This document shows, in pieces, positions 1 through 64,000 of a stretch of DNA of 64,000 nucleotides (position 1 is the stretch's first letter; every line of letters starts with the position of its first letter). The translations under genes were made by a program, and so were the position numbers. The stretch spans positions 1 to 64,000 of the IMG/VR virus record IMGVR_UViG_3300017730_000002; one strand, written 5' to 3'. The notes under the pieces are model-generated. The model saw nothing but the letters and a program-made list of their open reading frames with translations. It ran no database searches and was not told the DNA's origin. This DNA comes from a virus.

Positions 1-3000
1 CCATGAACATTATGTGTAATTTGAGGCACTCCATTTTTTACTCCTGATACAAAACCTACATGTGTATTATGAGTTTTAGAATTTAAGACATCTCCGTGAT
101 GACTTGAATTTGGCCAAAAGATACCTACAATATCTCCTGTCTTATACATGTCAGCTGTGGTACTACTTTTAGCTTTTACTTGACGAGTAGTTTTAACCAA
201 CTGACTTCCACTCTTTACATTATCAAATGCTGGATTATCATATATATTATAGACTTCAGTACTGTTTTTCTTTTTGTCCATATTTTCTTTTATATCCCAA
301 GCATTGCGATATTTTACACCCAGAGCTTCTGTTAGGATATCATTTTGTTCTAAGATTTGACACATACCTTTAGCACATTGTAATTCTTCTAACTTTGTTG
401 GAATATTAGTAAAGAACATAGCATTAGGATCTTTTGACTTATTTGATTTTTCAAATGCAGCTTTAGTAATAGGGCCAAATTTACCATCTACTTGTGATGA
501 TTTTAGAAAACCTTCTTCAACTAATTTATTTTGTATATCAACAACTTGTTGTGTAGTCTGAGGACTTTTGTCTGATTTGTATTTATTATAATATTTATCT
601 ACTGCAGAAAGATCTAAACTTTCATTAGCCAGCTTTTGCTCTAATGCTTTTTTAGTATTTTTACCAAAGATACCGTCTGCTCCAGAAGCTCCTATATTAA
701 ATCCTTTTTCCTGCAATTGTCTTTGAAGAACTTTTACTTCGTCTCTACTAGCATTCTTATAACTATCTATAAGATCATTTTTTGCCTTGTTCTTTTGTTC
801 AGCTTCATACTTAGTAAGATTATCCATGTAGTTGGTTACATTATCTATCTTTTCATATGTTGAATTTTCTAAGAATGCATTTTTTGCAAGTTCTAAATTT
901 TCTTCAGAAGTTAACAGTCTTTCAGGCATACTACCAATTGGCCTTGTGTATTCAGGTGCCGTATCTGTACTTTCAGAATCAACAGCGTCAACTACTGAAA
1001 AATCAAAATCTTGTTTAATAACTGGATTAAATTTATCAGGATTTGAAATTTTATCACGCAAACTTCTATTAAAAAAATCTTCGGTAAAGGATCTTGTAGT
1101 ATTAACAGGCTCTTGTTTAACAGGCTCTGGCGATTGTTTAATAGCATCACCTACCATATCTAGTTTTGGAACAGTGTTAGATGCAGGAAATGGTGTTCCA
1201 GAGTTCCATGAACCACCTGGTTGCATTTCTACTATGTAACCATTCTTTGCATATTCAAGCGCTTCATTCTCATCTAAATTAAGGATAAAACCTCCTTTAT
1301 TATGTACTCCACCATGATTAAACTTTTTATTTAGAAGTCTTTCAAAATCACTTCCACTAACTACGTTAACTGCATCTCTTAGTTTATCTCCTTTTCTTCC
1401 TATAATAGGAGTAATTTGATTTGCATCAAAACTTAAAACTTTATCCTCAAATAAAGCTCCAGAAGGAACTTTATCTGGATGAAATCCTGGATATTGTCTT
1501 ACATAGTTTGTATTACTTTTAGAACCTTTGAGTAACTGATTAACTTGTTCTACTCTTCCTTTAGGTGCTTGATCTGCAAACATTTTTACATAAAAAGGAT
1601 TTTTTCCCCCATATCTTGGACCTATCCATGATGGATCAGGTGAAGTATATAATATATCTGAATTAGTTCCTTCTAACAGTTCGTCATGACCTCCGCTTCT
1701 TCTTCCTCTATTTATAACATTTTTTGGTGCAAGACTAGTACCATAAGTTTCTGCTTGAGCATACTGTTGCTCTAATGGTAAATTTGGATCTACATCCACA
1801 ACCCTATATATAGGTTTATTATTATATTTAGAACTTAACCATGCTTCAAATTGCTGAGGATTATCTGGAACTCCTTTAATTAAACCTTGGTTTTGCATAT
1901 CTATAGCATAGTTATAATCTCTAATTAAATCATCTGTAACAGTAGCCGTAGATTTTGAAAATCTATTACCTATACCTTGTACTGCATTTCTAGCATCTTG
2001 GTATGCATTAACTATCATGTTAGGATTAACTCCAGAATTTAAAGTCATCTGTGCTCTAGGTGCATTCATTAAAACATTATCAGCATATTTTAAAAAAGGT
2101 TTAGCAAATTTAAATGCTGTCTTAGCACCTTTTGCAGCAGGAATAACTGAGAAAGCATCAAATGTTTCACCAACAGCACCCGTATCAACAACGTTATCAA
2201 ACTCAAAGTTACCATCACCAAAATTGTAATCATAAAGCTCTTTACCTCCTTTAATCATAAGACTGGCTGGTGAAAGATCCATAAATGCCGTACTAATATT
2301 CTTAGCAAGACCTATAGGATCAGTAGTTACTCTATCATACGTTCTTTTTATAGGATTTATAGTAAGTTCTTTAGCGAAATCTACTACATCTTTTTCCGTA
2401 ATTTCGTTAGCTATTTCAGGTGTAATTTCCAAAGGTTTTGTTCCAGCATCTTTATGCGCTTTAGCAACTTTTTTTACATGCTCCTTGGTATTATTTTTAA
2501 CAAATTGAGCAGCCTGACTATTAGCAACTGGTTCTTTTTTTACAGCAGTCGTAGTAGTAGGTTTTTTTAAAGTCTTTTGAAATTCCATTAAACCTGATAT
2601 ACCATTTTGAGCTTTAGGTAATTCTTCAAGAACATAACCATCAGCAACATACTTAGCCACATCATTCTCATCTAAGTCAAGGATAAAACCTCCCTCTTTC
2701 ATATACTGTTGAGAAGCTAGCATTCTTTGTTGTACATCAGTATATAAAGGAGTACCCATAGCAGCCATAGCTTGACTATAAATAGGAAATGGATCTTCTA
2801 TAGCTTGAATACCTATTGGTGTCGGAGTAACTTCTTCTTTCTCTTCTACAGCTACATCATCTTCTTCAACTAAATCAAGAAGGTCTCTAAAAGATCTTTT
2901 TTCTTCAGCAGGTTCTGCTACTTCAGGAACTACTGCAACTTGATCACTTGGTATAGGATCAGCATTGTAAATACTTTTACCATCATCACCTTTGATAGAT

Positions 3001-4481
3001 GGTGGATTAATTTTACCTCCACCTAAAACTCGTGCTACACCAGCACCAGTACCCCATGTCTTAAGCTCATCTGTATTAGAAGCAATGTTAGAAGCTCCTA
3101 CATCATTTTGTAAACCACTTACAATATTTTTATAGTAGGGTAATTGCAATGTTTTAATGGTTGCTGCAATACCATGTTCAGGAGTAGAATAATTTTTAAC
3201 ACCTACTGAATTATAATCTGTTTTATCTTCATCTATATCTAACTTATAAGTTGTGTTAAAAGGATTATTTGCTGCTGTACCTCCTTCTGCTTGCCTCCAA
3301 GCTTTTAAGAACTTTAAATTTTCATCGGTAACAGGTGCACCTATACCATCTAATATTGTTGAATATATTGCAACATCATCAGACTCACCACCATCTTTTT
3401 TCTTAGGTAGTTTTTTTTGATCTGGAAACAATCTTTCTTTTGTTTTAGGGTCATAATACATTCTTCCATAAATTTCAAATGGGTTTCCTATAACAGAATC
3501 CATACCAGGTATTTTATCTAAGTCATATTTATCATAATAAGAAATATAAGGTAGCTTTCTTTTTTTATCATAACCTTTAGATAGTGTGTAATGCCCTAGT
3601 GTAGAACCTCCTGCAAGTGATTCTAACTGAAAATTACCATTAGTCTTAAGACCATCTATAATATTATAGTTTATTACATCATCCCAAACATCATCGTCAT
3701 TTGCAAAACTTTTATATTCACTGTCTGGATTTTTACTTGATGTAGGTTTAAAATTAGATTTTGTAAATATTTCAGTTCCGCATTTTTCTGGATATAGGTA
3801 ACATAAAAAACCTTCATCAGCAGCCTTCTTTACATAACGACCACGTTCAGGATTTAGCCCAAACATTCTTGCATTTTCAAAATTATCCCAACTTATAGTT
3901 TTATTCCCAGACATATCCTCATAAGGCATTGGAGCATTCTCACCTTGTAAAAATTCTCTTAATGCAAACCCAGCATCATAACCGTATGGAGTAACTGACT
4001 TAAGCATCCTTTGCTTTATTTGATCGACTGTATCACTCTGTTTTATTTGTTCAATAGTGCTAGGCGTTTTACCTTGAGCTATATAAGTTGTTTGTTGTTC
4101 TTTAAACCCTGGTTCTCCGTATACAAGTTTTCTATCTGACTTAGTTATTTCAGGAGTTTTAAAACCTTGTTGAAATTCCATCAGACTTTTTATACCATTA
4201 ACCTGACCAGCATCTTGAGCTTTAGGTAGCTCTTCTACTATATAACCATTAGCAGCATAAGCCATTGCTTCATCTTCAGTTAATGGAATCTCATAAACAC
4301 TATTGCCTGGAAATTGGTACTCACCACCAGGTTGCATTACAGCTGAATTACCTTCATCATCAATACCAAGTAAAGGATATCCGACACCCTTCATTGTAAT
4401 GCGCCCATTAGCATTAGGTATAAGAGTATTTTTACCTGGATGCGCCCACTGGCCCCTTTTATCTTTAATAAACTTTTTCAT
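1..4481 (-). CDS. giant virion protein with peptidoglycan-binding and cysteine-peptidase-like domains (partial)
   Basis: An open frame begins with ATG at 4481, overlapping the TAA of the upstream gene, and stays open to the window edge (more than 1490 residues, 3' end missing). Near its visible end are two peptidoglycan_binding_1-like segments, GADGIFGKNTKKAL (about 690-640) and QVDGKFGPITKAAF (about 505-460). They are followed by a segment typical of NlpC/P60 or CHAP-like peptidases: a Cys in QCAKGMCQIL (about 380), then GDIVGIFWP, THVGFVSG and ITHNVHG. Earlier the protein carries three copies of a hinge-like motif (FILDLDENDVAKYVADGYV type) at about 4290, 2690 and 1290. Position after the large tail protein suggests a virion cargo or tail-associated protein that opens the cell wall at entry. 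The domain calls are by eye; the virion role is inference. Confidence 0.6.
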   Translation of the reverse strand, partial: MKKFIKDKRGQWAHPGKNTLIPNANGRITMKGVGYPLLGIDDEGNSAVMQPGGEYQFPGNSVYEIPLTEDEAMAYAANGYIVEELPKAQDAGQVNGIKSLMEFQQGFKTPEITKSDRKLVYGEPGFKEQQTTYIAQGKTPSTIEQIKQSDTVDQIKQRMLKSVTPYGYDAGFALREFLQGENAPMPYEDMSGNKTISWDNFENARMFGLNPERGRYVKKAADEGFLCYLYPEKCGTEIFTKSNFKPTSSKNPDSEYKSFANDDDVWDDVINYNIIDGLKTNGNFQLESLAGGSTLGHYTLSKGYDKKRKLPYISYYDKYDLDKIPGMDSVIGNPFEIYGRMYYDPKTKERLFPDQKKLPKKKDGGESDDVAIYSTILDGIGAPVTDENLKFLKAWRQAEGGTAANNPFNTTYKLDIDEDKTDYNSVGVKNYSTPEHGIAATIKTLQLPYYKNIVSGLQNDVGASNIASNTDELKTWGTGAGVARVLGGGKINPPSIKGDDGKSIYNADPIPSDQVAVVPEVAEPAEEKRSFRDLLDLVEEDDVAVEEKEEVTPTPIGIQAIEDPFPIYSQAMAAMGTPLYTDVQQRMLASQQYMKEGGFILDLDENDVAKYVADGYVLEELPKAQNGISGLMEFQKTLKKPTTTTAVKKEPVANSQAAQFVKNNTKEHVKKVAKAHKDAGTKPLEITPEIANEITEKDVVDFAKELTINPIKRTYDRVTTDPIGLAKNISTAFMDLSPASLMIKGGKELYDYNFGDGNFEFDNVVDTGAVGETFDAFSVIPAAKGAKTAFKFAKPFLKYADNVLMNAPRAQMTLNSGVNPNMIVNAYQDARNAVQGIGNRFSKSTATVTDDLIRDYNYAIDMQNQGLIKGVPDNPQQFEAWLSSKYNNKPIYRVVDVDPNLPLEQQYAQAETYGTSLAPKNVINRGRRSGGHDELLEGTNSDILYTSPDPSWIGPRYGGKNPFYVKMFADQAPKGRVEQVNQLLKGSKSNTNYVRQYPGFHPDKVPSGALFEDKVLSFDANQITPIIGRKGDKLRDAVNVVSGSDFERLLNKKFNHGGVHNKGGFILNLDENEALEYAKNGYIVEMQPGGSWNSGTPFPASNTVPKLDMVGDAIKQSPEPVKQEPVNTTRSFTEDFFNRSLRDKISNPDKFNPVIKQDFDFSVVDAVDSESTDTAPEYTRPIGSMPERLLTSEENLELAKNAFLENSTYEKIDNVTNYMDNLTKYEAEQKNKAKNDLIDSYKNASRDEVKVLQRQLQEKGFNIGASGADGIFGKNTKKALEQKLANESLDLSAVDKYYNKYKSDKSPQTTQQVVDIQNKLVEEGFLKSSQVDGKFGPITKAAFEKSNKSKDPNAMFFTNIPTKLEELQCAKGMCQILEQNDILTEALGVKYRNAWDIKENMDKKKNSTEVYNIYDNPAFDNVKSGSQLVKTTRQVKAKSSTTADMYKTGDIVGIFWPNSSHHGDVLNSKTHNTHVGFVSGVKNGVPQITHNVH

Positions 4482-7400
4482 TATCTAGGTGAATATAAAC
4501 CTTTCATTTCTACAAACTTAATGATCATATTAACATCTTGAGGGTTGTCTTTAATTAACTTTACAAAGTTATTATAATGTCTAAACTTTTTTCTTTGTAA
4601 TTGATCTTTATTATAATTAAGATTTACTGGATTTAAAGTTTGCACATAACCATTTGCTTGTGTATTCCATATTTGATTTTCTTCGTAATTGCCCAACAAC
4701 CTAGTTGTATTAGGTATTAACTGGCCTGTAGGAGGGTAACCTGATCCATCAGGAAACTCCCCTCTGTCTTTAGTAATATCCCAAAATTGATTAAATCTAT
4801 ACTTTTGTTCTTCTTTAGATACTAAAATATCTATAGAACCTAAATTTACATTAGGATAATTTTGAGCAAGGGCTACATTGTTTTTAGGATATATGTTCAA
4901 ATTTAAATATCCAGAAACCTGTTCTGAATTAAATATTACAGCTTGGTCAAAATTATAATCTAAAACATGAAATTGATCTACACAAAACTTACTGTCTCTT
5001 TTATAACACTCTAAATAATATTCTAAGCTTCTAACTGTAGAAACTTGCTTTCCTGTATTAAACGGAATACCAACTTCAAAAGGATATTGAACATTGTAAA
5101 AATTACAGTAATCATTACACCCAGCATTATGTTCCCATATTGATCCTATCTTTGTAGTATAATGTTTGTTTCTACCTGATAAATATAAATTAGGATGCCA
5201 GTCATGAAAAGATATCCATTGTTTAGATTTTGCATCATAGCTTATAGTCCAAGAAGCATCTTCAAAGAATCTTGAATCTCCTAGTGTTACTATAAATTTA
5301 TTATCTCTATTATCAGACATGTAATATATAAACTTATCTTTCTCTAAATACTCAACCATACCTTTATACTCAGGTTTAAGCATATAGTCTTTTTTAGAAA
5401 AGTATATTATTCCATCTGTATTATCATAACCAGCAGAGCACCCTATACCTGCTACTGGATTATCTACATGAGGGAACTCAGGAAAGTCTTCAATAAGTTT
5501 ATAAGGTAAGAACTCATTAAACCACCACTTCATATTTATCTGAGATATTTCTTGCAACCCTTGACCATAAGAAAATACCTTACCTTGCTGCTGACTAATA
5601 AAATATAATCCAGCAGGACTAGATATAATACCTAATCTATCTTGAGATGAGCCATACTCGTATTTTTTATCAGAAGCTGTGACACTTGTAGGAGTTGCAG
5701 CAAATAAACCACCATCACCTACAGTAGTAGCTACACCAACATAAGTTTCCCTCTCATCTACTCCTGCATAAACTAAAGGACTAGAATCTTCAAATGTTAT
5801 AAAAAGACCAGTCTTACCATAGTTCTTTACAGAATTTATATCGCTTCTAAAAGTTACATTGTTCAATGGTAAATATGTTAACCATCCATCTGTAGTATCT
5901 TCTTTTACTTGTGGTAGAGAGTAATTAATCCTATTAGGATAAGATGTAAAACATAAATCTGCCACAGTAGGATCATAAGTTTTATTTTGTAATACACCTT
6001 GAGTAAAGTATTGATTGAATACAAATCTAGAAGAGCTTAAAGAATAATCATAAATATACTTATTACCTTTTTCAATCATTGCAGGATCCATATCAAACAA
6101 AAATTCTAAATCTGTAAATTTATATTTACTATAGAACTCTTCATAATCAAACGTTCCTCTTGATCTAAAATCTACAAGTACTTCCGACTCTACAAAGAAA
6201 TCTCTAATACCATTATTAGATAAATAAAAATAGTCATTCTTAACACCCAAAAAGTTAATACCCTTTCCGTCTAAGTTATAATAACTACTTGGTGTTAATC
6301 CTGATCCAAAGTTATTATCTGTTATTGCATCAAGTATATTAGATACATTGTAAAGATCTGAAAAATCCCAAGGTTCACTATTAGCCCAATATCTTGGATA
6401 AGGAACTAAAGGACTCATAAAATAATTATAAGGCGTATTTTCAGAAACATCAAACAACCAGTTATAAAAGAAAGGCATTATATTCTTTTCTGTAAATCTA
6501 TTTACATAAGTATCTCCTCCAAAAAATACAGGGGTCTTACCTATCTTATTATGTATTAGTGGGTTAGTACAGTCAGCTACCGTATTGCCAAAATTAGTAA
6601 TTGATAAATTATCAAAATTAATATCTTGTTCACAGGGAGTTGCAACAATCTGTTGTATATTTTCTAATTGTCCATATTGATTTCTTATACTAAATTTTAA
6701 TCCAGCGTAGTTGCTAGCAATTTTATTTGTAAAAGGAATTACTTTACCATTAGTACTAAAGCTAACACCCGCATCTCCATGTACACTATTTTTTTGTGCA
6801 ACACCTAAAGTCATTAAGGATTTATCAACACTTGTGGTATTAGGATCTAAAGTATTACCGCTGTCATAAATAAATCTAGGTCCTATATTTAATCCATTTC
6901 CTGACTCTGTTCTTAATACAGTTAACCTAGGTCTTTTTCTATTATTAATTCTATACCTTACTGAATCTCCCGCATTATTTTGAAATTCAGGAAAATCTTG
7001 TACATCATCAAAAACATAAATACCATCAGCCATTTGAAATCTACTTGGCCAGCTTGTTGGTGGAACTACCCACTTTTTATAATCACCATGACTGATTTGT
7101 TCTAAAGCATATTGCTGTGCTCTAACTATTTCAGTCATTAATCTTATAGTAACTTGAGCACCTTCTAGAAAGTAAAAAATAACTTGTCCAAGTCCTACGC
7201 CTGCTGGTAGAAGTTGTGCACCAGAATAAGATTTAGAATACCCAGGAGTAGTATAAACTTTTGATAAATTAGCTACTGCAAGATTTTTAGCATTAGCTGC
7301 GGTAGCAAGAGAATCGCCACCTGCTAAATCTAGAAAAGCTCCTCCATTTCTATAAGCAGCAATAGCTGCATTATAACCTGGTATAATTCCAGGTATAAAT

Positions 7401-9820
7401 GGTGGAAAACCAGTTATATAACCCAATTGTTGTCCAGCTGCATGGGTTTGCCCTGCAAAATCAATTCCAGTTGTTACAGATCCTACTGCAGGAGCTACAG
7501 CTGGAATCAATTGAGCATGCCTAGGTACAGTATATTGAGTTTCGGGATAATTAATATTTATCTCACCTACTGATTGCAAGAGAGCATTAATAGCACCGCC
7601 TATTGCTCCAACTATAATTAAACCATCATCTAGTAACTTAAACTTAGGATGCCCATTGGGTTCAATAAATCTTTGTTCCGCAGTACCCTCTAAGTGCCCG
7701 TATACTTTTAATTCAGACATGGATAAGAAAGGTCTTTTGAAACTTGTGTCAGGGGAGTGAAAGCTTATTAAATCTTGTGGTAGAGTTTGATTAACAAACT
7801 CTTTATCAATAGGATTTATTGTTTGGTTTTCTGGGTATCTACTTAATATGTAAGGATCATTAAAACCATAATTTTCATTATTTGGATTATCGCTATTCTT
7901 TCTAGGTCTAATACAGTTAAAAGGATAGTTTGCATATAAACCTACAGTAGAATCAGATACAGTACGTCCTTGCAATTCATAATCTCTAAAGTTATTTACC
8001 ATGCCTTTAGCTACTATAGATCTATTACCATGTCTTGAGCTTCTTAATATTTCGTAGCCAACTATTCCAGGAATATCATTGCCGTCATTATCCTTTGGTA
8101 AAATTATATCTTCAAATGAAACCCCCATAAGTCTAATAAAATACTGCCCATTTCTTTCATCAAAATGATAAGCATTTTCATTTACAGAATTATCAGGAAA
8201 TTTGTGATGTCTTATATGTTTACCACACAAATCAAAATCCGTACCGTTAACTTTTGTCCAACAATAATATGAAGAGTTCCATATTTCAGGTTGATTATCT
8301 GGATATAGTTCAGTTGATTGCCAATAACTCATATCACCTTCTGCAATAATTTTACCACCAAAACTATCTATAGGTTCTGAATTTCCACCATCTCCAGTAT
8401 AAACTGCCGTGTTTAAGGTTTCAAATAAATATTCTTCACCAGGTAAAGTATTTTGATCTGAGTAATCATCTATTTCATTAATTCCATTATAATCTCTGCT
8501 TACTCTACCAGGAATATGATATGATGCTGATTTGTCACCCGTATCATAAACCCATCTGATAAAAAATGCATATACTTCATCTCGCATATACCCTGCATTA
8601 TTACCACCTTTTATATAATAATCTTCTGGATATTCAACAGATACCCATTTTGTTTTTATTTGATTAGCCAAAGGTTGATAGTTAAAATCAAACTTAGAAA
8701 TTGGACCAATTCTAAGCAAGTATCTACTTCCTTCTGCTATTTGCTTAGATGTTTCAAATACAGGATTTTGCTGCAATACACTTGATTCAGAAACATTAGG
8801 AAGTGTCTCAGAAATTTGATCAAGTGTGATGCTTGTATTTTTTGTAGAAAAATATCCTATTTGTTTTAAACTAGACCCTTGGTTTATAAATCTAGCAACT
8901 ACCAATACAAATTCATCAAAGTGTTCTGTATCGGCTTTAATAGTTAAATCAAAAGCACCTCTTTCATTTACATCATTAAATATAGGTTGTATATATGATA
9001 GTGAAAAAAAGTTTGTAACAATCTGTCTATCTATAACATAAGCCATAGCAAATGCATAAGAACCATTTTCAATTGTACCCTGCTGAGAACTAGGAGTTAC
9101 CTCTATACATGGTGTGTTAACTAGACTTGCCAATCTTATTGCATCACAATCTAACTTATTAGTTAATGTGCATACCACACAACTATCTACTTCATCACAC
9201 TCTTCTATCCAGGATACACCTGGCCAAAGTATTTGATCAGTGCCGTTAGAGTAATAATTTATTGTGGTACTGCTATCTAGTCCACCCAACCAATCATAAA
9301 ATTTAAAGTTAGGCCAAAGTCTAGGATCTCCTATATTAATGTATCTATCTGGATTAAGACCATCAGCCCAATATATCTGCCAAGAACAATCTTCCTTTTC
9401 TCTAGAGGCTCCTGAAATTAAATTGAACTTATTAAAGTTTAAGCACTTATCTCTAACAATAGGTCTGTATAAACAACCTTCTTCTTCAAATAAACCTATT
9501 TCAGAGGTAATAACATTATCATTTTGACCATCATAAATAGCTGAGTATATTATCCATTTACCTGCAAATAAAGGAATGCATCCAACTATTATAGAATTGT
9601 GAGGGATTGTAATATCTTCACCAATTGCTACACATAAAAAATTAGATTCTTCATTTGACAAGGTTCCTAAATCACCTTCCTTAGTATTATTTACAGCATT
9701 ACGGGCATATGTCCACATGCCATCTTGAATAAAAGACGGATCTGTATCTCTAGTTAAACCCTTTAAAAAAGTCCTAGATTTATTTACATCAGTTTTACTT
9801 AACCCTCTCTTCTTTGCCAT
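4481..9820 (-). CDS. very large beta-rich tail protein, probable crAss-like tail muzzle/stabilization protein
   Basis: This 1779-residue protein has a basic start (MAKKRGLSKTDVNKSRTFLKGLTRD) followed by long stretches rich in Tyr, Asn, Gly and aromatic beta-strand patterns, with no signal peptide. A central hydrophobic Ala/Gly-rich segment lies around residues 750-880 (GAIGGAINALLQSVG onward). Size, N-terminal style and position directly after the ring-like genes match the tail muzzle or 'stabilization' protein of crAss-like podoviruses, which caps the tail barrel. It ends by overlapping the start of the next giant gene by one base, so the two are probably co-translated. Assignment rests on size, composition and gene order, not on a catalytic motif. 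Confidence 0.55.
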   Translation of the reverse strand: MAKKRGLSKTDVNKSRTFLKGLTRDTDPSFIQDGMWTYARNAVNNTKEGDLGTLSNEESNFLCVAIGEDITIPHNSIIVGCIPLFAGKWIIYSAIYDGQNDNVITSEIGLFEEEGCLYRPIVRDKCLNFNKFNLISGASREKEDCSWQIYWADGLNPDRYINIGDPRLWPNFKFYDWLGGLDSSTTINYYSNGTDQILWPGVSWIEECDEVDSCVVCTLTNKLDCDAIRLASLVNTPCIEVTPSSQQGTIENGSYAFAMAYVIDRQIVTNFFSLSYIQPIFNDVNERGAFDLTIKADTEHFDEFVLVVARFINQGSSLKQIGYFSTKNTSITLDQISETLPNVSESSVLQQNPVFETSKQIAEGSRYLLRIGPISKFDFNYQPLANQIKTKWVSVEYPEDYYIKGGNNAGYMRDEVYAFFIRWVYDTGDKSASYHIPGRVSRDYNGINEIDDYSDQNTLPGEEYLFETLNTAVYTGDGGNSEPIDSFGGKIIAEGDMSYWQSTELYPDNQPEIWNSSYYCWTKVNGTDFDLCGKHIRHHKFPDNSVNENAYHFDERNGQYFIRLMGVSFEDIILPKDNDGNDIPGIVGYEILRSSRHGNRSIVAKGMVNNFRDYELQGRTVSDSTVGLYANYPFNCIRPRKNSDNPNNENYGFNDPYILSRYPENQTINPIDKEFVNQTLPQDLISFHSPDTSFKRPFLSMSELKVYGHLEGTAEQRFIEPNGHPKFKLLDDGLIIVGAIGGAINALLQSVGEININYPETQYTVPRHAQLIPAVAPAVGSVTTGIDFAGQTHAAGQQLGYITGFPPFIPGIIPGYNAAIAAYRNGGAFLDLAGGDSLATAANAKNLAVANLSKVYTTPGYSKSYSGAQLLPAGVGLGQVIFYFLEGAQVTIRLMTEIVRAQQYALEQISHGDYKKWVVPPTSWPSRFQMADGIYVFDDVQDFPEFQNNAGDSVRYRINNRKRPRLTVLRTESGNGLNIGPRFIYDSGNTLDPNTTSVDKSLMTLGVAQKNSVHGDAGVSFSTNGKVIPFTNKIASNYAGLKFSIRNQYGQLENIQQIVATPCEQDINFDNLSITNFGNTVADCTNPLIHNKIGKTPVFFGGDTYVNRFTEKNIMPFFYNWLFDVSENTPYNYFMSPLVPYPRYWANSEPWDFSDLYNVSNILDAITDNNFGSGLTPSSYYNLDGKGINFLGVKNDYFYLSNNGIRDFFVESEVLVDFRSRGTFDYEEFYSKYKFTDLEFLFDMDPAMIEKGNKYIYDYSLSSSRFVFNQYFTQGVLQNKTYDPTVADLCFTSYPNRINYSLPQVKEDTTDGWLTYLPLNNVTFRSDINSVKNYGKTGLFITFEDSSPLVYAGVDERETYVGVATTVGDGGLFAATPTSVTASDKKYEYGSSQDRLGIISSPAGLYFISQQQGKVFSYGQGLQEISQINMKWWFNEFLPYKLIEDFPEFPHVDNPVAGIGCSAGYDNTDGIIYFSKKDYMLKPEYKGMVEYLEKDKFIYYMSDNRDNKFIVTLGDSRFFEDASWTISYDAKSKQWISFHDWHPNLYLSGRNKHYTTKIGSIWEHNAGCNDYCNFYNVQYPFEVGIPFNTGKQVSTVRSLEYYLECYKRDSKFCVDQFHVLDYNFDQAVIFNSEQVSGYLNLNIYPKNNVALAQNYPNVNLGSIDILVSKEEQKYRFNQFWDITKDRGEFPDGSGYPPTGQLIPNTTRLLGNYEENQIWNTQANGYVQTLNPVNLNYNKDQLQRKKFRHYNNFVKLIKDNPQDVNMIIKFVEMKGLYSPR

Positions 9821-9824
9821 AACT

Positions 9825-10862
9825 TTAAACTACTCTAAGCTTATCAAACTCTCTATAAAATCCACTATTAGGAGAGTGCGATTTAAACATGTTATAATAC
9901 TTCCCATACATTGCTTTTCTGTTAGCTGACCAGATTTGTTTTAGCTCTGCAAAGTTAGGTGTATTCACTACACTTAATGCATTATTTCTAGCAGCTTTTA
10001 ATCTTTGTTCGATCAGCTGCATTCTTTGTGCAACGTTCTCCCCATTTATATATAAATTCTCAAGTATTCTGGCTTTAAGAGCGTACTCATAGTATTCATT
10101 TAAAAGATCGTGATCTGGAACTAAAAGGTTACCATCATCATCTTCCATCTGACCTTGATAGTTTAAATATACTTTCCCAGTTTTAAAAGTTGTAAAAAGA
10201 AAACCATGCTTTATCCATCCTTCATTAGAAGTATTATAATATAAATTAGGACAATGACATTCTATATTTTGACTAGGTTTCATCCTCAAAGGCAGAAGTT
10301 CTTTATATGTAAATGCTTCACCTGAATTAATAACTTGTATTAACTCATAGGATTCTCCTTTACAATTCATAAAAACTCTTGGCTTAACTAAGGCATCACC
10401 ATAAGGTTGAGAAGGGTTATGTACAAGACATGTTCCTTCATTACCTTTATCATCACAGCAAGGTGTAGCTTCTGTGGTATCACAAGGATCAGGAACTTGT
10501 GCTGGAAAGTCTGAATATGTTTCAGGTATTTTCCCATCAGTAATTTTTACTTCATGCATTGTAGTACCACCAGCAAAACCATCATAACCTTGAGATCTAG
10601 CAGAGGTTCTATCTCCACAGATATAAGCAAAGTTAAATGTATAAAAATCATCTGGTAATTTTACCTTACCATGAGTTACATCTAAAATAATTTCTTTTTG
10701 TTGATTGATTCTAAGGCCTAAATCATAATTGAGTTTTTTAGCAAGTTTAATCAATTGTTGAGGCTCAATCATATTTTCTAGAGCAAATGTATTTAAATCT
10801 ATAGTTACATCTTCTAAGAGTTGATCAAAGGTTCTGTATTTTAAAGTATAGTTATAATCCAT
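9825..10862 (-). CDS. probable ring/connector protein of the tail barrel
   Basis: This 345-residue protein opens with FDQLLEDVTIDLNTFALENMI and KVKLPDDFYTFNFAY, a pattern I associate with structural ring proteins that precede the muzzle gene in crAss-like phages. A Cys-rich loop with paired cysteines (DPCDTTEATPCCDDKG) sits near residues 120-140. The C-terminus is helical and basic. Its ATG overlaps the stop of the upstream 221-residue gene and it ends 4 bp before the large tail gene, so the three are translationally coupled. No enzymatic motif is visible. Ring protein is inferred from context. Confidence 0.45.
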   Translation of the reverse strand: MDYNYTLKYRTFDQLLEDVTIDLNTFALENMIEPQQLIKLAKKLNYDLGLRINQQKEIILDVTHGKVKLPDDFYTFNFAYICGDRTSARSQGYDGFAGGTTMHEVKITDGKIPETYSDFPAQVPDPCDTTEATPCCDDKGNEGTCLVHNPSQPYGDALVKPRVFMNCKGESYELIQVINSGEAFTYKELLPLRMKPSQNIECHCPNLYYNTSNEGWIKHGFLFTTFKTGKVYLNYQGQMEDDDGNLLVPDHDLLNEYYEYALKARILENLYINGENVAQRMQLIEQRLKAARNNALSVVNTPNFAELKQIWSANRKAMYGKYYNMFKSHSPNSGFYREFDKLRVV

Positions 10863-11527
10863 TATCTAAGTGTATTTTGCCCGTCATCAGGACCATCTGT
10901 TGGAACTTGAATAGACATTGTTAATTCTTTTACTACATACTGTTCTATTTCTGAAAATAGATAGTCTGGTATGTTTAATGACTGTTCTTGTTTTATAAGA
11001 CATTTATCTGAATCACAGGTTTCCGTGTCATTTTCAAAAATAGCTTCAATCTTCACAGCATCCCACATAAGGTTTGGAAAGTATAAATACCCATCTAGGT
11101 ACCAAAAGTAATGTCTTTTGTTATACTTAAAAGTTGTACTTTTAGTCATAGAAACAAAAGTACCAGGATCAGTTCTAAATAATTCTATAGAACCATCAAC
11201 TGAAGATACTGTTCTAAATATGGGCCCTTGAATACCTGTTAAAAGATCTGGAATTCTTTCTTTAGTTCTTTTAAAATAACATCCTGAATACACACCTACA
11301 CATGCTGCATCTACCTTATCTACTTCAATAAGTTCTACATAAGGCATTACTTTAAATATGTTACTAATTTTCATTAGCCTAAGCTGGTTATCTTCTCTTT
11401 TCATCAAAGATTGGCCATACTTAATTATAGAATAATAGATTGTTCTATCTGTTAGAAATGGATCTTCCTTAACAGCTTTAAGTGTATTTCTTACTCTTGA
11501 TATTGATTCGCCAACAGTTGTGCTCAT
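10862..11527 (-). CDS. probable head-tail adaptor/ring protein
   Basis: This 221-residue protein begins SISRVRNTLKAVKEDPFLTDRTIYY, the helical 'short exons of Asp-Leu-Thr-Asp-Arg' pattern common to phage connector proteins that stack under the portal. Two Cys pairs occur (CVGVYSGC; CDSDKC). It overlaps the gene on each side by 1-4 bp. I infer a tail-barrel ring or adaptor from the pattern and from the neighbours; a different virion role is possible. Confidence 0.45.
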   Translation of the reverse strand: MSTTVGESISRVRNTLKAVKEDPFLTDRTIYYSIIKYGQSLMKREDNQLRLMKISNIFKVMPYVELIEVDKVDAACVGVYSGCYFKRTKERIPDLLTGIQGPIFRTVSSVDGSIELFRTDPGTFVSMTKSTTFKYNKRHYFWYLDGYLYFPNLMWDAVKIEAIFENDTETCDSDKCLIKQEQSLNIPDYLFSEIEQYVVKELTMSIQVPTDGPDDGQNTLR

Positions 11528-12105
11528 AGGTCAAATTCATTATAGTCTTTTAAAGCATGTTCCTGCTTTTTTAGTCTTATTTCATTAGCTACTTTTTTAG
11601 AGTGGGCTAACTTTAATTTTTGTTGTGGGTCAACTACTATGTAGTTATTCCAATTTTCAGGATATGTTTTAGCAACAGCTCTTTTAAATTCTCTACATGC
11701 TGTAAAACCCCAAAACTCTCTATTTTTAATTTTATGTTTTAAAGTTCCATTAGTAAAAAATATTTTAGCCAGCTTGCCATCACTGTCCCAATTTTTATTT
11801 GACACCTTAACACCGTACTTTATAGATTTAGCAAAATCAATGTTTTTCTTTTTGCTTGCTTGACAAGTTCCAATAAATAAACGTCCCAGTGATTCTGGAA
11901 GCTCCACTCCATTTCGTTTGTCAATTACAGTTTCATAAACTCTTTTGTTAAAAGATTTTATGATTGATCTTAATTCTTTATCCTTTAAGTTTTTATACTT
12001 AGGATACTTTTCTCTAAATCTGTCAAAGAACTCTTTGTTTAGAACTTGATATGTTTCTGCTCTAAATCTTGGAGCCTGTAAGTTAGGTGTATTAAATGCT
12101 TCCAT
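11524..12105 (-). CDS. conserved basic virion-module protein, unknown function
   Basis: This 193-residue, strongly basic protein has a helical N-terminus (EFFDRFREKYPKYKNLKDKE) and a Cys-containing middle (RLFIGTCQASKKKN). It is the first gene of a four-gene coupled set ending with the giant cargo-like gene. A TTG-N20-TATATTA promoter lies immediately upstream with the ATG only about 10 bp beyond the -7 box, so its transcript is nearly leaderless. No family motif was recognised. High Lys/Arg content would suit nucleic-acid or capsid-interior contact, which is inference only. Confidence 0.55.
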   Translation of the reverse strand: MEAFNTPNLQAPRFRAETYQVLNKEFFDRFREKYPKYKNLKDKELRSIIKSFNKRVYETVIDKRNGVELPESLGRLFIGTCQASKKKNIDFAKSIKYGVKVSNKNWDSDGKLAKIFFTNGTLKHKIKNREFWGFTACREFKRAVAKTYPENWNNYIVVDPQQKLKLAHSKKVANEIRLKKQEHALKDYNEFDL

Positions 12106-12115
12106 ACTACTTAAA

Positions 12116-12145
12116 TAATATACTAAAAATTAATGAGATTAACAA
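12116..12145 (-). promoter_or_regulatory. late promoter TTG-N20-TATATTA upstream of the tail operon
   Basis: On the minus strand TTG (12145-12143) is followed after exactly 20 bp by TATATTA (12122-12116). The same element with the same spacing precedes genes at 14431 and 18871. It resembles the Bacteroidota TTG-N19-TAnnTTTG promoter. It sits just downstream of an intrinsic terminator. Confidence 0.55.
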
Positions 12146-12161
12146 GTTAAACAAATATACT

Positions 12162-12193
12162 GAAAAAAGAAAACCCCCACTAGTGTGAGGGCT
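12162..12193 (-). terminator. intrinsic terminator after the 143-residue fibre-like gene
   Basis: Minus-strand hairpin GCCCTCAC-acta-GTGGGGG followed by TTTTCTTTTTT. It separates the fibre-like gene from the tail operon promoter. Confidence 0.75.
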
Positions 12194-12238
12194 TTCCCGT
12201 TGTTAGCCACAGAAACCAACAAACTGCGACAATGTTTA

Positions 12239-12670
12239 TTATCCTAGGATTACTAAATCTGTAATGTTATGTGAGGAATTAGCTATTGTAAACTGTGCTT
12301 TATTTACAAGCGTTATTGTTGTAGTAGGTGTTACATCTACCAAGCTGTTAAATGCTTTTACTGCAACATAAGTCTCTCCTACACCATGTGTAATAGTAGC
12401 AGCAGAAGCACCAGCAGAATAACCTACACCAGTTTTTCTTTCTGTTGTTACTACTTTATTGTCGCAAATATAATTTGCTAATTTAGTAATTACAGTATCT
12501 AAATAATCATTTCTAGAAATTACAGTATCTGTACCGCATAGAATATCTACTCCTGTGTAAACAATACATTGAGCATTGAATACTTCCGAGCAAGTAGGTG
12601 GACATGTTGCAGATACTACATAAGTACCAGAACACCCACAGTTTGAAGTTTTACAAGTTGAACAAGCCAT
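12239..12670 (-). CDS. Cys-rich fibre/appendage-like protein
   Basis: This 143-residue protein starts with a dense Cys region (MACSTCKTSNCGC, CPPTCSEVFNAQC) and then CIVYTGVDILCGTDTVIS. That is the same C-x-x-(Y/W)-x-G-x-D-I-x-C signature seen at the start of the 576-residue upstream gene (CVVWQGPDIPC). The C-terminal half is Thr/Ala-rich beta (ATITHGVGETYVAVKAF). A shared N-terminal anchor followed by different C-termini suggests two fibres or decoration proteins docking on the same virion site. Receptor binding is inference. Confidence 0.5.
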   Translation of the reverse strand: MACSTCKTSNCGCSGTYVVSATCPPTCSEVFNAQCIVYTGVDILCGTDTVISRNDYLDTVITKLANYICDNKVVTTERKTGVGYSAGASAATITHGVGETYVAVKAFNSLVDVTPTTTITLVNKAQFTIANSSHNITDLVILG

Positions 12671-12700
12671 TTTATTTTATTTTATTTTTAATTTTTAATT

Positions 12701-14431
12701 TTATATAAATGCGGTTAAACCATCCATAAAGAAGTAGAACCCACCTAAATTACTTCTGTCACCCGCATCACATGTAAATGGATAAGTAATTGCTGTTACA
12801 TCTGCCTTTAAATCATCTGTATAAGGACTCCATACACTTGGTGTTGCACTAGGTGTTGGATTGGATCCACCTCCTGATGCAGCAACATTAACATATGCTT
12901 GATATAATGCACCACTATAACTTACTACATCTCCCACACTAAATGCATCACTAGCATTCCAAGCAGTATGAGCAGGAAAAGAAGTTATCTTAGATTTAGC
13001 TGCAGTAAAGTCAGGTATTAACTCACCCGCTGTTACATTAGATGTAATAAGTCTTCCAGTTCCAGAACCTTCTAAAATTGTAGATCCAGTAGCTGTTGAC
13101 TCAAAATTACTAGCTGTTTCTACAACTAGTTTACCATCACTTTTTAAACCAATTCTTGATAGCCCCAGCAATCTGCTAGAGCGGCTAGAAACAGTAAAAG
13201 GTCTTTCTAATATTGTAGCAGAATCTAAATAATAACCTTCATCTATTGATTCTCCTGTATTTAAAATTCCAGCTGGAATTACAGAAGTATTTCCATTAAA
13301 TGTTATTTGATTTGCTGGAGTTAATGTAACACCTCCACTTCCAACATAAGGTGCAATCCCTGTTAAAGGTTCATATGCACTTGCAGATGTAAGAGGAATT
13401 AAATTTCCAGACCCATCAGCAAGAGGAATAAAAGCTTGACCTCTAAAGTGAATTACATTACCTATTCTTCTACAAGCAGGTTTAGTAACTCCAGTCATGT
13501 GACTAAATCCGTTTAAAGAAATCCAGCCAGTATCTGTAACTGCAGCACTAAGAACATTTGTTGAACTTAAAGTTAAATCTACTGTAGGTGTATCTAAAAC
13601 AGTAATTACAGGATTATTTTTTGTATACTCCCAAACCTCACACAATACAACCCATAAATTATTGATAGCATCTGCAACAGTAGAATAGCTTGCATCATCT
13701 ATCCAATTAACGTTTGTTGAAAATGCAGCTGGTTTTGTTAATTGTATTGTTGTATCATTTATACATTTTTGATTAACTGCAGCATTTAATTCTGCAGTTG
13801 TTCCTGTTTCAGCATAATAACCACACCATACATTATTAATAAATTCAATAAGGACCGTATCAATAGATTGTGTAGTACCTTTTGATAAGGAACCTATGGT
13901 ACAACCTAGCGTAAAAGTAGGAAGTGTAAATGAAGGTGTTGGTGAATTTTCAAGATTAGATACTCTAATGAGTATATCTGTAATCTGAGCATTTATTAAA
14001 CTAATTTCTTCTGTAATGCTACATATTCTTTCTCCTATTAGCTGAACATAATCAACTAATTGCATAGTAGTTTGCGTACCTGTTTGAAAACATTTTGCAA
14101 CACTAACTACACAGTCAGGACAACCGCTTTCTGTAATTGCAGAAGTATTGTTTTGTATACCTTCTAGCTCACAGATTCTTTTTATTAAGAATTCAATAAG
14201 CTCTTTAAAGTTCTCTGGACCACAAGCTTGTAAATTAAAACAAGTTAAATCATAGTTAGAAACTTTAAGTGTATCTAGTATATTACATAACTCAGTTGCC
14301 AATGCAGATACAACATCTGATACCGTATCTCCTGTACATAAATGTATGCATGGAATATCAGGTCCTTGCCAAACTACACAGTTTGAGGATATGGGACTAC
14401 AAGGCTTATTATCTAAGTTTAAAGGTTTCAT
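12701..14431 (-). CDS. tail-fibre-like virion protein
   Basis: This 576-residue protein begins with the Cys-rich anchor CSPISSNCVVWQGPDIPC and a segment with regularly spaced Cys (LCTGDTVSDVVSALATELC). It continues into a Thr/Ser/Val-rich beta region typical of phage fibres, for example GWISLNGFSHMTGVTKPACRR and VIHFRGQAF, a repeat-like pattern found in phage fibre C-terminal thirds. It has its own promoter and is followed by a short AT spacer before the smaller paralogue-like gene. Likely a host-recognition appendage; no enzymatic motif. Confidence 0.55.
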   Translation of the reverse strand: MKPLNLDNKPCSPISSNCVVWQGPDIPCIHLCTGDTVSDVVSALATELCNILDTLKVSNYDLTCFNLQACGPENFKELIEFLIKRICELEGIQNNTSAITESGCPDCVVSVAKCFQTGTQTTMQLVDYVQLIGERICSITEEISLINAQITDILIRVSNLENSPTPSFTLPTFTLGCTIGSLSKGTTQSIDTVLIEFINNVWCGYYAETGTTAELNAAVNQKCINDTTIQLTKPAAFSTNVNWIDDASYSTVADAINNLWVVLCEVWEYTKNNPVITVLDTPTVDLTLSSTNVLSAAVTDTGWISLNGFSHMTGVTKPACRRIGNVIHFRGQAFIPLADGSGNLIPLTSASAYEPLTGIAPYVGSGGVTLTPANQITFNGNTSVIPAGILNTGESIDEGYYLDSATILERPFTVSSRSSRLLGLSRIGLKSDGKLVVETASNFESTATGSTILEGSGTGRLITSNVTAGELIPDFTAAKSKITSFPAHTAWNASDAFSVGDVVSYSGALYQAYVNVAASGGGSNPTPSATPSVWSPYTDDLKADVTAITYPFTCDAGDRSNLGGFYFFMDGLTAFI

Positions 14432-14446
14432 TCTTTCTGTTATTTA

Positions 14447-14476
14447 TAATATACAAATTTTTATTAAGAATTGCAA
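14447..14476 (-). promoter_or_regulatory. late promoter TTG-N20-TATATTA upstream of the fibre-like gene
   Basis: Minus-strand TTG (14476-14474), 20 bp, TATATTA (14453-14447), ending 15 bp before the ATG at 14431. The -33 element lies inside the end of the upstream gene. Confidence 0.55.
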
Positions 14477-16668
14477 GAGCTAGAGTTATCAGACGTATTG
14501 CAACAATCCGTTGATGGATCACAGGTATAGTCTGGATCTGTTAGTGCTTGTAATTCAATTAGTTCTTTTTTAATAATCCATTTTTCATTTTCTTCAGGAC
14601 AACAGTCTGATATACCATACCTTAATTCTAATACATTTTTGTAAGCTATATCTGCAAAATTGCATGTAATTTTATCATACTTATCAGCACTACATATTGG
14701 AGTATTATAACCAGGTTTTACTTTTCTATCATTCGGAAAGTATTGAGGGCAGAATCCTGTTTTATTTTTATTTTCATCTTCAAAAACACTGCAGTCTCCA
14801 TAGTAATTAAAGATACCACCTTGCGTATTATCTTCAACCCACCTTTGCACACAATACCTTAATGAAGATTGCCCTGATTTAATTGCTACTGTTTTTTCTT
14901 TATCACCATTAGCATTTATAAAAGTATAAATTTGCTCTTCTGTACTACTATTAAATACTGTAGAACATCTAGGTGTAATTGATGTGCAAGAAGAACAATC
15001 TTGAAAACTACTAGTAACTGAAACTTCTTGTGATGCAGCAGGTTCTTCAAGATCATCATATACACTTACTGTATAACATCCAGCACAACCATCTATCTGA
15101 ATTACAGAATCAACATATCCAGCTAAATTTGTAGAAGTAATAATTGAAGGTGTTTCGCTTGTTAAATCACAATCATCTAATTGATAATATTTTGTAAGAC
15201 ATGATGTGCAGTCTGTATATAATATAGGATCTACAATTGTAGTTTGGCTTGGTGGTTGATAGTCTATTTTTTCAACACTCCAGCAATTACAATCATCTTT
15301 TATTACTTTACCAACAAAAGCGGAAAAATCTTGAACTGTATATACAACTTCATTTATTTTTTCACAATTTGTAAGCTTATATGCTACTGTTCCAATACAA
15401 TCTTGACAACTTACATGAGATCTAATTACTGTTACATCTATTGGACAATCGCAAGGAGTTGTTTCTTCTACACTCCAGCAACCTTCATATCCAACTAATT
15501 CAACTACTGTACTTACACCAGCATATGCTGATAGAGTTTGTAAAGTTGAAGTTAGGGTTGCATCTTGTGTAGGATATGAAGTAGGATCACAATTAGTAAG
15601 TAAATAACACTTTTGAACACACTCACCCTCTATACAGTCTGTACCTGTTATAAGAGTATAATCCACACCTTCTACACCCTTAACTATAGGAGGAGCCTGA
15701 GCACAAAATTTTGCTGGTCCGTAAGTATATTGGCTTTTACCATCACAATCAATGTAACTAATGCCACCTGAAGCACCTATTATTTCATAACATTTACAAG
15801 GACAAGCATCTAAATTAAATCCGTTAATTTTTAAAGTTAATGTAGGATTCTGACAAATGCCTGTATTAATTTGCACTAACCAAACTTGACCAGGATAACC
15901 GACTAAGCTAATGTATGTTCCTACATAAGCTTCTAAATTTATTCTAGTATTTATAATAACACCTTCACAACTTGTTAATGTGTAACATGTGTTATTGCAA
16001 TCTGGACAATATCCTTCATTTGTTAAAGGGTTTAACTCATTACATTTAATTGCAGATACATATTCAAACTGAGATATGTAACCTGGATAAGGTAAATTAT
16101 TGTATTCAGCTAAAGTAATTTCAGAACTTGGATCACTTACACTATTGAATGAAAATGTATAACACTGACCTACTTGTAAACCTGTTGCTATATTGGTAGG
16201 AGTTTGTGAAGTAAAACCATTAAATAAATGCACCCCTTCAAAATCTAATATGCTAAACTGTGGAGCTGATGCACTGTCTCCTTGCCAACCTTCACCTTTA
16301 AAGTAAATAGGATTTTCTGTGTCACAACATGGTACAGCTTTAATATAATAATTACCTGCAGCTGGACTACAATCTGGACATTCTACTAAAATCTGAGGAT
16401 CAACACATCTAGAATTTTCATAGTAACCTACCCAACTAGATGCAGGTATATCTGTTACATCACCTACATTTGTTAATCTAGCAACTGTATAACAAGCTTG
16501 TGGAAAAAGAGTAACATCTGTACCAGGTATAGTTATCTGAGAACCGATGTATGTATAAACTCCTGTGTCACCATTTGAAAGTATTCCACTAATATTTATA
16601 ATAGCTTCTGTACCATTTTCAGGACAACAAGGAATTATTTTAAATTGAAATTGACCAGTGGCACTCAT
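14464..16668 (-). CDS. Cys-rich multi-repeat beta protein of the virion
   Basis: This 734-residue protein contains at least four tandem, diverged copies of a roughly 70-residue module. Its core reads CYxLTxC...LxxYVGxxI...GCWSVE...DCxSC, for example CYTLTSCEGVI, CYLLTNCDPTS, AYKLTNCEKIN and YYQLDDCDLTS, each followed by a CxxC pair (CQDC, CTSC, CSSC). Spacing of the Cys residues suggests metal-binding or disulfide-stabilised beta domains. The N-terminal third has further CC/CPDC pairs. It sits between ring/adaptor and fibre genes and is probably a surface virion protein. I do not know a described function. Confidence 0.5.
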   Translation of the reverse strand: MSATGQFQFKIIPCCPENGTEAIINISGILSNGDTGVYTYIGSQITIPGTDVTLFPQACYTVARLTNVGDVTDIPASSWVGYYENSRCVDPQILVECPDCSPAAGNYYIKAVPCCDTENPIYFKGEGWQGDSASAPQFSILDFEGVHLFNGFTSQTPTNIATGLQVGQCYTFSFNSVSDPSSEITLAEYNNLPYPGYISQFEYVSAIKCNELNPLTNEGYCPDCNNTCYTLTSCEGVIINTRINLEAYVGTYISLVGYPGQVWLVQINTGICQNPTLTLKINGFNLDACPCKCYEIIGASGGISYIDCDGKSQYTYGPAKFCAQAPPIVKGVEGVDYTLITGTDCIEGECVQKCYLLTNCDPTSYPTQDATLTSTLQTLSAYAGVSTVVELVGYEGCWSVEETTPCDCPIDVTVIRSHVSCQDCIGTVAYKLTNCEKINEVVYTVQDFSAFVGKVIKDDCNCWSVEKIDYQPPSQTTIVDPILYTDCTSCLTKYYQLDDCDLTSETPSIITSTNLAGYVDSVIQIDGCAGCYTVSVYDDLEEPAASQEVSVTSSFQDCSSCTSITPRCSTVFNSSTEEQIYTFINANGDKEKTVAIKSGQSSLRYCVQRWVEDNTQGGIFNYYGDCSVFEDENKNKTGFCPQYFPNDRKVKPGYNTPICSADKYDKITCNFADIAYKNVLELRYGISDCCPEENEKWIIKKELIELQALTDPDYTCDPSTDCCNTSDNSSSCNS

Positions 16669-16687
16669 ATTATTTTATAACTTTAGT

Positions 16688-16825
16688 TTACTTACTTTCT
16701 TTTAGTTTTGCTTCATAAGCATTTATACATGAACTGCATACTTGTCTTCCATCAGAAGCTGTTCTTTTTTGACAGCCGCATGAAAGAGTTGCACCGCAGT
16801 TTGAGCATTGTGAGCCTGATGCCAT
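16688..16825 (-). CDS. small zinc-ribbon protein (45 residues)
   Basis: A 45-codon frame lies in the 180-bp gap between two larger genes. It encodes four Cys groups, CSNCG, SCGC and CSSC, in the order CxxC-x5-CxC-x11-CxxC, the arrangement of a compact zinc ribbon, followed by a short helical tail ending KLKESK. Start ATG at 16825, stop TAA. Similar tiny zinc ribbons accompany structural genes in many environmental phages (general knowledge). Function unknown. Confidence 0.6.
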   Translation of the reverse strand: MASGSQCSNCGATLSCGCQKRTASDGRQVCSSCINAYEAKLKESK

Positions 16826-16846
16826 AATTTGTTGGTTTTATTGGGT

Positions 16847-17389
16847 TTAACAATTTCTACAATCTAATTTATTTAAAAGCTTTAAAGCATAGTTATATAA
16901 TGTCATTCCTTGTTGTTGTTCGTGACAAGTTTCTACCTTTGCTTTAGCAGCATCTAGATACATTTTAATAAGTCTAAGGTCATTGAGCTTATCTTTGACC
17001 TTAGCAGGAGGATCACAGTCTGCTACATCTATATCGCATAGGATTTTTTGATATAGGTTCATGGCATGTGTCATCCTTAGATGATTGTATTCTACATAGA
17101 CCACATGATTTTGATCTACTATATATTTAATTACATATATTCCATCTGGTAAATTAACATATGATTGACCGCAATTGCTTGTTTGCAATCCTAAATCACA
17201 ACCTGTTAAAGTGTAAGATGTTTCAGGCTGAAAATGAACTTCAGCAGACGTTGTATACCCAGGAACTGTGATGTAGAGTTTTGGATCAAAAACAGCAACT
17301 TGTGGAGAATATACACTTGTGTCAAATATTTTAAACACACATGTATTTCCAACAGCAGGTATTTCTAAACTTAGTACATGATTAGCCAT
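16847..17389 (-). CDS. conserved virion-module protein with LPDGIY core
   Basis: This 180-residue protein has a beta-rich N-terminal half (ITVPGYTTSAEVHFQPE, LPDGIYVIKYIVDQN, VYVEYNHLR) and a helical C-terminal half (MYLDAAKAKVETCHEQQQGM). Cys residues are conserved-looking (GCDLGLQTSNCG, ILCDIDVADCDPP, LDCRNC). I recognise the overall pattern as a recurrent family in large phages of aquatic Bacteroidota but know no function. It follows a terminator, so it may be expressed apart from the 470-residue gene upstream. Confidence 0.5.
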   Translation of the reverse strand: MANHVLSLEIPAVGNTCVFKIFDTSVYSPQVAVFDPKLYITVPGYTTSAEVHFQPETSYTLTGCDLGLQTSNCGQSYVNLPDGIYVIKYIVDQNHVVYVEYNHLRMTHAMNLYQKILCDIDVADCDPPAKVKDKLNDLRLIKMYLDAAKAKVETCHEQQQGMTLYNYALKLLNKLDCRNC

Positions 17390-17400
17390 ATTGATAAAAT

Positions 17401-17440
17401 AAAAAAGGGGAGGAGAAACTATATCTCACTCCCCCTTTAT
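17401..17440 (-). terminator. intrinsic terminator after the 470-residue structural gene
   Basis: Minus-strand stem AAGGGGGAG...CTCCTCCCC followed by TTTTTTATTTT, just after the stop of the 470-residue gene. Confidence 0.75.
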
Positions 17441-17458
17441 GAGTAATTAATTTAACTA

Positions 17459-18871
17459 TTATACTACTGAAATTGATGCAGTAGGACAATCATCATCTTC
17501 TTGATCAGCTAATAAAATACACTGGTCATTACCTGCTTTTGTCAAAACATCATTGATGTCTGTTAACAAGTTGGTGATGTGAGCTCCACCTGTAGGAGAA
17601 ACAATATCAATAAGATATTGATCATTATCAAATGTTCCTGATGGATTGTTAAATCTTGGAATACTATGTAAGATGCTTAATCTATCATAACGAGCTGTTC
17701 TATCAACTTGTCCAGCACCAGTACCTAACATATCATTTCCTTGAGTAATCTCACGGATTCTTAAGTCAGTTGCAAAAGGAATTTGTCTGTAAGATTCTGA
17801 CAAGATAAATTCTCTTGCTACAGTTTCACCAAGACCTTCCGCCTTTTTACCAGGACACTCTTCTACAACACATACTCCAGAAAACTCACATGGATCACCA
17901 TTTAAGTCAACTTCAGAAGCATAAAGTCTTACAGGATCTACTCCGTAAAAATCTGAAGGTTGGAAAGTGCAATCTCCAAACTTAGTATCTTGATAAGCAC
18001 CAACCAATGACATACCAGCACACTGATCGCTATAAGCAGCAGGAGTGTATGCAGATACAGTTGTATTAGTAATTGTACCAGCAGCAATACTAAGTTTAGT
18101 CGCTACTTTAGCTCTACCAGCTGTTTGTACTGCAGCAGCTGTTCCGTCAGGCCAGATAATTGTCATACCAGCAGCATAAGCTCCAGCATCACCAGCTTCA
18201 GTAACATATACTACAGGAATCATAAATGGAGCAGCATTAGCAGTACCATTTGGTCCTGCACCAGTAAGAATAACACTTTCTGAAATTTGCTTAGACCATT
18301 CTAGATATACTGTTACTGGATTAACCTGAGTTGGAGTAATTGTTCCATCAGGACAACATCCTGTATAAGCTGAAAGCTCTTGATAAGCATTGTGATTTAA
18401 TGCTCTTAAAGGAGCACTTCCTTTAACATCAACTCTCAAGTGGTAATTTTCACCACAAAGAAATTTTGGACAACAATCAGCTGTTCCAGCAACTTGAGTG
18501 TAAGGAGTTTTACCAACATGCAAAATTGCACTTTCTGCAGCATGCGATGTGGTTTTCCACATTTTGCTAATATACTTTGGGTTAATACCTTTTGATTTGA
18601 TTGATTCTTTGTACCCTCCGTGGAAAGGTCCAATTTTATCATTTACGTATGGAGCACCAGCTGCAATGATAAACTCACAACCTGTAACCTTATTTGCAGC
18701 AGCAGCTCCACCTGAAGCATCTACTGGAAGAGGTTTCCATGTTTTTGAGTTATACAATGATAATTGTCCTGCTGTAAGAGCTCCAGACAAAGCTGTAGGA
18801 GTTGCAGGCACTGGCGCAACGTAAGAAGACATAATAATTGTCTTTCTAAATGCGTGTGAAAAATAAGCCAT
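17459..18871 (-). CDS. abundant structural protein of unknown class
   Basis: This 470-residue Ala/Gly/Thr-rich protein begins MAYFSHAFRKTI and has paired Cys (TADCCPKFLCG, YTGCCPDG, CVVEECPG). The C-terminal region FILSESYRQIPFATDLRIRE is followed by a beta/helix end. It has a dedicated strong promoter (a doubled TATATTA box) and its own terminator, which fits a highly expressed virion component. An auxiliary capsid, tube-like or sheath-like protein are all possible. The capsid role itself is better assigned to the 539-residue gene next to the portal and scaffold. Confidence 0.5.
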   Translation of the reverse strand: MAYFSHAFRKTIIMSSYVAPVPATPTALSGALTAGQLSLYNSKTWKPLPVDASGGAAAANKVTGCEFIIAAGAPYVNDKIGPFHGGYKESIKSKGINPKYISKMWKTTSHAAESAILHVGKTPYTQVAGTADCCPKFLCGENYHLRVDVKGSAPLRALNHNAYQELSAYTGCCPDGTITPTQVNPVTVYLEWSKQISESVILTGAGPNGTANAAPFMIPVVYVTEAGDAGAYAAGMTIIWPDGTAAAVQTAGRAKVATKLSIAAGTITNTTVSAYTPAAYSDQCAGMSLVGAYQDTKFGDCTFQPSDFYGVDPVRLYASEVDLNGDPCEFSGVCVVEECPGKKAEGLGETVAREFILSESYRQIPFATDLRIREITQGNDMLGTGAGQVDRTARYDRLSILHSIPRFNNPSGTFDNDQYLIDIVSPTGGAHITNLLTDINDVLTKAGNDQCILLADQEDDDCPTASISVV

Positions 18872-18910
18872 TTTTTTGTTTTTTAAATTTTATAAATAAA
18901 TAATATACTA

Positions 18911-18940
18911 TAATATACTAAAAGTTTTTTAATTAATCAA
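18911..18940 (-). promoter_or_regulatory. late promoter TTG-N20-TATATTA (doubled -7 box)
   Basis: Minus-strand TTG (18940-18938), 20 bp, TATATTA (18917-18911), immediately followed by a second GTATATTA copy. It drives the 470-residue structural gene. Confidence 0.6.
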
Positions 18941-18948
18941 CTGTAGAT

Positions 18949-19647
18949 TTAATTATTTCTTTCAGCAGTCTCTGTACCTCTACTAAATTGATTTCCAGAT
19001 TCTATATCTCCAGCTAATACACTAACTGCTTCATCAATAATTAACTCTATAATATCATCTTTAAATTCTGATAGTACTTCTGCCGTAGACTCAATATTAG
19101 TATAAGGATCAACGCAACCTAATATTTGAATCTGTCTAGGTTGTCTGTAATAAATTATTTCGGCATCAGTTACCTCAAATTTATTATTTGTGTAAATATG
19201 TACTTTATTATTAATTAAAGTTGCAAAAGTTTCAGCCCACTCAAAGCTAGGTTGTTTTGCTTTATCTCTAAGAAGTTGATTTAAATTACCTTCTTCTGCA
19301 AGATATACAGTCATTCGTCTATCCTCACAACAGTCATGACAAGCTAGTACATCTACTCGTTTCCACTGTAGATAATCTGAAGGAACTGGTCCTGAAAAAT
19401 AAAGTTCTTTATTTGTTACAACTAATTTATCTGTACTTAGTAATACTTGAAGGTCATCTTTTCTTCTCGTAGATTGTTCATCACCTTCTTTAACAACATT
19501 AATACCATGCAATTGTCTTCTGCACCACTCTACCTGAGCTTTGTTAAAAGCCTCAACAGCTTGCCAAGATTCTATATTATCATAGTCTTGACTATCTAAC
19601 TTATTAAGCCTTTGCTTTAACTTTATAACAATTGTACTATTTAACAT
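18949..19647 (-). CDS. probable ring/adaptor structural protein
   Basis: This 232-residue protein starts with a helical LNKLDSQDYDNIESWQAVEA and AFNKAQVEWCRRQLHG. This is a pattern I associate with conserved tail-barrel ring proteins of crAss-like phages. A Cys cluster (CHDCCEDRR) follows at about residue 105. The C-terminus is acidic. It overlaps by one base the upstream basic gene, linking it to the run of tiny lysine-rich genes. Ring or connector role is inferred. Confidence 0.45.
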   Translation of the reverse strand: MLNSTIVIKLKQRLNKLDSQDYDNIESWQAVEAFNKAQVEWCRRQLHGINVVKEGDEQSTRRKDDLQVLLSTDKLVVTNKELYFSGPVPSDYLQWKRVDVLACHDCCEDRRMTVYLAEEGNLNQLLRDKAKQPSFEWAETFATLINNKVHIYTNNKFEVTDAEIIYYRQPRQIQILGCVDPYTNIESTAEVLSEFKDDIIELIIDEAVSVLAGDIESGNQFSRGTETAERNN

Positions 19648-20057
19648 TATTGACCTCTTTTTCTTTGAGCGCGTCTACCACCCCTTCCACCTCTTACACA
19701 ATTTTCTGTATTACCACCACTAGGGTTACAAATTGCTGGTTTATTTTGCGGATTTTTTTTTAATTTTCTAAAGAACATATTAATATCATGACCTCTAAAA
19801 GATTTATTACCTTGTTGCTCTATTTTTCTTTGTGCTTTTTCAGCAGCCTTTTTTTGTGCATATGATAAAGGAGCATAATCATCTGAGCTTACCATAGCAG
19901 CACCTTTAACTGAACCTCTAACAGGAAATGAAGTAAGAAAATCAGCAGCTCCCACGCTAGGTATTACTGGATAAGAATCTACTACTCTACCCATTCTTGC
20001 TTCATTTCGTTTTCTAAATGTAGTAAGTGGATTTTCTTTTATTACTTTTCTTTTCAT
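19647..20057 (-). CDS. basic Arg/Gly-tailed virion-module protein
   Basis: This 136-residue protein begins MKRKVIKENPLTTFRKRNEARMGR and ends in an RGG-like tail (CVRGGRGGRRAQRKRGQ). The central part is helical and charged (KKAAEKAQRKIEQQ). The start ATG overlaps the TGA of the 56-residue gene upstream. RGG tails bind nucleic acid in many proteins. That makes it a candidate DNA-contacting capsid component, but no family is recognised. Confidence 0.5.
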   Translation of the reverse strand: MKRKVIKENPLTTFRKRNEARMGRVVDSYPVIPSVGAADFLTSFPVRGSVKGAAMVSSDDYAPLSYAQKKAAEKAQRKIEQQGNKSFRGHDINMFFRKLKKNPQNKPAICNPSGGNTENCVRGGRGGRRAQRKRGQ

Positions 20058-20224
20058 TTCTTTTTCTTTCTTTTAGCAGCAATTTTCTTAAAAGTCTTAG
20101 CAAGTGTTTTAGCTTTACCTGTACAGGTCTTCTTTGTAATAGGTGTACATTTACCTTTAGTACCACGTCTTTTGATTGACTTGGTAACCTTTTGCATCCA
20201 CTTTTTATCTTTCTTTTTTGCCAT
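20054..20224 (-). CDS. 56-residue lysine-rich mini-protein
   Basis: ATG at 20224 opens a 56-codon frame (MAKKKDKKWMQKVTKSIK, then KCTPITKKTCTGKAK, ending in a Lys-run KRKKKK) with two Cys. It overlaps the next gene by an ATGA junction and follows a 21-codon frame by 2 bp. About 45 percent of residues are Lys or Arg. It belongs to the cluster of basic mini-proteins spanning 20.05-22.03 kb. A DNA-condensing or encapsidated role is inferred only. Confidence 0.6.
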   Translation of the reverse strand: MAKKKDKKWMQKVTKSIKRRGTKGKCTPITKKTCTGKAKTLAKTFKKIAAKRKKKK

Positions 20225-20226
20225 CT

Positions 20227-20292
20227 TTAATAATCCCAGTAGATAAAGATTTGATCATTCTGTTCTTCTGGTTCCTTAAAAGTTTTACTCAT
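20227..20292 (-). CDS. 21-residue acidic micro-ORF
   Basis: ATG at 20292 gives MSKTFKEPEEQNDQIFIYWDY and a TAA two bases before the next start. It is acidic, unlike its strongly basic neighbours. A TATATTA-like box lies just upstream without a clear TTG. It fills the only gap in an otherwise tightly packed operon, which supports translation. Too short for further analysis. Confidence 0.35.
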   Translation of the reverse strand: MSKTFKEPEEQNDQIFIYWDY

Positions 20293-20314
20293 ATAGTAAT
20301 ATACAAAAAAATCA

Positions 20315-20584
20315 TCAGCATTTCCATCTTCTTCTTGCTTTTCTCAAACGGCTGTTTGGATCTTTAGCAGCTTTAGGAAACTTTTTCATCTGACCAGCAG
20401 ATCTTGCACAATAACTTTTCTTTCTAGCTCCACCACCTGGTTGAGGTGCTTTAAGTTTAGAACCAGTTTTACGGTTAATCATTTTACGACCCTTAGCAGT
20501 AAGACCACCTTTCTTAGACTTACAACCATTCTTGATTGTACAGCCTTTCATAGCTCCTTTCTTCTTACTCTTCTTAGCAGCCAT
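20315..20584 (-). CDS. 89-residue lysine-rich protein
   Basis: Highly basic (MAAKKSKKKGAMKGCTIKNG, KMINRKTGSKLKAPQPGGGA, SRLRKARRRWKC) with four Cys, two near the N-terminus and two in the second half. It overlaps the upstream 58-residue gene by a TAATG junction. It is one of eight consecutive basic mini-proteins. No known fold is recognised. Resemblance to ribosomal-protein-like tails is compositional. Confidence 0.6.
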   Translation of the reverse strand: MAAKKSKKKGAMKGCTIKNGCKSKKGGLTAKGRKMINRKTGSKLKAPQPGGGARKKSYCARSAGQMKKFPKAAKDPNSRLRKARRRWKC

Positions 20585-20760
20585 TACTTTTTCTTTTTAG
20601 CTTTAGGTTTAGTATGTGTATAACCAAGTTTCTTTAAACGTAAATGATCTGCCATTTTCTTAGCCATAACCATTTTACCAGACTTACTATACATAGGATG
20701 AGCTTTAAATGCTTTCTTAGCACCACCTTTTTTATATAAACTACTAGGCATATTTCCCAT
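20584..20760 (-). CDS. 58-residue lysine-rich mini-protein
   Basis: ATG at 20760 opens a 58-codon frame: MGNMPSSLYKKGGAKKAFKA, then a helical MAKKMADHLRLKKLGY and a Lys tail. It overlaps genes on both sides by TAATG junctions. No family recognised. Part of the basic mini-protein cluster. Confidence 0.6.
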   Translation of the reverse strand: MGNMPSSLYKKGGAKKAFKAHPMYSKSGKMVMAKKMADHLRLKKLGYTHTKPKAKKKK

Positions 20761-21029
20761 TACTTCTTCTTTTTAGTTTTTCCTTTTCTTATAGCACTGG
20801 TTCTTCTACCCATACCAACTCTTTTCTTTTCTGCAACAGCTTTTCTTTTTTGAGATTTAGATAAAGATCCCCATGTTCTAGGTGTCTTTTTAGAAACCTT
20901 TTTACTAGGTCTGCACTTCTTAGTTTTTTTATTCTTAGAAGAACCGCAGGCATTACCCTTCTCATCCTTCCACTTTTCTTTAAACCACCTTTTCAGTGCA
21001 AGACCCTTAGCTGTTTTTCTTACTGCCAT
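20760..21029 (-). CDS. 89-residue lysine-rich protein
   Basis: MAVRKTAKGLALKRWFKEKW, then a Cys pair (NACGSSKNKKTKKC) and a Lys/Arg-rich tail containing WGSLSKSQKRKAVAEKKR. One-base overlaps with both neighbours show coupled translation. The motif KWxDEKGNxCGS resembles a widespread phage mini-protein family of unknown role. No fold assigned. Confidence 0.6.
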   Translation of the reverse strand: MAVRKTAKGLALKRWFKEKWKDEKGNACGSSKNKKTKKCRPSKKVSKKTPRTWGSLSKSQKRKAVAEKKRVGMGRRTSAIRKGKTKKKK

Positions 21030-21208
21030 TACTTTATCTTACCTCTACGTTTTCTACATTTAGCAATGTATCCACTTGCATAGGCAGATGGAAATACTCT
21101 ATACTTAGCCTTAGCTTTATGATAGCAAGCATCCTTCTTAGACTTCTTTTTAGATCCTCCTTTTCTAAAGAATTCTAAAACTTCCGTAGGATTAGTAGTA
21201 TTTGGCAT
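21029..21208 (-). CDS. 59-residue basic protein of the KDACYHKxKxxYxVFPSAYASG family
   Basis: ATG at 21208, 59 codons. It contains KKDACYHKAKAKYRVFPSAY followed by ASGYIAKCRK. I recognise this as a signature shared by small proteins in many marine phages and giant viruses (knowledge, not searched). Function is undescribed as far as I know. It sits mid-cluster with overlapping start and stop codons. Confidence 0.65.
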   Translation of the reverse strand: MPNTTNPTEVLEFFRKGGSKKKSKKDACYHKAKAKYRVFPSAYASGYIAKCRKRRGKIK

Positions 21209-21209
21209 T

Positions 21210-21437
21210 TTATCTTCTTTTAAGAGTTTTCTTTCTAGGTAAAGTTTTCTTAGGTGCAGGAGCTGATTTACCAGCTATAGTCTGTAGTTTCTTAACTTCA
21301 GCCATAGCAGCTTTTTTAACATCAGCCATTAACTTAGCGTCCTTTTGAATTTCTTGAGCTCTTTGTAAAGTACTCATTGCTGAAGCTACTTCAAACTCTC
21401 TCATTTCTTTCTTGTTCATGTTAGTAAGTTTAATCAT
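21210..21437 (-). CDS. 75-residue helical basic protein
   Basis: MIKLTNMNKKEMREFEVASA, a long helix (LQRAQEIQKDAKLMADVKKA), then a Pro/Lys tail (APKKTLPRKKTLKRR). It overlaps the next gene start by 4 bp. The helix-plus-basic-tail design resembles scaffolding or packaging accessory tails. No family recognised. Confidence 0.55.
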   Translation of the reverse strand: MIKLTNMNKKEMREFEVASAMSTLQRAQEIQKDAKLMADVKKAAMAEVKKLQTIAGKSAPAPKKTLPRKKTLKRR

Positions 21438-21682
21438 TTAAAAGGATATTGTTTCATGTTCATAGTTGCCCCACCATTTCTAAGCTTTCTTCCTTGAATA
21501 GTTCTAGGATTATTAGAATACTTAGGCATTCCAACCATACCTCCAGATTTAAAAACACCTCTACCTTTTAATATATCAGCTTGAGTTACTTTACCATCAC
21601 CAGTTAAGTCTGGGAATGATGATCCACCATTTTTCATTTTTCTTTTTCTATGACTTCCGCCACATTTCATGCATTTTTTCAT
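21434..21682 (-). CDS. 82-residue Gly/Lys-rich protein with EF-hand-like loop
   Basis: Begins MKKCMKCGGSHRKRKMKNGG (a CxxC pair) and contains FPDLTGDGKVTQADILKGRG. DLTGDGKVTQAD matches the Asp/Gly-rich calcium loop seen in dockerin and EF-hand-like repeats (DxxGDGKVTxxD). The rest is Gly/Asn/Arg-rich. Calcium binding is plausible but unproven. It follows the 112-residue basic gene by 12 bp. Confidence 0.55.
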   Translation of the reverse strand: MKKCMKCGGSHRKRKMKNGGSSFPDLTGDGKVTQADILKGRGVFKSGGMVGMPKYSNNPRTIQGRKLRNGGATMNMKQYPFK

Positions 21683-21694
21683 AGTCGTATAATT

Positions 21695-22033
21695 TTACAG
21701 TGCTCTTCTACTACCCTTACCATTTCTAGTCCATTGTGCAGGACCGCAAGAACCACCATGTTTCAGTTTTTTAACCCCATCTTTTATCATCTTAATATAA
21801 TCAGTTTTAATATTAGGATTCCAATTAGGACCTCGCATAGGACTAGTTTTTATACTATCTGATGATCCTTTCGTTTTTGGCATTGGCATTGGTATTCCTG
21901 TATCACTCATAGTACCTGGTATTGTAGGTCTAGGTGCATTAGAGATTACAGTTTTAAGCATATCACTTGCTCTATTAACTATACTGTTTTTAGTTCCTTG
22001 ATACTTTACTAACTTTTTTTTCTTTTTTTTCAT
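21695..22033 (-). CDS. 112-residue Lys/Pro-rich protein
   Basis: Starts with a Lys run (MKKKKKKLVKYQGTKNSIVN), then Pro-rich repeats of Met-Pro (TGIPMPMPKTKG), and ends basic (GPAQWTRNGKGSRRAL). It is first in the run of mini-proteins and lies 12 bp after the 338-residue gene. No domain is recognised. Confidence 0.55.
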   Translation of the reverse strand: MKKKKKKLVKYQGTKNSIVNRASDMLKTVISNAPRPTIPGTMSDTGIPMPMPKTKGSSDSIKTSPMRGPNWNPNIKTDYIKMIKDGVKKLKHGGSCGPAQWTRNGKGSRRAL

Positions 22034-22045
22034 TGTATGTATTTT

Positions 22046-23062
22046 TTAACTTTTCCAATAATTTTCACACTGCTTGGTTAAATCATCTAAGATATCTTCA
22101 TTAAGAGGATTCTTTAAAAATTCAACTACATCAGAAACATTTCTGCCCATCATAACATTCTTCTTATTGTGATAAATATGTCCATCACTCTTAGTAATAA
22201 TATACTTAAAAAAGCTGGAATCTTTAACAATACTTCTAATTTTTAATGTTTCCATATCAGACTCAACTACATCTAAAAATTGAGTGACCGCTCTTTCCAT
22301 ATTACTTTCAGCTCCTTCTCCGTGGATATGTGTATCCATATTTTCATATAGAATATCTAATGGAGTAGACTTTTTATACTGTGTACTATTTGCATCTACA
22401 ACTTTTACTACATAGAATAGTTTAGTACTATTCTTATCAAATAGTTTTTGAAGCTGTGATAGAGCTTTATTTCTAAGTTTTTTATACTCAGTTCTAGTAG
22501 ATACGGTTTCTTCTTCCTTATCTAAATAAAACTTTGGTGGTTTTGGTTTAGATTTAGCATCTTCATAACTTTTAGCTACTAATGAAAATCCACCTGCTTC
22601 AATTGCAGCTAGTTTAATTCTATCATAAGGATCTTTAATATCTATATGTAATGGTTCATTACCTACAGTTATTTCTATCTTATTCCAAAAGTCTGCATTA
22701 TCAGGCTTTAATAGTTTAACTTTATTCCAAAAATCTTTATCTTCTGGATCAAGTATGTTAGATGCTAACTCTGCTTCTAAGTCAGCTACAGTAGCTCTAA
22801 TTTGTTTTACTCTAGCTTCTCTAGCTTCTTTAGAAAGTTTTTTAATTTCTGGAGCAAACTCATTTAGACCAGTTAGATATCTATTAATTCCATTAATCTC
22901 TAGACATGCTAATTGCTCTTGGTGTTTTACACCATCAAATAAACTTAATCCATAATTTTCTAATCCCATATTTTCTGATCTTGCATCAAAATAAGGTCTG
23001 ATTACAATTTTTGTTTCTGCTGCTTTTGGTGTTTCCACCATTGTAAAATCTGTTTTTGCCAT
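22046..23062 (-). CDS. 338-residue capsid-module protein, unknown
   Basis: Soluble alpha/beta protein beginning MAKTDFTMVETPKAAETKIV with two near-identical short segments (DPEDKDFWNKVKLLKPD and NADFWNKIEITVG). Coiled-coil-like helices occur at residues 75-105. It lies directly after the major capsid gene and a strong terminator, so it is transcribed separately or by readthrough. Position suggests a head protein. No family motif recognised. Confidence 0.45.
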   Translation of the reverse strand: MAKTDFTMVETPKAAETKIVIRPYFDARSENMGLENYGLSLFDGVKHQEQLACLEINGINRYLTGLNEFAPEIKKLSKEAREARVKQIRATVADLEAELASNILDPEDKDFWNKVKLLKPDNADFWNKIEITVGNEPLHIDIKDPYDRIKLAAIEAGGFSLVAKSYEDAKSKPKPPKFYLDKEEETVSTRTEYKKLRNKALSQLQKLFDKNSTKLFYVVKVVDANSTQYKKSTPLDILYENMDTHIHGEGAESNMERAVTQFLDVVESDMETLKIRSIVKDSSFFKYIITKSDGHIYHNKKNVMMGRNVSDVVEFLKNPLNEDILDDLTKQCENYWKS

Positions 23063-23097
23063 TGGTTTTGTTTTTGGTTTCTGTTATTGGTTATTTA

Positions 23098-23135
23098 TTA
23101 AAAAAAAAGGGAGAGGAATAGCCCTCCCCCTTTTA
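23098..23135 (-). terminator. strong intrinsic terminator after the major capsid gene
   Basis: Minus-strand stem AAAAGGGGGAGG-gctatt-CCTCTCCCTTTT followed by TTTT, 18 bp after the capsid stop. This isolates the most expressed gene from its downstream neighbours. Confidence 0.8.
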
Positions 23136-23152
23136 AGAATTTATTGTTTAGA

Positions 23153-24772
23153 TTAGAATGATCCTCCAGTAACTGGGTTTCTCATAACAATCTTCAATAC
23201 CTTAGTTGGGTCTTTTACCCAGATTGCAGGCATTGTTTGAGACATCATGACTCTGTATCCGTTGAATTGACCAGAAGACTGGAATCCTTGGCTACGTCCC
23301 ATGTAGTCCATTGTACCATTTTGATACCACCACTTAAGTTGATTATCCCAAGACAACTTCAATAAGAAGATGTTGTCATTGTTGTTATCAGTGATGTCAA
23401 AGATAATGAATGAATAAGAAGATAATGGGAATCCATCAATGATTGGGTTCTCAATATCATTAGTATTTACATTATCAAATGCTGGGTTAAGTACAAACTT
23501 AACATTAGCAAGGAAAGGAATCACATAGCTAGTGTAAGCAAAACCAAAGTTCAAGTCCATTCCTTGACCAGTGATTGCACCTATATCAGCAGCTTGAATT
23601 ACAAGTCCTGATGCTACAGCATCACGCTTAATAGCTTCATTAACCATTCTCATTCCACCCATACCAGTTTGGACGATCAATTGTCTTTTTGGATCTGGAC
23701 CTTGGAATTCAACTTTACCATTAAAGAAGTTATAAATCTCAGAACGGAATAAGTCAAGGTTAAAGTTATTCTTATTGTATACTCTTTTGAATGAGTTATC
23801 TAGTTGAGACCAAAGACCTACAGATAATCTTAAATCATCTGGACCGTCTTGTCTAACTCTACCACCTTTACCCCACATAAGGTAAGACTCAATATCATTT
23901 GCTACTTTAGTTAAGTGAGCAGCTTCCATTTGAGTAAGGAAAGAACGAGAAAGATCACCATTATCAAATGCTCTCTTTACTTTATCTTTACCCATTACTT
24001 TTACCATATCTTCTAATGAAGCTACAGAAGGATCCACGTTATCTCCTGATGTTCTCCAGATCTCAGTTACTGGTACAGTACCATCAGCATTCATTCCACC
24101 TTTGATCATAAGATCAGCTCTAGAAGAAACTGAATAGTGAACGTGAGCTTCTGCTCCACCTACATAGTTGTAGAATTCACGGAAACCTGTTCCTGTAGTA
24201 ATGTCAGAAAATCTTTCACCATACTCACCTCTAGCAGAACCTTTTCTAAAGTACTTAGTTCCTTTATCTAAATACTTAGATGCAAAAGTTGCTGAGTTAT
24301 TGTTATTAACCATTTGTACGGTGTAGATGTAACCATCACCTGTAGGAAGAATATCCTCATCAGTAATGTAAAGTTCAACACCATTGTACTTGTCATATGT
24401 GATGATATCACCATGTCCAAATTCTCTAGCGCTTAACTTAATACGGAAAGTTGTACCATCAGCACCTCTTGTTTCACCAAGACTGTTATCAATATCCTCA
24501 GTTATATAAGGAAGATCTCTAGATACAGGTGTTTGCCACTTATACTCTCCGCGAGCATTATCTACTTCAATTACATTCTTTCCACCAAAGCTAGACATTT
24601 GATAAAGAGGCATTTCAACTTTCTGAGACATTGCCCATAAGTCCACTGGACCTAAATCCATTGGTTCTGCATCTTTCAACATGTTAACCAAGTGGTAAGA
24701 GTCTACGTGTGAACTTGCGTTGTACGCTGTATCCCGTAGAAAGATACCATTGTTTAAAACTGGAGTTGCCAT
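23153..24772 (-). CDS. probable major capsid protein
   Basis: This 539-residue protein immediately follows the portal and an acidic scaffold-like gene, the standard TerL-portal-scaffold-capsid order. It is soluble, mixed alpha/beta, with Gly-rich loops (GGRVRQDGPDDLRLSVGLW) and a beta-rich C-terminus (GYRVMMSQTMPAIWVKDPTK). Codon and base composition differ from neighbours: more C and G at third positions (for example runs of ACC, TTC, GAC equivalents on the minus strand), consistent with high expression. It has its own terminator. HK97 fold is inferred from position and size, not from a motif I can see. Confidence 0.65.
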   Translation of the reverse strand: MATPVLNNGIFLRDTAYNASSHVDSYHLVNMLKDAEPMDLGPVDLWAMSQKVEMPLYQMSSFGGKNVIEVDNARGEYKWQTPVSRDLPYITEDIDNSLGETRGADGTTFRIKLSAREFGHGDIITYDKYNGVELYITDEDILPTGDGYIYTVQMVNNNNSATFASKYLDKGTKYFRKGSARGEYGERFSDITTGTGFREFYNYVGGAEAHVHYSVSSRADLMIKGGMNADGTVPVTEIWRTSGDNVDPSVASLEDMVKVMGKDKVKRAFDNGDLSRSFLTQMEAAHLTKVANDIESYLMWGKGGRVRQDGPDDLRLSVGLWSQLDNSFKRVYNKNNFNLDLFRSEIYNFFNGKVEFQGPDPKRQLIVQTGMGGMRMVNEAIKRDAVASGLVIQAADIGAITGQGMDLNFGFAYTSYVIPFLANVKFVLNPAFDNVNTNDIENPIIDGFPLSSYSFIIFDITDNNNDNIFLLKLSWDNQLKWWYQNGTMDYMGRSQGFQSSGQFNGYRVMMSQTMPAIWVKDPTKVLKIVMRNPVTGGSF

Positions 24773-24801
24773 TTATTTATTTGTTATTTATTGTTTACTA
24801 A

Positions 24802-26100
24802 TTAAAATCTTTTGAACATATTGTTCTTTCTTTGTACTGTTGTTTTTTTAGCAGTTCTTCTTGCGTTATTGTTTTCATTTGAAGCTCTAGAAGAACTTGT
24901 ATTTTTTTGTGACTGTGCAGTTTTAAGTTTTCTTACTGTATCTGCAACAGCCGCTTGACCACCAAGACTTTTAACTTTACTTTTGTATCCATCTGGATCA
25001 GAAAGTAACCATAATGCTTCTGCAATTAGATCATGTCTTGGTTCTACAAACTGATACTTTTCAAGAAGGTGACCTAATAAGTTCGTAGGTTTACCTGATA
25101 TAGAAGGATAGTTAGGTTGAACTAAACCACCATATAAATGATTTTGTGTTTTTCTATCTAATTTAAGATCTCCCAATTGACCTGTAGAAAGAGTGTTATA
25201 TACATTATCCATATATTGTGCAGCAGCATGTTCTTGTTGGGCTTTTTTCTGCTCTTGTTCTGCAAGTTGATGAGCCACAATTTGCTCTTGCATTTTATCC
25301 AACTTAGGTTTAAACTGCTTTGCTTTCTTTTCAAGCTTTTCAATGTCAGCCCAAGTTTCAATTTCTTCTTGAATTTCTTCAGGTGTACCAAAATTAGTAG
25401 CTGTAAGATATTGTCTTGCAATCTCCGCCTGATGGTTTTCATTTTCAGGGTCTAATTGAACTATTTCCTCTACATGAGAAAGGGTTCTAAATAAACCTTT
25501 CATATCAGTACCACCATCTGCAACATATTTAGCAGCTACCTGAAGTTCTTGAGGAAGTGAATTAAAAAACTCTTTGGGAGTATCTTGTCTAATTTTAGTT
25601 TCTCTTTCTTGAAAGTTAGCTTCAAATAGTTCTCTAAAATCTTTAGTAGTATAATCTTCTAAATCTTTATCATCGTCAAATCCGAAAAGAGTTCCTTCTT
25701 CAATCATCTTAGCAGCTAACTCTTGTAAACCACTTTTATCAGTTTTACGTCTACCAGGTTTAGATCCTGCCGTTTCCTCTTCAGTAATTGCATCATCTAG
25801 TTCAGCTAATGCATCATCTACCACAGAGTCTGGAGTAGAATCAATTTTTTCCTGTGGGGTTAAATCCTTGTCAGGAGTTTCAGTTGTAGTGTTAGTCTTG
25901 TCAATGAACGTTGTATCAACTTCTTCTGGTCTAGAGAAGAGGTTTGATTTTTTTTCTTCTGGTTCTGGTTCAACTTCTTCTGCTGGTAACATTACACTCT
26001 CAGCTCCTGGTTGACCAAATACTTCGTCTAAATTTACATCTACAGTCTCTACCGTTGTAGAGTCTTGTATTTGAGTTTCCTCATTTAATTCTTCTGCCAT
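24802..26100 (-). CDS. acidic scaffold-like head protein
   Basis: This 432-residue protein has a very acidic, disordered N-terminal 120 residues (VEPEPEEKKSNLFSRPEEVD). A helical coiled-coil region (EKLEKKAKQFKPKLDKMQEQ) spans about residues 245-290. It ends in a Ser/Asn/Lys-rich basic tail (KKTTVQRKNNMFKRF). An acidic helical protein between portal and capsid with a basic C-terminus fits a scaffolding protein. No protease triad was seen. It begins 104 bp after the portal stop, following a TATATTA box lacking a clear -33 TTG. Confidence 0.55.
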   Translation of the reverse strand: MAEELNEETQIQDSTTVETVDVNLDEVFGQPGAESVMLPAEEVEPEPEEKKSNLFSRPEEVDTTFIDKTNTTTETPDKDLTPQEKIDSTPDSVVDDALAELDDAITEEETAGSKPGRRKTDKSGLQELAAKMIEEGTLFGFDDDKDLEDYTTKDFRELFEANFQERETKIRQDTPKEFFNSLPQELQVAAKYVADGGTDMKGLFRTLSHVEEIVQLDPENENHQAEIARQYLTATNFGTPEEIQEEIETWADIEKLEKKAKQFKPKLDKMQEQIVAHQLAEQEQKKAQQEHAAAQYMDNVYNTLSTGQLGDLKLDRKTQNHLYGGLVQPNYPSISGKPTNLLGHLLEKYQFVEPRHDLIAEALWLLSDPDGYKSKVKSLGGQAAVADTVRKLKTAQSQKNTSSSRASNENNNARRTAKKTTVQRKNNMFKRF

Positions 26101-26203
26101 GTGTCAGTTTTTGTTGGTTATTACTTTAATATACTAAATTAAATCTTAAAAATTTAAAATTATGCAAAAAAAATTATCAAAAAATTTGCATTATATAGCT
26201 AAA

Positions 26204-28966
26204 CTATTTTTTTTTATCATCCTTTGATGATTTAACATCATACTTATTTTTATTTTCTTTGGCAATTTGCAACTGTTTATCTGCTATTTGTGTCTGAGCA
26301 TTAATTCTTTTTTGCTCAATATCCATTTTCTGCTGATGTTTCAACATATCATTGCTTTGCTTTTGTCTTTGTATTTGAGTCTGCTGTTGATATTGATCTG
26401 TTTTTCTAATGTCTTCCATTGCATCTTGATAATCTGACTGCATGTTTTTATCAAGATCTGCCATAGATCCATAACCAGCTGCTCTAATTTCAGCAATAAG
26501 AATATCTTTACGATCTCTTTTTTCAGCTTCTGCAACTTTAAAATCTCTTTCAGCTTGTTTTTCTTGTTGTTCAGCTTGAATTTGTTGTTCTTGCATTTGC
26601 TGTTGCTGTTGCATCTCTTGTTGTTTCTGTTGCTGCTGTTTTTGTTCAGAATCTTTCATAGCTGCATTTAACTCTGCAATAGAATCAGATTGTACAATTT
26701 TACCAAGATCATAGATACTAGCACCTGTAGTATTATTTTGAGTTGCCATTTGCTTTAGCTGTTCTAAGACAGCTCTATGATTAGCTGTTGTTGATGCAAA
26801 TATATTAAGATCTCTCATCAACATATCAGTACCATTAATTTCAAAGTTAACCTTTTCATCTGCAGAAGTTATATAAGTTAATCTTGCAGACGGTTTAGTA
26901 GAGTTATAGAACTGAGCTAAATCAGTTCTCATTTGATGAACTCTAGGCATTAGATAATCGCAATGTTGAATAAAGTATGTTTCTGTTTGAGCATAAGATG
27001 CATTAGCAGCTTGTTCAACACCAGTTGCTGTCATCTGAGAAATTTGCTGACCCATTCTTTGTGGGTTAACTCCAATTACTTCATAAGCCTGTTGTTTAAA
27101 ATGGTTAGATAATTGAATTCTAGACATAAGTCTATTAGTCTGATCTAAATCAAGTTTCTGAAAGTGTTGAAAGTTTAATGCATTTTCTGTGTTTGTAATA
27201 GAAGTATCTAAGGGCAACATCTGAAAATCTTTCATAGCAACATATGCTTTAGCTAAATTACCTTTACCCCAATCTTCTCCTAGTGAATGTTTAGGTAATG
27301 TATTTTGATCTAGCATAATTATGGTACCCAGTTCATCTACTAAAATATCTGCTATTTGATTATTGACAATATTGTAACCTATTTGAAAAGGTTTCATTAA
27401 ATCTATAAGAGCTGTAGATTTTGTATTCCTATCAGAGAACACGGCTCCCTCAACAGGTAGTTTACAACCATAAAGATTATTGTCACCTTTAAATTGAAAC
27501 TTTATAGGGCCAGGTTTTTTCTTATCTATTCCTATGTAAATAGGAGTCATACCTGATGGATTATTCATACCCCAATAACTAGGAATATTAGGACCAATCT
27601 TGATTCCTCCCCAAACTTCGTTTATCCAAATCCATTCAATATGTTCTCCAAATATTAAATTATCTTTTGATTTGTTTTTAAATAAACGAGTATCATAAAT
27701 AGGTTTATCTGTAATTTTATAATCCTCTGTTATAATTTCATTTGTTACCTCACCTTGTTCAGAAATTTTTGTAAGGTGACCTAATTTTCTTTGAGACTTC
27801 CAATATGTAGTTGTTACTCTAACTAAATATGCATTACCCTCTGTTTTATAATCTTCACTCTGTGCTAATATTTGATTTACTACATCCTCACCTTGTGTAA
27901 TACCTTCACCGCCCATAAAGCTTGTATATTGACGCATAGCTAAAGATGGTCTTTGAGTATTCCACTCATGGGACTGAGTAGCATCATAAAAAGAACCATC
28001 ATTTTGATAACCACCTATAGTATACCCAGCAGCTCTTACTGGATATATTGCCTCAAGAGATTCTAATTGTTCTTCAGACATTAAGTATCCGTATTTATCA
28101 ATTGCATCTGAAACAGTAATCATATCTGTCTTACCAATCCAATTGGAATCTGAAATATATCTTGAATCAGGAGACTTATGGTAAAATGTAAGCAATGGAT
28201 TCCACAACTCTACTTCATAATCATCCTCCATCATTCTCATATGCCAAAACTCTCTATCGGTAATAAGCATATCTCTAAAAGCTCTTTCCTCTAATTCATC
28301 TAAATGAAATCTTTGCTCATCTACTTTATGCTGATGAGAAGCCCATTCTTCCATCATAGATCTGTAACTTTTTTTGAAGAACATTTCTATTTCTGGTAAT
28401 GATTTTAAATTATCTGGAGATAACTGTTGTTGTGCTTCTTCAGAATTAGGATCTAAACCTTGCTCTAAAAGAGCAGCTGTTATTTTAGTTTGAGCTTGTC
28501 CAAGAAGTGTTTCTTCAACCATTGCTCTTTTTTGCTCAAGCATTTCATTATAAGAAAATTCATCAACAGCTCTATATGTTAATTTGGTTGATCTTTTAGC
28601 AAATTCTGCAACAAGAACATTAACTACGTTTGGTATAATAGGATAAAACTTTAACTCTAGCGCAGAACCTTCATCTTGATTTTCGGTTAACATGCTTACA
28701 ATATCCCTAGATTCATTGTCTTCTTCTACTATATAATCAGTTCTGTCAATATGACCTTTAGCTAACTTATAATTTTTAGAAAGTCTTCTTGCACTTCTTT
28801 GCAACTGTTTGATACCATTCCACTCTAACCAATCAATATTCCAAGCAGCCCATTCATCATCCTTTTTCTTTTTTGATAAAAATTGTAAAGGTTGTGTTAC
28901 AGAACCTATTCTATTCTGCTCAACCTTTGCGCCTTTTTTTATCTGAAGTGCATTGTATACTTGCAT
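26204..28966 (-). CDS. portal protein
   Basis: This 920-residue protein lies 6 bp after TerL. The N-terminal and central regions match the long crAss-type portals (LKFYPIIPNVVNVLVAEFAK; REFWHMRMMEDDYEVELWNP). A central wing/stem follows, then LNFQHFQKLDLDQTNRLMSR and TATGVEQAANASYAQTETYF, typical of portals. The last 170 residues form a Gln/Lys-rich coiled coil (KQQEMQQQQQMQEQQIQAEQ) unusually long for a portal. Dodecameric DNA gate at one capsid vertex is family knowledge. Confidence comes from order, length and these segments. Confidence 0.75.
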   Translation of the reverse strand: MQVYNALQIKKGAKVEQNRIGSVTQPLQFLSKKKKDDEWAAWNIDWLEWNGIKQLQRSARRLSKNYKLAKGHIDRTDYIVEEDNESRDIVSMLTENQDEGSALELKFYPIIPNVVNVLVAEFAKRSTKLTYRAVDEFSYNEMLEQKRAMVEETLLGQAQTKITAALLEQGLDPNSEEAQQQLSPDNLKSLPEIEMFFKKSYRSMMEEWASHQHKVDEQRFHLDELEERAFRDMLITDREFWHMRMMEDDYEVELWNPLLTFYHKSPDSRYISDSNWIGKTDMITVSDAIDKYGYLMSEEQLESLEAIYPVRAAGYTIGGYQNDGSFYDATQSHEWNTQRPSLAMRQYTSFMGGEGITQGEDVVNQILAQSEDYKTEGNAYLVRVTTTYWKSQRKLGHLTKISEQGEVTNEIITEDYKITDKPIYDTRLFKNKSKDNLIFGEHIEWIWINEVWGGIKIGPNIPSYWGMNNPSGMTPIYIGIDKKKPGPIKFQFKGDNNLYGCKLPVEGAVFSDRNTKSTALIDLMKPFQIGYNIVNNQIADILVDELGTIIMLDQNTLPKHSLGEDWGKGNLAKAYVAMKDFQMLPLDTSITNTENALNFQHFQKLDLDQTNRLMSRIQLSNHFKQQAYEVIGVNPQRMGQQISQMTATGVEQAANASYAQTETYFIQHCDYLMPRVHQMRTDLAQFYNSTKPSARLTYITSADEKVNFEINGTDMLMRDLNIFASTTANHRAVLEQLKQMATQNNTTGASIYDLGKIVQSDSIAELNAAMKDSEQKQQQQKQQEMQQQQQMQEQQIQAEQQEKQAERDFKVAEAEKRDRKDILIAEIRAAGYGSMADLDKNMQSDYQDAMEDIRKTDQYQQQTQIQRQKQSNDMLKHQQKMDIEQKRINAQTQIADKQLQIAKENKNKYDVKSSKDDKKK

Positions 28967-28971
28967 AGTTA

Positions 28972-31188
28972 TTATTTAATGTTTTTAAAGGCAGATCTTT
29001 TTCGACCATTGCTTTTTAATCTTTTGTTTTTCCTACCCATATGAGTAAACGGACTACTATTTAATTTAAACAAATTTTCTGACTTTTGCAACTTTTTAGC
29101 AGCGTCATCTCTTATGATTTGTTTAGTATAACCTCTATTAGATTCTTGTATTCTCATAAAAGACACAAGTGCTACAAATGATACTAATCTATCCACGTTA
29201 ACTCCATCTGCATATTCTTGCATTTCTTTTATAAGCATTGGATCAGGAATTCTTTCTATTCCATAAGTTGTTCTAACAACAGTTCCATCCTCTTTTGTTT
29301 CTTGATCAAGTTCTTCCCTTACAAACTCTATCCCATAACTAAGAAGGTGTGATTTGAATAAAGTACCTGTATTTTTCCAACCATATTCTTGAAATACATT
29401 TTTGTTAGCACCTAAATCTTTTAAAAACATTATCTGACTTTTAGGAACTAGATACTTTTGTTTCTTTCTACTTATCATATAGTTAATAAATAAAGAAATG
29501 TTATTCTCTATAACAGTCCATGCATTATACCATTCTATTATAAGTTCTAGTCTTTGATGAGTTTGTTTTATATCATCAAACCTTCCGCACCATGCAGCTA
29601 CAATTTTACTTTGTTCAATATAAGTTTCTGTTTCAGTACCTGTTACTTTAGTAACCTCTATAGAATTTTTTATTACATATATAGAACATAGTGAATCAGA
29701 TGTAGTAGTCTTACCTTCAGCCACAGGGTCAATAGACGCATAATAAGTTCCAAAATCAGGCTTTTCCTTATTAGGTCTTTCCCATACTACAAGACAGCCT
29801 GTTTTATCTTCGGTCTTTTTGTTTACTGGAAACTCACGTATAGGTTGCTTATTGCTTTTTGTAACAGTTGGTTTACCATTAGCATCTGTTGTTATATCTA
29901 GAAACTCATAGGCATATTCTTTTTCCTCTATTCTTCTAGCTTGTGCAGAAAGAAGGTGTGTAGGAAAAACAGAAACAGATCTATTATCAAATGCTTCTTT
30001 TATATTTCTAGGATGCTGAGATATTCTCAATTGATAATCTTCTGGAGCTAGTTCTCTTTTCCAATCATCAAATTGTTTTTGTAAAGCTACAGTAGCTTCT
30101 TCTACTTTAGAGTTGCCATATTCATCTATGTGTGGAGGCATTGACCATTGCTCAGGAATAAATAAACCTGACATACCTTCAGTACCTTTATGATCTATCA
30201 AATTAGTTTCTACAGAATAAACATCTTTAGAAGTTGGATTAAGAATCATATCCTTGAGTGGATTGCATTGTGACAGGTCACCCACAGATCCTGCTGCTAT
30301 AAATAATCCTGTAGTAGTTAGTCCTGATCTCATTGCTGGTCTCATATACTCGTATGTCTTATCCATCTTAGGCGCAATCCCAGCTTCCTCATGAAAGAAG
30401 TATTTTACTGGACCCCCTACACCATTTGTTGGATCTTTTTCAAATGACATACCTTGTATAGTTCCTTTAAGACCTACTTCAGTTTTTCTGTTACCTTTCC
30501 TAACCTCAATCTTCTGCTGCCACATCATTACCTTACTAGGGTTCATTGGTCTGTACCATGCAGTATGTTCATTTAAGAATGCTGCATACTCATCTAAGAA
30601 CTTCCAGGATCCTTTCTCATTAATGTAATCTTTAAGACTAGCACCTATCTTTAGTGTTACCCCTGGCTCAAACCATTGCTGATTAATAAGCTTTGCCATA
30701 TGATAATAGGAAGATGCTATCTGACGTTTCTTTAGTATAGCAACATGTTTATAGTTTAGTTCTGCTAGCATCTCATATAATGCCATATGATATTGAGCAT
30801 CTCTAATATCAGCAAACCCAAACTTTTGTATTTCTTTATTGAATATAGGTAAGAAGTTTAACCACATGTAGTAGTCTCTTGCTATATACCAAACTTTATC
30901 TTTTGATTTAAATATTACTCCTTTCCTGCACTTCTTTTTTTCTCCTTCCCAATAATTAATAAAATCTCTTGATTTAAATGGAGCTGCACAATAGAATCCT
31001 TGTGTGTTAAATTTAGTAGCTTCTGCATTAAATTCTTTAGACACTTTATCAAATGCATACTGACCTGGTTCCTTAAACAGATCTCTTACATAAGTAGCAA
31101 AGTCTTCTCTAGTATCAAAGTCTGTACTAGTCCATTTACCATTATCCCATGTAGGAATATCTTGATATATCTCTGTATCATTGGTCAT
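28972..31188 (-). CDS. terminase large subunit
   Basis: This 738-residue TerL carries an ATPase domain with a deviant P-loop KKRQIASSYYHM (about residues 153-164) and a Walker B-like strand VKYFFHEEAG (261-270), where His-Glu-Glu replaces Asp-Glu. A downstream coupling region GLFIAAGSVGD is present, and a C-terminal RNase H-fold nuclease starts at FGTYYASIDPVAEG (catalytic Asp487). It powers DNA packaging with the adjacent portal. The basic C-tail (KNKRLKSNGRKRSAFKNIK) is notable. It overlaps the upstream 171-residue gene by 11 bp. Confidence 0.85.
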   Translation of the reverse strand: MTNDTEIYQDIPTWDNGKWTSTDFDTREDFATYVRDLFKEPGQYAFDKVSKEFNAEATKFNTQGFYCAAPFKSRDFINYWEGEKKKCRKGVIFKSKDKVWYIARDYYMWLNFLPIFNKEIQKFGFADIRDAQYHMALYEMLAELNYKHVAILKKRQIASSYYHMAKLINQQWFEPGVTLKIGASLKDYINEKGSWKFLDEYAAFLNEHTAWYRPMNPSKVMMWQQKIEVRKGNRKTEVGLKGTIQGMSFEKDPTNGVGGPVKYFFHEEAGIAPKMDKTYEYMRPAMRSGLTTTGLFIAAGSVGDLSQCNPLKDMILNPTSKDVYSVETNLIDHKGTEGMSGLFIPEQWSMPPHIDEYGNSKVEEATVALQKQFDDWKRELAPEDYQLRISQHPRNIKEAFDNRSVSVFPTHLLSAQARRIEEKEYAYEFLDITTDANGKPTVTKSNKQPIREFPVNKKTEDKTGCLVVWERPNKEKPDFGTYYASIDPVAEGKTTTSDSLCSIYVIKNSIEVTKVTGTETETYIEQSKIVAAWCGRFDDIKQTHQRLELIIEWYNAWTVIENNISLFINYMISRKKQKYLVPKSQIMFLKDLGANKNVFQEYGWKNTGTLFKSHLLSYGIEFVREELDQETKEDGTVVRTTYGIERIPDPMLIKEMQEYADGVNVDRLVSFVALVSFMRIQESNRGYTKQIIRDDAAKKLQKSENLFKLNSSPFTHMGRKNKRLKSNGRKRSAFKNIK

Positions 31189-31693
31189 ATCCCAGCCCTA
31201 TTCCACCTCGTACATTACTTTGTTGTTCTTCTTGAAGATCTTTATAAGCTCCTTTAAATGATTCTCTAATTTGTTGATATTTAGCCGCTGCATTTACTAA
31301 GGAATTAATATTACCATCTCTACCATGTTCAATCGGTGTAGTCTGCATATATCTGCCTAATCTATCTAGCATAGCTGCAATACCCTTGTATGCTCTGGAT
31401 GTTGGAGTCTGATACATTTTTTCACAAAACTTAAGTGCTGCCCATATATCGTCATCTTCTGTAGAAAATTCACCTTCTACTTCTTTCATTATAACTTCTT
31501 CTTTTTCATGCTCAGGAGTATGGAAGAAAGGATTCATATCGGGATTAGGACAAGTCATATAAAATAGGTACTGGTAAATCTTTAGATAATCCTCTGGATA
31601 ATTATCCATTACATCTTTAAGTGACTTTAATGTGTAACAATGTTCTGTTGGAACTACTTTGCCGTTTTGTATATCAAATAGTTTTGCAATCAT
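31178..31693 (-). CDS. conserved packaging-operon protein, unknown
   Basis: 171 residues, acidic, helical. It contains YLFYMTCPNPDMNPFFHTPE and a Gln-rich C-terminus (QIRESFKGAYKDLQEEQQSN). It overlaps TerL and the nuclease gene on either side, so it is tightly co-expressed with packaging functions. A small-terminase role is possible from position but there is no recognisable HTH. Function unassigned. Confidence 0.5.
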   Translation of the reverse strand: MIAKLFDIQNGKVVPTEHCYTLKSLKDVMDNYPEDYLKIYQYLFYMTCPNPDMNPFFHTPEHEKEEVIMKEVEGEFSTEDDDIWAALKFCEKMYQTPTSRAYKGIAAMLDRLGRYMQTTPIEHGRDGNINSLVNAAAKYQQIRESFKGAYKDLQEEQQSNVRGGIGLGYDQ

Positions 31694-32526
31694 TTCTTTT
31701 TTAATTTTTTTCTATTATCATGCAGATAATGTATTAATGATATTACTTCATCTTTTAGATAAGGAACTGGAATTTGAACTAAATCTTTTAATACAGGATC
31801 ACCATCTGGTGTATACTTTGTAATAGGATATCCATGTTCATCTTTACCTTCTTCTTTAAATTGAACGTGATGAATATACATTGGTCCAGGCCTTAACTTA
31901 GGATTATGCTTTATTATAATATACATATAAATACTCAGTTGTAAAGCATAATGATTAAAGTTACAATCATCCAAATGACTAACTGGAAATAACATTTTCT
32001 GAGAAACACCTTCCCAATCTACATAAGATTGCATTTTAATTTCCTTGTTAGTCTTATAATCTATAATTGATACTTTACCCTCAACTACTTCTACTAAATC
32101 TGACTGACCGCATATACCTGCAGATTTTAAATAAACCATGTGTTCTGGATATACTCCTGGTTCTAACTTTTGATTTGGTGAAATTTTAACACCGTTGGCT
32201 TTTAGTATTGGGCTAAAAATAGGTACAGTAACCCCACTTCTTTCTATTGAAGCTAAAGAGCATAAATCATCTTCTCTTTGATTATGGTAAAATGTTCCAA
32301 GAGCCATAGCTCTTTCAGATTCTTTTTTCCAAACTTCTTGAATTTTTTTTGGTGTCATTCCATACCACTTAGAGCTTTTTCTTTTAGAAACTTTCTGTGC
32401 TATCTTCTTAGCATCAAAAGGTTCTTTAAAGTGAGAGGTTAATGTTGTTACACTTATCCAATCAATTAAATCATCTTGATTAGATGATTTATAACTATGA
32501 TCTTTTTCTGTAAATATTATACTCAT
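31690..32526 (-). CDS. PD-(D/E)XK nuclease of the RecB/Cas4-like type
   Basis: This 278-residue protein shows GTFYHNQRED (His81, Glu85), the H-x3-E helix of RecB-family nucleases. GICGQSDLVEV (Asp143) and SIIDYKTNK (Asp156, Lys158) form the catalytic D...D-x-K core, and YALQLSIYMYII supplies the Q-x3-Y motif. It sits in the packaging operon between the Zn-ribbon and TerL-associated genes. A role in resolving or trimming concatemeric DNA is plausible. The nuclease fold is well supported, the substrate is not. Confidence 0.8.
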   Translation of the reverse strand: MSIIFTEKDHSYKSSNQDDLIDWISVTTLTSHFKEPFDAKKIAQKVSKRKSSKWYGMTPKKIQEVWKKESERAMALGTFYHNQREDDLCSLASIERSGVTVPIFSPILKANGVKISPNQKLEPGVYPEHMVYLKSAGICGQSDLVEVVEGKVSIIDYKTNKEIKMQSYVDWEGVSQKMLFPVSHLDDCNFNHYALQLSIYMYIIIKHNPKLRPGPMYIHHVQFKEEGKDEHGYPITKYTPDGDPVLKDLVQIPVPYLKDEVISLIHYLHDNRKKLKKK

Positions 32527-32819
32527 AATTCTCCCAATTTATCTTCTTCACTTTCTGACATCAAAGCTGGCCACTCTCCTATTGGACATTCTGCAGATAA
32601 AGCTCTTGTTTTAAAAGCTAATGAACAACCACAATTGCCACAACAAGGTTGTGTTCCTGAAACCTCACATTTAGAACCTATTGAATCAAATTCAATACAG
32701 TCTTTACATAAAAGCATTCTTTTTGCAGAAACGTCTTCTACAAACTTATCTCTAATAACTGAATTCTTTATTCCCTCATAGATTTGTTTTCTATTTTTCC
32801 AAATCTTTTTTAGATTCAT
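32523..32819 (-). CDS. Zn-ribbon protein of the packaging operon
   Basis: 98 residues. It has a basic helical N-terminus then four Cys groups: LLCKDCIEFDS, SKCEVS, QPCCGNCGCSL and AECPIGEW. This gives two CxxC knuckles plus extra Cys. The C-terminal CPIGEWP end is common in small phage Zn-ribbon proteins. It overlaps the nuclease downstream and the IHF-like gene upstream. Zn-ribbon genes next to IHF are a crAss-like hallmark (knowledge). Exact role unknown. Confidence 0.65.
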   Translation of the reverse strand: MNLKKIWKNRKQIYEGIKNSVIRDKFVEDVSAKRMLLCKDCIEFDSIGSKCEVSGTQPCCGNCGCSLAFKTRALSAECPIGEWPALMSESEEDKLGEL

Positions 32820-33174
32820 CTTTTAATTTTTTAAATTCTTCTTTTCTTTTCTTTTCAGAATCAATCTGTTTACTTATACATTGAAGAAATTCTATTTTTT
32901 CTTCTAGCTTTTTTAAATTATAATAAGCTGTATATGTAGATGTGTCGTGATTCTTTAGATATTTTTTAAATCTAGGAATAGCATTTTTTATTGCATTTTC
33001 TCTAGCTGTAAATAGACCAAGGCCTGTTATATTTATTCTTGGGTGATGTAACTCACTTAACAAGGTTCTAACGTTTTTATAGTAAAAATCAATTAAACTT
33101 TCTACAAGATCTTTTGACAGATCATTTTCCTCAGATATTTCTTGATATAGATGTCTAGCTTTTTTAGGTTTCAT
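32791..33174 (-). CDS. IHF/HU-like DNA-binding protein
   Basis: 127 residues with the HU/IHF body: a helical N-terminus (EISEENDLSKDLVESLIDFY), the strand-turn NITGLGLFTARENAIKNAIP that corresponds to the turn before the beta-arm, and a C-terminal helix ending in Lys-rich coiled coil. crAss-like phages encode a divergent IHF subunit beside terminase, which matches this location. Likely bends DNA for packaging or late transcription (inference). Confidence 0.7.
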   Translation of the reverse strand: MKPKKARHLYQEISEENDLSKDLVESLIDFYYKNVRTLLSELHHPRINITGLGLFTARENAIKNAIPRFKKYLKNHDTSTYTAYYNLKKLEEKIEFLQCISKQIDSEKKRKEEFKKLKDESKKDLEK

Positions 33175-33530
33175 TTAGCAAGAAAGTTATAATCTAAAAA
33201 TATAGATCCTACAGTCTCAATATTTAAACTAGGACTAATCCGAATAAGTTTTTTATTTTTAACATCTCTTTCTACAATTTTAAATTTTATACATTTATTA
33301 ATGCAGTTTCTAACTGTTTGCTGAGACTTAAATATTTTTTGTTCATCAGCTGCATCATAACAAAAATGAGAAATTTCTAAGGGTCCTGTTGAACTAAGCA
33401 AAGTTAAACACTCAAGATCAGAATCACTCACCGTTATTTTATTAAGATAACAGTGAGTAATTAATTGAAACTTAATAACATCTTTTGTAGACATTATTAC
33501 TTTTTTCTGAACTCGTTTAACAATAGCCAT
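33171..33530 (-). CDS. probable winged-helix DNA-binding protein
   Basis: 119 residues with a three-helix pattern and turn (LECLTLLSSTGPLEISHFCY, QQTVRNCINKCIKFKIVERD) and a short beta wing (KNKKLIRISPSLN). This resembles wHTH regulators found in the crAss-like packaging operon. It overlaps genes both up- and downstream by one to four bases. A regulator of late transcription or a small-terminase-like protein is possible. Confidence 0.5.
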   Translation of the reverse strand: MAIVKRVQKKVIMSTKDVIKFQLITHCYLNKITVSDSDLECLTLLSSTGPLEISHFCYDAADEQKIFKSQQTVRNCINKCIKFKIVERDVKNKKLIRISPSLNIETVGSIFLDYNFLAK

Positions 33531-33793
33531 TATACGCTTTGTTTTTTCAGACTTCTCTTTTTTGGTTTAACCTCTGGTGGCATTGGTGCTCCGTCATCTT
33601 CAGGCGGTGCCATCATTTGAGCATATGCCATTTGAATCTGAGTTCTTTTAAGTCTCATCTCATCAATTTCCGATAACATTTTTTCATAGTCAAGTTGAGC
33701 TTCTAAATAAGGCATTGATTCTTTGTAGAACTGAAGCATTTCTTCTTTTTTTACTTTTAATTCTTCTGGTGATAGATTTTCTGGATTTTCCAT
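33530..33793 (-). CDS. small coiled-coil protein at the head of the packaging operon
   Basis: 87 residues, mainly one long acidic-basic helix (ESMPYLEAQLDYEKMLSEID, MRLKRTQIQMAYAQMM) followed by a Pro-rich basic tail (PPEVKPKKRSLKKQSV). It is the first gene after a terminator and a TATATTTG promoter box. No family recognised. Confidence 0.5.
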   Translation of the reverse strand: MENPENLSPEELKVKKEEMLQFYKESMPYLEAQLDYEKMLSEIDEMRLKRTQIQMAYAQMMAPPEDDGAPMPPEVKPKKRSLKKQSV

Positions 33794-33811
33794 TGGTTTA
33801 AATTTTTATTT

Positions 33812-33822
33812 ACTCAAATATA
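33812..33822 (-). promoter_or_regulatory. promoter -7 box TATATTTG upstream of the packaging operon
   Basis: Minus strand reads TTTATTTGTATATTTGAG just after a terminator and about 20 bp before the operon's first ATG. TATATTTG matches the Bacteroidota TAnnTTTG -7 element. No clear TTG at the usual -33 distance. Confidence 0.4.
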
Positions 33823-33852
33823 CAAATAAAGTTTAAACTTCTGTGGTTTAAA

Positions 33853-33881
33853 TAAAAAAACCTGAGTTATTAAACCCAGGT
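33853..33881 (-). terminator. intrinsic terminator after the amidase gene
   Basis: Minus-strand stem CCTGGG-tttaataa-CTCAGG followed by TTTTTTT. It separates the lysis cassette from the packaging operon. Confidence 0.8.
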
Positions 33882-33909
33882 TCTCTTTATTTAACTTACC
33901 TATGAAAAG

Positions 33910-34608
33910 TTAAATCTTACCCTCAGCCTCTATTTGTTGAATCATTTGAAAGTGAACTTTTGCTATTCTATCTCTACCTTCTTCAGATAAAAGATACTTG
34001 TGACAATTATCTGAGTTGGTCATAAAGAAGTTTTCAGAAAGTATTGCAGGCATAGAGGTATTAATAAGAACATAAAAATTAGATTCTTGATCTACATCTC
34101 CATCTCTGTATGTATCAGATCTCATATACTCACCTTTAAACTCTCTAGCTGCCTTTTCAAAAAGAACTGTTGCTATATCATCTGATTTAGTTTGCCCTTG
34201 AGAAGTGTATACACACCATCCATTTGCTGACTCGTCAGTATATCCATTAGCATGTACACTTACATATATACATCGTTTTTGAGAAGACTTGGCTAATCTA
34301 TTAGCAGTATCTACTCTTTCTGTTAAACTAACATCTTTTGGAGTATCTACCAGGTTAATGGCATCTATACCATTAGCCTCACATTTTTTCATTAATCTAT
34401 CTACTATAGCTCTATTAAATTCGCCTTCAAATAATTGTGTGCCATCTGGCCATACTGGAGATCTTTTACCAGGAGTTTGATAAACATCATCTATCATACC
34501 TCCATGACCATTATCAAGTATCCAAAGATATTTAGATTCAGTTTCATGTGGTGTAATAGACATATCAAATTCTGTCTTACAATGAGGGCATGTTATAATT
34601 TTTTCCAT
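33910..34608 (-). CDS. N-acetylmuramoyl-L-alanine amidase (Amidase_3), endolysin
   Basis: 232 residues. The Amidase_3 zinc and catalytic residues are visible: ILDNGHGG (His35), LFEGEFN (Glu61), YVSVHANG (His119) and ILSENFFMTN (Glu192). The N-terminus has a CPHC pair (ITCPHCKTEFD), half of a zinc knuckle, ahead of the catalytic domain. No signal peptide, so release probably needs the holin-like protein upstream. It cleaves the bond between muramic acid and the peptide stem. Last gene of the lysis cassette, closed by a terminator. Confidence 0.85.
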   Translation of the reverse strand: MEKIITCPHCKTEFDMSITPHETESKYLWILDNGHGGMIDDVYQTPGKRSPVWPDGTQLFEGEFNRAIVDRLMKKCEANGIDAINLVDTPKDVSLTERVDTANRLAKSSQKRCIYVSVHANGYTDESANGWCVYTSQGQTKSDDIATVLFEKAAREFKGEYMRSDTYRDGDVDQESNFYVLINTSMPAILSENFFMTNSDNCHKYLLSEEGRDRIAKVHFQMIQQIEAEGKI

Positions 34609-34654
34609 AGATATCTTATTACTGCGGGTATTGCATATATTAAAAAGAAAGTCA

Positions 34655-34667
34655 AATATACTAAAAT
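34655..34667 (-). promoter_or_regulatory. TTTTAGTATATTTG box upstream of the amidase
   Basis: In the 75-bp gap before the amidase the minus strand reads TTTTAGTATATTTGAC. It matches the TATATTTG -7 box seen elsewhere, but no TTG sits at the expected upstream spacing. Possible internal promoter for endolysin. Confidence 0.35.
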
Positions 34668-34683
34668 TGCACTTACCCCATTA

Positions 34684-34917
34684 TTATTTCTTATTTCTTA
34701 TTCTAGTTAATTTATCTATAGATGTTAACCCTAGTGCGCCAAATGCAAATAAAGCTACAGCGTCTACAAGGTATTCTGCTGGTCTTATATCTCCATGAGT
34801 AAAGGTATTAGCCACTAGTGATACTACAAGTGCTAAAACGCAAAGTAAACCACCTAATCTTTTAGAAGAGTAAACTCCTGTTTCATCACTTAATAATTCT
34901 TTAAAAAATTTTTTCAT
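34684..34917 (-). CDS. holin-like small membrane protein
   Basis: 77 residues from ATG at 34917, chosen because it forms an ATGA overlap with the stop of the upstream gene. It has a basic N-terminus (MKKFFKELLSDETGVYSSKR), then two hydrophobic segments (LGGLLCVLALVVSLVANTF and LVDAVALFAFGALGLTSI) and a basic tail (RIRNKK). Two membrane spans with charged ends, placed between spanin-like and amidase genes, fit a class II holin. Confidence 0.65.
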   Translation of the reverse strand: MKKFFKELLSDETGVYSSKRLGGLLCVLALVVSLVANTFTHGDIRPAEYLVDAVALFAFGALGLTSIDKLTRIRNKK

Positions 34918-35360
34918 AGTAATCTTTTTTTTAAAAATAAAAACAATCTGTAAACCCCGTAGAGTAATACAGCTACCATTAGCCAATTAAATATTCTTTT
35001 CCAAAGTGGAGTTTTTTCGTAGTATTTAACTGGTATTTTCCTTTCAACTATTTTTTCAACAGTTACAGTATCACACTCACCTTTTATATACACAGTTTTT
35101 TTAATAGTATCGTGAAATATCTTTATAGTAAGTCTTTCTTTTTGTAGAACTAAAGTATCTCTAGTTATTTGTGTAAAGAAATGCTGATTAATAATTGTAT
35201 CATGTACTACTTTAGGTACTTCTACTTTAACTGTATCATGTATAGTTAAAGTATCTGTAGTAAGTAAATGAGGGTATTTATCTATTAGCCTAGTAAATCT
35301 TCGTTGAGGAGTACAGGCAAATAAACCTAATATTACTAATACAAAAAGGGTTCTTATCAT
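34914..35360 (-). CDS. u-spanin-like lipoprotein
   Basis: 148 residues. The N-terminus is a lipoprotein signal with lipobox ILGLFACTPQ (Cys16). The middle is beta-rich repeats of DT(V/L)xIHDTVK type (LTIHDTVKVEVPKVVHDTII). The C-terminus is one transmembrane helix followed by basic residues (WLMVAVLLYGVYRLFLFLKKR). A protein anchored in the outer membrane by lipid and in the inner membrane by a C-terminal helix is the definition of a unimolecular spanin. It lies between membrane and holin genes in the lysis cassette. Confidence 0.65.
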   Translation of the reverse strand: MIRTLFVLVILGLFACTPQRRFTRLIDKYPHLLTTDTLTIHDTVKVEVPKVVHDTIINQHFFTQITRDTLVLQKERLTIKIFHDTIKKTVYIKGECDTVTVEKIVERKIPVKYYEKTPLWKRIFNWLMVAVLLYGVYRLFLFLKKRLL

Positions 35361-35650
35361 CTACTTTTAATTGCATGAATAGCTTCAATGATTTCTATTT
35401 TCATTTTAGCCATGTCATCTCTTAAATCTGTAATAGATTTTTCTTGTTTTTCACGATTAGATTCTACTCTTTCTTTAAGACCATCTACTCTTTTATGAAC
35501 CATATCTAAACTTTCTTTTAGGTTATCTAAAACCATTTGCTGTATAGCGACTTTATTTTTAAGTGTAAACCAAACAGTTAAAGCACCAACTAAAGCTGAA
35601 AGGATGGATAATAAAGCATCAAAACCTACTTGCATTTGTGAAATCTCCAT
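35357..35650 (-). CDS. membrane-anchored coiled-coil protein of the lysis cassette
   Basis: 97 residues from ATG 35650 (a frame open further upstream gives an implausible hydrophobic extension). One transmembrane helix (FDALLSILSALVGALTVWF) is followed by a long heptad-patterned helix (LKESLDMVHKRVDGLKERVE; KQEKSITDLRDDMAKM). It could be a holin, an XhlA-like hemolysin-type accessory, or an antiholin. It overlaps the u-spanin gene. Confidence 0.55.
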   Translation of the reverse strand: MEISQMQVGFDALLSILSALVGALTVWFTLKNKVAIQQMVLDNLKESLDMVHKRVDGLKERVESNREKQEKSITDLRDDMAKMKIEIIEAIHAIKSR

Positions 35651-35725
35651 TTTCTTTTGTATAAATAATAAACATATAGTTATAATATACAAAAAATATT
35701 TAAATATACCAGGAAATACGTAGGT

Positions 35726-36613
35726 TTAAATGGGAAATTTATAGGAGTCTATTCCTCTCTGAAAGTAGTCAGCACCTTCATCTCGGATTCTTTTATAATT
35801 TATTTCTAAAATTCTGCCACCCGTAGGTTTAATTGGCGCACCTCTTTCAACATGCCAACCTTTAGATCCATCTCCATATTCTTCTTTATATGTACCTGTA
35901 AGCATCAGATGGAGCTGCTTTTGTACTTGTCTATAACTTGATCTACCGTGAACTATTGAGTCTCTTACATCGTTCCTAGAAGCATTTTCATGGATATGCC
36001 CCATAGTAAACACATCAAAATCCTCATACATTTCTAAAGCTCTTGTTAAGTTTAGCGCTCCTTTAGTAACTACACCACCTCCACCTGATCCGTGAAAGTA
36101 TCTTATTTTCATTGATGAAGAACCTTTAATAGGACCATTCTTTTTAACAATTTGATTTACTATCATCCATCCGCCATATCCACCTACCTGTACATTTGTA
36201 CCATTCTTAATGTTAAGTAATTTTACAAATCTTGCAAGTATGTCTGTTTCTTGAAATTTAATAATAGCAGTCTCGTGATTACCATACCCTATAACTGTAA
36301 GTAAATGAGCATAGGGGCTAAACCATTCTACAGCTGTTTCTACAATGCTGTCTAAATACATAGCATTGTTATGTTCTGGTCTTATATCAGACTTATTCTT
36401 TCTATTATCACCTCTACCTTGCATTAAGCAGAACATATCCCCATTAATCATAATAGGAATAGATTCTTTTAAGCAATAATCTAAATCTTGTTTTAGTTGT
36501 TTCCAGTCACATTTAGGATTATCCCAATGTAAATCTGACATCATTGCAATCTTAGCTTGTGTACCCTCAAGCTTTAGCTCGTGGATATTGCTAGCATGTT
36601 TAATTAACTTCAT
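35726..36613 (-). CDS. calcineurin-like metallophosphoesterase
   Basis: 295 residues with the full metallophosphatase motif set: MMSDLHW (Asp27, His29), INGDMF (Asp59), YGNHET (Asn112, His113), RYFHGSGGG and FTMGHIHEN. Related phage enzymes act as DNA or nucleotide phosphoesterases or phosphatases; the substrate cannot be read here. It sits between the lysis cassette and virion genes and has a TATATTA-like box just upstream of its start without a clear TTG. Confidence 0.8.
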   Translation of the reverse strand: MKLIKHASNIHELKLEGTQAKIAMMSDLHWDNPKCDWKQLKQDLDYCLKESIPIMINGDMFCLMQGRGDNRKNKSDIRPEHNNAMYLDSIVETAVEWFSPYAHLLTVIGYGNHETAIIKFQETDILARFVKLLNIKNGTNVQVGGYGGWMIVNQIVKKNGPIKGSSSMKIRYFHGSGGGGVVTKGALNLTRALEMYEDFDVFTMGHIHENASRNDVRDSIVHGRSSYRQVQKQLHLMLTGTYKEEYGDGSKGWHVERGAPIKPTGGRILEINYKRIRDEGADYFQRGIDSYKFPI

Positions 36614-36659
36614 AATTTTATTTTTCTGGAGAGAATTTCCCTAATATACAACTTATTTT

Positions 36660-36944
36660 TTAAAGTGGAGTATATTCAATATCAAAAGGATCTGGAGAAC
36701 TCCAATCTTCACTAGTCATTAATTCTAAACCCTCTTTATAAGTATATAGACCATCAGGTATGACTGTACCATCTGCAATAAAGCTAGGTTCAGTATCCCA
36801 TTTTAATACAAATTGAGTAGGTGGATTTAAAACATTTTTTCTAATAGTATCTGCAGAAGTTTCTCCTACTTGAGAAAAGTCCACTTTAGATAAATCCTCT
36901 ATTCTTATTACACCGTATGTTTGAAAAACTTTTCTTAGTTTCAT
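36660..36944 (-). CDS. 94-residue protein, unknown
   Basis: Begins MKLRKVFQTYGVIRIEDLSK, contains PPTQFVLKWDTEPSFIADGT and ends acidic. Compact beta-rich composition. It follows the LamG-domain gene by 9 bp and is presumably a virion accessory or fibre chaperone. No family recognised. Confidence 0.45.
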   Translation of the reverse strand: MKLRKVFQTYGVIRIEDLSKVDFSQVGETSADTIRKNVLNPPTQFVLKWDTEPSFIADGTVIPDGLYTYKEGLELMTSEDWSSPDPFDIEYTPL

Positions 36945-36953
36945 ATTTTTTAT

Positions 36954-37727
36954 TTAAGGTGTATTTGTACTAAAAGTGGCAGCATTTTCTAAGGTTCCTG
37001 CATTTGATCCAGATCCTGAATCAGCTACACTTGTTCCTGAACCTTCTTCAAATCTCCACCAACTTACTAAACTACTAAATTCAGATAAATCTGTAGGTAT
37101 TCCACTATTGTATATGTTTGTTATATCTGTTGCAGATAATTCTGCATTAAAAATTGCTACTTCGTCTATTTCTCCGTTTGCAAATGAGGGAGTTGATCCA
37201 TTAAATTTACCTATTAAAAGGGGTTCATTTGTATTATGCATTGCAGTATATGATCCACCACCAGATACACTACCATTATCTAAAGAACCATTTAAGTATA
37301 TTTTTATACCAGTATTCAAACCATTTCCATTATAGGTCATTACAACATGACTCCATACATTTTCTGGTATAGTTGTATTTCCATTTCTTGTTAAACTTGC
37401 TGCGGTACCAGCATCGTAAAGTCCAGCTTGTAACTTTAACCCACCAGCTGTTTGAAAATAATATTCTCTTAAAGATGTAGTTACATTATATTTAAAAATA
37501 ATTCTAAATTTATCATTATCATCAGGTCTTATCCAAGCAGAAATACTAAAAGCAGAATCGCTTGAGCCATCTCCAAAAGACAAGTTATTATTATCTGCTA
37601 CATTTACATAAGCATCTATACCATCAAGTTCTACACTATGAGTATTAACAAAACTAGTCTGAGGAGCTATAATACTAGTTCCTGTAGATACTCCTAAAGT
37701 CTTATTTGTATTTATTGATACTCCCAT
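36954..37727 (-). CDS. LamG/concanavalin-like lectin domain protein
   Basis: 257 residues, a single laminin-G3-type jelly roll. The typical strands are SVELDGIDAYVNVADNNNLS, FSISAWIRPDDNDKFRIIF, NVWSHVVMTYNG, IKIYLNGSLDNGS, LLIGKFNG, GEIDEVAIFNAELSATDI and VSWWRFEEGSGT. LamG domains on phages decorate the virion and bind glycans. A host-surface or mucus/polysaccharide adhesin is inferred. Confidence 0.8.
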   Translation of the reverse strand: MGVSINTNKTLGVSTGTSIIAPQTSFVNTHSVELDGIDAYVNVADNNNLSFGDGSSDSAFSISAWIRPDDNDKFRIIFKYNVTTSLREYYFQTAGGLKLQAGLYDAGTAASLTRNGNTTIPENVWSHVVMTYNGNGLNTGIKIYLNGSLDNGSVSGGGSYTAMHNTNEPLLIGKFNGSTPSFANGEIDEVAIFNAELSATDITNIYNSGIPTDLSEFSSLVSWWRFEEGSGTSVADSGSGSNAGTLENAATFSTNTP

Positions 37728-37729
37728 AA

Positions 37730-37792
37730 TTACATAAATATTATAAAATCATCATCAGATCCAGAAGATAAACCTGTTATTTCCGTAGGCAT
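37730..37792 (-). CDS. 20-residue micro-ORF
   Basis: ATG at 37792, 20 codons, product MPTEITGLSSGSDDDFIIFM, TAA just before the LamG gene start. Acidic, with hydrophobic end. It lies between two genes in an otherwise compact operon. Could be a leader peptide or chance. Confidence 0.25.
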   Translation of the reverse strand: MPTEITGLSSGSDDDFIIFM

Positions 37793-37809
37793 AAGTTTTT
37801 AATTAAATG

Positions 37810-38574
37810 CTACGCTACATATATCATCAATACATCTGCGCCAGTACCATTTACTACAAAATGAGATCCTGCAAATTTATGAGCATTACCACCTGCATCA
37901 AAGTTTACTGTTTCACCTGCAAGCAAGTTAACAGCGGATCCACCACCTATTGCTATAGTAGCAGTTGCACTAGCATGTGCATTATAAAATGATATTGATT
38001 TAACAGCATCTGTTACAGTTACAGAACCTGTAACTCTTTGCATACTAGCAACATTAGTTTGAACACCTGTATTAGTTTTAACTCTATCTACATCTAGTTC
38101 AATTTCAGTATTCTTTGCAAGAATAGCATCAGCTGTAGTTTCAATTTCAGTGTTTTTAGCTAATATAGCATCGGCTGTTACTTCTATTTCTGTATTTTTA
38201 GCCAGAATAGCAGTTGTATCAACCTCTATAGCAGTATTCTTAGCTAAGATATTTAAAAGAGTTGCTTCTGTTGCGTCACCTTGTTCTAAATAAGTTTTAG
38301 TACAAGCTGAATAATTGGTAGTATCTTCTGTTAATGATCCTGGAGGATATAATTCAATATCTGTAAAAGCTCCTGTACTTGTATTAAAGATTCTTACTTC
38401 TAATCTAATGATTGCAGGATCTGATCCACAAACAATGCTAATTAAATCTGCTTCATAATCTTTACCCGCAGTTACAATACTAGCTGCAATTTTATCCAAA
38501 CCAAGCAACATTCTATATTGCCAAGTCCAGTTAGTTCCTTTTTGCCCTTGTGTTTTTAAGTTTCCTACTGACAT
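37810..38574 (-). CDS. repeat-containing virion appendage protein
   Basis: 254 residues. The N-terminal 100 residues are a globular domain (TNWTWQYRMLLGLDKIAASI, CSDP-type Cys). Four tandem 14-residue repeats of ILAKNTEIEVTADA type follow at residues 109-163, a heptad-like pattern expected to form a trimeric coiled coil or beta-helix. A beta C-terminal domain (VTDAVKSISFYNAHASATAT) ends the protein. This is typical of a head or tail fibre. Confidence 0.55.
   Translation of the reverse strand: MSVGNLKTQGQKGTNWTWQYRMLLGLDKIAASIVTAGKDYEADLISIVCGSDPAIIRLEVRIFNTSTGAFTDIELYPPGSLTEDTTNYSACTKTYLEQGDATEATLLNILAKNTAIEVDTTAILAKNTEIEVTADAILAKNTEIETTADAILAKNTEIELDVDRVKTNTGVQTNVASMQRVTGSVTVTDAVKSISFYNAHASATATIAIGGGSAVNLLAGETVNFDAGGNAHKFAGSHFVVNGTGADVLMIYVA
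38086..38250 (-). repeat. four tandem 42-bp coding repeats (ILAKNTEIE...)
   Basis: Four consecutive 14-codon units inside the appendage gene. They differ at a few positions at the protein level and by many synonymous changes, so they are old or selected repeats and not a recent slippage product. Confidence 0.75.
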
Positions 38575-38588
38575 GTTTTATGTTTTTA

Positions 38589-38963
38589 TTATTCAAATAC
38601 CCCATGCTCTACTAAGCATCCTGTTGCTCCTGAAGCATATACTCTAATATCACTAGTATCTGCTGCCCAAGGAAATAGTGCCCAGGAACCTGCATCTAAA
38701 AACATATCATATACAGCACCTGACGCTGTTGCTTCAATTTTAACATAGATATTCAAACTTCCTGCATTCTTCAAGTATACATACGCACCTGGAGAATGGC
38801 TTGCATGAGGAATCAATGTTAATGGTGCACCAACCACTGCTGTAACGTTAGTTCTAGAAATACCTCCCTGAGTAACTGTAGCTGACTTTAAAACTGTAGA
38901 TAGTAAACTATCGCTAGTTAAGTTAGTAGAAGTTATTGTTGAAGTTAAATTTACTGTTGCCAT
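38589..38963 (-). CDS. small beta virion protein, paralogue of the next upstream gene
   Basis: 124 residues. Shares with the 129-residue upstream gene the pattern T(S/T)xxLTxD...QGGxxR...FxxGxWALxPWAA...xExGxF. Here GSWALFPWAADTSDIRVYAS and CLVEHGVFE. All-beta composition suggests a small decoration or fibre-tip protein. Adjacent paralogues indicate tandem duplication. Confidence 0.5.
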   Translation of the reverse strand: MATVNLTSTITSTNLTSDSLLSTVLKSATVTQGGISRTNVTAVVGAPLTLIPHASHSPGAYVYLKNAGSLNIYVKIEATASGAVYDMFLDAGSWALFPWAADTSDIRVYASGATGCLVEHGVFE

Positions 38964-38983
38964 TTTTATAAGTTTATAAGATT

Positions 38984-39373
38984 TTAATTAAATATTCCGT
39001 ATTCTAGAATATTATTTGCTGTTTCTGCATAAGCTTCCAAACTTACTGGTGTACCACTGCTGCTTGCGGCCCATGGTATTAATGCCCAATCCCCACCACT
39101 TAATATAATTTGATCTGATGTAGAATCAAATGATATATAAATTTTTTCGTTTGTTGTAGCTGTAGATGGATTATATAACCAAACTCTTGCGCCTTGAACA
39201 TATAAGTCCTCATCTGCAATAATTTGCGCTGTACCAATTGCTGTTGGTTCAATCTTTTGTCTCATCACACCACCTTGCTCTATAGCTCTAGTAAGGTTTG
39301 TTACAGTTAATGAAATCACATCTGTAGTTAAATCTGTAGACTCTATCTTAAGAGTATGTGTTACGTCTGCCAT
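38984..39373 (-). CDS. small beta virion protein, paralogue of the downstream gene
   Basis: 129 residues with AIEQGGVMRQKIEPTAIGTA, ARVWLYNPSTATTNEKIYIS, GGDWALIPWAASSSG and NNILEYGIF. The same block order occurs in the 124-residue neighbour, about one third identical by eye. Likely a virion surface protein; function unknown. Confidence 0.5.
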   Translation of the reverse strand: MADVTHTLKIESTDLTTDVISLTVTNLTRAIEQGGVMRQKIEPTAIGTAQIIADEDLYVQGARVWLYNPSTATTNEKIYISFDSTSDQIILSGGDWALIPWAASSSGTPVSLEAYAETANNILEYGIFN

Positions 39374-39401
39374 TTTTTAAAGTTTTATAAGTTTAAGTTA
39401 A

Positions 39402-39872
39402 TTAAGCTCTATCAATAATCATGAAATTGATCTTAACATTACCATTCATTGTGGCAGTTCCACAGTTGTGAACGCGAATAGTAGCAGTACCTGTATTTTT
39501 AGCACGTATTTCTAATACTACTGTGCCATTACTTCCTGTCTGAGGAGTTAACAATATTATAGAATTTCCTAGTATTTTGCTGTTGTTAAGTACAAATTGT
39601 GTATTTGCATTAGCTGCTAAAGTTAATGAAACAGTATCAATAGTACCATGATGTGCATTCAATGTTACAGCTGTTGTAGAGCTGGTTGTTTGAGTTACAG
39701 CACCACCATCATATAAAGATTGTAAAGGTTCTGCATTAATTGATAAAGGTCTGTAAGTATCATCGCGTTTAGGATCTTTTGCCCCTACTGCAAATAAGTT
39801 AGTTGTATCTGTTGGAAGAGTCGCTCTATAGTCACCTCTTTTAATCCAAGAAATAAAATTTAAAATGTCCAT
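39402..39872 (-). CDS. virion accessory beta protein
   Basis: 156 residues. The N-terminus is helical (MDILNFISWIKRGDYRATLP), then DPKRDDTYRPLSINAEPL, and an all-beta C-terminal domain rich in Thr, Asn and Val (VTLNAHHGTIDTVSLTLAAN; TATIRVHNCGTATMNGNVKI). First gene after a strong terminator. Similar layout to small phage head or fibre proteins. No family assigned. Confidence 0.5.
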   Translation of the reverse strand: MDILNFISWIKRGDYRATLPTDTTNLFAVGAKDPKRDDTYRPLSINAEPLQSLYDGGAVTQTTSSTTAVTLNAHHGTIDTVSLTLAANANTQFVLNNSKILGNSIILLTPQTGSNGTVVLEIRAKNTGTATIRVHNCGTATMNGNVKINFMIIDRA

Positions 39873-39931
39873 TTTTTATTTTTTTAAAATATTTATAAAT
39901 ACGTATGATATAATATAGTAAAAATAATTGA

Positions 39932-39964
39932 TAAAAAAAAGCCCTCGGTAAAAACTAAGGGCTT
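39932..39964 (-). terminator. intrinsic terminator between the GroES-like and virion gene groups
   Basis: Minus-strand stem AAGCCCTTAG-tttttac-CGAGGGCTT followed by T8. A TACTATATTAT sequence follows, which may be the next promoter, though no TTG is at N20. Confidence 0.8.
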
Positions 39965-40003
39965 AAAATTAGCTTGCAAATGGATTTGGGTAGTGGTAAC
40001 AAG

Positions 40004-40207
40004 CTAATCAAATAAGTAATGATAAAGTCCTATTGCTACAGCAAATGACACGATATATCCAATCATACCCATAATCCTAGCTTCTCTATCTTGTACTCTT
40101 CTTCCAGTTATTGGATCTACTATATCTTGCATAAGAGCATGCGATAATGTAGAAACAATAATTATACAAATTAGTCCGAATAAGACTACTAATGATTTCA
40201 TAATCAT
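40004..40207 (-). CDS. small two-helix membrane protein
   Basis: 67 residues from ATG 40207, which forms an ATGA overlap with the upstream stop (ATG 40201 is an alternative). Two hydrophobic segments (SLVVLFGLICIIIVSTLSHA and IMGMIGYIVSFAVAIGLYHY) flank a short polar loop with Arg/Asp. Inner-membrane protein of unknown role, in an operon with nucleotide and chaperone genes. Confidence 0.5.
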   Translation of the reverse strand: MIMKSLVVLFGLICIIIVSTLSHALMQDIVDPITGRRVQDREARIMGMIGYIVSFAVAIGLYHYLFD

Positions 40208-40494
40208 AATGACTGTATTTCTTTTAATAATTTCTCGACATACAACGTAGCATCCATTAACTCTTCTTGTAAGTGAGTTAACCACTGCTTCATAGTTAAA
40301 TCTTTTCTATCTAGAGTCTTTCCATACTTAAGCTTGCCTGTCTCAGATCTTTCCTGATACTTCTCAAGTACAGATTCTACTATAGTATCTTCTTCAACTG
40401 GCGGAATCGGGATAACACCATCTGTCATATTACCATATACAGAGTTACCATGCATCTCCTTATACCAATCTTTAGCTGATTCTTTTATTGCCAT
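40204..40494 (-). CDS. MazG-like nucleotide pyrophosphohydrolase-related protein
   Basis: 96 residues. The helix LTHLQEELMDATLYVEKLLK carries the E-E-x-x-D spacing of all-alpha NTP pyrophosphatases, and KLKYGKTLDRKDLTMKQWLT is the usual preceding segment in phage members of that family. Only one of the two metal-binding helices is evident, so this is a minimal member. Would hydrolyse (d)NTPs or regulate nucleotide pools. Confidence 0.5.
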   Translation of the reverse strand: MAIKESAKDWYKEMHGNSVYGNMTDGVIPIPPVEEDTIVESVLEKYQERSETGKLKYGKTLDRKDLTMKQWLTHLQEELMDATLYVEKLLKEIQSL

Positions 40495-40787
40495 ACCATT
40501 ACAATATCATGTACTAATACCATCATCTTGATTTTGCCGTCTATATCTATGATTTCAGCATTATGAAGGGCACCAGTACGGACATATACCTTATCCCCTG
40601 CCTTTAGATCTTTAACTTCATCCCCTACTGCAAATATATTAAGATGAGTCCACTCCTTCATCATTTCTTGCTCTGCTTCTTTTTCTAGATTATCTGGAAC
40701 AATAAGATCTAGTTCACCTTCTTTTTTTTCTTTTTTCTCAGGCTTATCTAGCATAATCCTGTTTCCTCTTAATATAAATTTGCTCAT
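40485..40787 (-). CDS. GroES-like co-chaperonin
   Basis: 100 residues from ATG 40787 (a TTG at 40808 is in frame but less likely). FILRGNRIMLDKPEKKE, the mobile-loop-like Glu/Lys region, then VGDEVKDLKAGDKVYVRTGA and a final VLVHDIVMVWQ match the Cpn10 beta-barrel order, as in T4 gp31-type phage co-chaperonins. Presumably assists host GroEL in folding the capsid protein. It has a promoter immediately upstream. Confidence 0.7.
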   Translation of the reverse strand: MSKFILRGNRIMLDKPEKKEKKEGELDLIVPDNLEKEAEQEMMKEWTHLNIFAVGDEVKDLKAGDKVYVRTGALHNAEIIDIDGKIKMMVLVHDIVMVWQ

Positions 40788-40805
40788 TTCTTTGTTGGTT
40801 TTAGA

Positions 40806-40834
40806 CAAATATAATAAAAATTATTTATCCTCAA
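40806..40834 (-). promoter_or_regulatory. promoter TTG-N18-TATATTTG upstream of the GroES-like gene
   Basis: Minus strand: TTG (40834-40832), 18 bp, TATATTTG (40813-40806), about 19 bp before the ATG. Same TTG-N18-TATATTTG arrangement as the promoter of the isolated gene at 60131. It fits the Bacteroidota consensus. Confidence 0.6.
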
Positions 40835-41687
40835 AGTTGTACATAATATTTCCATCACCATCTATTACCAAACCTTTGTAATCTTGTTTTACTTCTTGAC
40901 CCATTAAGTTATATCTTCTTGGATCCGTAAATACACTACGGTATACATACACGGGACCAAAGGTTTCTTCTTTACCATCTATATCAATCTGAATTAACTT
41001 ATAGTAGTTATATCCATATTCTATACGTGTATCAAAGTATTTATATGTTAGTTCTGTATTACTAAACCCCGCTGCAGGAATCTCATCCTGGTACCCCCAG
41101 GTGGTTCCATCCAAAGATTTATATAAATCAAACTTCAGTGAGTTGTTTTCTGATGCTGTAACCCATTTAACCATATTACCTTGGTCTTGCAAGCTTGCAG
41201 AGAAATCCAACATTTCAACAGGTAATGGCGCTGTATTCCTAATTTCAAAAAAATCAATATGGCAATATTTACCATCTAACAAACCCGATCCAAACGTAGT
41301 ATTAAGAACTAACGCAAAAGCTAATGTTGTATTAGGAACAGTAATCATGTAATATCCATTAAGATCAGATATATCATAATAAAACCAACCACTATCATAA
41401 AAATACAAAGCAAAGACATCACCTAGCCTTACATTACTTTCCTGATACCACGAGACCTCCACTTCTGCATATGTACTAAAATCATATATAGGTGACTGAA
41501 ATACATAAAATTCATTTTCCAAATAGTTACCAGAAAGGTTATAACATAGATCACCACTGTGTGAACCAGTGTTGCCACCAGGGCTTGTCCACTCATCAGG
41601 ACCATCAAATGAGTCAAAAGGTTCAAAAATCTGACCATAACCAAATAAACATAACAGTGTAAATAATAAGAGTAATATAGTTTTCAT
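40821..41687 (-). CDS. secreted protein resembling Bacteroidota T9SS cargo
   Basis: 288 residues from ATG 41687. The signal peptide (MKTILLLLFTLLCLFGYGQ) ends in the YGQ/Q pattern common in Bacteroidota. A jelly-roll-like beta domain follows, then PLPVEMLDFSASLQDQGNMV KWVTASENN (given in pieces), the linker that precedes type IX sorting domains in host cargo. The end, RRYNLMGQEVKQDYKGLVI, resembles a type A T9SS sorting signal (YNLxGQEV...KGLYI). This is unusual for a phage. It could be acquired from a host and act on the surface of the infected cell or be packaged in the virion. Confidence 0.6.
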   Translation of the reverse strand: MKTILLLLFTLLCLFGYGQIFEPFDSFDGPDEWTSPGGNTGSHSGDLCYNLSGNYLENEFYVFQSPIYDFSTYAEVEVSWYQESNVRLGDVFALYFYDSGWFYYDISDLNGYYMITVPNTTLAFALVLNTTFGSGLLDGKYCHIDFFEIRNTAPLPVEMLDFSASLQDQGNMVKWVTASENNSLKFDLYKSLDGTTWGYQDEIPAAGFSNTELTYKYFDTRIEYGYNYYKLIQIDIDGKEETFGPVYVYRSVFTDPRRYNLMGQEVKQDYKGLVIDGDGNIMYNFEDK

Positions 41688-42034
41688 ACTATAAGATAAC
41701 AATATCTGCGGACATTCCCAAGTGTAATGGATCTACGGAGGTAGAAATGTTCTATGCAAGACATTGTAGTGACTCTTGTATCAGATGGCCCCCACCACCT
41801 ACCACCCTGTTGGTACCCCCCTATGATTTGTACAGGAGAATGTGTTTTTGCTGACACAAAACCAAAAAAGCATGCTGCTGAGAAAAGTTTAGCAGGGTTG
41901 TGCAAGGTGCAAGACACAGTGGTGCTTTGTGTTGTGTAGTTTCTTTTTGTTTAGTTTGTAGATTATCCTCTGTCACATGGATTAAGTTCCATAACAAGAT
42001 AAGACTGTAAAGTCCAGTATAAAGCAAACTCCTA
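41688..42034. other. divergent intergenic region between late (minus) and early (plus) modules
   Basis: About 350 bp with higher GC than the flanks and no convincing gene. A plus-strand frame at 41754-41939 (or from 41821) is Cys-containing and ends just before a TTTCTTTTTGTTTAG box, so a peptide cannot be excluded. Hairpin ACACA...TGTGT precedes that box. Likely holds divergent promoters and possibly the start of the small-RNA string. Confidence 0.4.
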
Positions 42035-42083
42035 AGCCCTACAAGTTGAAATCATATACACTTGAGGGCTTTCTTTTTTTTTA
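42035..42083 (+). terminator. hairpin and T9 tract closing small unit 1
   Basis: AGCCCT (42035-42040) pairs with AGGGCT (42065-42070), followed by TTTCTTTTTTTTTAG. The preceding 95 bp (41958-42034) shows no ORF and may be a small RNA. Confidence 0.6.
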
Positions 42084-42214
42084 GTTTGTAAAGTTTTATA
42101 CTATTCAAAGAAACAATCACCTTGTGTGCACAAGTGGGTGGACAGCATTGTTGAGAAGAGTATATGTAATTAGGGACAATGTACAGTAAGGTACATCCCT
42201 TTCTTTTTTTTTAG
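42084..42214 (+). ncRNA. candidate small RNA unit 2
   Basis: About 115 bp without an ORF, starting with the leader-like GTTTTATACTATTC. It ends in hairpin AGGGA(caa)TGTAC-agtaag-GTACATCCCT and a T9 box. CTTGTGTGCACAAG (42121-42134) is a further palindrome. Interpreted as a terminated small transcript; expression unproven. Confidence 0.4.
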
Positions 42215-42329
42215 TTCTGAGGTGCAATGCAAACCTCCCGCTAAAGCACTTAGCCTTTAACACACACATAAGGGGAGGAACATTCTCAGACGTGAGAGAA
42301 AACAATGGTTAAGGCCCATTGTTTTTTTT
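42215..42329 (+). ncRNA. candidate small RNA unit 3
   Basis: No ORF. Hairpins GAGGT-gcaatgcaa-ACCTC and TCTCA-gacg-TGAGA precede a strong terminator AACAATGG-ttaaggc-CCATTGTT followed by T8 (42301-42329). A separate TTTC-T9-AG box follows. Confidence 0.45.
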
Positions 42330-42374
42330 GTGTTGTTTCTTTTTTTTTAGTGTTGAACTTTTAAAACCCATACT

Positions 42375-42548
42375 ATGAAAAATACTAAAGTTCAAATCTT
42401 TTCTGTTCCTTGTAATGAGGCTGAAGCCATTACTGCGGTTCAGAAAAAGATTAATCAGTGGCTTACCACTGGCTTATTAATCAAATATGAAATGCACACT
42501 ACTGCTACTCATATTGTGTTTAATGTTGCATTGAGAAAAGAGGCTTAG
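42375..42548 (+). CDS. 57-residue small protein
   Basis: ATG at 42375 in TACTATG context. Product MKNTKVQIFSVPCNEAEAIT, then VQKKINQWLTTGLLIKYE and a beta end (HTTATHIVFNVALRKEA). A compact alpha/beta peptide. Its TAG stop lies inside the terminator stem AGAGGC-ttag-GCCTCT. Small early protein of unknown role, possibly host takeover. Confidence 0.5.
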   Translation: MKNTKVQIFSVPCNEAEAITAVQKKINQWLTTGLLIKYEMHTTATHIVFNVALRKEA

Positions 42549-42571
42549 GCCTCTTTTGTTTCTTTTTTTTT

Positions 42572-42690
42572 ATTAACTAAGTAGTGTAACACCTTAAAAC
42601 GATTATATCCTTGATGTGCTAGTGTGCATAACCACACAGGTTTATTAGAAGTCCTTAAAAGTAGCGGAGGAGGTGGCACTACTTTTTTCC
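42572..42690 (+). ncRNA. candidate small RNA unit 4
   Basis: No ORF. Hairpin GTGTG-cataac-CACAC is followed by terminator AAAAGTAG-cggaggaggtggca-CTACTTTT with T6, then a distinct TTTC-T9-AG box at 42693. Confidence 0.4.
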
Positions 42691-42727
42691 TTTATTTCTT
42701 TTTTTTTAGTTAGGAAAATTATATACT

Positions 42728-42868
42728 ATGAGAAAGAAACATTTGATACCCGTTGTTTGGTTTAGTGTAATTATCCTAATTGCAACACTATTATGTTCCT
42801 GTGGATCAGGAAAAGTTAGCTGTGATGCATATGGTTCAATTGATAACACTGAAATAGATAAGGCTTAA
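42728..42868 (+). CDS. 46-residue lipoprotein (paralogue of the one at 48066)
   Basis: ATG in TACTATG context. MRKKHLIPVVWFSVIILIAT then LLCSCGSGKVSCDAYGS: basic start, one membrane span, lipobox ending at Cys, followed by a short Cys-containing tail. The CGSGKVSCDAYG segment is repeated as CGTGQVSCDAYG in the protein at 48066. TAA is inside terminator stem AAGGC-ttaaca-GCCTT. Candidate envelope-located early protein, for example superinfection exclusion (inference). Confidence 0.55.
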   Translation: MRKKHLIPVVWFSVIILIATLLCSCGSGKVSCDAYGSIDNTEIDKA

Positions 42869-42906
42869 CAGCCTTTTCTTTTTTTTTAATTAATAAAATT
42901 AAAAAT

Positions 42907-42993
42907 ATGAAAACAGTTGGATTAGATACGTTTACTACAGTAATACTAATGACATACTTTGTATGTGGTTTAATAGTTGGTTTATGCAGTTAG
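42907..42993 (+). CDS. 28-residue membrane micro-protein
   Basis: ATG at 42907 encodes MKTVGLDTFTTVILMTYFVC then GLIVGLCS: one hydrophobic helix. TAG leads directly into terminator GGGGC-tctc-GCCCC and T9. The gene-box-terminator frame matches its neighbours, which supports it being real. Confidence 0.4.
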   Translation: MKTVGLDTFTTVILMTYFVCGLIVGLCS

Positions 42994-43046
42994 GGGCTCT
43001 CGCCCCTTTCTTTTTTTTTAATTGGGAAATTTTAAAATATAATACT

Positions 43047-43394
43047 ATGAATGAAGAAAAATTTATTGATGTAAATGGTTTCCAAGTTATGGACTTAGCT
43101 CCTGATATGCAAAGAAAGTTAGCTTTAGTTGATTTAGATGTGTTAGTTGAGATAACAAACTCACTTCAGAAAGTTAACTCTCGTATAATTAAGCAAGATT
43201 TAATTGCAGAACTTCAATCTGTAACTAATAATGGAGAACTAACGCGAATGCAACAGTTGCTGTATATTTGTGAAAAGTTTGTTACACTTCACAAGACTGT
43301 TTTGAAAATTCAAAATATTGAGCATCCTTTAAATGAAAAAGCAGTAGCTGACCTTAATCCAATTAAAGGTAAAGACATTAGTGACATAAGTTAG
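43047..43394 (+). CDS. 115-residue helical early protein
   Basis: Start ATG 43047 (TACTATG context) rather than an upstream in-frame ATG within the T-box. Helical, with DMQRKLALVDLDVLVEITNS and LQQ-type heptads, ending DLNPIKGKDISDIS. It has a T-box leader upstream and terminator GCCCC-ttcg-GGGGC downstream. No family recognised. The acidic-hydrophobic end resembles the ends of two other proteins in this module. Confidence 0.5.
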   Translation: MNEEKFIDVNGFQVMDLAPDMQRKLALVDLDVLVEITNSLQKVNSRIIKQDLIAELQSVTNNGELTRMQQLLYICEKFVTLHKTVLKIQNIEHPLNEKAVADLNPIKGKDISDIS

Positions 43395-43399
43395 TGTAT

Positions 43400-43427
43400 A
43401 GCCCCTTCGGGGGCTTCTTTTTTTTTA
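43400..43427 (+). terminator. UUCG-capped intrinsic terminator
   Basis: AGCCCC-TTCG-GGGGCT followed by TCTTTTTTTTT. Perfect C(UUCG)G tetraloop. Confidence 0.85.
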
Positions 43428-43447
43428 TTTGTGAAAACTTAATTACT

Positions 43448-43810
43448 ATGGAAGAAGAATTTAAAATGGTTTGTACTGCCTCTAAAGGCAGTTATGGCAC
43501 AGGGTTTGAAGACGTGTTTGATAACATTGAAGACCTTAAGAGAGCAATTGTAAAACACGAGTGTAATCCTTGGGATGAAGAAGACAACACTTATACAGAA
43601 GATAAGTATACTGATGAACTGTTTAAGGAGGTTTGCAAAGCAAAAGATTATACTGTTGTTATTGTAAAACTTCACTCATCAGAAAAGATATCATTTGATG
43701 AGTATGACGGGACATCATCTCCTTATATTGAGAAGATAGACCCTCAGTTTAAATCTGTAATGGAATATGCAACAGAAAGACATTGGGACTTATTGAACTC
43801 AAAGGAGTAG
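43448..43810 (+). CDS. 120-residue acidic early protein
   Basis: ATG 43448 in TACTATG context. Acidic (DVFDNIEDLKRAIVKHECNP, EDNTYTEDKYTDELFKEVCK) with a helical/beta mix. The C-terminus is VMEYATERHWDLLNSKE. No family recognised. Acidic DNA-mimic type proteins are common among early phage genes, so an inhibitory role is possible but speculative. Confidence 0.5.
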   Translation: MEEEFKMVCTASKGSYGTGFEDVFDNIEDLKRAIVKHECNPWDEEDNTYTEDKYTDELFKEVCKAKDYTVVIVKLHSSEKISFDEYDGTSSPYIEKIDPQFKSVMEYATERHWDLLNSKE

Positions 43811-43925
43811 CATTTCATAGTGCAGGGGGTAGTTCCCTTGCACTTTGTTTTGTGTATATACCACAATTTTTTTGCAAAAAATTGCATCTTCCTTTTTTCT
43901 TTTTTCTTAATTATGAAATTTATTT
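43811..43925 (+). ncRNA. structured spacer A (paired with spacer B)
   Basis: TTTCATAGTGCAGGGGG...CCCTTGCACT forms a hairpin (about 43817-43843). Downstream, CACAATTTTTTTGCAAAAAATTGCATCTT is an inverted repeat closely matching one in the spacer at 44440-44465. A diverged T-box follows before the next gene. Terminator/leader RNA or small RNA. Confidence 0.45.
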
Positions 43926-43928
43926 ATT

Positions 43929-44345
43929 ATGAAACATCAGAATTATTATTACAATTACAATTTTGCAACCAAGCAAGAAGGCTTGAGTTCATTAGACTTT
44001 GAAGAGTGTCTTAAGCAATGCACATTAGTTGCAGGTAACATAATGGCATTAGACCAATTTAATGCTATCGTACCTGTAGATGAATCCCAATGTGTGGACA
44101 TTCCTACTGCAACTGCCACTGCAAATGGCAATGGCACTTTCAGAGTACCTACCTATCCTATTGAGTTATTGGGAGACTTTACCGTAATAGAAAGAGAGTT
44201 TGACCATAGACCTTGGTTTAAATGTTGGGTAGGCAAGGGTGGATATACAATAGGGGAAAGAAATGTCAATAAAGGCTGTTTCTCTATAGTTGAAACTCAT
44301 AAAGGCTTTGTGCTGTATTTGGGACAAAGATACAGACAGTACTAA
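43929..44345 (+). CDS. 138-residue early protein, unknown
   Basis: MKHQNYYYNYNFATKQEGLS, then SLDFEECLKQCTLVAGNIMA, Thr/Ala-rich (DIPTATATANGNGTFRVPTY) and a beta C-terminus (REFDHRPWFKCWVGKGGYTI). A well-formed soluble protein of unknown family, flanked by two related structured spacers. Confidence 0.5.
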   Translation: MKHQNYYYNYNFATKQEGLSSLDFEECLKQCTLVAGNIMALDQFNAIVPVDESQCVDIPTATATANGNGTFRVPTYPIELLGDFTVIEREFDHRPWFKCWVGKGGYTIGERNVNKGCFSIVETHKGFVLYLGQRYRQY

Positions 44346-44519
44346 TATTTCATAGTGTGGGGTGTAATAGCCCTGCACTATAAATAGGTTGTCCCGTTGG
44401 GGCATAGGGCTATTGCTGTACACATATGTGGGTAATCACAATTTCTTTCAGAAATTGCATCTTTTCAGTTTCTTTTTTTTTATTTAGGAGTTTATTTATT
44501 AATTAATATATGATTTCAT
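44346..44519 (+). ncRNA. structured spacer B with 9-bp closing stem
   Basis: AATAGCCCT (44366-44374) pairs perfectly with AGGGCTATT (44406-44414), enclosing GTCCC-gtt-GGGGC. CACATATGTG palindrome and the CACAATTT...AAATTGCATCTT inverted repeat follow, then a T9 box at 44468. The start (TTTCATAGTGtGGGGT) resembles spacer A. Confidence 0.5.
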
Positions 44520-44939
44520 ATGAAACTTAAATTTGAGTTTAAAGCAGATGTCTATAACGGCATCACAAGACAAGTAGCAAATTTTACAGGTACATTAGTA
44601 TCTATTGCTAAATTACCAATCAAGAATGTCAATAACACAGAGTATTACCCTGCAACTGTTGATATGAAAGATTCTCACGGGAATGTTCGTAAAGGTACAT
44701 CTTGTATGATTTACAAAACATCCTTTGACAAAGGTATGGAGATAGGACAAGACTATCTTGGCTCCGTTACCATTGAATCAGGTAAACAACCACTTATTAA
44801 GCTTACTTCAGGTACAGGCAATGGCACTCGTGCTACTATGGACGACTTTGACTTCCAAGTTGCTCCTGCACCACAACCTGTTGCACAACCTACTCAGGCT
44901 ACTACAGCCACAGAGAGTAACCTAAGTGACATAGGATAG
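44520..44939 (+). CDS. OB-fold-like protein, possible ssDNA-binding
   Basis: 139 residues. Beta-barrel-like N-terminal 100 residues (KADVYNGITRQVANFTGTLV; YPATVDMKDSHGNVRKGTSC), Gln/Pro/Thr linker, and a short tail ATESNLSDIG. A beta domain with a flexible linker and a small hydrophobic-acidic tip is the design of SSB proteins. I cannot identify conserved aromatic DNA-contact residues, so this is a suggestion. Confidence 0.45.
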   Translation: MKLKFEFKADVYNGITRQVANFTGTLVSIAKLPIKNVNNTEYYPATVDMKDSHGNVRKGTSCMIYKTSFDKGMEIGQDYLGSVTIESGKQPLIKLTSGTGNGTRATMDDFDFQVAPAPQPVAQPTQATTATESNLSDIG

Positions 44940-45015
44940 GACAATAACACTCTGCACAGCAATGTGTGGAGTGTCCTTTCAGGCTTCGCCTATCTTATTT
45001 GTTTCTTTTTATTTA
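44940..45015 (+). terminator. terminator/T-box at the end of the early gene string
   Basis: GGACA...ACACTC (44940-44953) pairs with GAGTGTCC (44969-44976), AGGC-ttc-GCCT follows, then TTTCTTTTTATTTAG, the last and most diverged T-box. Confidence 0.5.
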
Positions 45016-45120
45016 GTTGTTAGTGTTCCACGTAACAATAAATAAAGTAATTATGGTCGTAAGGCATAGTATGTCCCTAAATGGTCATAAGAATACTTAA
45101 CATTGTTGGAACACAGATAG
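45016..45120 (+). ncRNA. structured RNA element with 8-bp closing stem
   Basis: GTGTTCCA (45023-45030) pairs with TGGAACAC (45107-45114), and inside it AACAAT with ATTGTT and TTATG with CATAA. No ORF. About 92 nt. Confidence 0.5.
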
Positions 45121-45169
45121 AATTGCGGAAATACTTATGTGTCTTAATCTGTTTTAGATAGTAAAACTA

Positions 45170-45340
45170 TACCCTATATCATTGGTTGTATATTAATATC
45201 ATAATTATTCTATAGTATATAGTATTATAATATTTTATATAGCTAACTTTTTCATAATAGGTTAAGTAATAATAGTTGTTTTCTTATATATAGGATTAGT
45301 ATACTCTCTATATAGAAGATAAGATACATAGTATCCCGCA
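45170..45340. other. extremely AT-rich unwinding-type segment
   Basis: About 170 bp of nearly pure A/T with repeated TATAGTATA/ATATTATAA words, no ORF, between structured RNA elements. It may be a replication-origin unwinding element or transcription start region; no iterons are obvious. Confidence 0.35.
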
Positions 45341-45349
45341 TTTAGATTT

Positions 45350-45606
45350 GTTTGAATAGATTTAGGAGGGAAAACCTCGGTCATAAGGTGGGCTCTTATG
45401 ATTACTGTTGACTTAGGTTCGCTACCTTCGTTGTATCAGGGCTTAGATGTTTCGTCTAGGGTTTAATAATGCCTTTGGGTTCAACTTTTCTTGGTTGGGC
45501 AAGTGCTTCGCACTTCTTGAGTATTCAAACATTAAATAGGTACAAGTAGGGTGTATTCCCGTAAATTAGTTCTTGCTAAGTTGACAGAGAGTCAAGCCTT
45601 TTTTAT
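45350..45606 (+). ncRNA. candidate structured RNA ending in an intrinsic terminator
   Basis: GC content rises sharply here. Visible hairpins: GAGG-gaaaa-CCTC (45366-45378), TCATAAG-gtgggct-CTTATGA (45381-45401), AGGT-tcgct-ACCT (45415-45427) and AAGTGC-ttc-GCACTT (45501-45515). A terminator, TTGAC-agaga-GTCAA-gcc-TTTTTT, lies at 45581-45604. No ORF over 60 codons. Length about 250 nt. Confidence 0.55.
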
Positions 45607-46412
45607 TTACAAACCTATGACTAGAGAGTCGGTCATAGTATAAATGGAATAGAAATTAGAAATTGTATAGGTTCTAACGTAATTTTAAAAGTTAGTATAG
45701 GCATACAACATATGCTTAGAGGTCTGGATGACTGTCTGTCCTTAAATGTGAACTATACTATGCAATATTTTCTTTTCGCGATTTATTATCATTTCTAATT
45801 GATATGCTTCGGCTATTAATTAGTCTTAATCCCAAGTTGTCGGGATTTAAAATCACAGATGTTGAACTGTGATATGAATTCGTTCTAATAGACAAAACAC
45901 CGTGTAATCAGTACCTTTCTTGTAAGGGGAGCAGTTGCACACAAGGGTGGATAGGACAAAGACCTTACAGGGTTCTAAAACTATCAGTGTTATATGTAAA
46001 GAGTACGGTCTGTAAACTGTACGTGGTTGCATATGAAATTAGGGATTTGAGCTACTATCCTAGTAAAACGTAAAATGCTAAGTCTTAACTAAAAACAAAG
46101 AACTGGACAATGACGTGAAGTCTAAAGCTTATGGTGTAATTAGAAGTGCCTAATCATAGTTTAGAAATGAACTGTGTTATCCCGCAAGGGGTTGTGAATT
46201 TTATGTGCCAGCATAATTGAAGCAACACTTAATTGAGATGTCATTGGCCAATGATATTGATAGAGAGTAGAATGATTACATCTTATCCTGTTACTATGCA
46301 GTCGATCATAGTATGGCAAAGTTAATGAAGGATTTTTCTATCCGTGTGCTAACCCTTACAAATTGAGGGGTCATTAACATTTTGAACCGAGTAGTGCTAG
46401 GTTCTTTTTTAT
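45607..46412 (+). ncRNA. large structured non-coding RNA candidate (about 0.8 kb)
   Basis: No coding frame. At least ten stems are visible. They include CTATGAC/GTCATAG (45615-45638), a UUCG-capped CTAATTGATATGC/GCTATTAATTAG (45795-45823), AATCCC/GGGATT (45828-45847), ATCACAG/CTGTGAT (45852-45873) and CCC-GCAA-GGG with a GNRA loop (46181-46190). A palindromic TCATTGGCCAATGA inside GATGT/ACATC and TACTATG/CATAGTA (46292-46313) are also present. A multibranch GTTAATGA/TCATTAAC (46321-46378) encloses two smaller hairpins. It ends in GAACC-gagtagtgcta-GGTTC-TTTTTT (46384-46410). Large ornate phage RNAs such as GOLLD and ROOL are comparable in size. I cannot match it to them by eye. Confidence 0.6.
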
Positions 46413-46431
46413 TCACTTAAAACATTTTGAA

Positions 46432-46695
46432 ATGGAGACATTTGTATCTTACAAAAACAAAGTAGTTAATAGACGTAATGATGATCTCGCTGAGAGTAAT
46501 TTAGTCTATCCTATTGGTAAAGGGTATCATCAAGTAGCGCAACTTGATAAATCCTGGGTATTAAAGTATTTGCGTTTGAAATTAGGTCGTGGAGTTAAAG
46601 ATATTCATAACAAGTATGTAGTTCGTATTAAGAATGATATGCTTGTATATAACTGTGACGGCAAGTATTGGTTAATTAAAAAAAATAATGACTAA
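46432..46695 (+). CDS. 87-residue basic protein, unknown
   Basis: ATG at 46432 after an A-rich leader (CACTTAAAACATTTTGAA). METFVSYKNKVVNRRNDDLA, then VLKYLRLKLGRGVKDIHNKY and a beta end. It follows the large RNA terminator by 20 bp. No family recognised. Overlaps the next gene by 8 bp. Confidence 0.5.
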   Translation: METFVSYKNKVVNRRNDDLAESNLVYPIGKGYHQVAQLDKSWVLKYLRLKLGRGVKDIHNKYVVRIKNDMLVYNCDGKYWLIKKNND

Positions 46696-46918
46696 AGAAG
46701 AAGCATTAGAAAAGACTAGAAAGAAATTCACTAACCTCTTTGATGGAGATATCCTTCCAAGGGTTAGTGTCGGTAAGATTATATCTTACTATGAATCACT
46801 TATTGCAGGTAACAAACCTATAGTTACTGATAGAGATTGTAATATTACAAGAGCATTCAATGAAGCATCGAATTATGATATGATGGATGATCTTGATGAA
46901 TATTATGATGGTATTTAA
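46688..46918 (+). CDS. 76-residue acidic protein, unknown
   Basis: MTKEEALEKTRKKFTNLFDG, helical, ending MMDDLDEYYDGI. Coupled to the 87-residue gene by an 8-bp overlap. A regulator or DNA mimic is possible, with no motif to support it. Confidence 0.5.
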   Translation: MTKEEALEKTRKKFTNLFDGDILPRVSVGKIISYYESLIAGNKPIVTDRDCNITRAFNEASNYDMMDDLDEYYDGI

Positions 46919-47107
46919 CCTGACACAGCGGGTTAATAGAGGTTGTACGGTCCAAATTTACTCTATAAAATCTTATGGGACCTATGCTGGTAACAGTTCC
47001 AGACACGGAGATGAGATGAAACCTTAGACACTTAATTAATGTCTGTATGGGATTAAGCCGTGAAAGAATGAGGGTAGACTGTGAAAAAAACTACCCTCTT
47101 TTTATTT
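46919..47107 (+). ncRNA. structured RNA element with strong terminator
   Basis: GGTCC (46949-46953) pairs with GGACC (46978-46982), then CTGG-taacagtt-CCAG, GACA-cttaattaa-TGTC and terminator GAGGGTAG (47070-47077)/CTACCCTC (47091-47098) followed by TTTTTATTT. No ORF. About 180 nt. Confidence 0.5.
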
Positions 47108-47129
47108 ATTTACTTAAAAACAAATTATC

Positions 47130-47543
47130 GTGAAATTATTTGATAAAAGAATTAACTTAGATGTAAAAACAGAAAATTTAATTGGTCTTGCCATAGGTAT
47201 AGACTCGTGGGGTAAAGTAGATGTAAGAACTAGACAGTATCAACTGTTAATCTTATGTTTTGTAATAGAATTACAAACAAGAACTACTATTAAAGAAAAA
47301 ATAGTAAAGAAAAATCTATACAAGAAGAAAAGGAGAACAACTCGTACAGCTAAATTTATAGCATTTATGTGTGGATTATGTATGCTTGCATCTTGTTTGG
47401 CTATATATGAAGCTCTTAATGCTACTACAGGTGCTACTGCATATTCTTTTACATTAGTATCAGCAGTATTTTTAGCTTTATTTGTAGTGATAGGCATAAG
47501 TTATCTCATTATGGATAATAAAGAAAAATACTATGTTGAGTAA
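47130..47543 (+). CDS. two-span membrane protein
   Basis: 137 residues from GTG 47130, after leader ACTTAAAAACAAATTATC. The N-terminal 70 residues are soluble and basic (KKNLYKKKRRTTRTAK), followed by two membrane helices (FIAFMCGLCMLASCLAIYEA and FTLVSAVFLALFVVIGISYL). Unknown role; possibly a host membrane target or exclusion function. Confidence 0.5.
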   Translation: MKLFDKRINLDVKTENLIGLAIGIDSWGKVDVRTRQYQLLILCFVIELQTRTTIKEKIVKKNLYKKKRRTTRTAKFIAFMCGLCMLASCLAIYEALNATTGATAYSFTLVSAVFLALFVVIGISYLIMDNKEKYYVE

Positions 47544-47658
47544 ACTATTAACTAGATGGATTATATATTTTTTACTATTTGAAATGTTAATAGTGTTAGA
47601 TTATATTTTAGAAATAATAATACCTTGTGTTTATTATCTTTATACTCAAGTATTGTAA
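47533..47658 (+). CDS. 41-residue membrane mini-protein
   Basis: ATG 47533 overlapping the previous stop. MLSKLLTRWIIYFLLFEMLI, then VLDYILEIIIPCVYYLYT: almost entirely hydrophobic helix. Followed by terminator TGCAAGTAG/CTACTTGCA. Confidence 0.45.
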   Translation: MLSKLLTRWIIYFLLFEMLIVLDYILEIIIPCVYYLYTQVL

Positions 47659-47664
47659 AGACAT

Positions 47665-47694
47665 TGCAAGTAGGTAACACTACTTGCATTTTTT
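47665..47694 (+). terminator. intrinsic terminator
   Basis: TGCAAGTAG-gtaaca-CTACTTGCA followed by TTTTTT. Same stem sequence type recurs at 49554. Confidence 0.8.
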
Positions 47695-47721
47695 GATTAA
47701 TTATTTATTTAAAAACAAACT

Positions 47722-47859
47722 ATGTTACAACCCACAGATGAATGTTACATCTACATTAAAGATGGAAAAGAATTATTTACAGGATCGTTAGAATTAGCTC
47801 ATAAAAGAGCAGATGATGACACCACAATTAAAGTTGTCAAAATTGACATAATCACTTAA
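47722..47859 (+). CDS. 45-residue small protein
   Basis: ATG 47722 after TATTTAAAAACAAACT. MLQPTDECYIYIKDGKELFT, then GSLELAHKRADDDTTIKV and a hydrophobic end. Compact beta-alpha-beta pattern. No family recognised. Confidence 0.45.
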   Translation: MLQPTDECYIYIKDGKELFTGSLELAHKRADDDTTIKVVKIDIIT

Positions 47860-47871
47860 AAATTAAAATTT

Positions 47872-48069
47872 ATGACTGAAATTATGATTGAAGAGATTCA
47901 GGAATTGCACATTGCAGTACACCAAGAAGCAATCTCACCAGAAGAAATAGAAGAAAAGTATGAATGTAGACTTACTGTTAAGAACATAAGAGAAATCAGA
48001 GATATATTATCTCGTTTGCATATGCAAGCTATGTGTCCACAGTTTGGTTTACCAAATTTTGAAATATGA
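47872..48069 (+). CDS. 65-residue helical protein
   Basis: MTEIMIEEIQELHIAVHQEA, ISPEEIEEKYECRLTVKNIR. Two or three helices with an ordered turn, which could be a small HTH, but no recognition helix is clear. Overlaps the lipoprotein gene downstream. Confidence 0.45.
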   Translation: MTEIMIEEIQELHIAVHQEAISPEEIEEKYECRLTVKNIREIRDILSRLHMQAMCPQFGLPNFEI

Positions 48070-48236
48070 AAAAAACAATTACATTATTAGAACTTATAAA
48101 AATTGTATTACCAGTTGTTACTGTTGTTACATTAGTATTAATTATGTCCAGTTGTGGAACGGGACAAGTAAGCTGTGATGCTTATGGTCAAAATGATATA
48201 GAATATGGGGACATATCAGAAGATGAAGCAAGCTGA
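48066..48236 (+). CDS. 56-residue lipoprotein (paralogue of the one at 42728)
   Basis: ATG 48066. Helix with lipobox (VVTLVLIMSSCGTGQVSCDA then YG), identical in layout to the 46-residue lipoprotein at 42728 (CGSGKVSCDAYG), followed by an acidic tail (QNDIEYGDISEDEAS). Lies 5.2 kb away, so a dispersed duplication. Envelope function inferred only. Confidence 0.55.
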   Translation: MKKTITLLELIKIVLPVVTVVTLVLIMSSCGTGQVSCDAYGQNDIEYGDISEDEAS

Positions 48237-48417
48237 AGCAGAGTACAAAGAGTTAGAGAATGATATCAGTACTGATGAGAAATCAAAAATGTACTGGAGT
48301 TCTAGAGAAAAGTATCGTTCATTAAAGTATGAATATACTATTCAAAGCTCTGTGCTTATATTAGTAGTGTTTGCTGCAGTAGCAGTAATTGCAAGTATTT
48401 TATTCGGAGGTGTGTAA
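48223..48417 (+). CDS. 64-residue coiled-coil membrane protein
   Basis: Preferred start is ATG 48223 (overlapping the upstream TGA); an alternative start is 48205. Charged helix (MKQAEAEYKELENDISTDEK) followed by a C-terminal membrane span (SSVLILVVFAAVAVIASILF). Tail-anchored topology. Unknown role. Confidence 0.45.
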   Translation: MKQAEAEYKELENDISTDEKSKMYWSSREKYRSLKYEYTIQSSVLILVVFAAVAVIASILFGGV

Positions 48418-48443
48418 TGCACCTCCACAAATTATGATTAGAA

Positions 48444-49040
48444 ATGGCATATAAAAAAGAAAAAAGAGGTGCTTCATTAGTAGTGAATCACTTTGATAAT
48501 CAGTTAAATATTGTAGGTAACTACTTTAATAAGTGGGTACATCACGAGATTAACCTTGATGAAAAAAAGACTAAAATAGTAACAGGAACTCAAAAATATC
48601 AATATTTAGATAAACCAGTAGTCTGGAGAGACAAATGGTTAAAGAGTAAATTCATTAACTGTAAGCAACAGATTGACAACCAATTATGGTTTGTTGATTT
48701 TAATGCTTATGGATATCAAGTAAGCTTTACAGAAGAATTTGATGGCATTCATATTGGTGATGATTATTGGAATATTAAGAAATGTCAATTTCTTGGTAAA
48801 ATAGTCAGTAGACTTAATCAGTATCTAAAACAAGAGAAAGACAATGCTATTGTTTTACATCCAGATGCAAAAGAAACAAGGTGTATGATTAAGCCTGAAG
48901 TATTGGTCTCTTGTATTGAGTCAGTTAATAAGGATTTTCCTTATACACTGAAATCAAGAAGAGAATCATATGAACATGCTGAAAATATATTTGAGGTAAC
49001 TCAAGGTAGAGAGCCTGAGCTAGATGATTTACCGTTTTAA
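48444..49040 (+). CDS. 198-residue protein with SSB-type C-terminal tip
   Basis: Beta-rich first half (YKKEKRGASLVVNHFDNQLN, QLWFVDFNAYGYQVSFTEEF) and a helical second half, ending QGREPELDDLPF. The last residues DDLPF closely mimic the DDDIPF tip of bacterial SSB, which recruits host replication and repair proteins. It may be the phage SSB, or a protein that competes for SSB partners. The beta half could be an OB-fold but no conserved ssDNA-binding residues are certain. Confidence 0.5.
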   Translation: MAYKKEKRGASLVVNHFDNQLNIVGNYFNKWVHHEINLDEKKTKIVTGTQKYQYLDKPVVWRDKWLKSKFINCKQQIDNQLWFVDFNAYGYQVSFTEEFDGIHIGDDYWNIKKCQFLGKIVSRLNQYLKQEKDNAIVLHPDAKETRCMIKPEVLVSCIESVNKDFPYTLKSRRESYEHAENIFEVTQGREPELDDLPF

Positions 49041-49113
49041 GAATTTTTTAAGTGGATAGGGTAAAGGTTGGAGATGTAATGTCTTCAGCCTTATGCCTTT
49101 AAAAAACAAAATT

Positions 49114-49548
49114 ATGCAGATAAAAAAAGTAGCTGTAAACATTACAGAAAGAGATATAACATCAATGGTTGAGACCATATGTAAAGAAACACAAAGTACA
49201 CAAAAAGCAAATGACATTGCAGATCTATTTACAGAACTTTTATTAAAGAGTACTGAAGCATCTACATTATTTGTGCAAATTATGCTTGGTAATGGTTTAC
49301 CACTAACATTGCGTGAAGGAGATGTAGTTAGATGTAAATGGGATAGGCTTAAAGTAGGACTAACAAATGCAGATGACACACTTGATAGACTTCACGAAAA
49401 TAATCTGATTAATGAAGATAATGAGGTTGTTTGTATGGTAAAATCATTCAGAGGTTATACAGAATATTTCCCATATACTGTGGAGTTTAAGTATGGAGAT
49501 GATCTATATGCATCTTGTAGTATGGGATTTGAAGATATACTATCATAA
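49114..49548 (+). CDS. 144-residue protein, unknown
   Basis: Start ATG 49114 chosen because the A-rich leader CTTTAAAAAACAAAATT precedes it. Helical N-terminal half (VEPI-type; TQKANDIADLFTELLLKSTE) and an SH3-like C-terminal half (GDVVRCKWDRLKVGLTNADD; YPYTVEFKYGDDLYASCSMG). No family recognised. Confidence 0.5.
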   Translation: MQIKKVAVNITERDITSMVETICKETQSTQKANDIADLFTELLLKSTEASTLFVQIMLGNGLPLTLREGDVVRCKWDRLKVGLTNADDTLDRLHENNLINEDNEVVCMVKSFRGYTEYFPYTVEFKYGDDLYASCSMGFEDILS

Positions 49549-49840
49549 AACATTGCAAGCAGCTGTCATCGTAACTAAAATAAGGAGAGTTTAATAGTCC
49601 TTCCTTAGACACTGCTTGCATCTTATTAACCTGTAACTGACCCTTGAGTTTTAATTAACTATAGTCTGCGGTGGCTATGAGGGTCAGAACAGGTTTTAGT
49701 CATTATATTTTAGTCGAATATATGCTTGTAGCAAATAACAAAGGAAGAATTTTAACCCATTTTTCCTTTGTTAGCTATATAATGGCAATTTTTTTATTGT
49801 TGCATAGCCAACATATGAAAATTTATTGCGTAATTAGTAT
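49549..49840 (+). ncRNA. cluster of structured non-coding elements
   Basis: Three perfect or near-perfect stems in 290 bp with no ORF. TGCAAGCAG/CTGCTTGCA is at 49554-49620. AACCTGT-aa-CTGACCCT (49628-49644) pairs with AGGGTCAG-a-ACAGGTT (49680-49695). AACAAAGGAA (49737-49746) pairs with TTCCTTTGTT (49763-49772). Long stems of this kind are unlikely by chance. Could be terminators, a small RNA or a regulatory leader for the 80-residue gene. Confidence 0.5.
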
Positions 49841-50083
49841 ATGAATTATCAGTTACCTAATGGAAAAGTTATCTATATCTCTATAGAGGAGTACTTATCC
49901 TTGACTGATGAAGATATCCAGCATCTTATAGCATTAGACTACGGTGATGTAATTACTAATCCCTTCAGTGGATCAGCAGTAGACACTAAAGGTAAAGTAG
50001 AACCAACAGAACCCAGAGAGTTTTTAGATACGGGTGATGATGGTGAAACCTTTCCAGATATAAATCTATCAGATTTATCTTAA
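49841..50083 (+). CDS. 80-residue acidic protein
   Basis: MNYQLPNGKVIYISIEEYLS, LTDEDIQHLIALDYGDVITN, then an acidic disordered tail ending GETFPDINLSDLS. Similar 'short loop plus tail' proteins occur in crAss-like replication modules (impression, not searched). The tip DINLSDLS is like ends of two early proteins here. Confidence 0.5.
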   Translation: MNYQLPNGKVIYISIEEYLSLTDEDIQHLIALDYGDVITNPFSGSAVDTKGKVEPTEPREFLDTGDDGETFPDINLSDLS

Positions 50084-50110
50084 TGTAATATGACTTATTA
50101 AAGTCCACTT

Positions 50111-50134
50111 ACTTGCATTTGGCAATGTGCAAGT
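50111..50134 (+). terminator. hairpin before the 159-residue gene
   Basis: ACTTGCA-tttggcaatg-TGCAAGT. No T run directly after it, so weak as a terminator. Followed by a (TTTA)n run at 50153-50181. Confidence 0.4.
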
Positions 50135-50152
50135 ATAGTATCTAGTTGCCCA

Positions 50153-50181
50153 ATTATTTATTTATTTATTTATTTATTTAT
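50153..50181 (+). repeat. TTTA tetranucleotide microsatellite
   Basis: About seven tandem TTTA units directly upstream of the 159-residue gene's leader. Slippage here could vary leader length. Confidence 0.8.
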
Positions 50182-50195
50182 CAAAACAATTCATT

Positions 50196-50675
50196 ATGAA
50201 TTCAAAAGTTAAAGTAGTAGCTAATGCTACAACAGGAGCGGTTGTTAATGTATCAGAGAACAACCCAGAGTATGGTTATATTAGATTAGAGCAAACTAAA
50301 GCTGTAATTGATGATAACGGATTTTTAAAGAATAGAAGTATTTCTACTTTATTGCAAGGTAATGTAGAAGACCTTAGATCTTTAGGATTTTTTGCAGGTC
50401 AAGAAGTTCCTGGTAAAATTTGCGTTCAAGAATCTTTAGAAGCATTTAGTTCTAAAAATCCTGAAAGAGATTTGAAAGTAGCGGGTGTTACAGGTATTGT
50501 ATGCAGACAAGGTGAGTCACCTATTTATCGCAAGACTGTTTATGATCCAACAGGTTCTAAAGTAGAATCTTTTGTTCAGCATGATAATGTTGCTGAGTTA
50601 AGAGCAGCATATGATGCTCAGAAAGCTACTAGTGAAGCTATTAAGCCTAATGCAGATTTCTCTATAGGAGGATAA
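50196..50675 (+). CDS. 159-residue beta-rich replication-module protein
   Basis: Beta-rich (KVKVVANATTGAVVNVSENN, GYIRLEQTKAVIDDNGFLKN, GKICVQESLEAFSSKNPERD), flexible C-terminus ending IKPNADFSIGG. OB-fold-like; an SSB or DNA-processing accessory is possible. The lack of a clear aromatic set makes this weak. Confidence 0.45.
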   Translation: MNSKVKVVANATTGAVVNVSENNPEYGYIRLEQTKAVIDDNGFLKNRSISTLLQGNVEDLRSLGFFAGQEVPGKICVQESLEAFSSKNPERDLKVAGVTGIVCRQGESPIYRKTVYDPTGSKVESFVQHDNVAELRAAYDAQKATSEAIKPNADFSIGG

Positions 50676-50696
50676 TAAATTTTAATGGTTACAGAT

Positions 50697-50722
50697 AAAG
50701 GGTCAGCAATGGCCCTTTTTCT
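50697..50722 (+). terminator. intrinsic terminator
   Basis: AAAGGG-tcagcaatgg-CCCTTT followed by TTCTATTT. It lies inside a longer frame that would otherwise start at 50685, which argues for the later start at 50754. Confidence 0.65.
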
Positions 50723-50753
50723 ATTTATGAATTTAATAAAAAACAAGTTGTAT

Positions 50754-51248
50754 ATGAGTTCGACTAAAAAACAAAAATTTGAGTACTCTGGAAAACTAGA
50801 AGAGTACCAGTTGTATAAGAAAAATACTTATACCAAATATGAAGCAGATCAATATTCACAATATCAAAACTTTCTTTATAAGAGAGCATTGTATGGTCTA
50901 AAGTCTTTACCAGCTGAAGAAGTAGCAAAGATGAGTAAGCAAAAGCAGATTAGAATACAAAGAGTTAACAGAAGAGCACAGCGTGTTCTTAATGAAGCAA
51001 AGCAAAGAAAAGTAATTAGTATTACTAATGGTTTATTTGCAAAATGGTTTCCTGATACAAAATTTACTAAGTTTATGCTTGGCAGTACTGAAACAGATTT
51101 CAAAGTAAGAAATACTCTAAATTTTAAAGATTTAAATATTGATAAACATGAAATAGTTCGTATATTTATTGAAGAAGGAATCTTAAGTTCAAACTTTTTA
51201 AGTTTAAGAAGAGATCCTAATCAGTTACCAAGATTAAAAAATGTATAG
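50754..51248 (+). CDS. 164-residue basic protein, unknown
   Basis: Start ATG 50754 after a terminator and the A-rich leader TTTAATAAAAAACAAG. Strongly basic and helical (MSSTKKQKFEYSGKLEEYQL, SKQKQIRIQRVNRRAQRVLN), with a second domain at FLSLRRDPNQLP. It could bind nucleic acid. Overlaps the next gene by 8 bp. Confidence 0.5.
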   Translation: MSSTKKQKFEYSGKLEEYQLYKKNTYTKYEADQYSQYQNFLYKRALYGLKSLPAEEVAKMSKQKQIRIQRVNRRAQRVLNEAKQRKVISITNGLFAKWFPDTKFTKFMLGSTETDFKVRNTLNFKDLNIDKHEIVRIFIEEGILSSNFLSLRRDPNQLPRLKNV

Positions 51249-51441
51249 AAACCAAGAATTATCAGAAATAGACCAAGAGTTTTATGATTTTACTAAAGAT
51301 TTTGATTTAGAAGATTGGAGAACGGTTAGAACTGAAGATTATTGGTGGGTAGAGACTCCTATTGGTACTAAAAGACCAAGGAGTACCTATGAAAAGCTTG
51401 ATTTAATTAGGCATTACGTTAATAAAGGAGTGCCAAAATGA
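51241..51441 (+). CDS. 66-residue protein, unknown
   Basis: MYRNQELSEIDQEFYDFTKD, FDLEDWRTVRTEDYWWVETP, then a basic helix. Overlaps genes on both sides. No family recognised. Confidence 0.45.
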   Translation: MYRNQELSEIDQEFYDFTKDFDLEDWRTVRTEDYWWVETPIGTKRPRSTYEKLDLIRHYVNKGVPK

Positions 51442-51845
51442 AACCAAAGTTAAAAGAATGTGACGGTTGTCAAAAGATGACTGTTATATGGAAGAATCAT
51501 GAGGGTAATAGATACTGTAAATATTGCTGGAGTTGCCACAAAAGCAGTACTAACAAGCCAAAGAAACCAAACAAGTCTGTTATCCCTCGTGTTTCTGCCA
51601 AAAGAAAGAAGAAAGATGCTGAGTATCTTAAGTTAAGAGAAAGATATCTTATTGACAATTCCCTATGTAAAGTTAAAGTTCAAGGATGCAGTAGTAATGC
51701 TACTGATGTTCATCATACATATGCAGGCAGTAACCGTGATGCTTTTTATTTGGTTCAAAGTACATGGATTCCTGTTTGCAGGAATTGTCATAACTGGATC
51801 CACGAGCATCCAGAAGAAGCAAGAATTATGAATTATTTAAAATGA
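51438..51845 (+). CDS. HNH-type endonuclease with N-terminal zinc ribbon (NinG-like context)
   Basis: 135 residues. Two CxxC pairs at the N-terminus (CDGCQK, CKYCWSC), a basic helical linker and an HNH core: TDVHHTYAGSNRD (the paired His), then CRNCHNWIHEHPEEARIMNY. HNH nucleases of this kind occur near NinG/Rap-like recombination genes in phages. Could resolve recombination or replication intermediates. Confidence 0.65.
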   Translation: MKPKLKECDGCQKMTVIWKNHEGNRYCKYCWSCHKSSTNKPKKPNKSVIPRVSAKRKKKDAEYLKLRERYLIDNSLCKVKVQGCSSNATDVHHTYAGSNRDAFYLVQSTWIPVCRNCHNWIHEHPEEARIMNYLK

Positions 51846-52210
51846 AGTATATGACAAGCATCGTATTAAGAACATTAACAAAAAAGTCAAAATTAGGAGT
51901 TTGGAAAATTACTGATACTATACAAAATTTACTTGATAGAAAAGATAAAAGAAATCTTGTACAAGCTTACTTTAAATTGACTACAATTAACTATACTGAT
52001 GATATTCTCGATGAATTAGGAATAACATCTAAATGGAAGATTAAAAAACCAGGAGCAAATAAAGATTTATATTATGAGTTTTTAAAGGCAAATAACTGGA
52101 GTAGTGAAATGACTAGTAAAAAAAGTAGAGGAGGTAGGGCTGATAAACTTAAAGGAAAGAATATTCTTTTATCAAAAAGTTCATTACAAAGTAAAAATCA
52201 CGGAAGATGA
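51842..52210 (+). CDS. 122-residue basic protein, unknown
   Basis: MKYMTSIVLRTLTKKSKLGV, then LLDRKDKRNLVQAYFKLTTI and a Lys/Ser-rich basic tail (KSRGGRADKLKGKNILLSKS). Overlaps the HNH gene by 4 bp. Nucleic-acid binding is suggested only by charge. Confidence 0.45.
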   Translation: MKYMTSIVLRTLTKKSKLGVWKITDTIQNLLDRKDKRNLVQAYFKLTTINYTDDILDELGITSKWKIKKPGANKDLYYEFLKANNWSSEMTSKKSRGGRADKLKGKNILLSKSSLQSKNHGR

Positions 52211-52458
52211 TACATCAAAAACAAGAAGCTAATACGAATTATCCAAAAGTAAAAGATGATGGGCAGAGATTAATAGATGCTCATTTAAAATTTGATTCAC
52301 CTTCTAAAAATGTAATAGGAGAAAAGTTGTACCCTAGAGAAGCATTGCAAGCAGCAATTGTAACAGCTAAAGAGTTAGCTAGTGCTACTGCAAAGGCTCA
52401 TTGGTATAAAGTGCTTACATATTTAGAAAATCAACAACAAATAAAATATGGTAGATAG
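52207..52458 (+). CDS. 83-residue protein, unknown
   Basis: MIHQKQEANTNYPKVKDDGQ, then a long helix (PREALQAAIVTAKELASATA). It overlaps the SNF2-like helicase start by 11 bp, so it may be an accessory subunit. No family recognised. Confidence 0.45.
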   Translation: MIHQKQEANTNYPKVKDDGQRLIDAHLKFDSPSKNVIGEKLYPREALQAAIVTAKELASATAKAHWYKVLTYLENQQQIKYGR

Positions 52459-53545
52459 AGATAAAGTACAAGCTGAAGCTCTAAAGAAAACTATAGGTAT
52501 TAACAGATGTGGTTTAGGATTGGCTACAGGTGTCGGTAAGACACTTGTAGCACTAAATCATCTGGAGAGTAACTATTCTCCATTGCTTAATATACTTGTA
52601 GTTGCACCAAAACTATCAATTTTTGATAGTTGGAGAGCAGAAGCAAGAAAATTTGATAAAGAAAAGTTATTGGTAAGAGCTACATTTACAACTTACTTAA
52701 GCTTAAATAAACAAAATCCCAAGGACTTTGATATTGTATATCTAGATGAATGCCATAGCTTATTAAATTCTCATAAAGAGTTTCTAAATGAGTATAATGG
52801 TAAGATTCTAGGTCTTACAGGCACACCGCCTAAATATCACAAATCTGAGAAAGGTGTGTTAGTAAATGAATTCTGTCCAATAGTATATGAATTTGTTACT
52901 GATAGTGCTGTAGATAATAATATTCTAAATGATTATCAGATAATTGTACATGAGCTTGAGTTAAGCACAAAGAATAATTATCTAGTAGAAATGAAGAATA
53001 AGAGTTTTAAGACTTCAGAACAAAAAAATTACGGTTATTGGTGTAACAGAATTGAAGCTGGTGCAGGGTCTATGCATATGCTGCGTATTATGAGAATGAA
53101 AGCTATGAAAGAATATCCCAGTAAAGAACAGTATGCTAAATTATTGTTTGAGAGTATTCAAGATAAATGCATAATGTTTGCTAATACCCAAGATCAAGCT
53201 GATAAATTATGTGAGCATAGCTATCATAGCAAGAATCCTGAATCTGAAGATAATCTTGAAATGTTTAAAGAAGGTACTATAAGTAAATTATCTTCTGTAA
53301 TGCAATTAAATGAAGGTGTAAACATTCCAAATTTAAGACAAGGAATTATTATGCATGCATATGGTAATGAAAGAAAGTCTGCTCAGAGGATAGGAAGGTT
53401 ACTGAGGCTTAATCCAGATGAAAAAGCTATAGTACATGTATTATGCTATAAACATACTGTAGATGAAAAATGGGTAAAGACTGCCTTAGAAGGTCTAGAT
53501 AGTTCCAAAATAGAATGGAAGAACTACAATGTTAACCTGGGTTAG
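52448..53545 (+). CDS. SNF2-like superfamily II helicase
   Basis: 365 residues. Motif I GLATGVGKT (about 24-32), motif II YLDECHS (about 98-104), motif III LTGTPP (123-128) and motif VI QRIGRLLR (about 316-323) identify an SF2 helicase/translocase. The DECH box and size match the SNF2 helicase conserved in crAss-like replication modules. Likely used in replication restart or recombination. A Phe/Tyr-rich insertion lies between the two RecA-like halves. Confidence 0.8.
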   Translation: MVDRDKVQAEALKKTIGINRCGLGLATGVGKTLVALNHLESNYSPLLNILVVAPKLSIFDSWRAEARKFDKEKLLVRATFTTYLSLNKQNPKDFDIVYLDECHSLLNSHKEFLNEYNGKILGLTGTPPKYHKSEKGVLVNEFCPIVYEFVTDSAVDNNILNDYQIIVHELELSTKNNYLVEMKNKSFKTSEQKNYGYWCNRIEAGAGSMHMLRIMRMKAMKEYPSKEQYAKLLFESIQDKCIMFANTQDQADKLCEHSYHSKNPESEDNLEMFKEGTISKLSSVMQLNEGVNIPNLRQGIIMHAYGNERKSAQRIGRLLRLNPDEKAIVHVLCYKHTVDEKWVKTALEGLDSSKIEWKNYNVNLG

Positions 53546-53582
53546 ATAGCTATTATCTGCCCAAAAATTAGTATATTATTAT

Positions 53583-53837
53583 ATGGGTGAAGCTAAAACA
53601 CATAAGGTTATTTTGTATAATGATGACATACTCAGTTTTGATTATGTCACAGCATGCTTGATGGAGATATGTAATCATACACCTATTCAAGCAGAACAAT
53701 GTGCCCTTACAGCACATAATAATGGTAAAGTAACTATTATTTCTGGAGATTTTGATGAAATGTACAAAGTATTAGAAACACTGACCATGGTAAGTGTTGA
53801 AGTAGATATAGAAGCATATGAAAGCAATTTGTATTGA
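53583..53837 (+). CDS. ClpS-like N-degron adaptor
   Basis: 84 residues. KVILYNDDILSFDYV contains the NDD motif (residues 13-15) and ALTAHNNGK (His45) the second binding-pocket segment. The order and spacing follow bacterial ClpS, the adaptor that feeds N-degron proteins to ClpAP. The N-terminal extension is short. A phage version could redirect host ClpAP or protect phage proteins. A TATATTA box lies 11 bp upstream. Confidence 0.65.
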   Translation: MGEAKTHKVILYNDDILSFDYVTACLMEICNHTPIQAEQCALTAHNNGKVTIISGDFDEMYKVLETLTMVSVEVDIEAYESNLY

Positions 53838-54159
53838 CAGTAGTAACAAGCCAGAAAACATTTCAGAATATGAATGGGTGGAAGAAGGTCGTGTATATAC
53901 TATTACTGAAGTAGTAGAAATGGGTTTGCAAAACGGTAAACTAGGAATTGCCTTAGAAGAAATACAGCTTACAGATGCTTCTGCTCCTTACAAGTATTAT
54001 TCTTTAGAAAGATTTTTATTAGTTCCTGAAAACTTAAGCATTAAGCTTAAAGAACTAAGTGATGAGGATATGAGAGATTGGCAAGAATCCAGTCTTAAAA
54101 CTATAGCTAAAGAAATAGATGCATATGAAGAAGATGCAGATTTGACAAATTCAATTTAA
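53818..54159 (+). CDS. 113-residue protein, unknown
   Basis: MKAICIDSSNKPENISEYEW, SH3-like beta core (EGRVYTITEVVEMG; YKYYSLERFLLVP), acidic C-terminus. Coupled to the ClpS-like gene by a 20-bp overlap. I recognise it as a recurring small phage protein without known function. Confidence 0.45.
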   Translation: MKAICIDSSNKPENISEYEWVEEGRVYTITEVVEMGLQNGKLGIALEEIQLTDASAPYKYYSLERFLLVPENLSIKLKELSDEDMRDWQESSLKTIAKEIDAYEEDADLTNSI

Positions 54160-54173
54160 TTAACAAACAATTT

Positions 54174-54353
54174 ATGGGAGAAAGAATCTTTGAGGGATCA
54201 ATGATTCTGTTGGTAATATACTTTATAGTATCACAATGTATGGTATTATACTTTTGGTATTTACTTGCACAGAATCACGATTTCTTATACACATTATTTA
54301 TTGGGCCAGTTATAGCAGAGTATAAAGGTTTGCTATGGCCGTTTTTTATTTAA
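54174..54353 (+). CDS. 59-residue two-helix membrane protein
   Basis: ATG 54174. Two hydrophobic segments (SMILLVIYFIVSQCMVLYFW and FLYTLFIGPVIAEYKGLLWP) with little else. Leader ends AATTAACAAACAATTT, matching neighbours. Unknown role. Confidence 0.45.
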   Translation: MGERIFEGSMILLVIYFIVSQCMVLYFWYLLAQNHDFLYTLFIGPVIAEYKGLLWPFFI

Positions 54354-54356
54354 AAT

Positions 54357-54836
54357 ATGCAAGATTACACAGACAAAGATGTACTACTAGCTCTTAAAAA
54401 AGTTATTCCTAGAGTTAGAACAAGAAAAAGAAGTTATTTAGATAAACGTAATTATCTAATATCTATATTGTATTATAAGTTTGAATATACTGAGGAGAAG
54501 ATCTCTAGTATGTTTAAGCTCACATGTGATCCTATGGACAGATCATCAGTATCACATGCTAAAAAACAACCAGGGAACTTTTCTAAAAATGAAGATGTAA
54601 AGTTTTTAATTCATACAGAAGAGCTTGTAAAAGAGTTTCCGTTTAATGTTCCTGAAGTAATTACAGAGGGTATAGAAAAGAATTTATATATACCCATGAG
54701 TTTAAAACAACATAGACGTATTACAACTTATTGTGAAAAGCATAACTATAGACAGAATCAAGCTATTAGAAAATTGCTAGACAGTGCTCTTAAAATTGAT
54801 GAAAGTGATTATACAGTAAGATTAGTAAAAGAATAG
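54357..54836 (+). CDS. protein with DnaA-domain-IV-like HTH and a second DNA-binding segment
   Basis: 159 residues. RNYLISILYYKFEYTEEKIS and DRSSVSHAKKQ resemble the C-terminal DnaA helix-turn-helix (DxRSxVxHA). The second half (IPMSLKQHRRITTYCEKHNY, RQNQAIRKLLDSAL) resembles a ribbon-helix-helix or arc-type domain. Candidate origin-binding or regulatory protein for replication. Confidence 0.5.
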   Translation: MQDYTDKDVLLALKKVIPRVRTRKRSYLDKRNYLISILYYKFEYTEEKISSMFKLTCDPMDRSSVSHAKKQPGNFSKNEDVKFLIHTEELVKEFPFNVPEVITEGIEKNLYIPMSLKQHRRITTYCEKHNYRQNQAIRKLLDSALKIDESDYTVRLVKE

Positions 54837-54838
54837 TT

Positions 54839-55054
54839 ATGGGACATATGAAAAATTTATACATAGATATATGTAATGCAAATGATGGTGTTCTTCCAAA
54901 AGAACTTACCATAGAAGATGCAAATAGAATGCATGAGTGGAAAATATTTAATTGGACAGAGTATGTACAGAAATTTGATAAGGAAATTAAAGACAAGAAA
55001 TTTGACATCATCACTGATACGCGAGAAAATAAGAAAGAAGAAGAATTATTCTAG
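54839..55054 (+). CDS. 71-residue protein, unknown
   Basis: Start ATG 54839 (MGHMKNLYIDI). Contains FDKEIKDKKFDIITDTRENK. Acidic/basic helix. Lies between a putative DNA-binding protein and the radical-SAM gene. No family recognised. Confidence 0.45.
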   Translation: MGHMKNLYIDICNANDGVLPKELTIEDANRMHEWKIFNWTEYVQKFDKEIKDKKFDIITDTRENKKEEELF

Positions 55055-55062
55055 AGTAAACA

Positions 55063-55905
55063 ATGAGTGCGGAAATTAAGCATCAAAATACTAAAACCCT
55101 AGTTACCAAAGACAATAATAATAGTGCAAATTGCATAGCTCCTAACCTAGTATATGGTTGTTTTGGAGGCTGTGTAGATACCTATTGTTATATGTCCAGG
55201 TATAATGGTCATAGAGTATTTGTAAATGAGAATGTAGATGATATATTTAACTCTGTTGTAGAGTGGGAGAAAGGTTTTACCAAGGTCCCTGATCAGCAGG
55301 ATCCAATATATACCATGGTAGATGTTGCATGTAATACTGATTTAGTGCTAATGCAGCGTTATTTACCTGAACCATTGATAGATTATCTCAAAAGATATGA
55401 TAATCACCCTACCTTGAATTCAACTATGGCAACTAAGTATCCTAGTTTGTTGAAACTTGACGTCAAAAAGTTCAACAAAAAACCAAGGGTAAGAGTTAGT
55501 CTTATGCCACAAAGGTTTGCAGACGTGTTGGAGCCTAAGATGCAAAAGGTTGCAAGAAGGATTCCTGAGATCAATAGACTTAAAGACCTTGGGTGGGAAG
55601 TGCACGTTAACTATAGTCCTCTTGTTTTCTACAAGAAATGGAAAGAAGACTACAGTGAGTTGTTTAAGATGGTAAAGGATGCAGCAGGAGTAAATAAATG
55701 TGAGGTAATTGCATTAACTAATCATGCTAATCAAATGGCAAGGTCTTCTGATGCGGCCAGAGAATTAATGAGCCTTAGCTATGAAGTAAAAAATAGCTCA
55801 GGTGTTATGAGGTATCCTTTGAAACATAAAACAAGGTTACTTGAGGAGTTTAAAGAACTATACTCACAGTACTTTGATTTAGACACAATAAGGTATATTT
55901 TCTAA
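55063..55905 (+). CDS. SPL-like radical-SAM protein
   Basis: 280 residues. YGCFGGCVDTYCYMSRYN places three Cys as C33-x3-C37-x4-C42, the radical-SAM cluster motif in a spacing one longer than the usual CX3CX2C of spore photoproduct lyase. RVRVSLMPQRFADV, VHVNYSPLVFYKKW and SLSYEVKNSSGVMRY resemble SPL segments. Likely repairs DNA photodamage or a related radical reaction. The unusual Cys spacing makes cluster function uncertain. Confidence 0.65.
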   Translation: MSAEIKHQNTKTLVTKDNNNSANCIAPNLVYGCFGGCVDTYCYMSRYNGHRVFVNENVDDIFNSVVEWEKGFTKVPDQQDPIYTMVDVACNTDLVLMQRYLPEPLIDYLKRYDNHPTLNSTMATKYPSLLKLDVKKFNKKPRVRVSLMPQRFADVLEPKMQKVARRIPEINRLKDLGWEVHVNYSPLVFYKKWKEDYSELFKMVKDAAGVNKCEVIALTNHANQMARSSDAARELMSLSYEVKNSSGVMRYPLKHKTRLLEEFKELYSQYFDLDTIRYIF

Positions 55906-55931
55906 GTTTATTAAGTTTATTAAGTTTATTA
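55906..55931 (+). repeat. three TAAGTTTAT direct repeats
   Basis: Three tandem copies of TAAGTTTAT directly after the SPL-like stop, ahead of a structured RNA element. Confidence 0.8.
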
Positions 55932-56049
55932 GTGCTGCTGATGTACACAGTTCTGGATTAGGTCGTGATAAGATATACGTAATGTGAATCCTAGTAGCTC
56001 AAAATACCTGAAATATAGGTGGCGGGGCCTAAAGTTAAAGCACTAATAA
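55926..56049 (+). ncRNA. structured RNA element closed by an 11-bp stem
   Basis: TTATTAGTGCT (55926-55936) pairs perfectly with AGCACTAATAA (56039-56049). Inside, GGATT pairs with AATCC around CGT/ACG, and ACCT pairs with AGGT, giving a three-way junction. 124 nt, ends 4 bp before the tRNA. No ORF. Function unknown; a processed leader or regulatory RNA is possible. Confidence 0.55.
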
Positions 56050-56052
56050 TTT

Positions 56053-56126
56053 GCACCCATAGCTCAGATGGATAGAGCAACTGCCTTCTAAGCAGTAGGT
56101 CTTAGGTTCGACTCCTAATGGGTGTA
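56053..56126 (+). tRNA. tRNA-Arg (anticodon UCU)
   Basis: Complete cloverleaf: acceptor GCACCCA/TGGGTGT (first pair G-U), D-arm GCTC/GAGC, anticodon stem ACTGC/GCAGT with loop CTTCTAA (anticodon TCT at 56087-56089), T-arm TTAGG-TTCGACT-CCTAA. CCA is not encoded. It reads AGA, the commonest Arg codon in this AT-rich genome. The only tRNA I found. Confidence 0.95.
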
Positions 56127-56127
56127 C

Positions 56128-56411
56128 TAAGGGTGTTACTCCACAACGGCAATGTTATGTTAAGGTCTAGGAAGTGTAGTAGAGGTGAGCTTGAAAACGT
56201 AACAGTTACAAGTTGAATTCTCTTGTTCAAGCATGGAGACAGATGAGCAACCCGCGGGGGAAATGGAGGCAAAGTGTATTGACCTATTTGGTAATAGAAT
56301 AGGCATAGAGCCGAATACACAGTATTATACTAACATGGAAGTAAACGTCTATGGAAAAAGATTTGTGAAAGCAACTAGGTGGAGGTAAGTGCTCTAGTAT
56401 AATACTACCCT
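56128..56411 (+). ncRNA. structured non-coding element downstream of the tRNA
   Basis: No ORF over about 280 bp. AGTATTATACTA (56321-56332) pairs perfectly with TAGTATAATACT (56395-56406), followed by ACCCTTTTT. Within the preceding part, TGTATT pairs with AATACA, CCTATT with AATAGG and TTGAA with TTCAA. Together with the pre-tRNA element this is about 480 nt of structured RNA around the tRNA. Confidence 0.5.
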
Positions 56412-56425
56412 TTTTATTAATTTTT

Positions 56426-56560
56426 ATGAGTATGAATGAAGCATATGATTTACTGAGAGATTTAGAAATATTAATTCGTGATGGTAAAGACATCAAGAAA
56501 CAATTAATACTTATTGCAAGTATTAGAATATTAATGAAAGAAGCTGAAAATGGGAACTAA
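56426..56560 (+). CDS. 44-residue helical protein
   Basis: MSMNEAYDLLRDLEILIRDG, then a second helix (KQLILIASIRILMKEAENGN). Overlaps the next gene by an 11-bp junction. Unknown. Confidence 0.4.
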   Translation: MSMNEAYDLLRDLEILIRDGKDIKKQLILIASIRILMKEAENGN

Positions 56561-56648
56561 TATAGCAGATTGGATGGAGCATTGGGATCATTTTGATAGA
56601 GATTTGTATATAGCTTATCTTATAGCAAAACAAAATAAAGATGAGTAA
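56550..56648 (+). CDS. 32-residue acidic micro-protein
   Basis: MGTNIADWMEHWDHFDRDLY, AYLIAKQNKDE. It overlaps genes on both sides; coupling supports translation. No function known. Confidence 0.35.
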   Translation: MGTNIADWMEHWDHFDRDLYIAYLIAKQNKDE

Positions 56649-56793
56649 GTCAAGGTATAAAATGCCATGGGGTAAATATAAAGGAAAGTCATTAAGTGAT
56701 ATACCTTTTAATTACCTAAGATGGTTATCTGAACAAGATTATAGCCCAAAACAAGTGAAAGCTTGGGTAAAAAGACATAAAGATTTTATTTAA
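56641..56793 (+). CDS. DUF3820-like small protein
   Basis: 50 residues. MPWGKYKGKSLSDIPFNYLR then WLSEQ matches the MPFGKYKGxxLxDIPxxYLxWL signature of DUF3820 (a putative quorum-sensing-regulated virulence-factor family), here lacking anything else. Role in phages unknown. Confidence 0.7.
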   Translation: MSKSRYKMPWGKYKGKSLSDIPFNYLRWLSEQDYSPKQVKAWVKRHKDFI

Positions 56794-56813
56794 TAAATTA
56801 AAAACCAAAAAAG

Positions 56814-57008
56814 ATGGCAATAGACAATGAAACTTTTGAACATTTTAGAGAACTAAAAAGAAAAAAAGAAGAAGCTGAAAATAAAACAATACTTCAAGAA
56901 GTTATTCAATTTTTAATTGATAATGAACAATATGGAGATGATTGGAAAAAACATATTGATCTTCTTCAAAAAATTAGTGATAAAATAAAAATTGCAGAAA
57001 ATGATTAG
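56814..57008 (+). CDS. 64-residue helical protein
   Basis: MAIDNETFEHFRELKRKKEE, AENKTILQEVIQFLIDNEQY, ending IKIAEND. Entirely helical and charged. Overlaps the lipoprotein start downstream. Unknown. Confidence 0.45.
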   Translation: MAIDNETFEHFRELKRKKEEAENKTILQEVIQFLIDNEQYGDDWKKHIDLLQKISDKIKIAEND

Positions 57009-57312
57009 AATATTATTAGCAGCACTCTTATTAGTAGGGTGTGGTAAAAAACTAGATCTTGTAGAAAAACGAGATGCTGTATGGGACAAAGCAGAAATGA
57101 TTGATGTCAAATGTTACAAGAGTGACACTGATCCAAGGTATTTACAAACCTTTGAGATGAATGGATACAAGTTTGTAATATATACTAATGGACGTGGTAG
57201 TGCTATGCAAGCAATACCTTTAAATAATAATGCAGAATATATCCGCATGTTAGAAGAAGAGAATCAATTGCTAGGAGAAACATTAGCAGAATACTCTTTA
57301 AATTATGAATAA
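57001..57312 (+). CDS. 103-residue lipoprotein
   Basis: Start ATG 57001. MIRILLAALLLVGCGKKLDL is a lipoprotein signal with lipobox LVGC. The mature part is a soluble domain (YLQTFEMNGYKFVIYTNGRG) with an acidic coiled end. Outer or inner membrane lipoprotein of unknown role; third lipoprotein in this module. Confidence 0.6.
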   Translation: MIRILLAALLLVGCGKKLDLVEKRDAVWDKAEMIDVKCYKSDTDPRYLQTFEMNGYKFVIYTNGRGSAMQAIPLNNNAEYIRMLEEENQLLGETLAEYSLNYE

Positions 57313-57436
57313 GCCTTGTTATAGATGCCATGTAGTAAAAGACACCTCTGAGATGGAAGAGATTGGAGTGTGGATATGTAAAGATTGCCTAGGGGAATCT
57401 GAAAGTAAAAACAAAAAGAAAAAAAGTAAATTATGA
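57305..57436 (+). CDS. 43-residue zinc-ribbon protein
   Basis: MNKPCYRCHVVKDTSEMEEI, GVWICKDCLGESESKNKKKK. Two CxxC knuckles 19 residues apart. Lys tail. Overlaps neighbours at both ends (ATGA junction). Zinc binding very likely; function unknown. Confidence 0.6.
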   Translation: MNKPCYRCHVVKDTSEMEEIGVWICKDCLGESESKNKKKKSKL

Positions 57437-58134
57437 GTAAAGCAGAATTAGAATCAGTAAGTGTAAATACTAATGCACAATTAGAGTTAAAAGTAACTAA
57501 GGAAGATGTATTAAATGTATTATTGGAAAAGAAAGAAAATGAGCTTGTTGAAGCTATAGAAAAGTTGACTGTTATAAAAGATGAGAATGAAAAGAACTCA
57601 AAACAAGTAATGGAAGATTTTATATTGTCAATAGTAAATAAAGAATTTACAGAATGCGAACATTATTATGCTAAGGACCTTAGAAGCCGTGTTAGATATG
57701 CTTGGGAACATCTAACTGTTTATGACTTTAATGGATATGATGTTTATGATATCGTACAATTAAATACTGTAAAGAATCCTTCAAGAGTAAAACAGAAAAA
57801 AGTACATACTTCAACTTATACTTATAAAGTAAATATGAGAGGTGATAATACTTTTGCATATCATTTAATAAAAGAGGTAGAAGATTTAAATGGATGGGAA
57901 GGTACACTTAATAAAAGAGTAGAGCAAAAACTAACAAAAGATCAAATAAAAGATCTTAAGATAGCAATTAAAAAAATAAATGCTTTTAATGAAGCTTATA
58001 AGAATGATCATATAGCTTTAGCTACTCTTGAGTATGAGTTATTGACTTTAGATACCAACCGTGCATTTAGAAATAAACTTACTAAGACTATTATTGCTAA
58101 TGCAGATTTAACACAACTTTTATTAGACGCATAA
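57433..58134 (+). CDS. 233-residue coiled-coil protein
   Basis: Helical heptads (QLELKVTKEDVLNVLLEKKE, ENELVEAIEKLTVIKDENEK) in the first third, soluble alpha/beta after (KVHTSTYTYKVNMRGDNTFA), helical end. No family recognised; possible structural or replication accessory. Confidence 0.45.
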   Translation: MSKAELESVSVNTNAQLELKVTKEDVLNVLLEKKENELVEAIEKLTVIKDENEKNSKQVMEDFILSIVNKEFTECEHYYAKDLRSRVRYAWEHLTVYDFNGYDVYDIVQLNTVKNPSRVKQKKVHTSTYTYKVNMRGDNTFAYHLIKEVEDLNGWEGTLNKRVEQKLTKDQIKDLKIAIKKINAFNEAYKNDHIALATLEYELLTLDTNRAFRNKLTKTIIANADLTQLLLDA

Positions 58135-58135
58135 T

Positions 58136-58318
58136 ATGAAAGGATTAGTAATTAATACATATTGGTTAGGAGCTCTTATAACTTACCTAGGCTGTATATT
58201 TTTCTTGACTTCATTAGATGTTATTGTATCTATGATTGGATGGTTTATTATACCCCAGGTATTTAAGTTTAGGGTAAATGAAGAAATAAAAGATTTAGAT
58301 GACAAAGCAGTGGACTGA
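58136..58318 (+). CDS. 60-residue two-span membrane protein
   Basis: MKGLVINTYWLGALITYLGC, IFFLTSLDVIVSMIGWFIIP. Two hydrophobic helices and a charged tail (VNEEIKDLDDKAVD). Overlaps the next gene. Unknown role. Confidence 0.45.
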   Translation: MKGLVINTYWLGALITYLGCIFFLTSLDVIVSMIGWFIIPQVFKFRVNEEIKDLDDKAVD

Positions 58319-58628
58319 TAAAAACATGCTTGAATTTGCAAGAATTGCATCTGGAGGATCCTATGGGGATTACAAAGGATGCAAGTCTTTGCAATCAAAG
58401 CTAGAAAGATATGAACTTATGAATAAAACAAAAAAAGTAAGAGTACTAGTAGATGTATATTATAGCAGAAGTACAGAGTTTGAAATGAATGCTCCTATTG
58501 ATGCTGGAGAAGAAGAAGTTATAGAGTATGTAGAGGATCATTTCTTTGAGAATATGCCAGATATGGCTAATATAACTTTGCACGAAGATGAAGTAAAACA
58601 CCAAGTAATATCAATAGAAGATGAGTAA
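58299..58628 (+). CDS. 109-residue acidic protein
   Basis: MTKQWTDKNMLEFARIASGG, then a beta core (VRVLVDVYYSRSTEFEMNAP, YEVEDHFFENMPDM-type) and acidic end. Overlaps genes on both sides. Unknown. Confidence 0.45.
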   Translation: MTKQWTDKNMLEFARIASGGSYGDYKGCKSLQSKLERYELMNKTKKVRVLVDVYYSRSTEFEMNAPIDAGEEEVIEYVEDHFFENMPDMANITLHEDEVKHQVISIEDE

Positions 58629-58830
58629 AGATTTAAATAAACACAGACAAGTAAAAAGTGTAGATAGTAATAGTATTATCACAAAGAAAGCTGATAGGGT
58701 TTTACCTGTAAAGTTAAGATCAAGATTTGATATGATATTTGAGATAATAGATATAGAAAAGAAGTATCCAAATGATGCTGACTTAGGTAAACACCTTAGA
58801 CAAGAAATATTATCATGGAAAGACGAATAA
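58621..58830 (+). CDS. 69-residue protein, unknown
   Basis: MSKDLNKHRQVKSVDSNSII, a helix (RFDMIFEIIDIEKKYPNDAD) and a basic end. Overlaps the next gene by 16 bp. Unknown. Confidence 0.4.
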   Translation: MSKDLNKHRQVKSVDSNSIITKKADRVLPVKLRSRFDMIFEIIDIEKKYPNDADLGKHLRQEILSWKDE

Positions 58831-59237
58831 AGAATCTAGGTAAGAAAATATTGGATGAGCACTATAAAATAACTAGTAATCCTGAAGCTAAGAATTCAAA
58901 CATAATGTGGATGATGTATTTAAATAAAGCTAATACATCTAAAGCAGGAATGATTAAGCCATGGATGTTTTTAGCTGAAGCGCATCTTTTGATGTATTTG
59001 GGCTATATGGATAAGTATGCTGTGGAAAATCTAGTTAATCTTATAAAGTCTCCAGATAAAGATAACTTATTTGTGGCTTCTCAAGTAATTAAGTTTTATA
59101 GAAACTTAAGAATAAAAGAACTTGGGGAGTTTGACAAAAAGAAATCTAAGTATAGAGAAGTTATACGTGACTATGATACTAAGATTTTAAATATGGATTT
59201 GTGGAAACAATACAAAAAATTAAAAGCAGATGACTGA
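58815..59237 (+). CDS. 140-residue helical protein
   Basis: Helical bundle (LMYLGYMDKYAVENLVNLIK, LFVASQVIKFYRNLRIKELG), basic. Overlaps the next gene by 8 bp. No family recognised; a replication-initiation accessory is possible from position. Confidence 0.45.
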   Translation: MERRIKNLGKKILDEHYKITSNPEAKNSNIMWMMYLNKANTSKAGMIKPWMFLAEAHLLMYLGYMDKYAVENLVNLIKSPDKDNLFVASQVIKFYRNLRIKELGEFDKKKSKYREVIRDYDTKILNMDLWKQYKKLKADD

Positions 59238-59508
59238 GAAAGAACTAATGGACCTAGATTTTGAGAAAGTTATGGTATATGATGAAGAAAGTGATAATGG
59301 TTATGATTATCATTACTTTCGTAAACAAATTGGTGGTAGCATGTTTTTAGCCGCTGATACACTTAATAAAGAAGGAGAGCTACGTGTTAACATAGATGAT
59401 CCTGGATTGGTAATAAGAGATATAAACCTTGTAAAAGAATTAATAAATGTTTTCAGCAAAATTGAAGATGCAGAACGGGAAGTTAGTGTATCCAAAGAAA
59501 ATGGATAA
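59230..59508 (+). CDS. 92-residue protein, unknown
   Basis: MTEKELMDLDFEKVMVYDEE, then beta segments (YDYHYFRKQIGGSMFLAADT) and a charged end. Overlaps the NinB-like gene by 41 bp from its preferred start. Confidence 0.4.
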   Translation: MTEKELMDLDFEKVMVYDEESDNGYDYHYFRKQIGGSMFLAADTLNKEGELRVNIDDPGLVIRDINLVKELINVFSKIEDAEREVSVSKENG

Positions 59509-59809
59509 GCTTGCTTTCAAGTTATTTACTGAAAAACTTTCTGAAGGACAAGAGGTAGACATTTTTATGTCTATCTCTGATGCTGAGGGAAGTGGTGCAC
59601 AGATATCAAAAGTGCATGCTTGTATACGAGAATTGGCCAAGGAAAGTGGCTATAGCTTTGATGATATGAAAAAGCTAGTAAAAGAAAAAGCAGGGTTACT
59701 TATAGTCAATGATTATAAATCTTTTGCTGAATGTGATAAAAGTGAATTAAATTTAGCTATTCAAGCTTGTATAGAAATAGGTGAGTTCTATAATGTTAAT
59801 CTTCATTAG
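59468..59809 (+). CDS. NinB/Orf-like recombination protein
   Basis: 113 residues from ATG 59468 (59447 and 59501 are alternatives). NGKLVYPKKMDKLAFKLFTE and LSEGQEVDIFMSIS match the GKLxxxxxxxFxxxLxxLxGxxVxxxI start of NinB/Orf-type recombination mediators. VHACIRELAKESGYSFDDM fits the conserved C-terminal helix. It would act with ssDNA-binding and Sak4-like proteins in recombination. Its end overlaps the opposing minus-strand gene. Confidence 0.5.
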   Translation: MQNGKLVYPKKMDKLAFKLFTEKLSEGQEVDIFMSISDAEGSGAQISKVHACIRELAKESGYSFDDMKKLVKEKAGLLIVNDYKSFAECDKSELNLAIQACIEIGEFYNVNLH

Positions 59810-60131
59810 ATTTATTTATATCTTTTATAGCTTTTTTTAATGTATTAGGATCAATATCTTTTTCAATAAACATATTATTTTCTAAAGCTTGTTTTTCAAT
59901 TTCACCTATGAGCAAAGTAAGAGTATAAAAGGTTCTTTCTTTATCATTTAGATCAGCATAAGATTTTGATGTTAGATTTTTAATAAAATTTTCAGCATTA
60001 CCTTTAGGTGAGTTATTGATATCTTTAAAAGATGTAATTAAAGCTGACTTTACCATCATGTAAAAAGTTTTGTTTACATCAATATGCATTATTGCATCAT
60101 CCTTTAATTCTTTTACTTTAGTAGACTCCAT
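59796..60131 (-). CDS. isolated minus-strand gene with own promoter
   Basis: 111 residues (MESTKVKELKDDAIMHIDVN), helical, with SYADLNDKERTFYTLTLLIG resembling a recurring small phage family. It lies antisense inside the plus-strand replication module, converging with the NinB-like gene by 14 bp and diverging from the uracil-DNA glycosylase gene. The start at 60131 is set by a TTG-N18-TATATTTG promoter on the same strand. Possible late or regulatory gene. Confidence 0.5.
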   Translation of the reverse strand: MESTKVKELKDDAIMHIDVNKTFYMMVKSALITSFKDINNSPKGNAENFIKNLTSKSYADLNDKERTFYTLTLLIGEIEKQALENNMFIEKDIDPNTLKKAIKDINKSNED

Positions 60132-60145
60132 AATATTAATTTTAC

Positions 60146-60174
60146 CAAATATAAAAAATATATGACACAAACAA
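60146..60174 (-). promoter_or_regulatory. promoter TTG-N18-TATATTTG for the isolated minus-strand gene
   Basis: Minus-strand TTG (60174-60172), 18 bp, TATATTTG (60153-60146). The same arrangement occurs at 40806-40834. It lies inside the start of the opposing uracil-DNA glycosylase gene, so the two could interfere. Confidence 0.55.
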
Positions 60175-60875
60175 TAGATATAGAAGATATTAAACAAAAA
60201 ATATTTAAAAAATTAGAACCATCAGGTTGGGCTAGACCGCTTAAATCTTTTATATTTAGTTCTGATTTTGAGGATATAATTAAACAACTAGTAACGCTAT
60301 CTAAAGATGGTAAAAGATTCACTCCTAAATTAAGTCAGTTGTTTAGAGCATTTGAAGAATGTCCTTATGATGAACTTAAGGTAATTATGGTAGGTCAAGA
60401 CCCATACCCTAAGTTAGGAGTAGCAGATGGTATTGCATTTAGTTGTAGTAATACAATGGAGCAGCAACCAAGTTTAAGATTTATTTTAAATGAGGTTAAC
60501 AGAACTGTATATGATGGTGTAGGTCAATCACATGATCCAGACCTTACACGGTGGGCTAATCAAGGTATATTGATGCTAAATACTGCACTTACAACTACTG
60601 TAGGTAAAGTAGGGCAACATTATCCCATATGGAAACCTTTTTTAGCTTATTTATTTGATCATTTAACATTTGGTCACACAGGTTTAGTATATATTTACAT
60701 GGGTAAGCAAGCTCATGAATGGAAAGATACTGTACATGATATGAATTATAAGTTCCTTGTTAGCCATCCAGCAAGTGCTGTATACAATAAAGGCCAGACT
60801 TGGGATTCTAAAAATGTATTTGTAGATGTTCAAAAGATTTTAAAAGATAATATGAATTTTTCAGTAACTTGGTAG
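60162..60875 (+). CDS. ung: uracil-DNA glycosylase (family 1)
   Basis: 237 residues. MVGQDPYPKLGVADG (catalytic Asp80) and VSHPASAVY carry the family-1 UDG signatures (GQDPYH-type with Pro in place of His, and HPSxx-type with Ala). Removes uracil from DNA; crAss-like phages conserve it in the replication cluster. N-terminal extension of about 70 residues is longer than in bacterial Ung. Followed by the helicase genes with a 1-bp gap. Confidence 0.85.
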   Translation: MTQTIDIEDIKQKIFKKLEPSGWARPLKSFIFSSDFEDIIKQLVTLSKDGKRFTPKLSQLFRAFEECPYDELKVIMVGQDPYPKLGVADGIAFSCSNTMEQQPSLRFILNEVNRTVYDGVGQSHDPDLTRWANQGILMLNTALTTTVGKVGQHYPIWKPFLAYLFDHLTFGHTGLVYIYMGKQAHEWKDTVHDMNYKFLVSHPASAVYNKGQTWDSKNVFVDVQKILKDNMNFSVTW

Positions 60876-60876
60876 T

Positions 60877-61467
60877 ATGGATGAAATATTTAATAAATTA
60901 ATAAAAGAAAAGCTTACTCCTAATTCTTTATATGTATTACATTGTATTAAGAATAAGTTATCTGTATCTAAATCTTTAGCTAATTCTGATTTAGAAGTAC
61001 ATAGATTAAAGAGTGAGGATTGGCTTAATGAGGATTTGCAATTAACTAGTAAAAGCCTTATCTTTATGGAAGAATTAGGTTCTTATTTTAGAAAGACTAA
61101 AAAGAAAACTTCTAAAGATTTAATGGGGGATAATTATGACAATAAAATAAAGTTATATAACTCTTTATTCCCTGCTAAAAAACTTGGAAGTGGTAAGTAT
61201 GCAAGAACTAATGTAAAAAACTTGGAAGCAGGTTTTAGATGGTTTTTTGATACTTATGACTATGATTGGCATACAATATTATTAGCAACAAAAAAATATG
61301 TACTTGAATATAAAATGAAAAATTATGAATACATGAGAACATCCCAATATTTTATTAGAAAACAAAATACAGACAAATCTTTTGAGTCTGATTTAGCTAC
61401 TTACTGCGACATGTTAAATGAAGTAGATTCTAATGAATTTGACATATTCAAAGATAAAATAGTATAA
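60877..61467 (+). CDS. probable replication initiator/helicase loader
   Basis: 196 residues. The N-terminal part is helical with a possible winged helix (LYVLHCIKNKLSVSKSLANS). The C-terminal part has WHTILLATKKYVLEYKMKNY and YMRTSQYFIRKQNTDKSFES. It lies directly upstream of the DnaB-like helicase, so a helicase-loading or origin-recognition role is inferred. No enzymatic motif. Confidence 0.5.
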   Translation: MDEIFNKLIKEKLTPNSLYVLHCIKNKLSVSKSLANSDLEVHRLKSEDWLNEDLQLTSKSLIFMEELGSYFRKTKKKTSKDLMGDNYDNKIKLYNSLFPAKKLGSGKYARTNVKNLEAGFRWFFDTYDYDWHTILLATKKYVLEYKMKNYEYMRTSQYFIRKQNTDKSFESDLATYCDMLNEVDSNEFDIFKDKIV

Positions 61468-61468
61468 T

Positions 61469-62470
61469 TTGGAACAATTCAATGGTGCAAAGCCTTTAAA
61501 GGCTATTAGTAAGGTGCGTGCTTATGAGAAGGCCCTTTTAGAAATGAGAGGGAGAATGGACGGTAGAATTAAAAGTCTTGCAACTGCATGGCCTAAGTTT
61601 AATGATGCTACACTAAATGGTTTAGAGTGGAATACTCTAACTGTTGTTGGCGCTAGACCTGGTGTTGGTAAAACTTTATTTATGGAGCAGCTTGTTACAG
61701 AAGTTATTGCTCTTAATAAAGATCAAGACTTTCAAGTTCTACAATTTCAATTTGAGATGCCTGAGAAAACTCTTGGTATGAGAGCGTTCTCTGCTATAAC
61801 TCAGAAAGATTATGGTGTCCTTCATAGTAAGTATGAACCTTTAGAAGAAGAGATTTACAATAAATGTAAACAATACACTAGTACACTTAATAAAAACAAT
61901 AGGGTATTCTCTATTTACAGACCGTGTACTGTTAATGAATTCTGCGCAAGTATAGATTATCATTTTAGACAAAATGTAAAAGAAGTTAATGGACAAAAGG
62001 TGTATCCTAAACTTTTAGTAACTGTAGATCACTCAGCTTTATTTAAAAGAGATAAGCATGAGAAAGATAGATTTGAAATGTTATACAATCTAGGTGAAGC
62101 GCTAACCTTTATGAAAAGAAGTTATCCACTATCATTTGTTATTTTAAGTCAATTAAATAGAAACATTGATGATCCTAAACGTGCTGTAGAAGGTACATAT
62201 GGTAATTATGTTCTAGACTCTGACTTATTTGGTGCTGATGCATTATTGCAACATGCTGATATAGTATTAGGTATTAATAAACCTGCTGCTAGAAAAATTA
62301 GATATTATGGTCCAGAAAGAATACAAATAACAGATCCAGAAACCTTGGTGTTTCATTTCTTAAAATGTAGAAATGGAGACACTAGAATAAGTTTCTTTAG
62401 ATTAGATAGAGATACAATAAGAATAGTAGAAATGAACACACCAACACAAAATAATAAAATTCAAATATGA
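61469..62470 (+). CDS. DnaB-like replicative helicase
   Basis: 333 residues from TTG 61469. Walker A GARPGVGKT (61-69), a Walker B-type VTVDHSALF region and the RecA-like SQLNRNIDDPKRAVEGTYGN match the C-terminal domain of DnaB. The usual N-terminal domain is missing, as in several phage helicases. Hexameric helicase at the replication fork. Overlaps the next gene by 4 bp. Confidence 0.75.
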   Translation: MEQFNGAKPLKAISKVRAYEKALLEMRGRMDGRIKSLATAWPKFNDATLNGLEWNTLTVVGARPGVGKTLFMEQLVTEVIALNKDQDFQVLQFQFEMPEKTLGMRAFSAITQKDYGVLHSKYEPLEEEIYNKCKQYTSTLNKNNRVFSIYRPCTVNEFCASIDYHFRQNVKEVNGQKVYPKLLVTVDHSALFKRDKHEKDRFEMLYNLGEALTFMKRSYPLSFVILSQLNRNIDDPKRAVEGTYGNYVLDSDLFGADALLQHADIVLGINKPAARKIRYYGPERIQITDPETLVFHFLKCRNGDTRISFFRLDRDTIRIVEMNTPTQNNKIQI

Positions 62471-63078
62471 GTACAAGACAAGAGAACCAAAAAGTTCTTA
62501 TGGCAACACACTTGCCAACATTTAAGAGGTTGAAGATTGCTGACCCTTATTTTATTGCTAAGTCTGCATGGGCGCCCCCAGGAGAAGCGCTTAAAATACA
62601 GTTCTTTCCTAATGAATTAAAACAAGGAAGAGATATCTATACAGAACTTAGTGATTTTAATGCTGTATCAGAAGATCCAACACATACATTGTATAAATTA
62701 AAGCATAATCCTTTTTATAAAGAGGAATATCCTTTAGAACAAAAGACTAGTAAGTCAGGTAATGATTATGAAGTTTATGTTGTACCTATTGAGGAGCTTG
62801 TTGCTATTGATAAGAAATCAGGTAAAGAAATACCTTATAATTCATATCAAGATTACTTAAAGAACCCTCCCAAAGAAGAAGTAGAGACTAAACCCGCTGA
62901 TTTTCCAAACTTTACTGAAGAATATCTTGATGTAGGGTTGAAGAAGAAAGAGGAAGATGATCCTAAATATGTTCCTTGGAAAGAAGATGAAGAAGAAGTA
63001 AAAAACTTTCCAGATTGGTTAAACACTTTGGATAGAATAGCAACTGCATTAGAAAAAATAGAAAAGAAAATAAAATGA
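62467..63078 (+). CDS. 203-residue acidic replication-module protein
   Basis: Beta/loop-rich (TFKRLKIADPYFIAKSAWAP, GRDIYTELSDFNAVSEDPTH), then acidic linker (KEDEEEVKNFPDWLNTL) and a terminal helix. Lies between DnaB-like and Sak4-like genes, probably part of the replisome. Similar proteins occur in crAss-like replication clusters (impression). Function unknown. Confidence 0.5.
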   Translation: MSTRQENQKVLMATHLPTFKRLKIADPYFIAKSAWAPPGEALKIQFFPNELKQGRDIYTELSDFNAVSEDPTHTLYKLKHNPFYKEEYPLEQKTSKSGNDYEVYVVPIEELVAIDKKSGKEIPYNSYQDYLKNPPKEEVETKPADFPNFTEEYLDVGLKKKEEDDPKYVPWKEDEEEVKNFPDWLNTLDRIATALEKIEKKIK

Positions 63079-63800
63079 GTATAGTACTTCCAACAAAAAA
63101 GGTAAAGAAAGAAAGAGTTAATCCTAAAAGATTAATAATCTATAGTAAACCAAAGACAGGTAAAACAACTGCATATGCAGGCTTAGAAAACAATTTAATA
63201 TTGGATCTAGAGAATGGTAGCGAGTATGTTGAAGCATTGAAAGTTAAAATTGAAAACTTACAAGAGCTTCTTGATGCAGGCAAGGCCATAAAAGAAGCAG
63301 ATAAACCTTATGATTATGTTACAATAGATACAGTAACCGCATTAGAAGAAATGGTAATGCCACTAGCTGTAAAAATGTACAAAAAGACACCAATGGGTAA
63401 AAATTATGATGGTAATAATGTAACAACTCTTGCAAATGGTGCTGGATATTTATATATTCGTCAGGCATTTTTTCAAGTATTGGATTTTATTGATACATTA
63501 GCGCCTCATATTATTTTATCTGGACACATCAAAGACAAAGTTGTAGATGATAAAGGAGAAATGGTTATGGCTGCTAATATTGACCTCACAGGTAAAATAA
63601 AATCTTTAATCTGCGCTAATGCAGATGCTATAGGTTATATGTACAGAAAGGGTAATAAGACCATCCTCAATTTTAAAAATGATGATGGTGTAACATGTGG
63701 TGCAAGACCTGACCACTTAAGAAATGAAGAAATAGTAGTTTCTGAAATGAATGAAAAAGGTGAGATAAAAACTCACTGGAATAAAATATACAAATCGTAA
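63075..63800 (+). CDS. Sak4-like RecA-type ATPase (AAA_24)
   Basis: 241 residues. Walker A YSKPKTGKTTAYAGL (25-32), Walker B VTIDTVTALEEMVM and ILSGHIKDKVVDDKGEMVMA fit the single-strand annealing/recombination ATPases of the Sak4 family, known in crAss-like phages. Catalyses strand annealing with a partner SSB, possibly the next gene. Overlaps the upstream gene. Confidence 0.75.
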   Translation: MSIVLPTKKVKKERVNPKRLIIYSKPKTGKTTAYAGLENNLILDLENGSEYVEALKVKIENLQELLDAGKAIKEADKPYDYVTIDTVTALEEMVMPLAVKMYKKTPMGKNYDGNNVTTLANGAGYLYIRQAFFQVLDFIDTLAPHIILSGHIKDKVVDDKGEMVMAANIDLTGKIKSLICANADAIGYMYRKGNKTILNFKNDDGVTCGARPDHLRNEEIVVSEMNEKGEIKTHWNKIYKS

Positions 63801-63828
63801 TTATTAACAATTAAAAAAGAAAAATCAA

Positions 63829-64000
63829 ATGGCTTTAAGTACAACAGATTTAAAAGCAGAGGGTGGTAGCGGAATGCCTAAGACAATTGCTCCTGGTAAT
63901 CATGAACTAAAAATTAATAGTATAAGACTAGATGAATTTAGATTTATTGAAGGAGCATACCATTTACTTATGGAAATGGAAACTAAACCAATAGAAGGTT
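63829..64000 (+). CDS. probable SSB-like partner of Sak4 (partial)
   Basis: ATG 63829 after an A-rich leader. MALSTTDLKAEGGSGMPKTI, APGNHELKINSIRLDEFRFI. The start resembles DUF669-type single-strand binding proteins that follow Sak4/AAA_24 genes. The frame continues beyond the window, so the domain cannot be confirmed. Confidence 0.45.
   Translation, partial: MALSTTDLKAEGGSGMPKTIAPGNHELKINSIRLDEFRFIEGAYHLLMEMETKPIEG

What the first reader, a model, noticed from the sequence alone, without database searches (positions are those of the whole stretch)
40821..41687. Phage-encoded secreted protein with T9SS-cargo-like end
Signal peptide ending YGQ, the LPVExLxFxA...VKWxTASExN linker and a YNLMGQEV...KGLVI end look like Bacteroidota type IX secretion cargo. 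Such a protein on a phage suggests host capture and action at the cell surface, such as altering adhesion or blocking other phages.
Basis: partly seen in the sequence, partly recalled or inferred. Interest (0 to 1): 0.65.

Follow-up and report, generated by a model that had tools for sequence, protein, structure and literature searches.

The report
Phage protein with host secretion tag
This gene lets a virus of flavobacteria make a binding-domain protein whose two end signals look like those the host uses to place its own proteins on the cell surface; more than a hundred related stretches in viral contigs carry the same tag system, usually in a shortened form that curated databases do not list.

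Summary
The record is a 109-kb crAss-like phage. Profile models built without this protein or its closest relatives score it at 126 bits (2000 shuffles: at most 6.6).

It is not a one-off. One scan found 105 related stretches in IMG/VR contigs; among the best 80, at least 15 unrelated payloads sit on the same FN3-tail module. All 62 ATG-started signal peptides obey the Bacteroidota Q-rule. The same module is chromosomal in T9SS-positive Flavobacteriales. The tail lacks the first half of the standard type A sorting domain and is missed by Pfam/NCBIfam. Phages favour it (49 of 54 non-redundant proteins; 15 of 91 bacterial ones). Among hosts it is lineage-restricted: 79/199 genomes of one order, 1/148 across the phylum.

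Best reading: late-expressed, T9SS-exported surface or secreted binding protein. Superinfection exclusion or adhesion change is plausible but untested. Phage-borne T9SS cargo is already published (Cryophage 2020; crAss-like contigs 2019); new here are the short signal, its breadth, host restriction and conserved operon position.

The parts
40821..41687 (-). CDS, 288 aa, phage-encoded T9SS-cargo-like protein (P0001)
41634..41687 (-). Sec signal peptide, residues 1-18 (MKTILLLLFTLLCLFGYG), followed by Q19: fits the Bacteroidota Q-rule; no lipobox
   Evidence: sequence; 62 of 62 related phage proteins with an ATG-started signal peptide have the Q; Q-rule PMC5837995
41226..41618 (-). Payload: jelly roll resembling MAM (meprin) and the InhA2 MAM-like domain, residues 24-154
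   Evidence: VIA-align Z 8.6-9.3 on model m6df07d4c898f; no Pfam hit
40932..41222 (-). FN3-type domain, residues 156-252 (LPVEMLDF...NYYKLIQIDIDG)
   Evidence: VIA-align Z up to 11, many FN3 chains; family alignment A3
40824..40925 (-). Short C-terminal sorting-tail-like segment, residues 255-288 (DPRRYNLMGQEVKQDYKGLVIDGDGNIMYNFEDK)
   Evidence: last ~12 residues diverge from the family consensus
41688..42962 (.). Divergent intergenic region; the CDS is the first gene of the leftward packaging/structural/lysis gene run
   Evidence: same head-of-run position in L008-L010
33910..34608 (-). Endolysin (Amidase_3) downstream in the same gene run; context, not part of the cargo
28972..31188 (-). Terminase large subunit (shows that the record is a crAss-like phage)

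Best explanation
A phage-encoded secreted protein that uses the host's own export route. Inferred steps: (1) it is made from the head of the late (packaging/lysis) operon; (2) the signal peptide takes it through Sec, signal peptidase I exposes Q19, and host glutaminyl cyclase caps it; (3) the short GQEV...KGL tail, equivalent to the last strands (motifs D/E) of a type A CTD, docks it on the host T9SS translocon (SprA/PorV); (4) the FN3 plus MAM-like part ends up on the outer surface or in the medium, where it binds a glycan or protein. The most likely benefit is to change what the surface of the infected cell binds, masking receptors and so excluding later phages, or keeping debris or kin from soaking up progeny. 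Shown by tools: the anatomy, the homology, the Q-rule pattern, the family's payload diversity, the conserved gene position, purifying selection, and chromosomal occurrence of the module in T9SS-positive hosts. Inferred: late timing, export, location, benefit.
For: The same FN3-tail module ends at or near the stop codon on at least 15 unrelated payload types in viral contigs. 9 of 85 viral proteins carry a full-length ~100-aa tail after the same FN3 in place of the short one; bacterial long tails after this FN3 match TIGR04183 in 40 of 40 scanned, so short and standard signals occupy the same slot. Q-rule 62/62 against 71/480 in other ORFs of the same contigs. Chromosomal homologues with the short tail lie among housekeeping genes in Crocinitomix and Lishizhenia isolates, and 6 of 6 genomes with the short tail that were tested encode SprA. 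The last 22 residues of HBP35 (motifs D and E) suffice for T9SS export of GFP (PMC4804311; PMC10202324). Recognised payload domains are mainly binding or structural types: CUB, MAM, Ig-like, PPC, G8. Gene position conserved in L008-L010.
Against: No curated T9SS model matches this protein, and profile similarity of short tails to standard CTDs is weak (hhalign E 0.002, probability 14%). In this protein the last ~12 residues (GDGNIMYNFEDK) are off-consensus, with only the terminal Lys; the leave-one-out alignment stops at residue 275-276. No tool shows export, anchoring or an effect on phages. The MAM assignment rests on a model of mean pLDDT 64 with Z about 9, little above background.
Confidence: 0.6

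Rival explanations
1. Lysis or envelope-disruption helper: a secreted or periplasmic late protein acting with the endolysin and spanin-like genes to open the outer membrane.
For: In L008-L010 the gene sits two genes upstream of an endolysin (PG_binding_1 + Amidase_2, tested in L008 and L009), and in the window it heads the run that contains an amidase, a holin/spanin-like protein and a small lipoprotein.
Against: Payloads vary widely across the family and recognised ones are binding-type domains; no lysis gene was identified beside the other members, though their neighbours were not annotated one by one; a surface-export tail is not needed for lysis.
Confidence: 0.12
2. Ordinary captured host adhesin or lectin that gives the infected host a benefit such as attachment or nutrient capture, with no role against other phages.
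For: Close architectural homologues are chromosomal in Flavobacteriales; published phage cargo includes glycoside hydrolases (PMC7468147).
Against: Gene position conserved across phages with TerL 68-73% identical and strong purifying selection suggest a phage function; no enzyme domain found in the payloads scanned.
Confidence: 0.2
3. The tail is not a T9SS signal; the protein stays periplasmic, or is a virion part that merely resembles cargo.
For: No curated CTD match; weak profile similarity; degenerate last residues in this copy; crAss-like phages carry other domains shared with host proteins, such as BACON (PMC6949934).
Against: Signal peptide with the Q-rule; short and long tails exchange after the same FN3; chromosomal copies in T9SS-positive hosts.
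Confidence: 0.18

Closest known systems
T9SS type A cargo (TIGR04183 / PF18962), e.g. RgpB, HBP35, RemA
   Same: Sec signal peptide, Ig/FN3-like domain before the tail, C-terminal GQ-V ... KG motifs at the end, relatives in T9SS-bearing Bacteroidota
   Different: Tail is about 35-42 aa instead of about 70-100; motifs A/B (PNP half) absent; no TIGR04183 or PF18962 match
Cryophage T9SS cargo genes (PMC7468147, 2020)
   Same: Phage-encoded proteins with T9SS sorting domains; host-system hijack and superinfection exclusion were already proposed there
   Different: Those carry recognised type A domains on an endoglucanase, a GH39 and a PA14 protein in a 76-kb phage; here a short uncatalogued tail on a MAM-like protein in a crAss-like phage
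crAss-BACON cluster 2 contigs with T9SS sorting-domain ORFs (PMC6949934, 2019)
   Same: T9SS sorting-domain ORFs beside the head section of crAss-like genomes
   Different: BACON repeats and a recognised sorting domain; left open there as needing further research
Cargo-like ORFs of the uncultured large-phage records LR745206, LR756502, LR756500, LR756504
   Same: Same FN3 module; the first two with a short tail
   Different: 462-642 kb genomes, different payloads; the LR745206 copy is split into two frames

Membership tests
T9SS type A sorting domain (TIGR04183/PF18962) | Match to the curated profile | tested here: not met
   No hit for P0001 at E<=10; TIGR04183 matches 2 of 50 family modules, best E 0.005, against 40 of 40 long-tailed bacterial controls
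T9SS type A sorting domain (TIGR04183/PF18962) | Seven-strand ~70-100 aa domain with motifs A-E | tested here: not met
   Tail is 34 aa; 76 of 85 viral proteins end 40-59 aa after the FN3 motif
T9SS substrate in the broad sense | Sec/SPI signal peptide | tested here: met
   Sequence; Q-rule 62/62 in the family. Prediction by hydropathy, no SignalP available
T9SS substrate in the broad sense | C-terminal D/E-like motifs at the extreme C-terminus | tested here: inconclusive
   GQEV...KGLVI present at the end, but the motif-E-like part is degenerate in this copy; hhalign E 0.002, probability 14%
T9SS substrate in the broad sense | Host has a T9SS | tested here: inconclusive
   Host unknown; 6 of 6 tested genomes with the short tail encode SprA
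T9SS substrate in the broad sense | T9SS-dependent export | not testable with these tools
   needs an export assay
crAss-like phage (Crassvirales-related) | crAss-like TerL, portal and capsid | tested here: met
   PHROG portal E 5e-94, TerL 2e-57, major head protein 5e-33; tblastn hits to crAss-like records at 23-33% identity; no tree built
MAM / meprin-type jelly roll | Fold match over most of the domain | tested here: inconclusive
   Z 8.6-9.3 over about 110 residues; model confidence good only from about residue 60; no Pfam MAM hit for the window protein
Fibronectin type III | Fold match over the domain | tested here: met
   Many FN3 chains at Z 8.6-9.4, rmsd about 2.5 over 84-95 residues; top rows up to Z 11

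The most novel reading that the evidence does not exclude
Flavobacteriales use a so far unnamed minimal T9SS signal (about 35 aa, motifs D/E only) and their phages have adopted it as a general-purpose tag, swapping unrelated binding domains in front of it to repaint the surface of infected cells. The tag would also serve as a marker of the phage's host lineage.
Probability: 0.4. Interest if true: 0.75.

Novelty: new variant of a known kind. Interest (0 to 1): 0.55.

Why it matters
How lytic phages of Gram-negative Bacteroidota act on the outside of the infected cell is largely unknown. A widespread phage tag that borrows the T9SS would give a general route for superinfection exclusion or surface change in a major aquatic phylum, would define a minimal T9SS signal that curated models miss (so many secreted proteins are unannotated), and would give a sequence marker that links uncultured phages to Flavobacteriales hosts.

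Tried and rejected
Single-sequence AlphaFold model (pLDDT 47): discarded in favour of the six-sequence model. PDB by sequence: no hit. First genome-contig scan with the single protein: no relatives. Idea that the short tail is phage-only: rejected, it is chromosomal in isolates such as Crocinitomix and Lishizhenia and found in 79 of 199 genomes of the order. Idea that all payloads share one fold by sequence: not supported (hhalign probability about 1% or less). Idea that short tails track T9SS-positive genomes across the phylum: could not be tested, only 1 of 148 genomes has the tail while 117 have SprA. Selection bias of the viral scan: repeated with FN3 only, no tail in the query; same result, 76 short against 10 long, although both scans used nearly the same DNA pattern and returned largely the same contigs. 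Other copies in this phage: none. Most IMG/VR contigs were not checked one by one for viral hallmarks.

Full report
What is there. The window is part of a 109,286-bp virus record. Its TerL, portal and capsid match crAss-like phages (PHROG E-values 2e-57, 5e-94, 5e-33; tblastn to Cellulophaga, Flavobacterium and gut crAss-like phages at 23-33% identity). The gene lies at 40821-41687 on the minus strand and encodes 288 aa. It is the first gene of a long leftward run with lysis, packaging and structural genes; the next genes on the other side, from 42963, run rightward.

Anatomy. Residues 1-18 are a Sec signal peptide followed by Q19. A six-sequence AlphaFold model (mean pLDDT 64) places a jelly roll at 24-154, closest to MAM domains of meprin and InhA2 (Z about 9), and an FN3 domain at 156-252 (Z up to 11). 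Residues 255-288 hold the GQEV...KGLVI tail and end at the stop codon. Pfam, NCBIfam and PHROGs give nothing for the protein.

Is it chance? A profile of the FN3-tail module built without the window protein and L008/L009 gives 126.2 bits; the best of 2000 shuffles gives 6.6. Tail alone: 25.9 against 11.4. Synonymous changes dominate in two close pairs (dN/dS about 0.05 and 0.12).

A large phage family. One IMG/VR scan gave 105 related stretches. In the best 80, the module sits at the C-terminus of proteins of about 230 to 1350 aa; payloads fall into 15 unrelated groups by BLASTP (this count includes three large-phage proteins from GenBank), with CUB, MAM, Ig-like, G8 and PPC among the recognised domains. 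All 62 distinct proteins with an ATG-started signal peptide have a Q at its end, against 71 of 480 other ORFs; the published average for Bacteroidetes hosts is 71% (PMC5837995). In the annotated phage collection only four records from uncultured large phages (462-642 kb) have clear matches, and no cultured phage does.

Short against standard tails. From the end of the FN3 motif to the stop, 76 of 85 viral proteins have 40-59 aa and 9 have about 100 aa; of 91 bacterial proteins, 15 are short. Non-redundant viral counts are 49 short, 5 long, and a repeat with an FN3-only query gives 76 short to 10 long. Long bacterial tails match TIGR04183 in 40 of 40 scanned; the short modules in 2 of 50, weakly. 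Profile comparison puts the short tail on the GQ-V and KG segments of the standard domain, weakly (E 0.002, probability 14%). This is the part that the literature calls motifs D/E and that suffices for export of GFP from HBP35 (PMC4804311; PMC10202324).

Hosts. The short tail is chromosomal, between housekeeping genes, in Crocinitomix algicola and Lishizhenia tianjinensis and in several Flavobacteriales MAG contigs. All six genomes with it that were tested have SprA. It is found in 24 of 40 genomes of the Crocinitomix family group (E<=0.001), 79 of 199 of its order (E<=1e-6) and 1 of 148 across the phylum (E<=1e-6), where 117 have SprA. So the tail is a lineage-restricted host signal that phages favour, and it points to a Flavobacteriales host for this phage (inference).

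Conserved position. Three other phages (L008-L010; TerL 68-73% identical to the window in L008 and L009, the TerL of L010 lying outside the fetched stretch) carry full-length orthologues (54-57% identity) at the head of the same gene run, two genes before an endolysin. In the window, other genes lie between it and an unrelated amidase.

Function. I commit to a late, exported, surface or secreted binding protein that changes what the infected cell binds; superinfection exclusion by receptor masking is the single most likely benefit, perhaps 0.3 on its own. Export through the T9SS is inferred, not shown. The weakest point is this copy's own C-terminus: its last 12 residues are off-consensus with only a terminal Lys, and the curated type A test fails. 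It should be called T9SS-cargo-like, not a type A member.

Known or new. Phage-encoded T9SS cargo was reported in Cryophage in 2020, with the same superinfection idea (PMC7468147), and T9SS sorting-domain ORFs near the head genes of crAss-like contigs in 2019 (PMC6949934). I found no description of the short tail, its spread or its lineage restriction in the papers searched, but the library holds open-access papers only.

Noticed in passing
window 41940-44482, + strand: Nine copies of TTTCTTTTT[TG]TTTA, all on the + strand and nowhere else in the 109 kb, several right after G+C hairpins (10 terminator-like sites against 1.1 expected in 40.7-43.1 kb), first four about 130 nt apart, later ones just before short ORFs. 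Looks like a row of small terminator-capped transcripts. Several units fold better than shuffles (z down to -4.4). Not in L008-L010, no Rfam match above threshold, no similar DNA in the phage collection.
   Followed up: partly
L043, L044, L049, L050, L053, L059, L064, L067: Two cargo genes in tandem, one of about 320 aa and one of about 520-660 aa with different payloads, each with its own FN3-tail module.
   Followed up: no
L003 4691-6369 (LR745206, 634-kb phage record): The cargo gene appears split by a frameshift: a 424-aa ORF with the signal peptide, then an overlapping ORF with FN3 and short tail in another frame; sequencing error or real break not resolved.
   Followed up: no
window 40485-40787: GroES-like ORF (PHROG 3188, E 1.6e-5) directly downstream of the cargo gene in the same gene run.
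   Followed up: no
window 33910-34608 vs L008 6737-7654, L009 4051-4974: Endolysin replaced by an unrelated type between relatives: Amidase_3 in the window, PG_binding_1 + Amidase_2 in L008 and L009, at similar positions in the gene run.
   Followed up: no
L074, L076, L084: Cargo genes whose signal peptide lies upstream of the first ATG, so a non-ATG start is likely.
   Followed up: no
virus record G000 76-109 kb (L173-L175): Very large leftward ORFs (1945, at least 3874, and 2103 aa), as in crAss-like phages; not identified.
   Followed up: no

What the first reader, a model, noticed from the sequence alone, without database searches (positions are those of the whole stretch)
41937..45015. 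A dozen near-identical TTTC-T9-A boxes punctuate the early gene string
The box is conserved beyond what a terminator needs. It is followed by A(G/A/T)TT and a leader of about 30 bp ending TACTATG. At 42335 and 42693 it sits apart from the hairpin's own T run. It may be a dual-purpose signal: termination of the upstream unit plus a leader, promoter or processing signal for the next. In phages with virion RNA polymerase (N4, by knowledge), hairpins serve as promoters; crAss-like phages carry virion RNAP, so hairpin-plus-T boxes as early promoters are an attractive hypothesis.
Basis: partly seen in the sequence, partly recalled or inferred. Interest (0 to 1): 0.75.

Follow-up and report, generated by a model that had tools for sequence, protein, structure and literature searches.

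The report
Repeated early-promoter boxes in crAss-like phage
A crAss-like phage carries twelve near-identical short DNA signals, each placed right after a transcription stop and right before a small early gene or small RNA; relatives have the same layout with a different 'word' in every copy, which makes these the probable start signals read by the phage's own injected RNA polymerase.

Summary
Twelve boxes lie at 41940-45015, all on the + strand: 8 exact TTTCT9A, 4 with one mismatch. A degenerate form matches these 12 sites and nothing else in the 109-kb record. The box is longer than reported: TTTCT9A-DT-NNN-KAR, with an A at column 20 in 12/12.

It is not just a terminator U-tract. About half the boxes stand apart from the hairpin. 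Eighteen sequence sets from relatives, found through the 57-aa early protein at 42375, keep the layout (terminator, box, short leader, small gene or ORF-less unit) but with lineage-specific boxes, mostly not T-rich. In four records of 109-122 kb the box lies on one strand within 1-3 kb (one weak extra match). Near-identical relatives differ in the box in all copies while the genes behind it are up to 100% identical, so a genome-specific trans-acting reader is likely.

Best reading: tandem terminator-plus-early-promoter units, probably read by the giant virion RNA polymerase (DFDID motif, 4572 aa). In five or six units the T-run also serves the upstream terminator. N4-type hairpin promoters are not supported; Bacteroidota-type host promoters are absent. 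No transcript was mapped; promoter activity and the vRNAP link are inferred.

The parts
41940..41961 (+). box 1 (array head), TTTCTTTTTGTTTA + GTTTGTAG; precedes ORF-less unit
42070..42091 (+). box 2, exact TTTCT9A; precedes ORF-less unit; abuts upstream hairpin
42200..42221 (+). box 3, exact; precedes ORF-less unit; abuts upstream hairpin
42336..42357 (+). box 4, exact; 25 nt before ATG of the 57-aa gene; separate from the hairpin's own T8
42559..42580 (+). box 5, exact; precedes ORF-less unit
42695..42716 (+). box 6, exact; 19 nt before ATG of 46-aa gene; separate from hairpin
42875..42896 (+). box 7, exact; 18 nt before ATG of 28-aa ORF; abuts hairpin
43007..43028 (+). box 8, exact; 26 nt before ATG of 115-aa ORF; abuts hairpin
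43414..43435 (+). box 9, CTTCT9A; 20 nt before ATG of 120-aa ORF; abuts hairpin
43896..43917 (+). box 10, TTTCTTTTTTCTTA; 19 nt before ATG of 138-aa gene; 11 nt after hairpin
44469..44490 (+). box 11, exact; 37 nt before ATG of 139-aa gene; 11 nt after hairpin
45002..45023 (+). box 12 (last), TTTCTTTTTATTTA; precedes a ~1.4-kb ORF-poor stretch before the next gene block
42034..42071 (+). terminator-like hairpin running into box 2
42172..42200 (+). terminator-like hairpin abutting box 3
42295..42329 (+). terminator-like hairpin with its own T8, 6 nt before box 4
42536..42557 (+). terminator-like hairpin before box 5
42657..42686 (+). terminator-like hairpin 8 nt before box 6
42860..42875 (+). 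terminator-like hairpin using box 7 as U-tract
42992..43007 (+). terminator-like hairpin using box 8 as U-tract
43400..43415 (+). terminator-like hairpin using box 9 as U-tract
43864..43884 (+). hairpin 11 nt before box 10
44439..44457 (+). hairpin 11 nt before box 11
41954..42069 (+). ORF-less unit 1, candidate small RNA (fold z -2.7, 5' helix begins at the base after the box)
42084..42199 (+). ORF-less unit 2, candidate small RNA (fold no better than shuffles)
42214..42330 (+). ORF-less unit 3, candidate small RNA (fold z -2.9)
42573..42690 (+). ORF-less unit 4, candidate small RNA; closing helix beginning AAGUAGUG, similar ends in L101 and L107 units
42375..42548 (+). 57-aa early protein; relatives in 29 IMG/VR loci
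42728..42868 (+). 46-aa small ORF
42907..42993 (+). 28-aa small ORF
43047..43394 (+). 115-aa ORF
43448..43810 (+). 120-aa ORF
43929..44345 (+). 138-aa ORF
44520..44939 (+). 139-aa ORF, last gene of the array

Best explanation
Each box is an early promoter. The array is a string of short, mostly one-gene transcription units, each laid out as promoter box, start site within about 0-7 nt of the box, a leader of 18-26 nt before a gene (or an ORF-less RNA), and an intrinsic terminator, followed by the next box. In this phage the specificity sequence happens to be TTTCT9, so in five or six units it also acts as the U-tract of the preceding terminator. Shown: position, strand, confinement, independence from the hairpin, lineage-specific turnover, presence of a vRNAP gene. 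Inferred: promoter activity, start site, identity of the polymerase.
For: Twelve copies, one strand, one 3-kb block, none elsewhere in 109 kb. Same layout with a different box in relatives from 17 representative loci; early-block sites outscore every other site on both strands of their loci. In records of 109-122 kb the boxes are confined to one strand and 1.3-3 kb, apart from one 2-mismatch match in G003, and all four carry the vRNAP catalytic region. The box-to-ATG distance is near constant: 22-26 nt for most genes in L114, L125 and L116, 18-26 here. Boxes also precede ORF-less units, several of whose predicted 5' helices start 0-17 nt after the box and end in terminators. Orthologous units: an L126/L125 gene with 100% identical protein and CDS start has boxes only 50% identical; L110/L126 five orthologues, 97% identical over the first 90 nt of CDS, have ATCCCCTTG in one and TCACCTTG in the other in every copy. 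vRNAP gene with DFDID; the only pair of full records with similar vRNAP (G003/G004, 69% identical) shares the box, those at 26-35% do not. In crAss-like phi14:2 early transcription is rifampicin-resistant and done by the vRNAP (review PMC10136315). P23-45, with a two-barrel vRNAP, has AT-rich pre-early promoters (PMC10770324).
Against: No transcript ends are available. Repeated boxes of this kind were not found in phi14:2, crAss001 (right end only), ProJPt-Bp1 or cr10_1, so this is not a general crAss-like promoter sequence; their promoters may be fewer or weaker. The box/vRNAP correlation rests on five records. A different phage-encoded reader, such as a virion-borne factor acting on host RNAP, is not excluded. 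'Early' timing rests on synteny with crAss001.
Confidence: 0.68

Rival explanations
1. Host-type promoter: the boxes are read by the Bacteroidota host RNA polymerase, alone or with a phage-encoded factor.
For: Many phages use host RNAP for early genes; the core of many boxes (TTACTAT, TATACTTAT) is AT-rich like a melting region.
Against: TAnnTTTG occurs near 2 of 141 boxes (1.4%; random windows 2.2%) and TTTG-N17-22-TAnnTTTG near none. Host promoter consensus would not change in all copies between phages whose early genes are up to 100% identical.
Confidence: 0.14
2. RNA-level leader element: the box is transcribed and acts in translation initiation or RNA processing.
For: Near-constant distance to ATG; a U-rich leader could bind ribosomal protein S1 (knowledge).
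Against: Boxes also precede ORF-less units; in most lineages the box is not U-rich; box sequence switches between near-identical genes, which a ribosome-read element would not need.
Confidence: 0.07
3. Ordinary terminators: the box is only the U-tract of intrinsic terminators, made alike by base composition.
For: Hairpins precede most boxes and in five or six units abut them.
Against: Conserved C, terminal A, T at column 15 and A at column 20 in 12/12; some boxes stand 6-27 nt from the hairpin; relatives have a separate T-run plus a mostly non-T-rich box.
Confidence: 0.05
4. N4-like hairpin promoter: the hairpin plus the T-box is the vRNAP recognition structure.
For: N4 vRNAP reads DNA hairpins at early promoters (PMC4496689); hairpins are frequent next to the boxes.
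Against: In N4 conserved bases sit in a stem and loop at a fixed place around -11; here hairpins vary in sequence and distance, the conserved bases lie outside the stems, and most array-head boxes of relatives lack a GC hairpin with T-run.
Confidence: 0.03
5. Recombination boundary: a short repeated sequence that serves exchange of gene cassettes, or neutral homogenisation of copies.
For: Orthologous genes occur in different order and company between close relatives, as in shuffled cassettes.
Against: Identity is limited to about 22 bp with unrelated flanks, with fixed orientation and near-fixed distance to ATG; not what homogenisation alone gives. It may be a side effect of the promoter repeats.
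Confidence: 0.03

Closest known systems
AT-rich pre-early promoters and 26-nt terminator motif of Thermus phage P23-45 (gp96 virion RNAP)
   Same: Repeated motif upstream of first-expressed genes of a phage with a two-barrel virion RNAP; also a conserved motif at terminators (PMC10770324)
   Different: Different host and phage family; there promoters and terminators were mapped, here they are inferred; here the terminator is a variable hairpin and the motif follows it. Sequences were not compared.
PeSL (promoter-early stem-loop) cassettes of T4-type phages
   Same: From memory (Arbiol et al. 2010, cited in PMC4177764; itself not held): terminator stem-loop next to early promoter between small, shuffled genes
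   Different: T4 uses the host RNA polymerase (PMC2988021 abstract); here the box is lineage-specific and not host-like
N4 early hairpin promoters read by N4 vRNAP
   Same: Early genes read by an injected virion RNAP (PMC4496689)
   Different: N4 vRNAP reads an extruded DNA hairpin; here no fixed hairpin. N4 vRNAP belongs to the T7-like family (knowledge), not the DFDxD two-barrel family
Crassvirales virion RNAP early transcription (phi14:2)
   Same: Giant DFDxD virion RNAP transcribing early genes (PMC10136315)
   Different: No repeated box found in the phi14:2 early region here; the original paper (Nature 2021) is not held, so any promoter it reports could not be compared

Membership tests
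Phage-specific early promoter (P23-45 vRNAP type) | Repeated motif immediately upstream of first-expressed genes, same strand | tested here: met
   'first-expressed' by synteny only
Phage-specific early promoter (P23-45 vRNAP type) | Phage encodes a two-barrel (DFDxD) RNAP | tested here: met
   (motif and homology among relatives; no PDB sequence match)
Phage-specific early promoter (P23-45 vRNAP type) | Transcript 5' ends at the motif and polymerase occupancy there | not testable with these tools
   needs cappable-seq and ChIP or in vitro transcription
N4 hairpin promoter | Conserved hairpin at fixed distance from the start site | tested here: not met
   distance -2 to +38 nt, most array heads without terminator-like hairpin
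Bacteroidota host promoter | TTTG about 19 bp before TAnnTTTG | tested here: not met
   0 of 141 boxes
Intrinsic terminator | GC hairpin directly followed by T-run | tested here: inconclusive
   met for about half the boxes as an overlap, not met by the box itself
PeSL cassette (T4-type) | Stem-loop terminator adjacent to an early promoter between small exchangeable genes | tested here: inconclusive
   architecture met; promoter activity not tested
PeSL cassette (T4-type) | Promoter of the host's housekeeping type | tested here: not met
   (Bacteroidota consensus)
crAss-like phage | Terminase, portal, major head protein and giant RNAP of the crAss-like type | tested here: met
   (terminase about 25% identical to Crassvirales and Fipvunavirus)

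The most novel reading that the evidence does not exclude
The early promoters of this crAss-like clade are under rapid, concerted turnover: phages with up to 100% identical early genes carry a different promoter word in all copies, matched to their own injected RNA polymerase. This would be a promoter-specificity switch that insulates each lineage's early transcription from co-infecting relatives, and would give the first promoter set for this branch of giant virion RNAPs.
Probability: 0.45. Interest if true: 0.8.

Novelty: new variant of a known kind. Interest (0 to 1): 0.66.

Why it matters
The promoter read by crAss-like virion RNA polymerases is, as far as the searched library shows, not described. 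The boxes give short, testable templates from many lineages, including a natural set of specificity variants in front of near-identical genes, and one cultured phage (Flavobacterium phage Fpv3) with what looks like the same kind of signal. That makes the question 'what does the crAss-like vRNAP recognise?' directly testable.

Tried and rejected
Literal T9 box in other viruses: 87 IMG/VR stretches hold one exact TTTCT9AGTT each, none an array, so the literal array is private to this phage in that collection. Rfam: no RNA family in 41600-46500. Sequence match of the vRNAP to solved structures: none. Relatives of the 139-aa last gene: none found in viral contigs or annotated phages; of the 57-aa gene: none in annotated phages. 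Refinement of the Fpv3 motif over its whole genome without a region limit diverged and was not used; the Fpv3 claim rests on the seed scan. A few PWM hits in L101, L105, L107 and L108 that did not resemble the seed were dropped by hand before the hairpin count; they were still in the 141 boxes. N4 hairpin promoter, terminator-only and host-promoter readings were tested and rejected or lowered.
Full report
What was checked. The window is the first 64 kb of a 109,286-bp virus record. It is a crAss-like phage: portal, terminase and major-head families match, the terminase is about 25% identical to Crassvirales and Fipvunavirus terminases, and a 4572-aa gene at 81906-95624 of the record carries DFDID, the catalytic motif of crAss-like virion RNA polymerases. 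The rightward array studied here starts just past the divergence point from the leftward structural genes, where crAss001 has its earliest genes (PMC8375218).

The box. Eight exact and four one-mismatch copies of TTTCT9A lie at 41940-45015, all + strand. Shuffles give none. A blind repeat scan of the whole record returns this 12-copy cluster against a background maximum of 5. Column counts show the element is longer: TTTCT9A, then [GAT]T, three free bases, and [GT]A[AG] in 12/12. The degenerate form matches exactly these 12 places in 109 kb on both strands; it was written from these sites, so this shows confinement, not significance.

Units. Between boxes lie either one small gene (28 to 139 aa) starting 18-37 nt after the box, or, in four units of about 130 bp, no ORF at all. 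Units 1 and 3 fold better than shuffles (z -2.7, -2.9), unit 4 weakly (z -1.4), unit 2 not. The first helix of units 1, 3 and 4 begins 0, 2 and 6 nt after the box. Unit 4 shares its closing ends (AAGUAGUG... / ...CUACUU) with an RNA unit behind a different box in L101 and L107. A structured RNA that begins directly behind the box and ends at a terminator is what a promoter at the box would give.

Hairpins. Most boxes other than array heads follow a terminator-like hairpin, but distance varies from -2 to about +38 nt, stems and loops differ, and most array-head boxes of relatives have no GC hairpin with T-run. In this phage the hairpin abuts the box at 42070, 42200, 42875, 43007 and 43414 (42559 nearly), so there the T-run doubles as terminator tract. 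At 42336, 42695, 43896, 44469 and 45002 the box is 6-27 nt away. The overlap is a feature of this phage's T-rich box, not of the class.

Relatives. The 57-aa protein at 42375 led to 29 loci. Each lineage has its own repeated box in the same place: AACAACTCTTACTAT, AAACATTTTATACTTAT, ACAGTTTCTTTAGA, AAGGCATTTCTTTTAT, TTTCCTCTTTATA, TTCCACTCATAATA, ATCCCCTTGTnnTACTA, TCACCTTGTnnTACTA, ATTACTGTTCTTTACTA, TAACTGTGTCTTACTA, AACTTATTTATAAG, AAATGTATTTATAAG, TTAAACTCTTGTAT, TAAACCCATTATT, ATATCAACCTACTT, AATATCATTTGAA and others. The 5' half is lineage-specific; the 3' half is often TTACTA-like and followed a few bases later by TAA or GAA, as in the KAR element here (read by eye; not tested formally). 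In records of 109-122 kb the box is on one strand in one 1.3-3-kb block (one weak extra match in G003). All four records have a homologous vRNAP region.

Concerted change. L110, L126, L125 and L114 share orthologous units. In the pair L126/L125 a 58-aa gene is identical in protein and in the first 90 nt, yet the boxes are 50% identical. Between L110 and L126 five orthologues (97% in the first 90 nt) all carry the same change in the box. A cis signal that changes in all copies while the genes stay the same points to a trans-acting, genome-specific reader. Unselected homogenisation is unlikely because identity stops at the edges of about 22 bp.

Which reader. Bacteroidota promoter elements are absent. 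In phi14:2 early genes are transcribed by the rifampicin-resistant vRNAP (PMC10136315; original paper not held). P23-45, whose vRNAP is also a two-barrel enzyme, has AT-rich pre-early promoters (PMC10770324). The only two full records with similar vRNAP (69%) share a box; those at 26-35% do not. This is consistent but thin.

Limits. No box array was found in phi14:2, ProJPt-Bp1, cr10_1 or the right end of crAss001, so the repeated-box design is a feature of this clade. Flavobacterium phage Fpv3 has CAAAACCCTCACTTATT or a near match at six places on one strand at its genome ends, two of them lying in the same sequence at both ends, and a protein with DYDID that matches the vRNAPs weakly. No 5' or 3' end was measured. 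The library search found no report of a crAss-like vRNAP promoter, but subscription papers are largely missing.

Noticed in passing
window 41954-42083, 42084-42213, 42214-42330, 42573-42690: Four ORF-less units in the early array, candidate small RNAs without Rfam match; the last shares its closing ends with a longer RNA unit in L101 (6015-6195) and L107 (7226-7415). L113 and L116 share another 274-nt RNA unit.
   Followed up: partly
window 45016-46431: About 1.4 kb of ORF-poor sequence after the last box; the element ATATAGCTAA lies 208-261 nt after the last box in this phage and in L109, L113, L114, L116 and L126.
   Followed up: partly
window 26192: A second copy of ATATAGCTAA, in the gap between the leftward genes at 24802-26100 and 26204-28966.
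   Followed up: no
L136 about 6170-6756 (crAss001 about 96.2-96.8 kb): Four copies of TTGAAGTAAGTCT within 0.6 kb, in the gap between Gp95 and Gp96 of crAss001.
   Followed up: no
window 43811-43890 and 44346-44465: The 3' regions of two neighbouring units share TTTCATAGTG and a CAATTT/AAATTG hairpin followed by GCATCTT, suggesting a duplicated 3' region.
   Followed up: no
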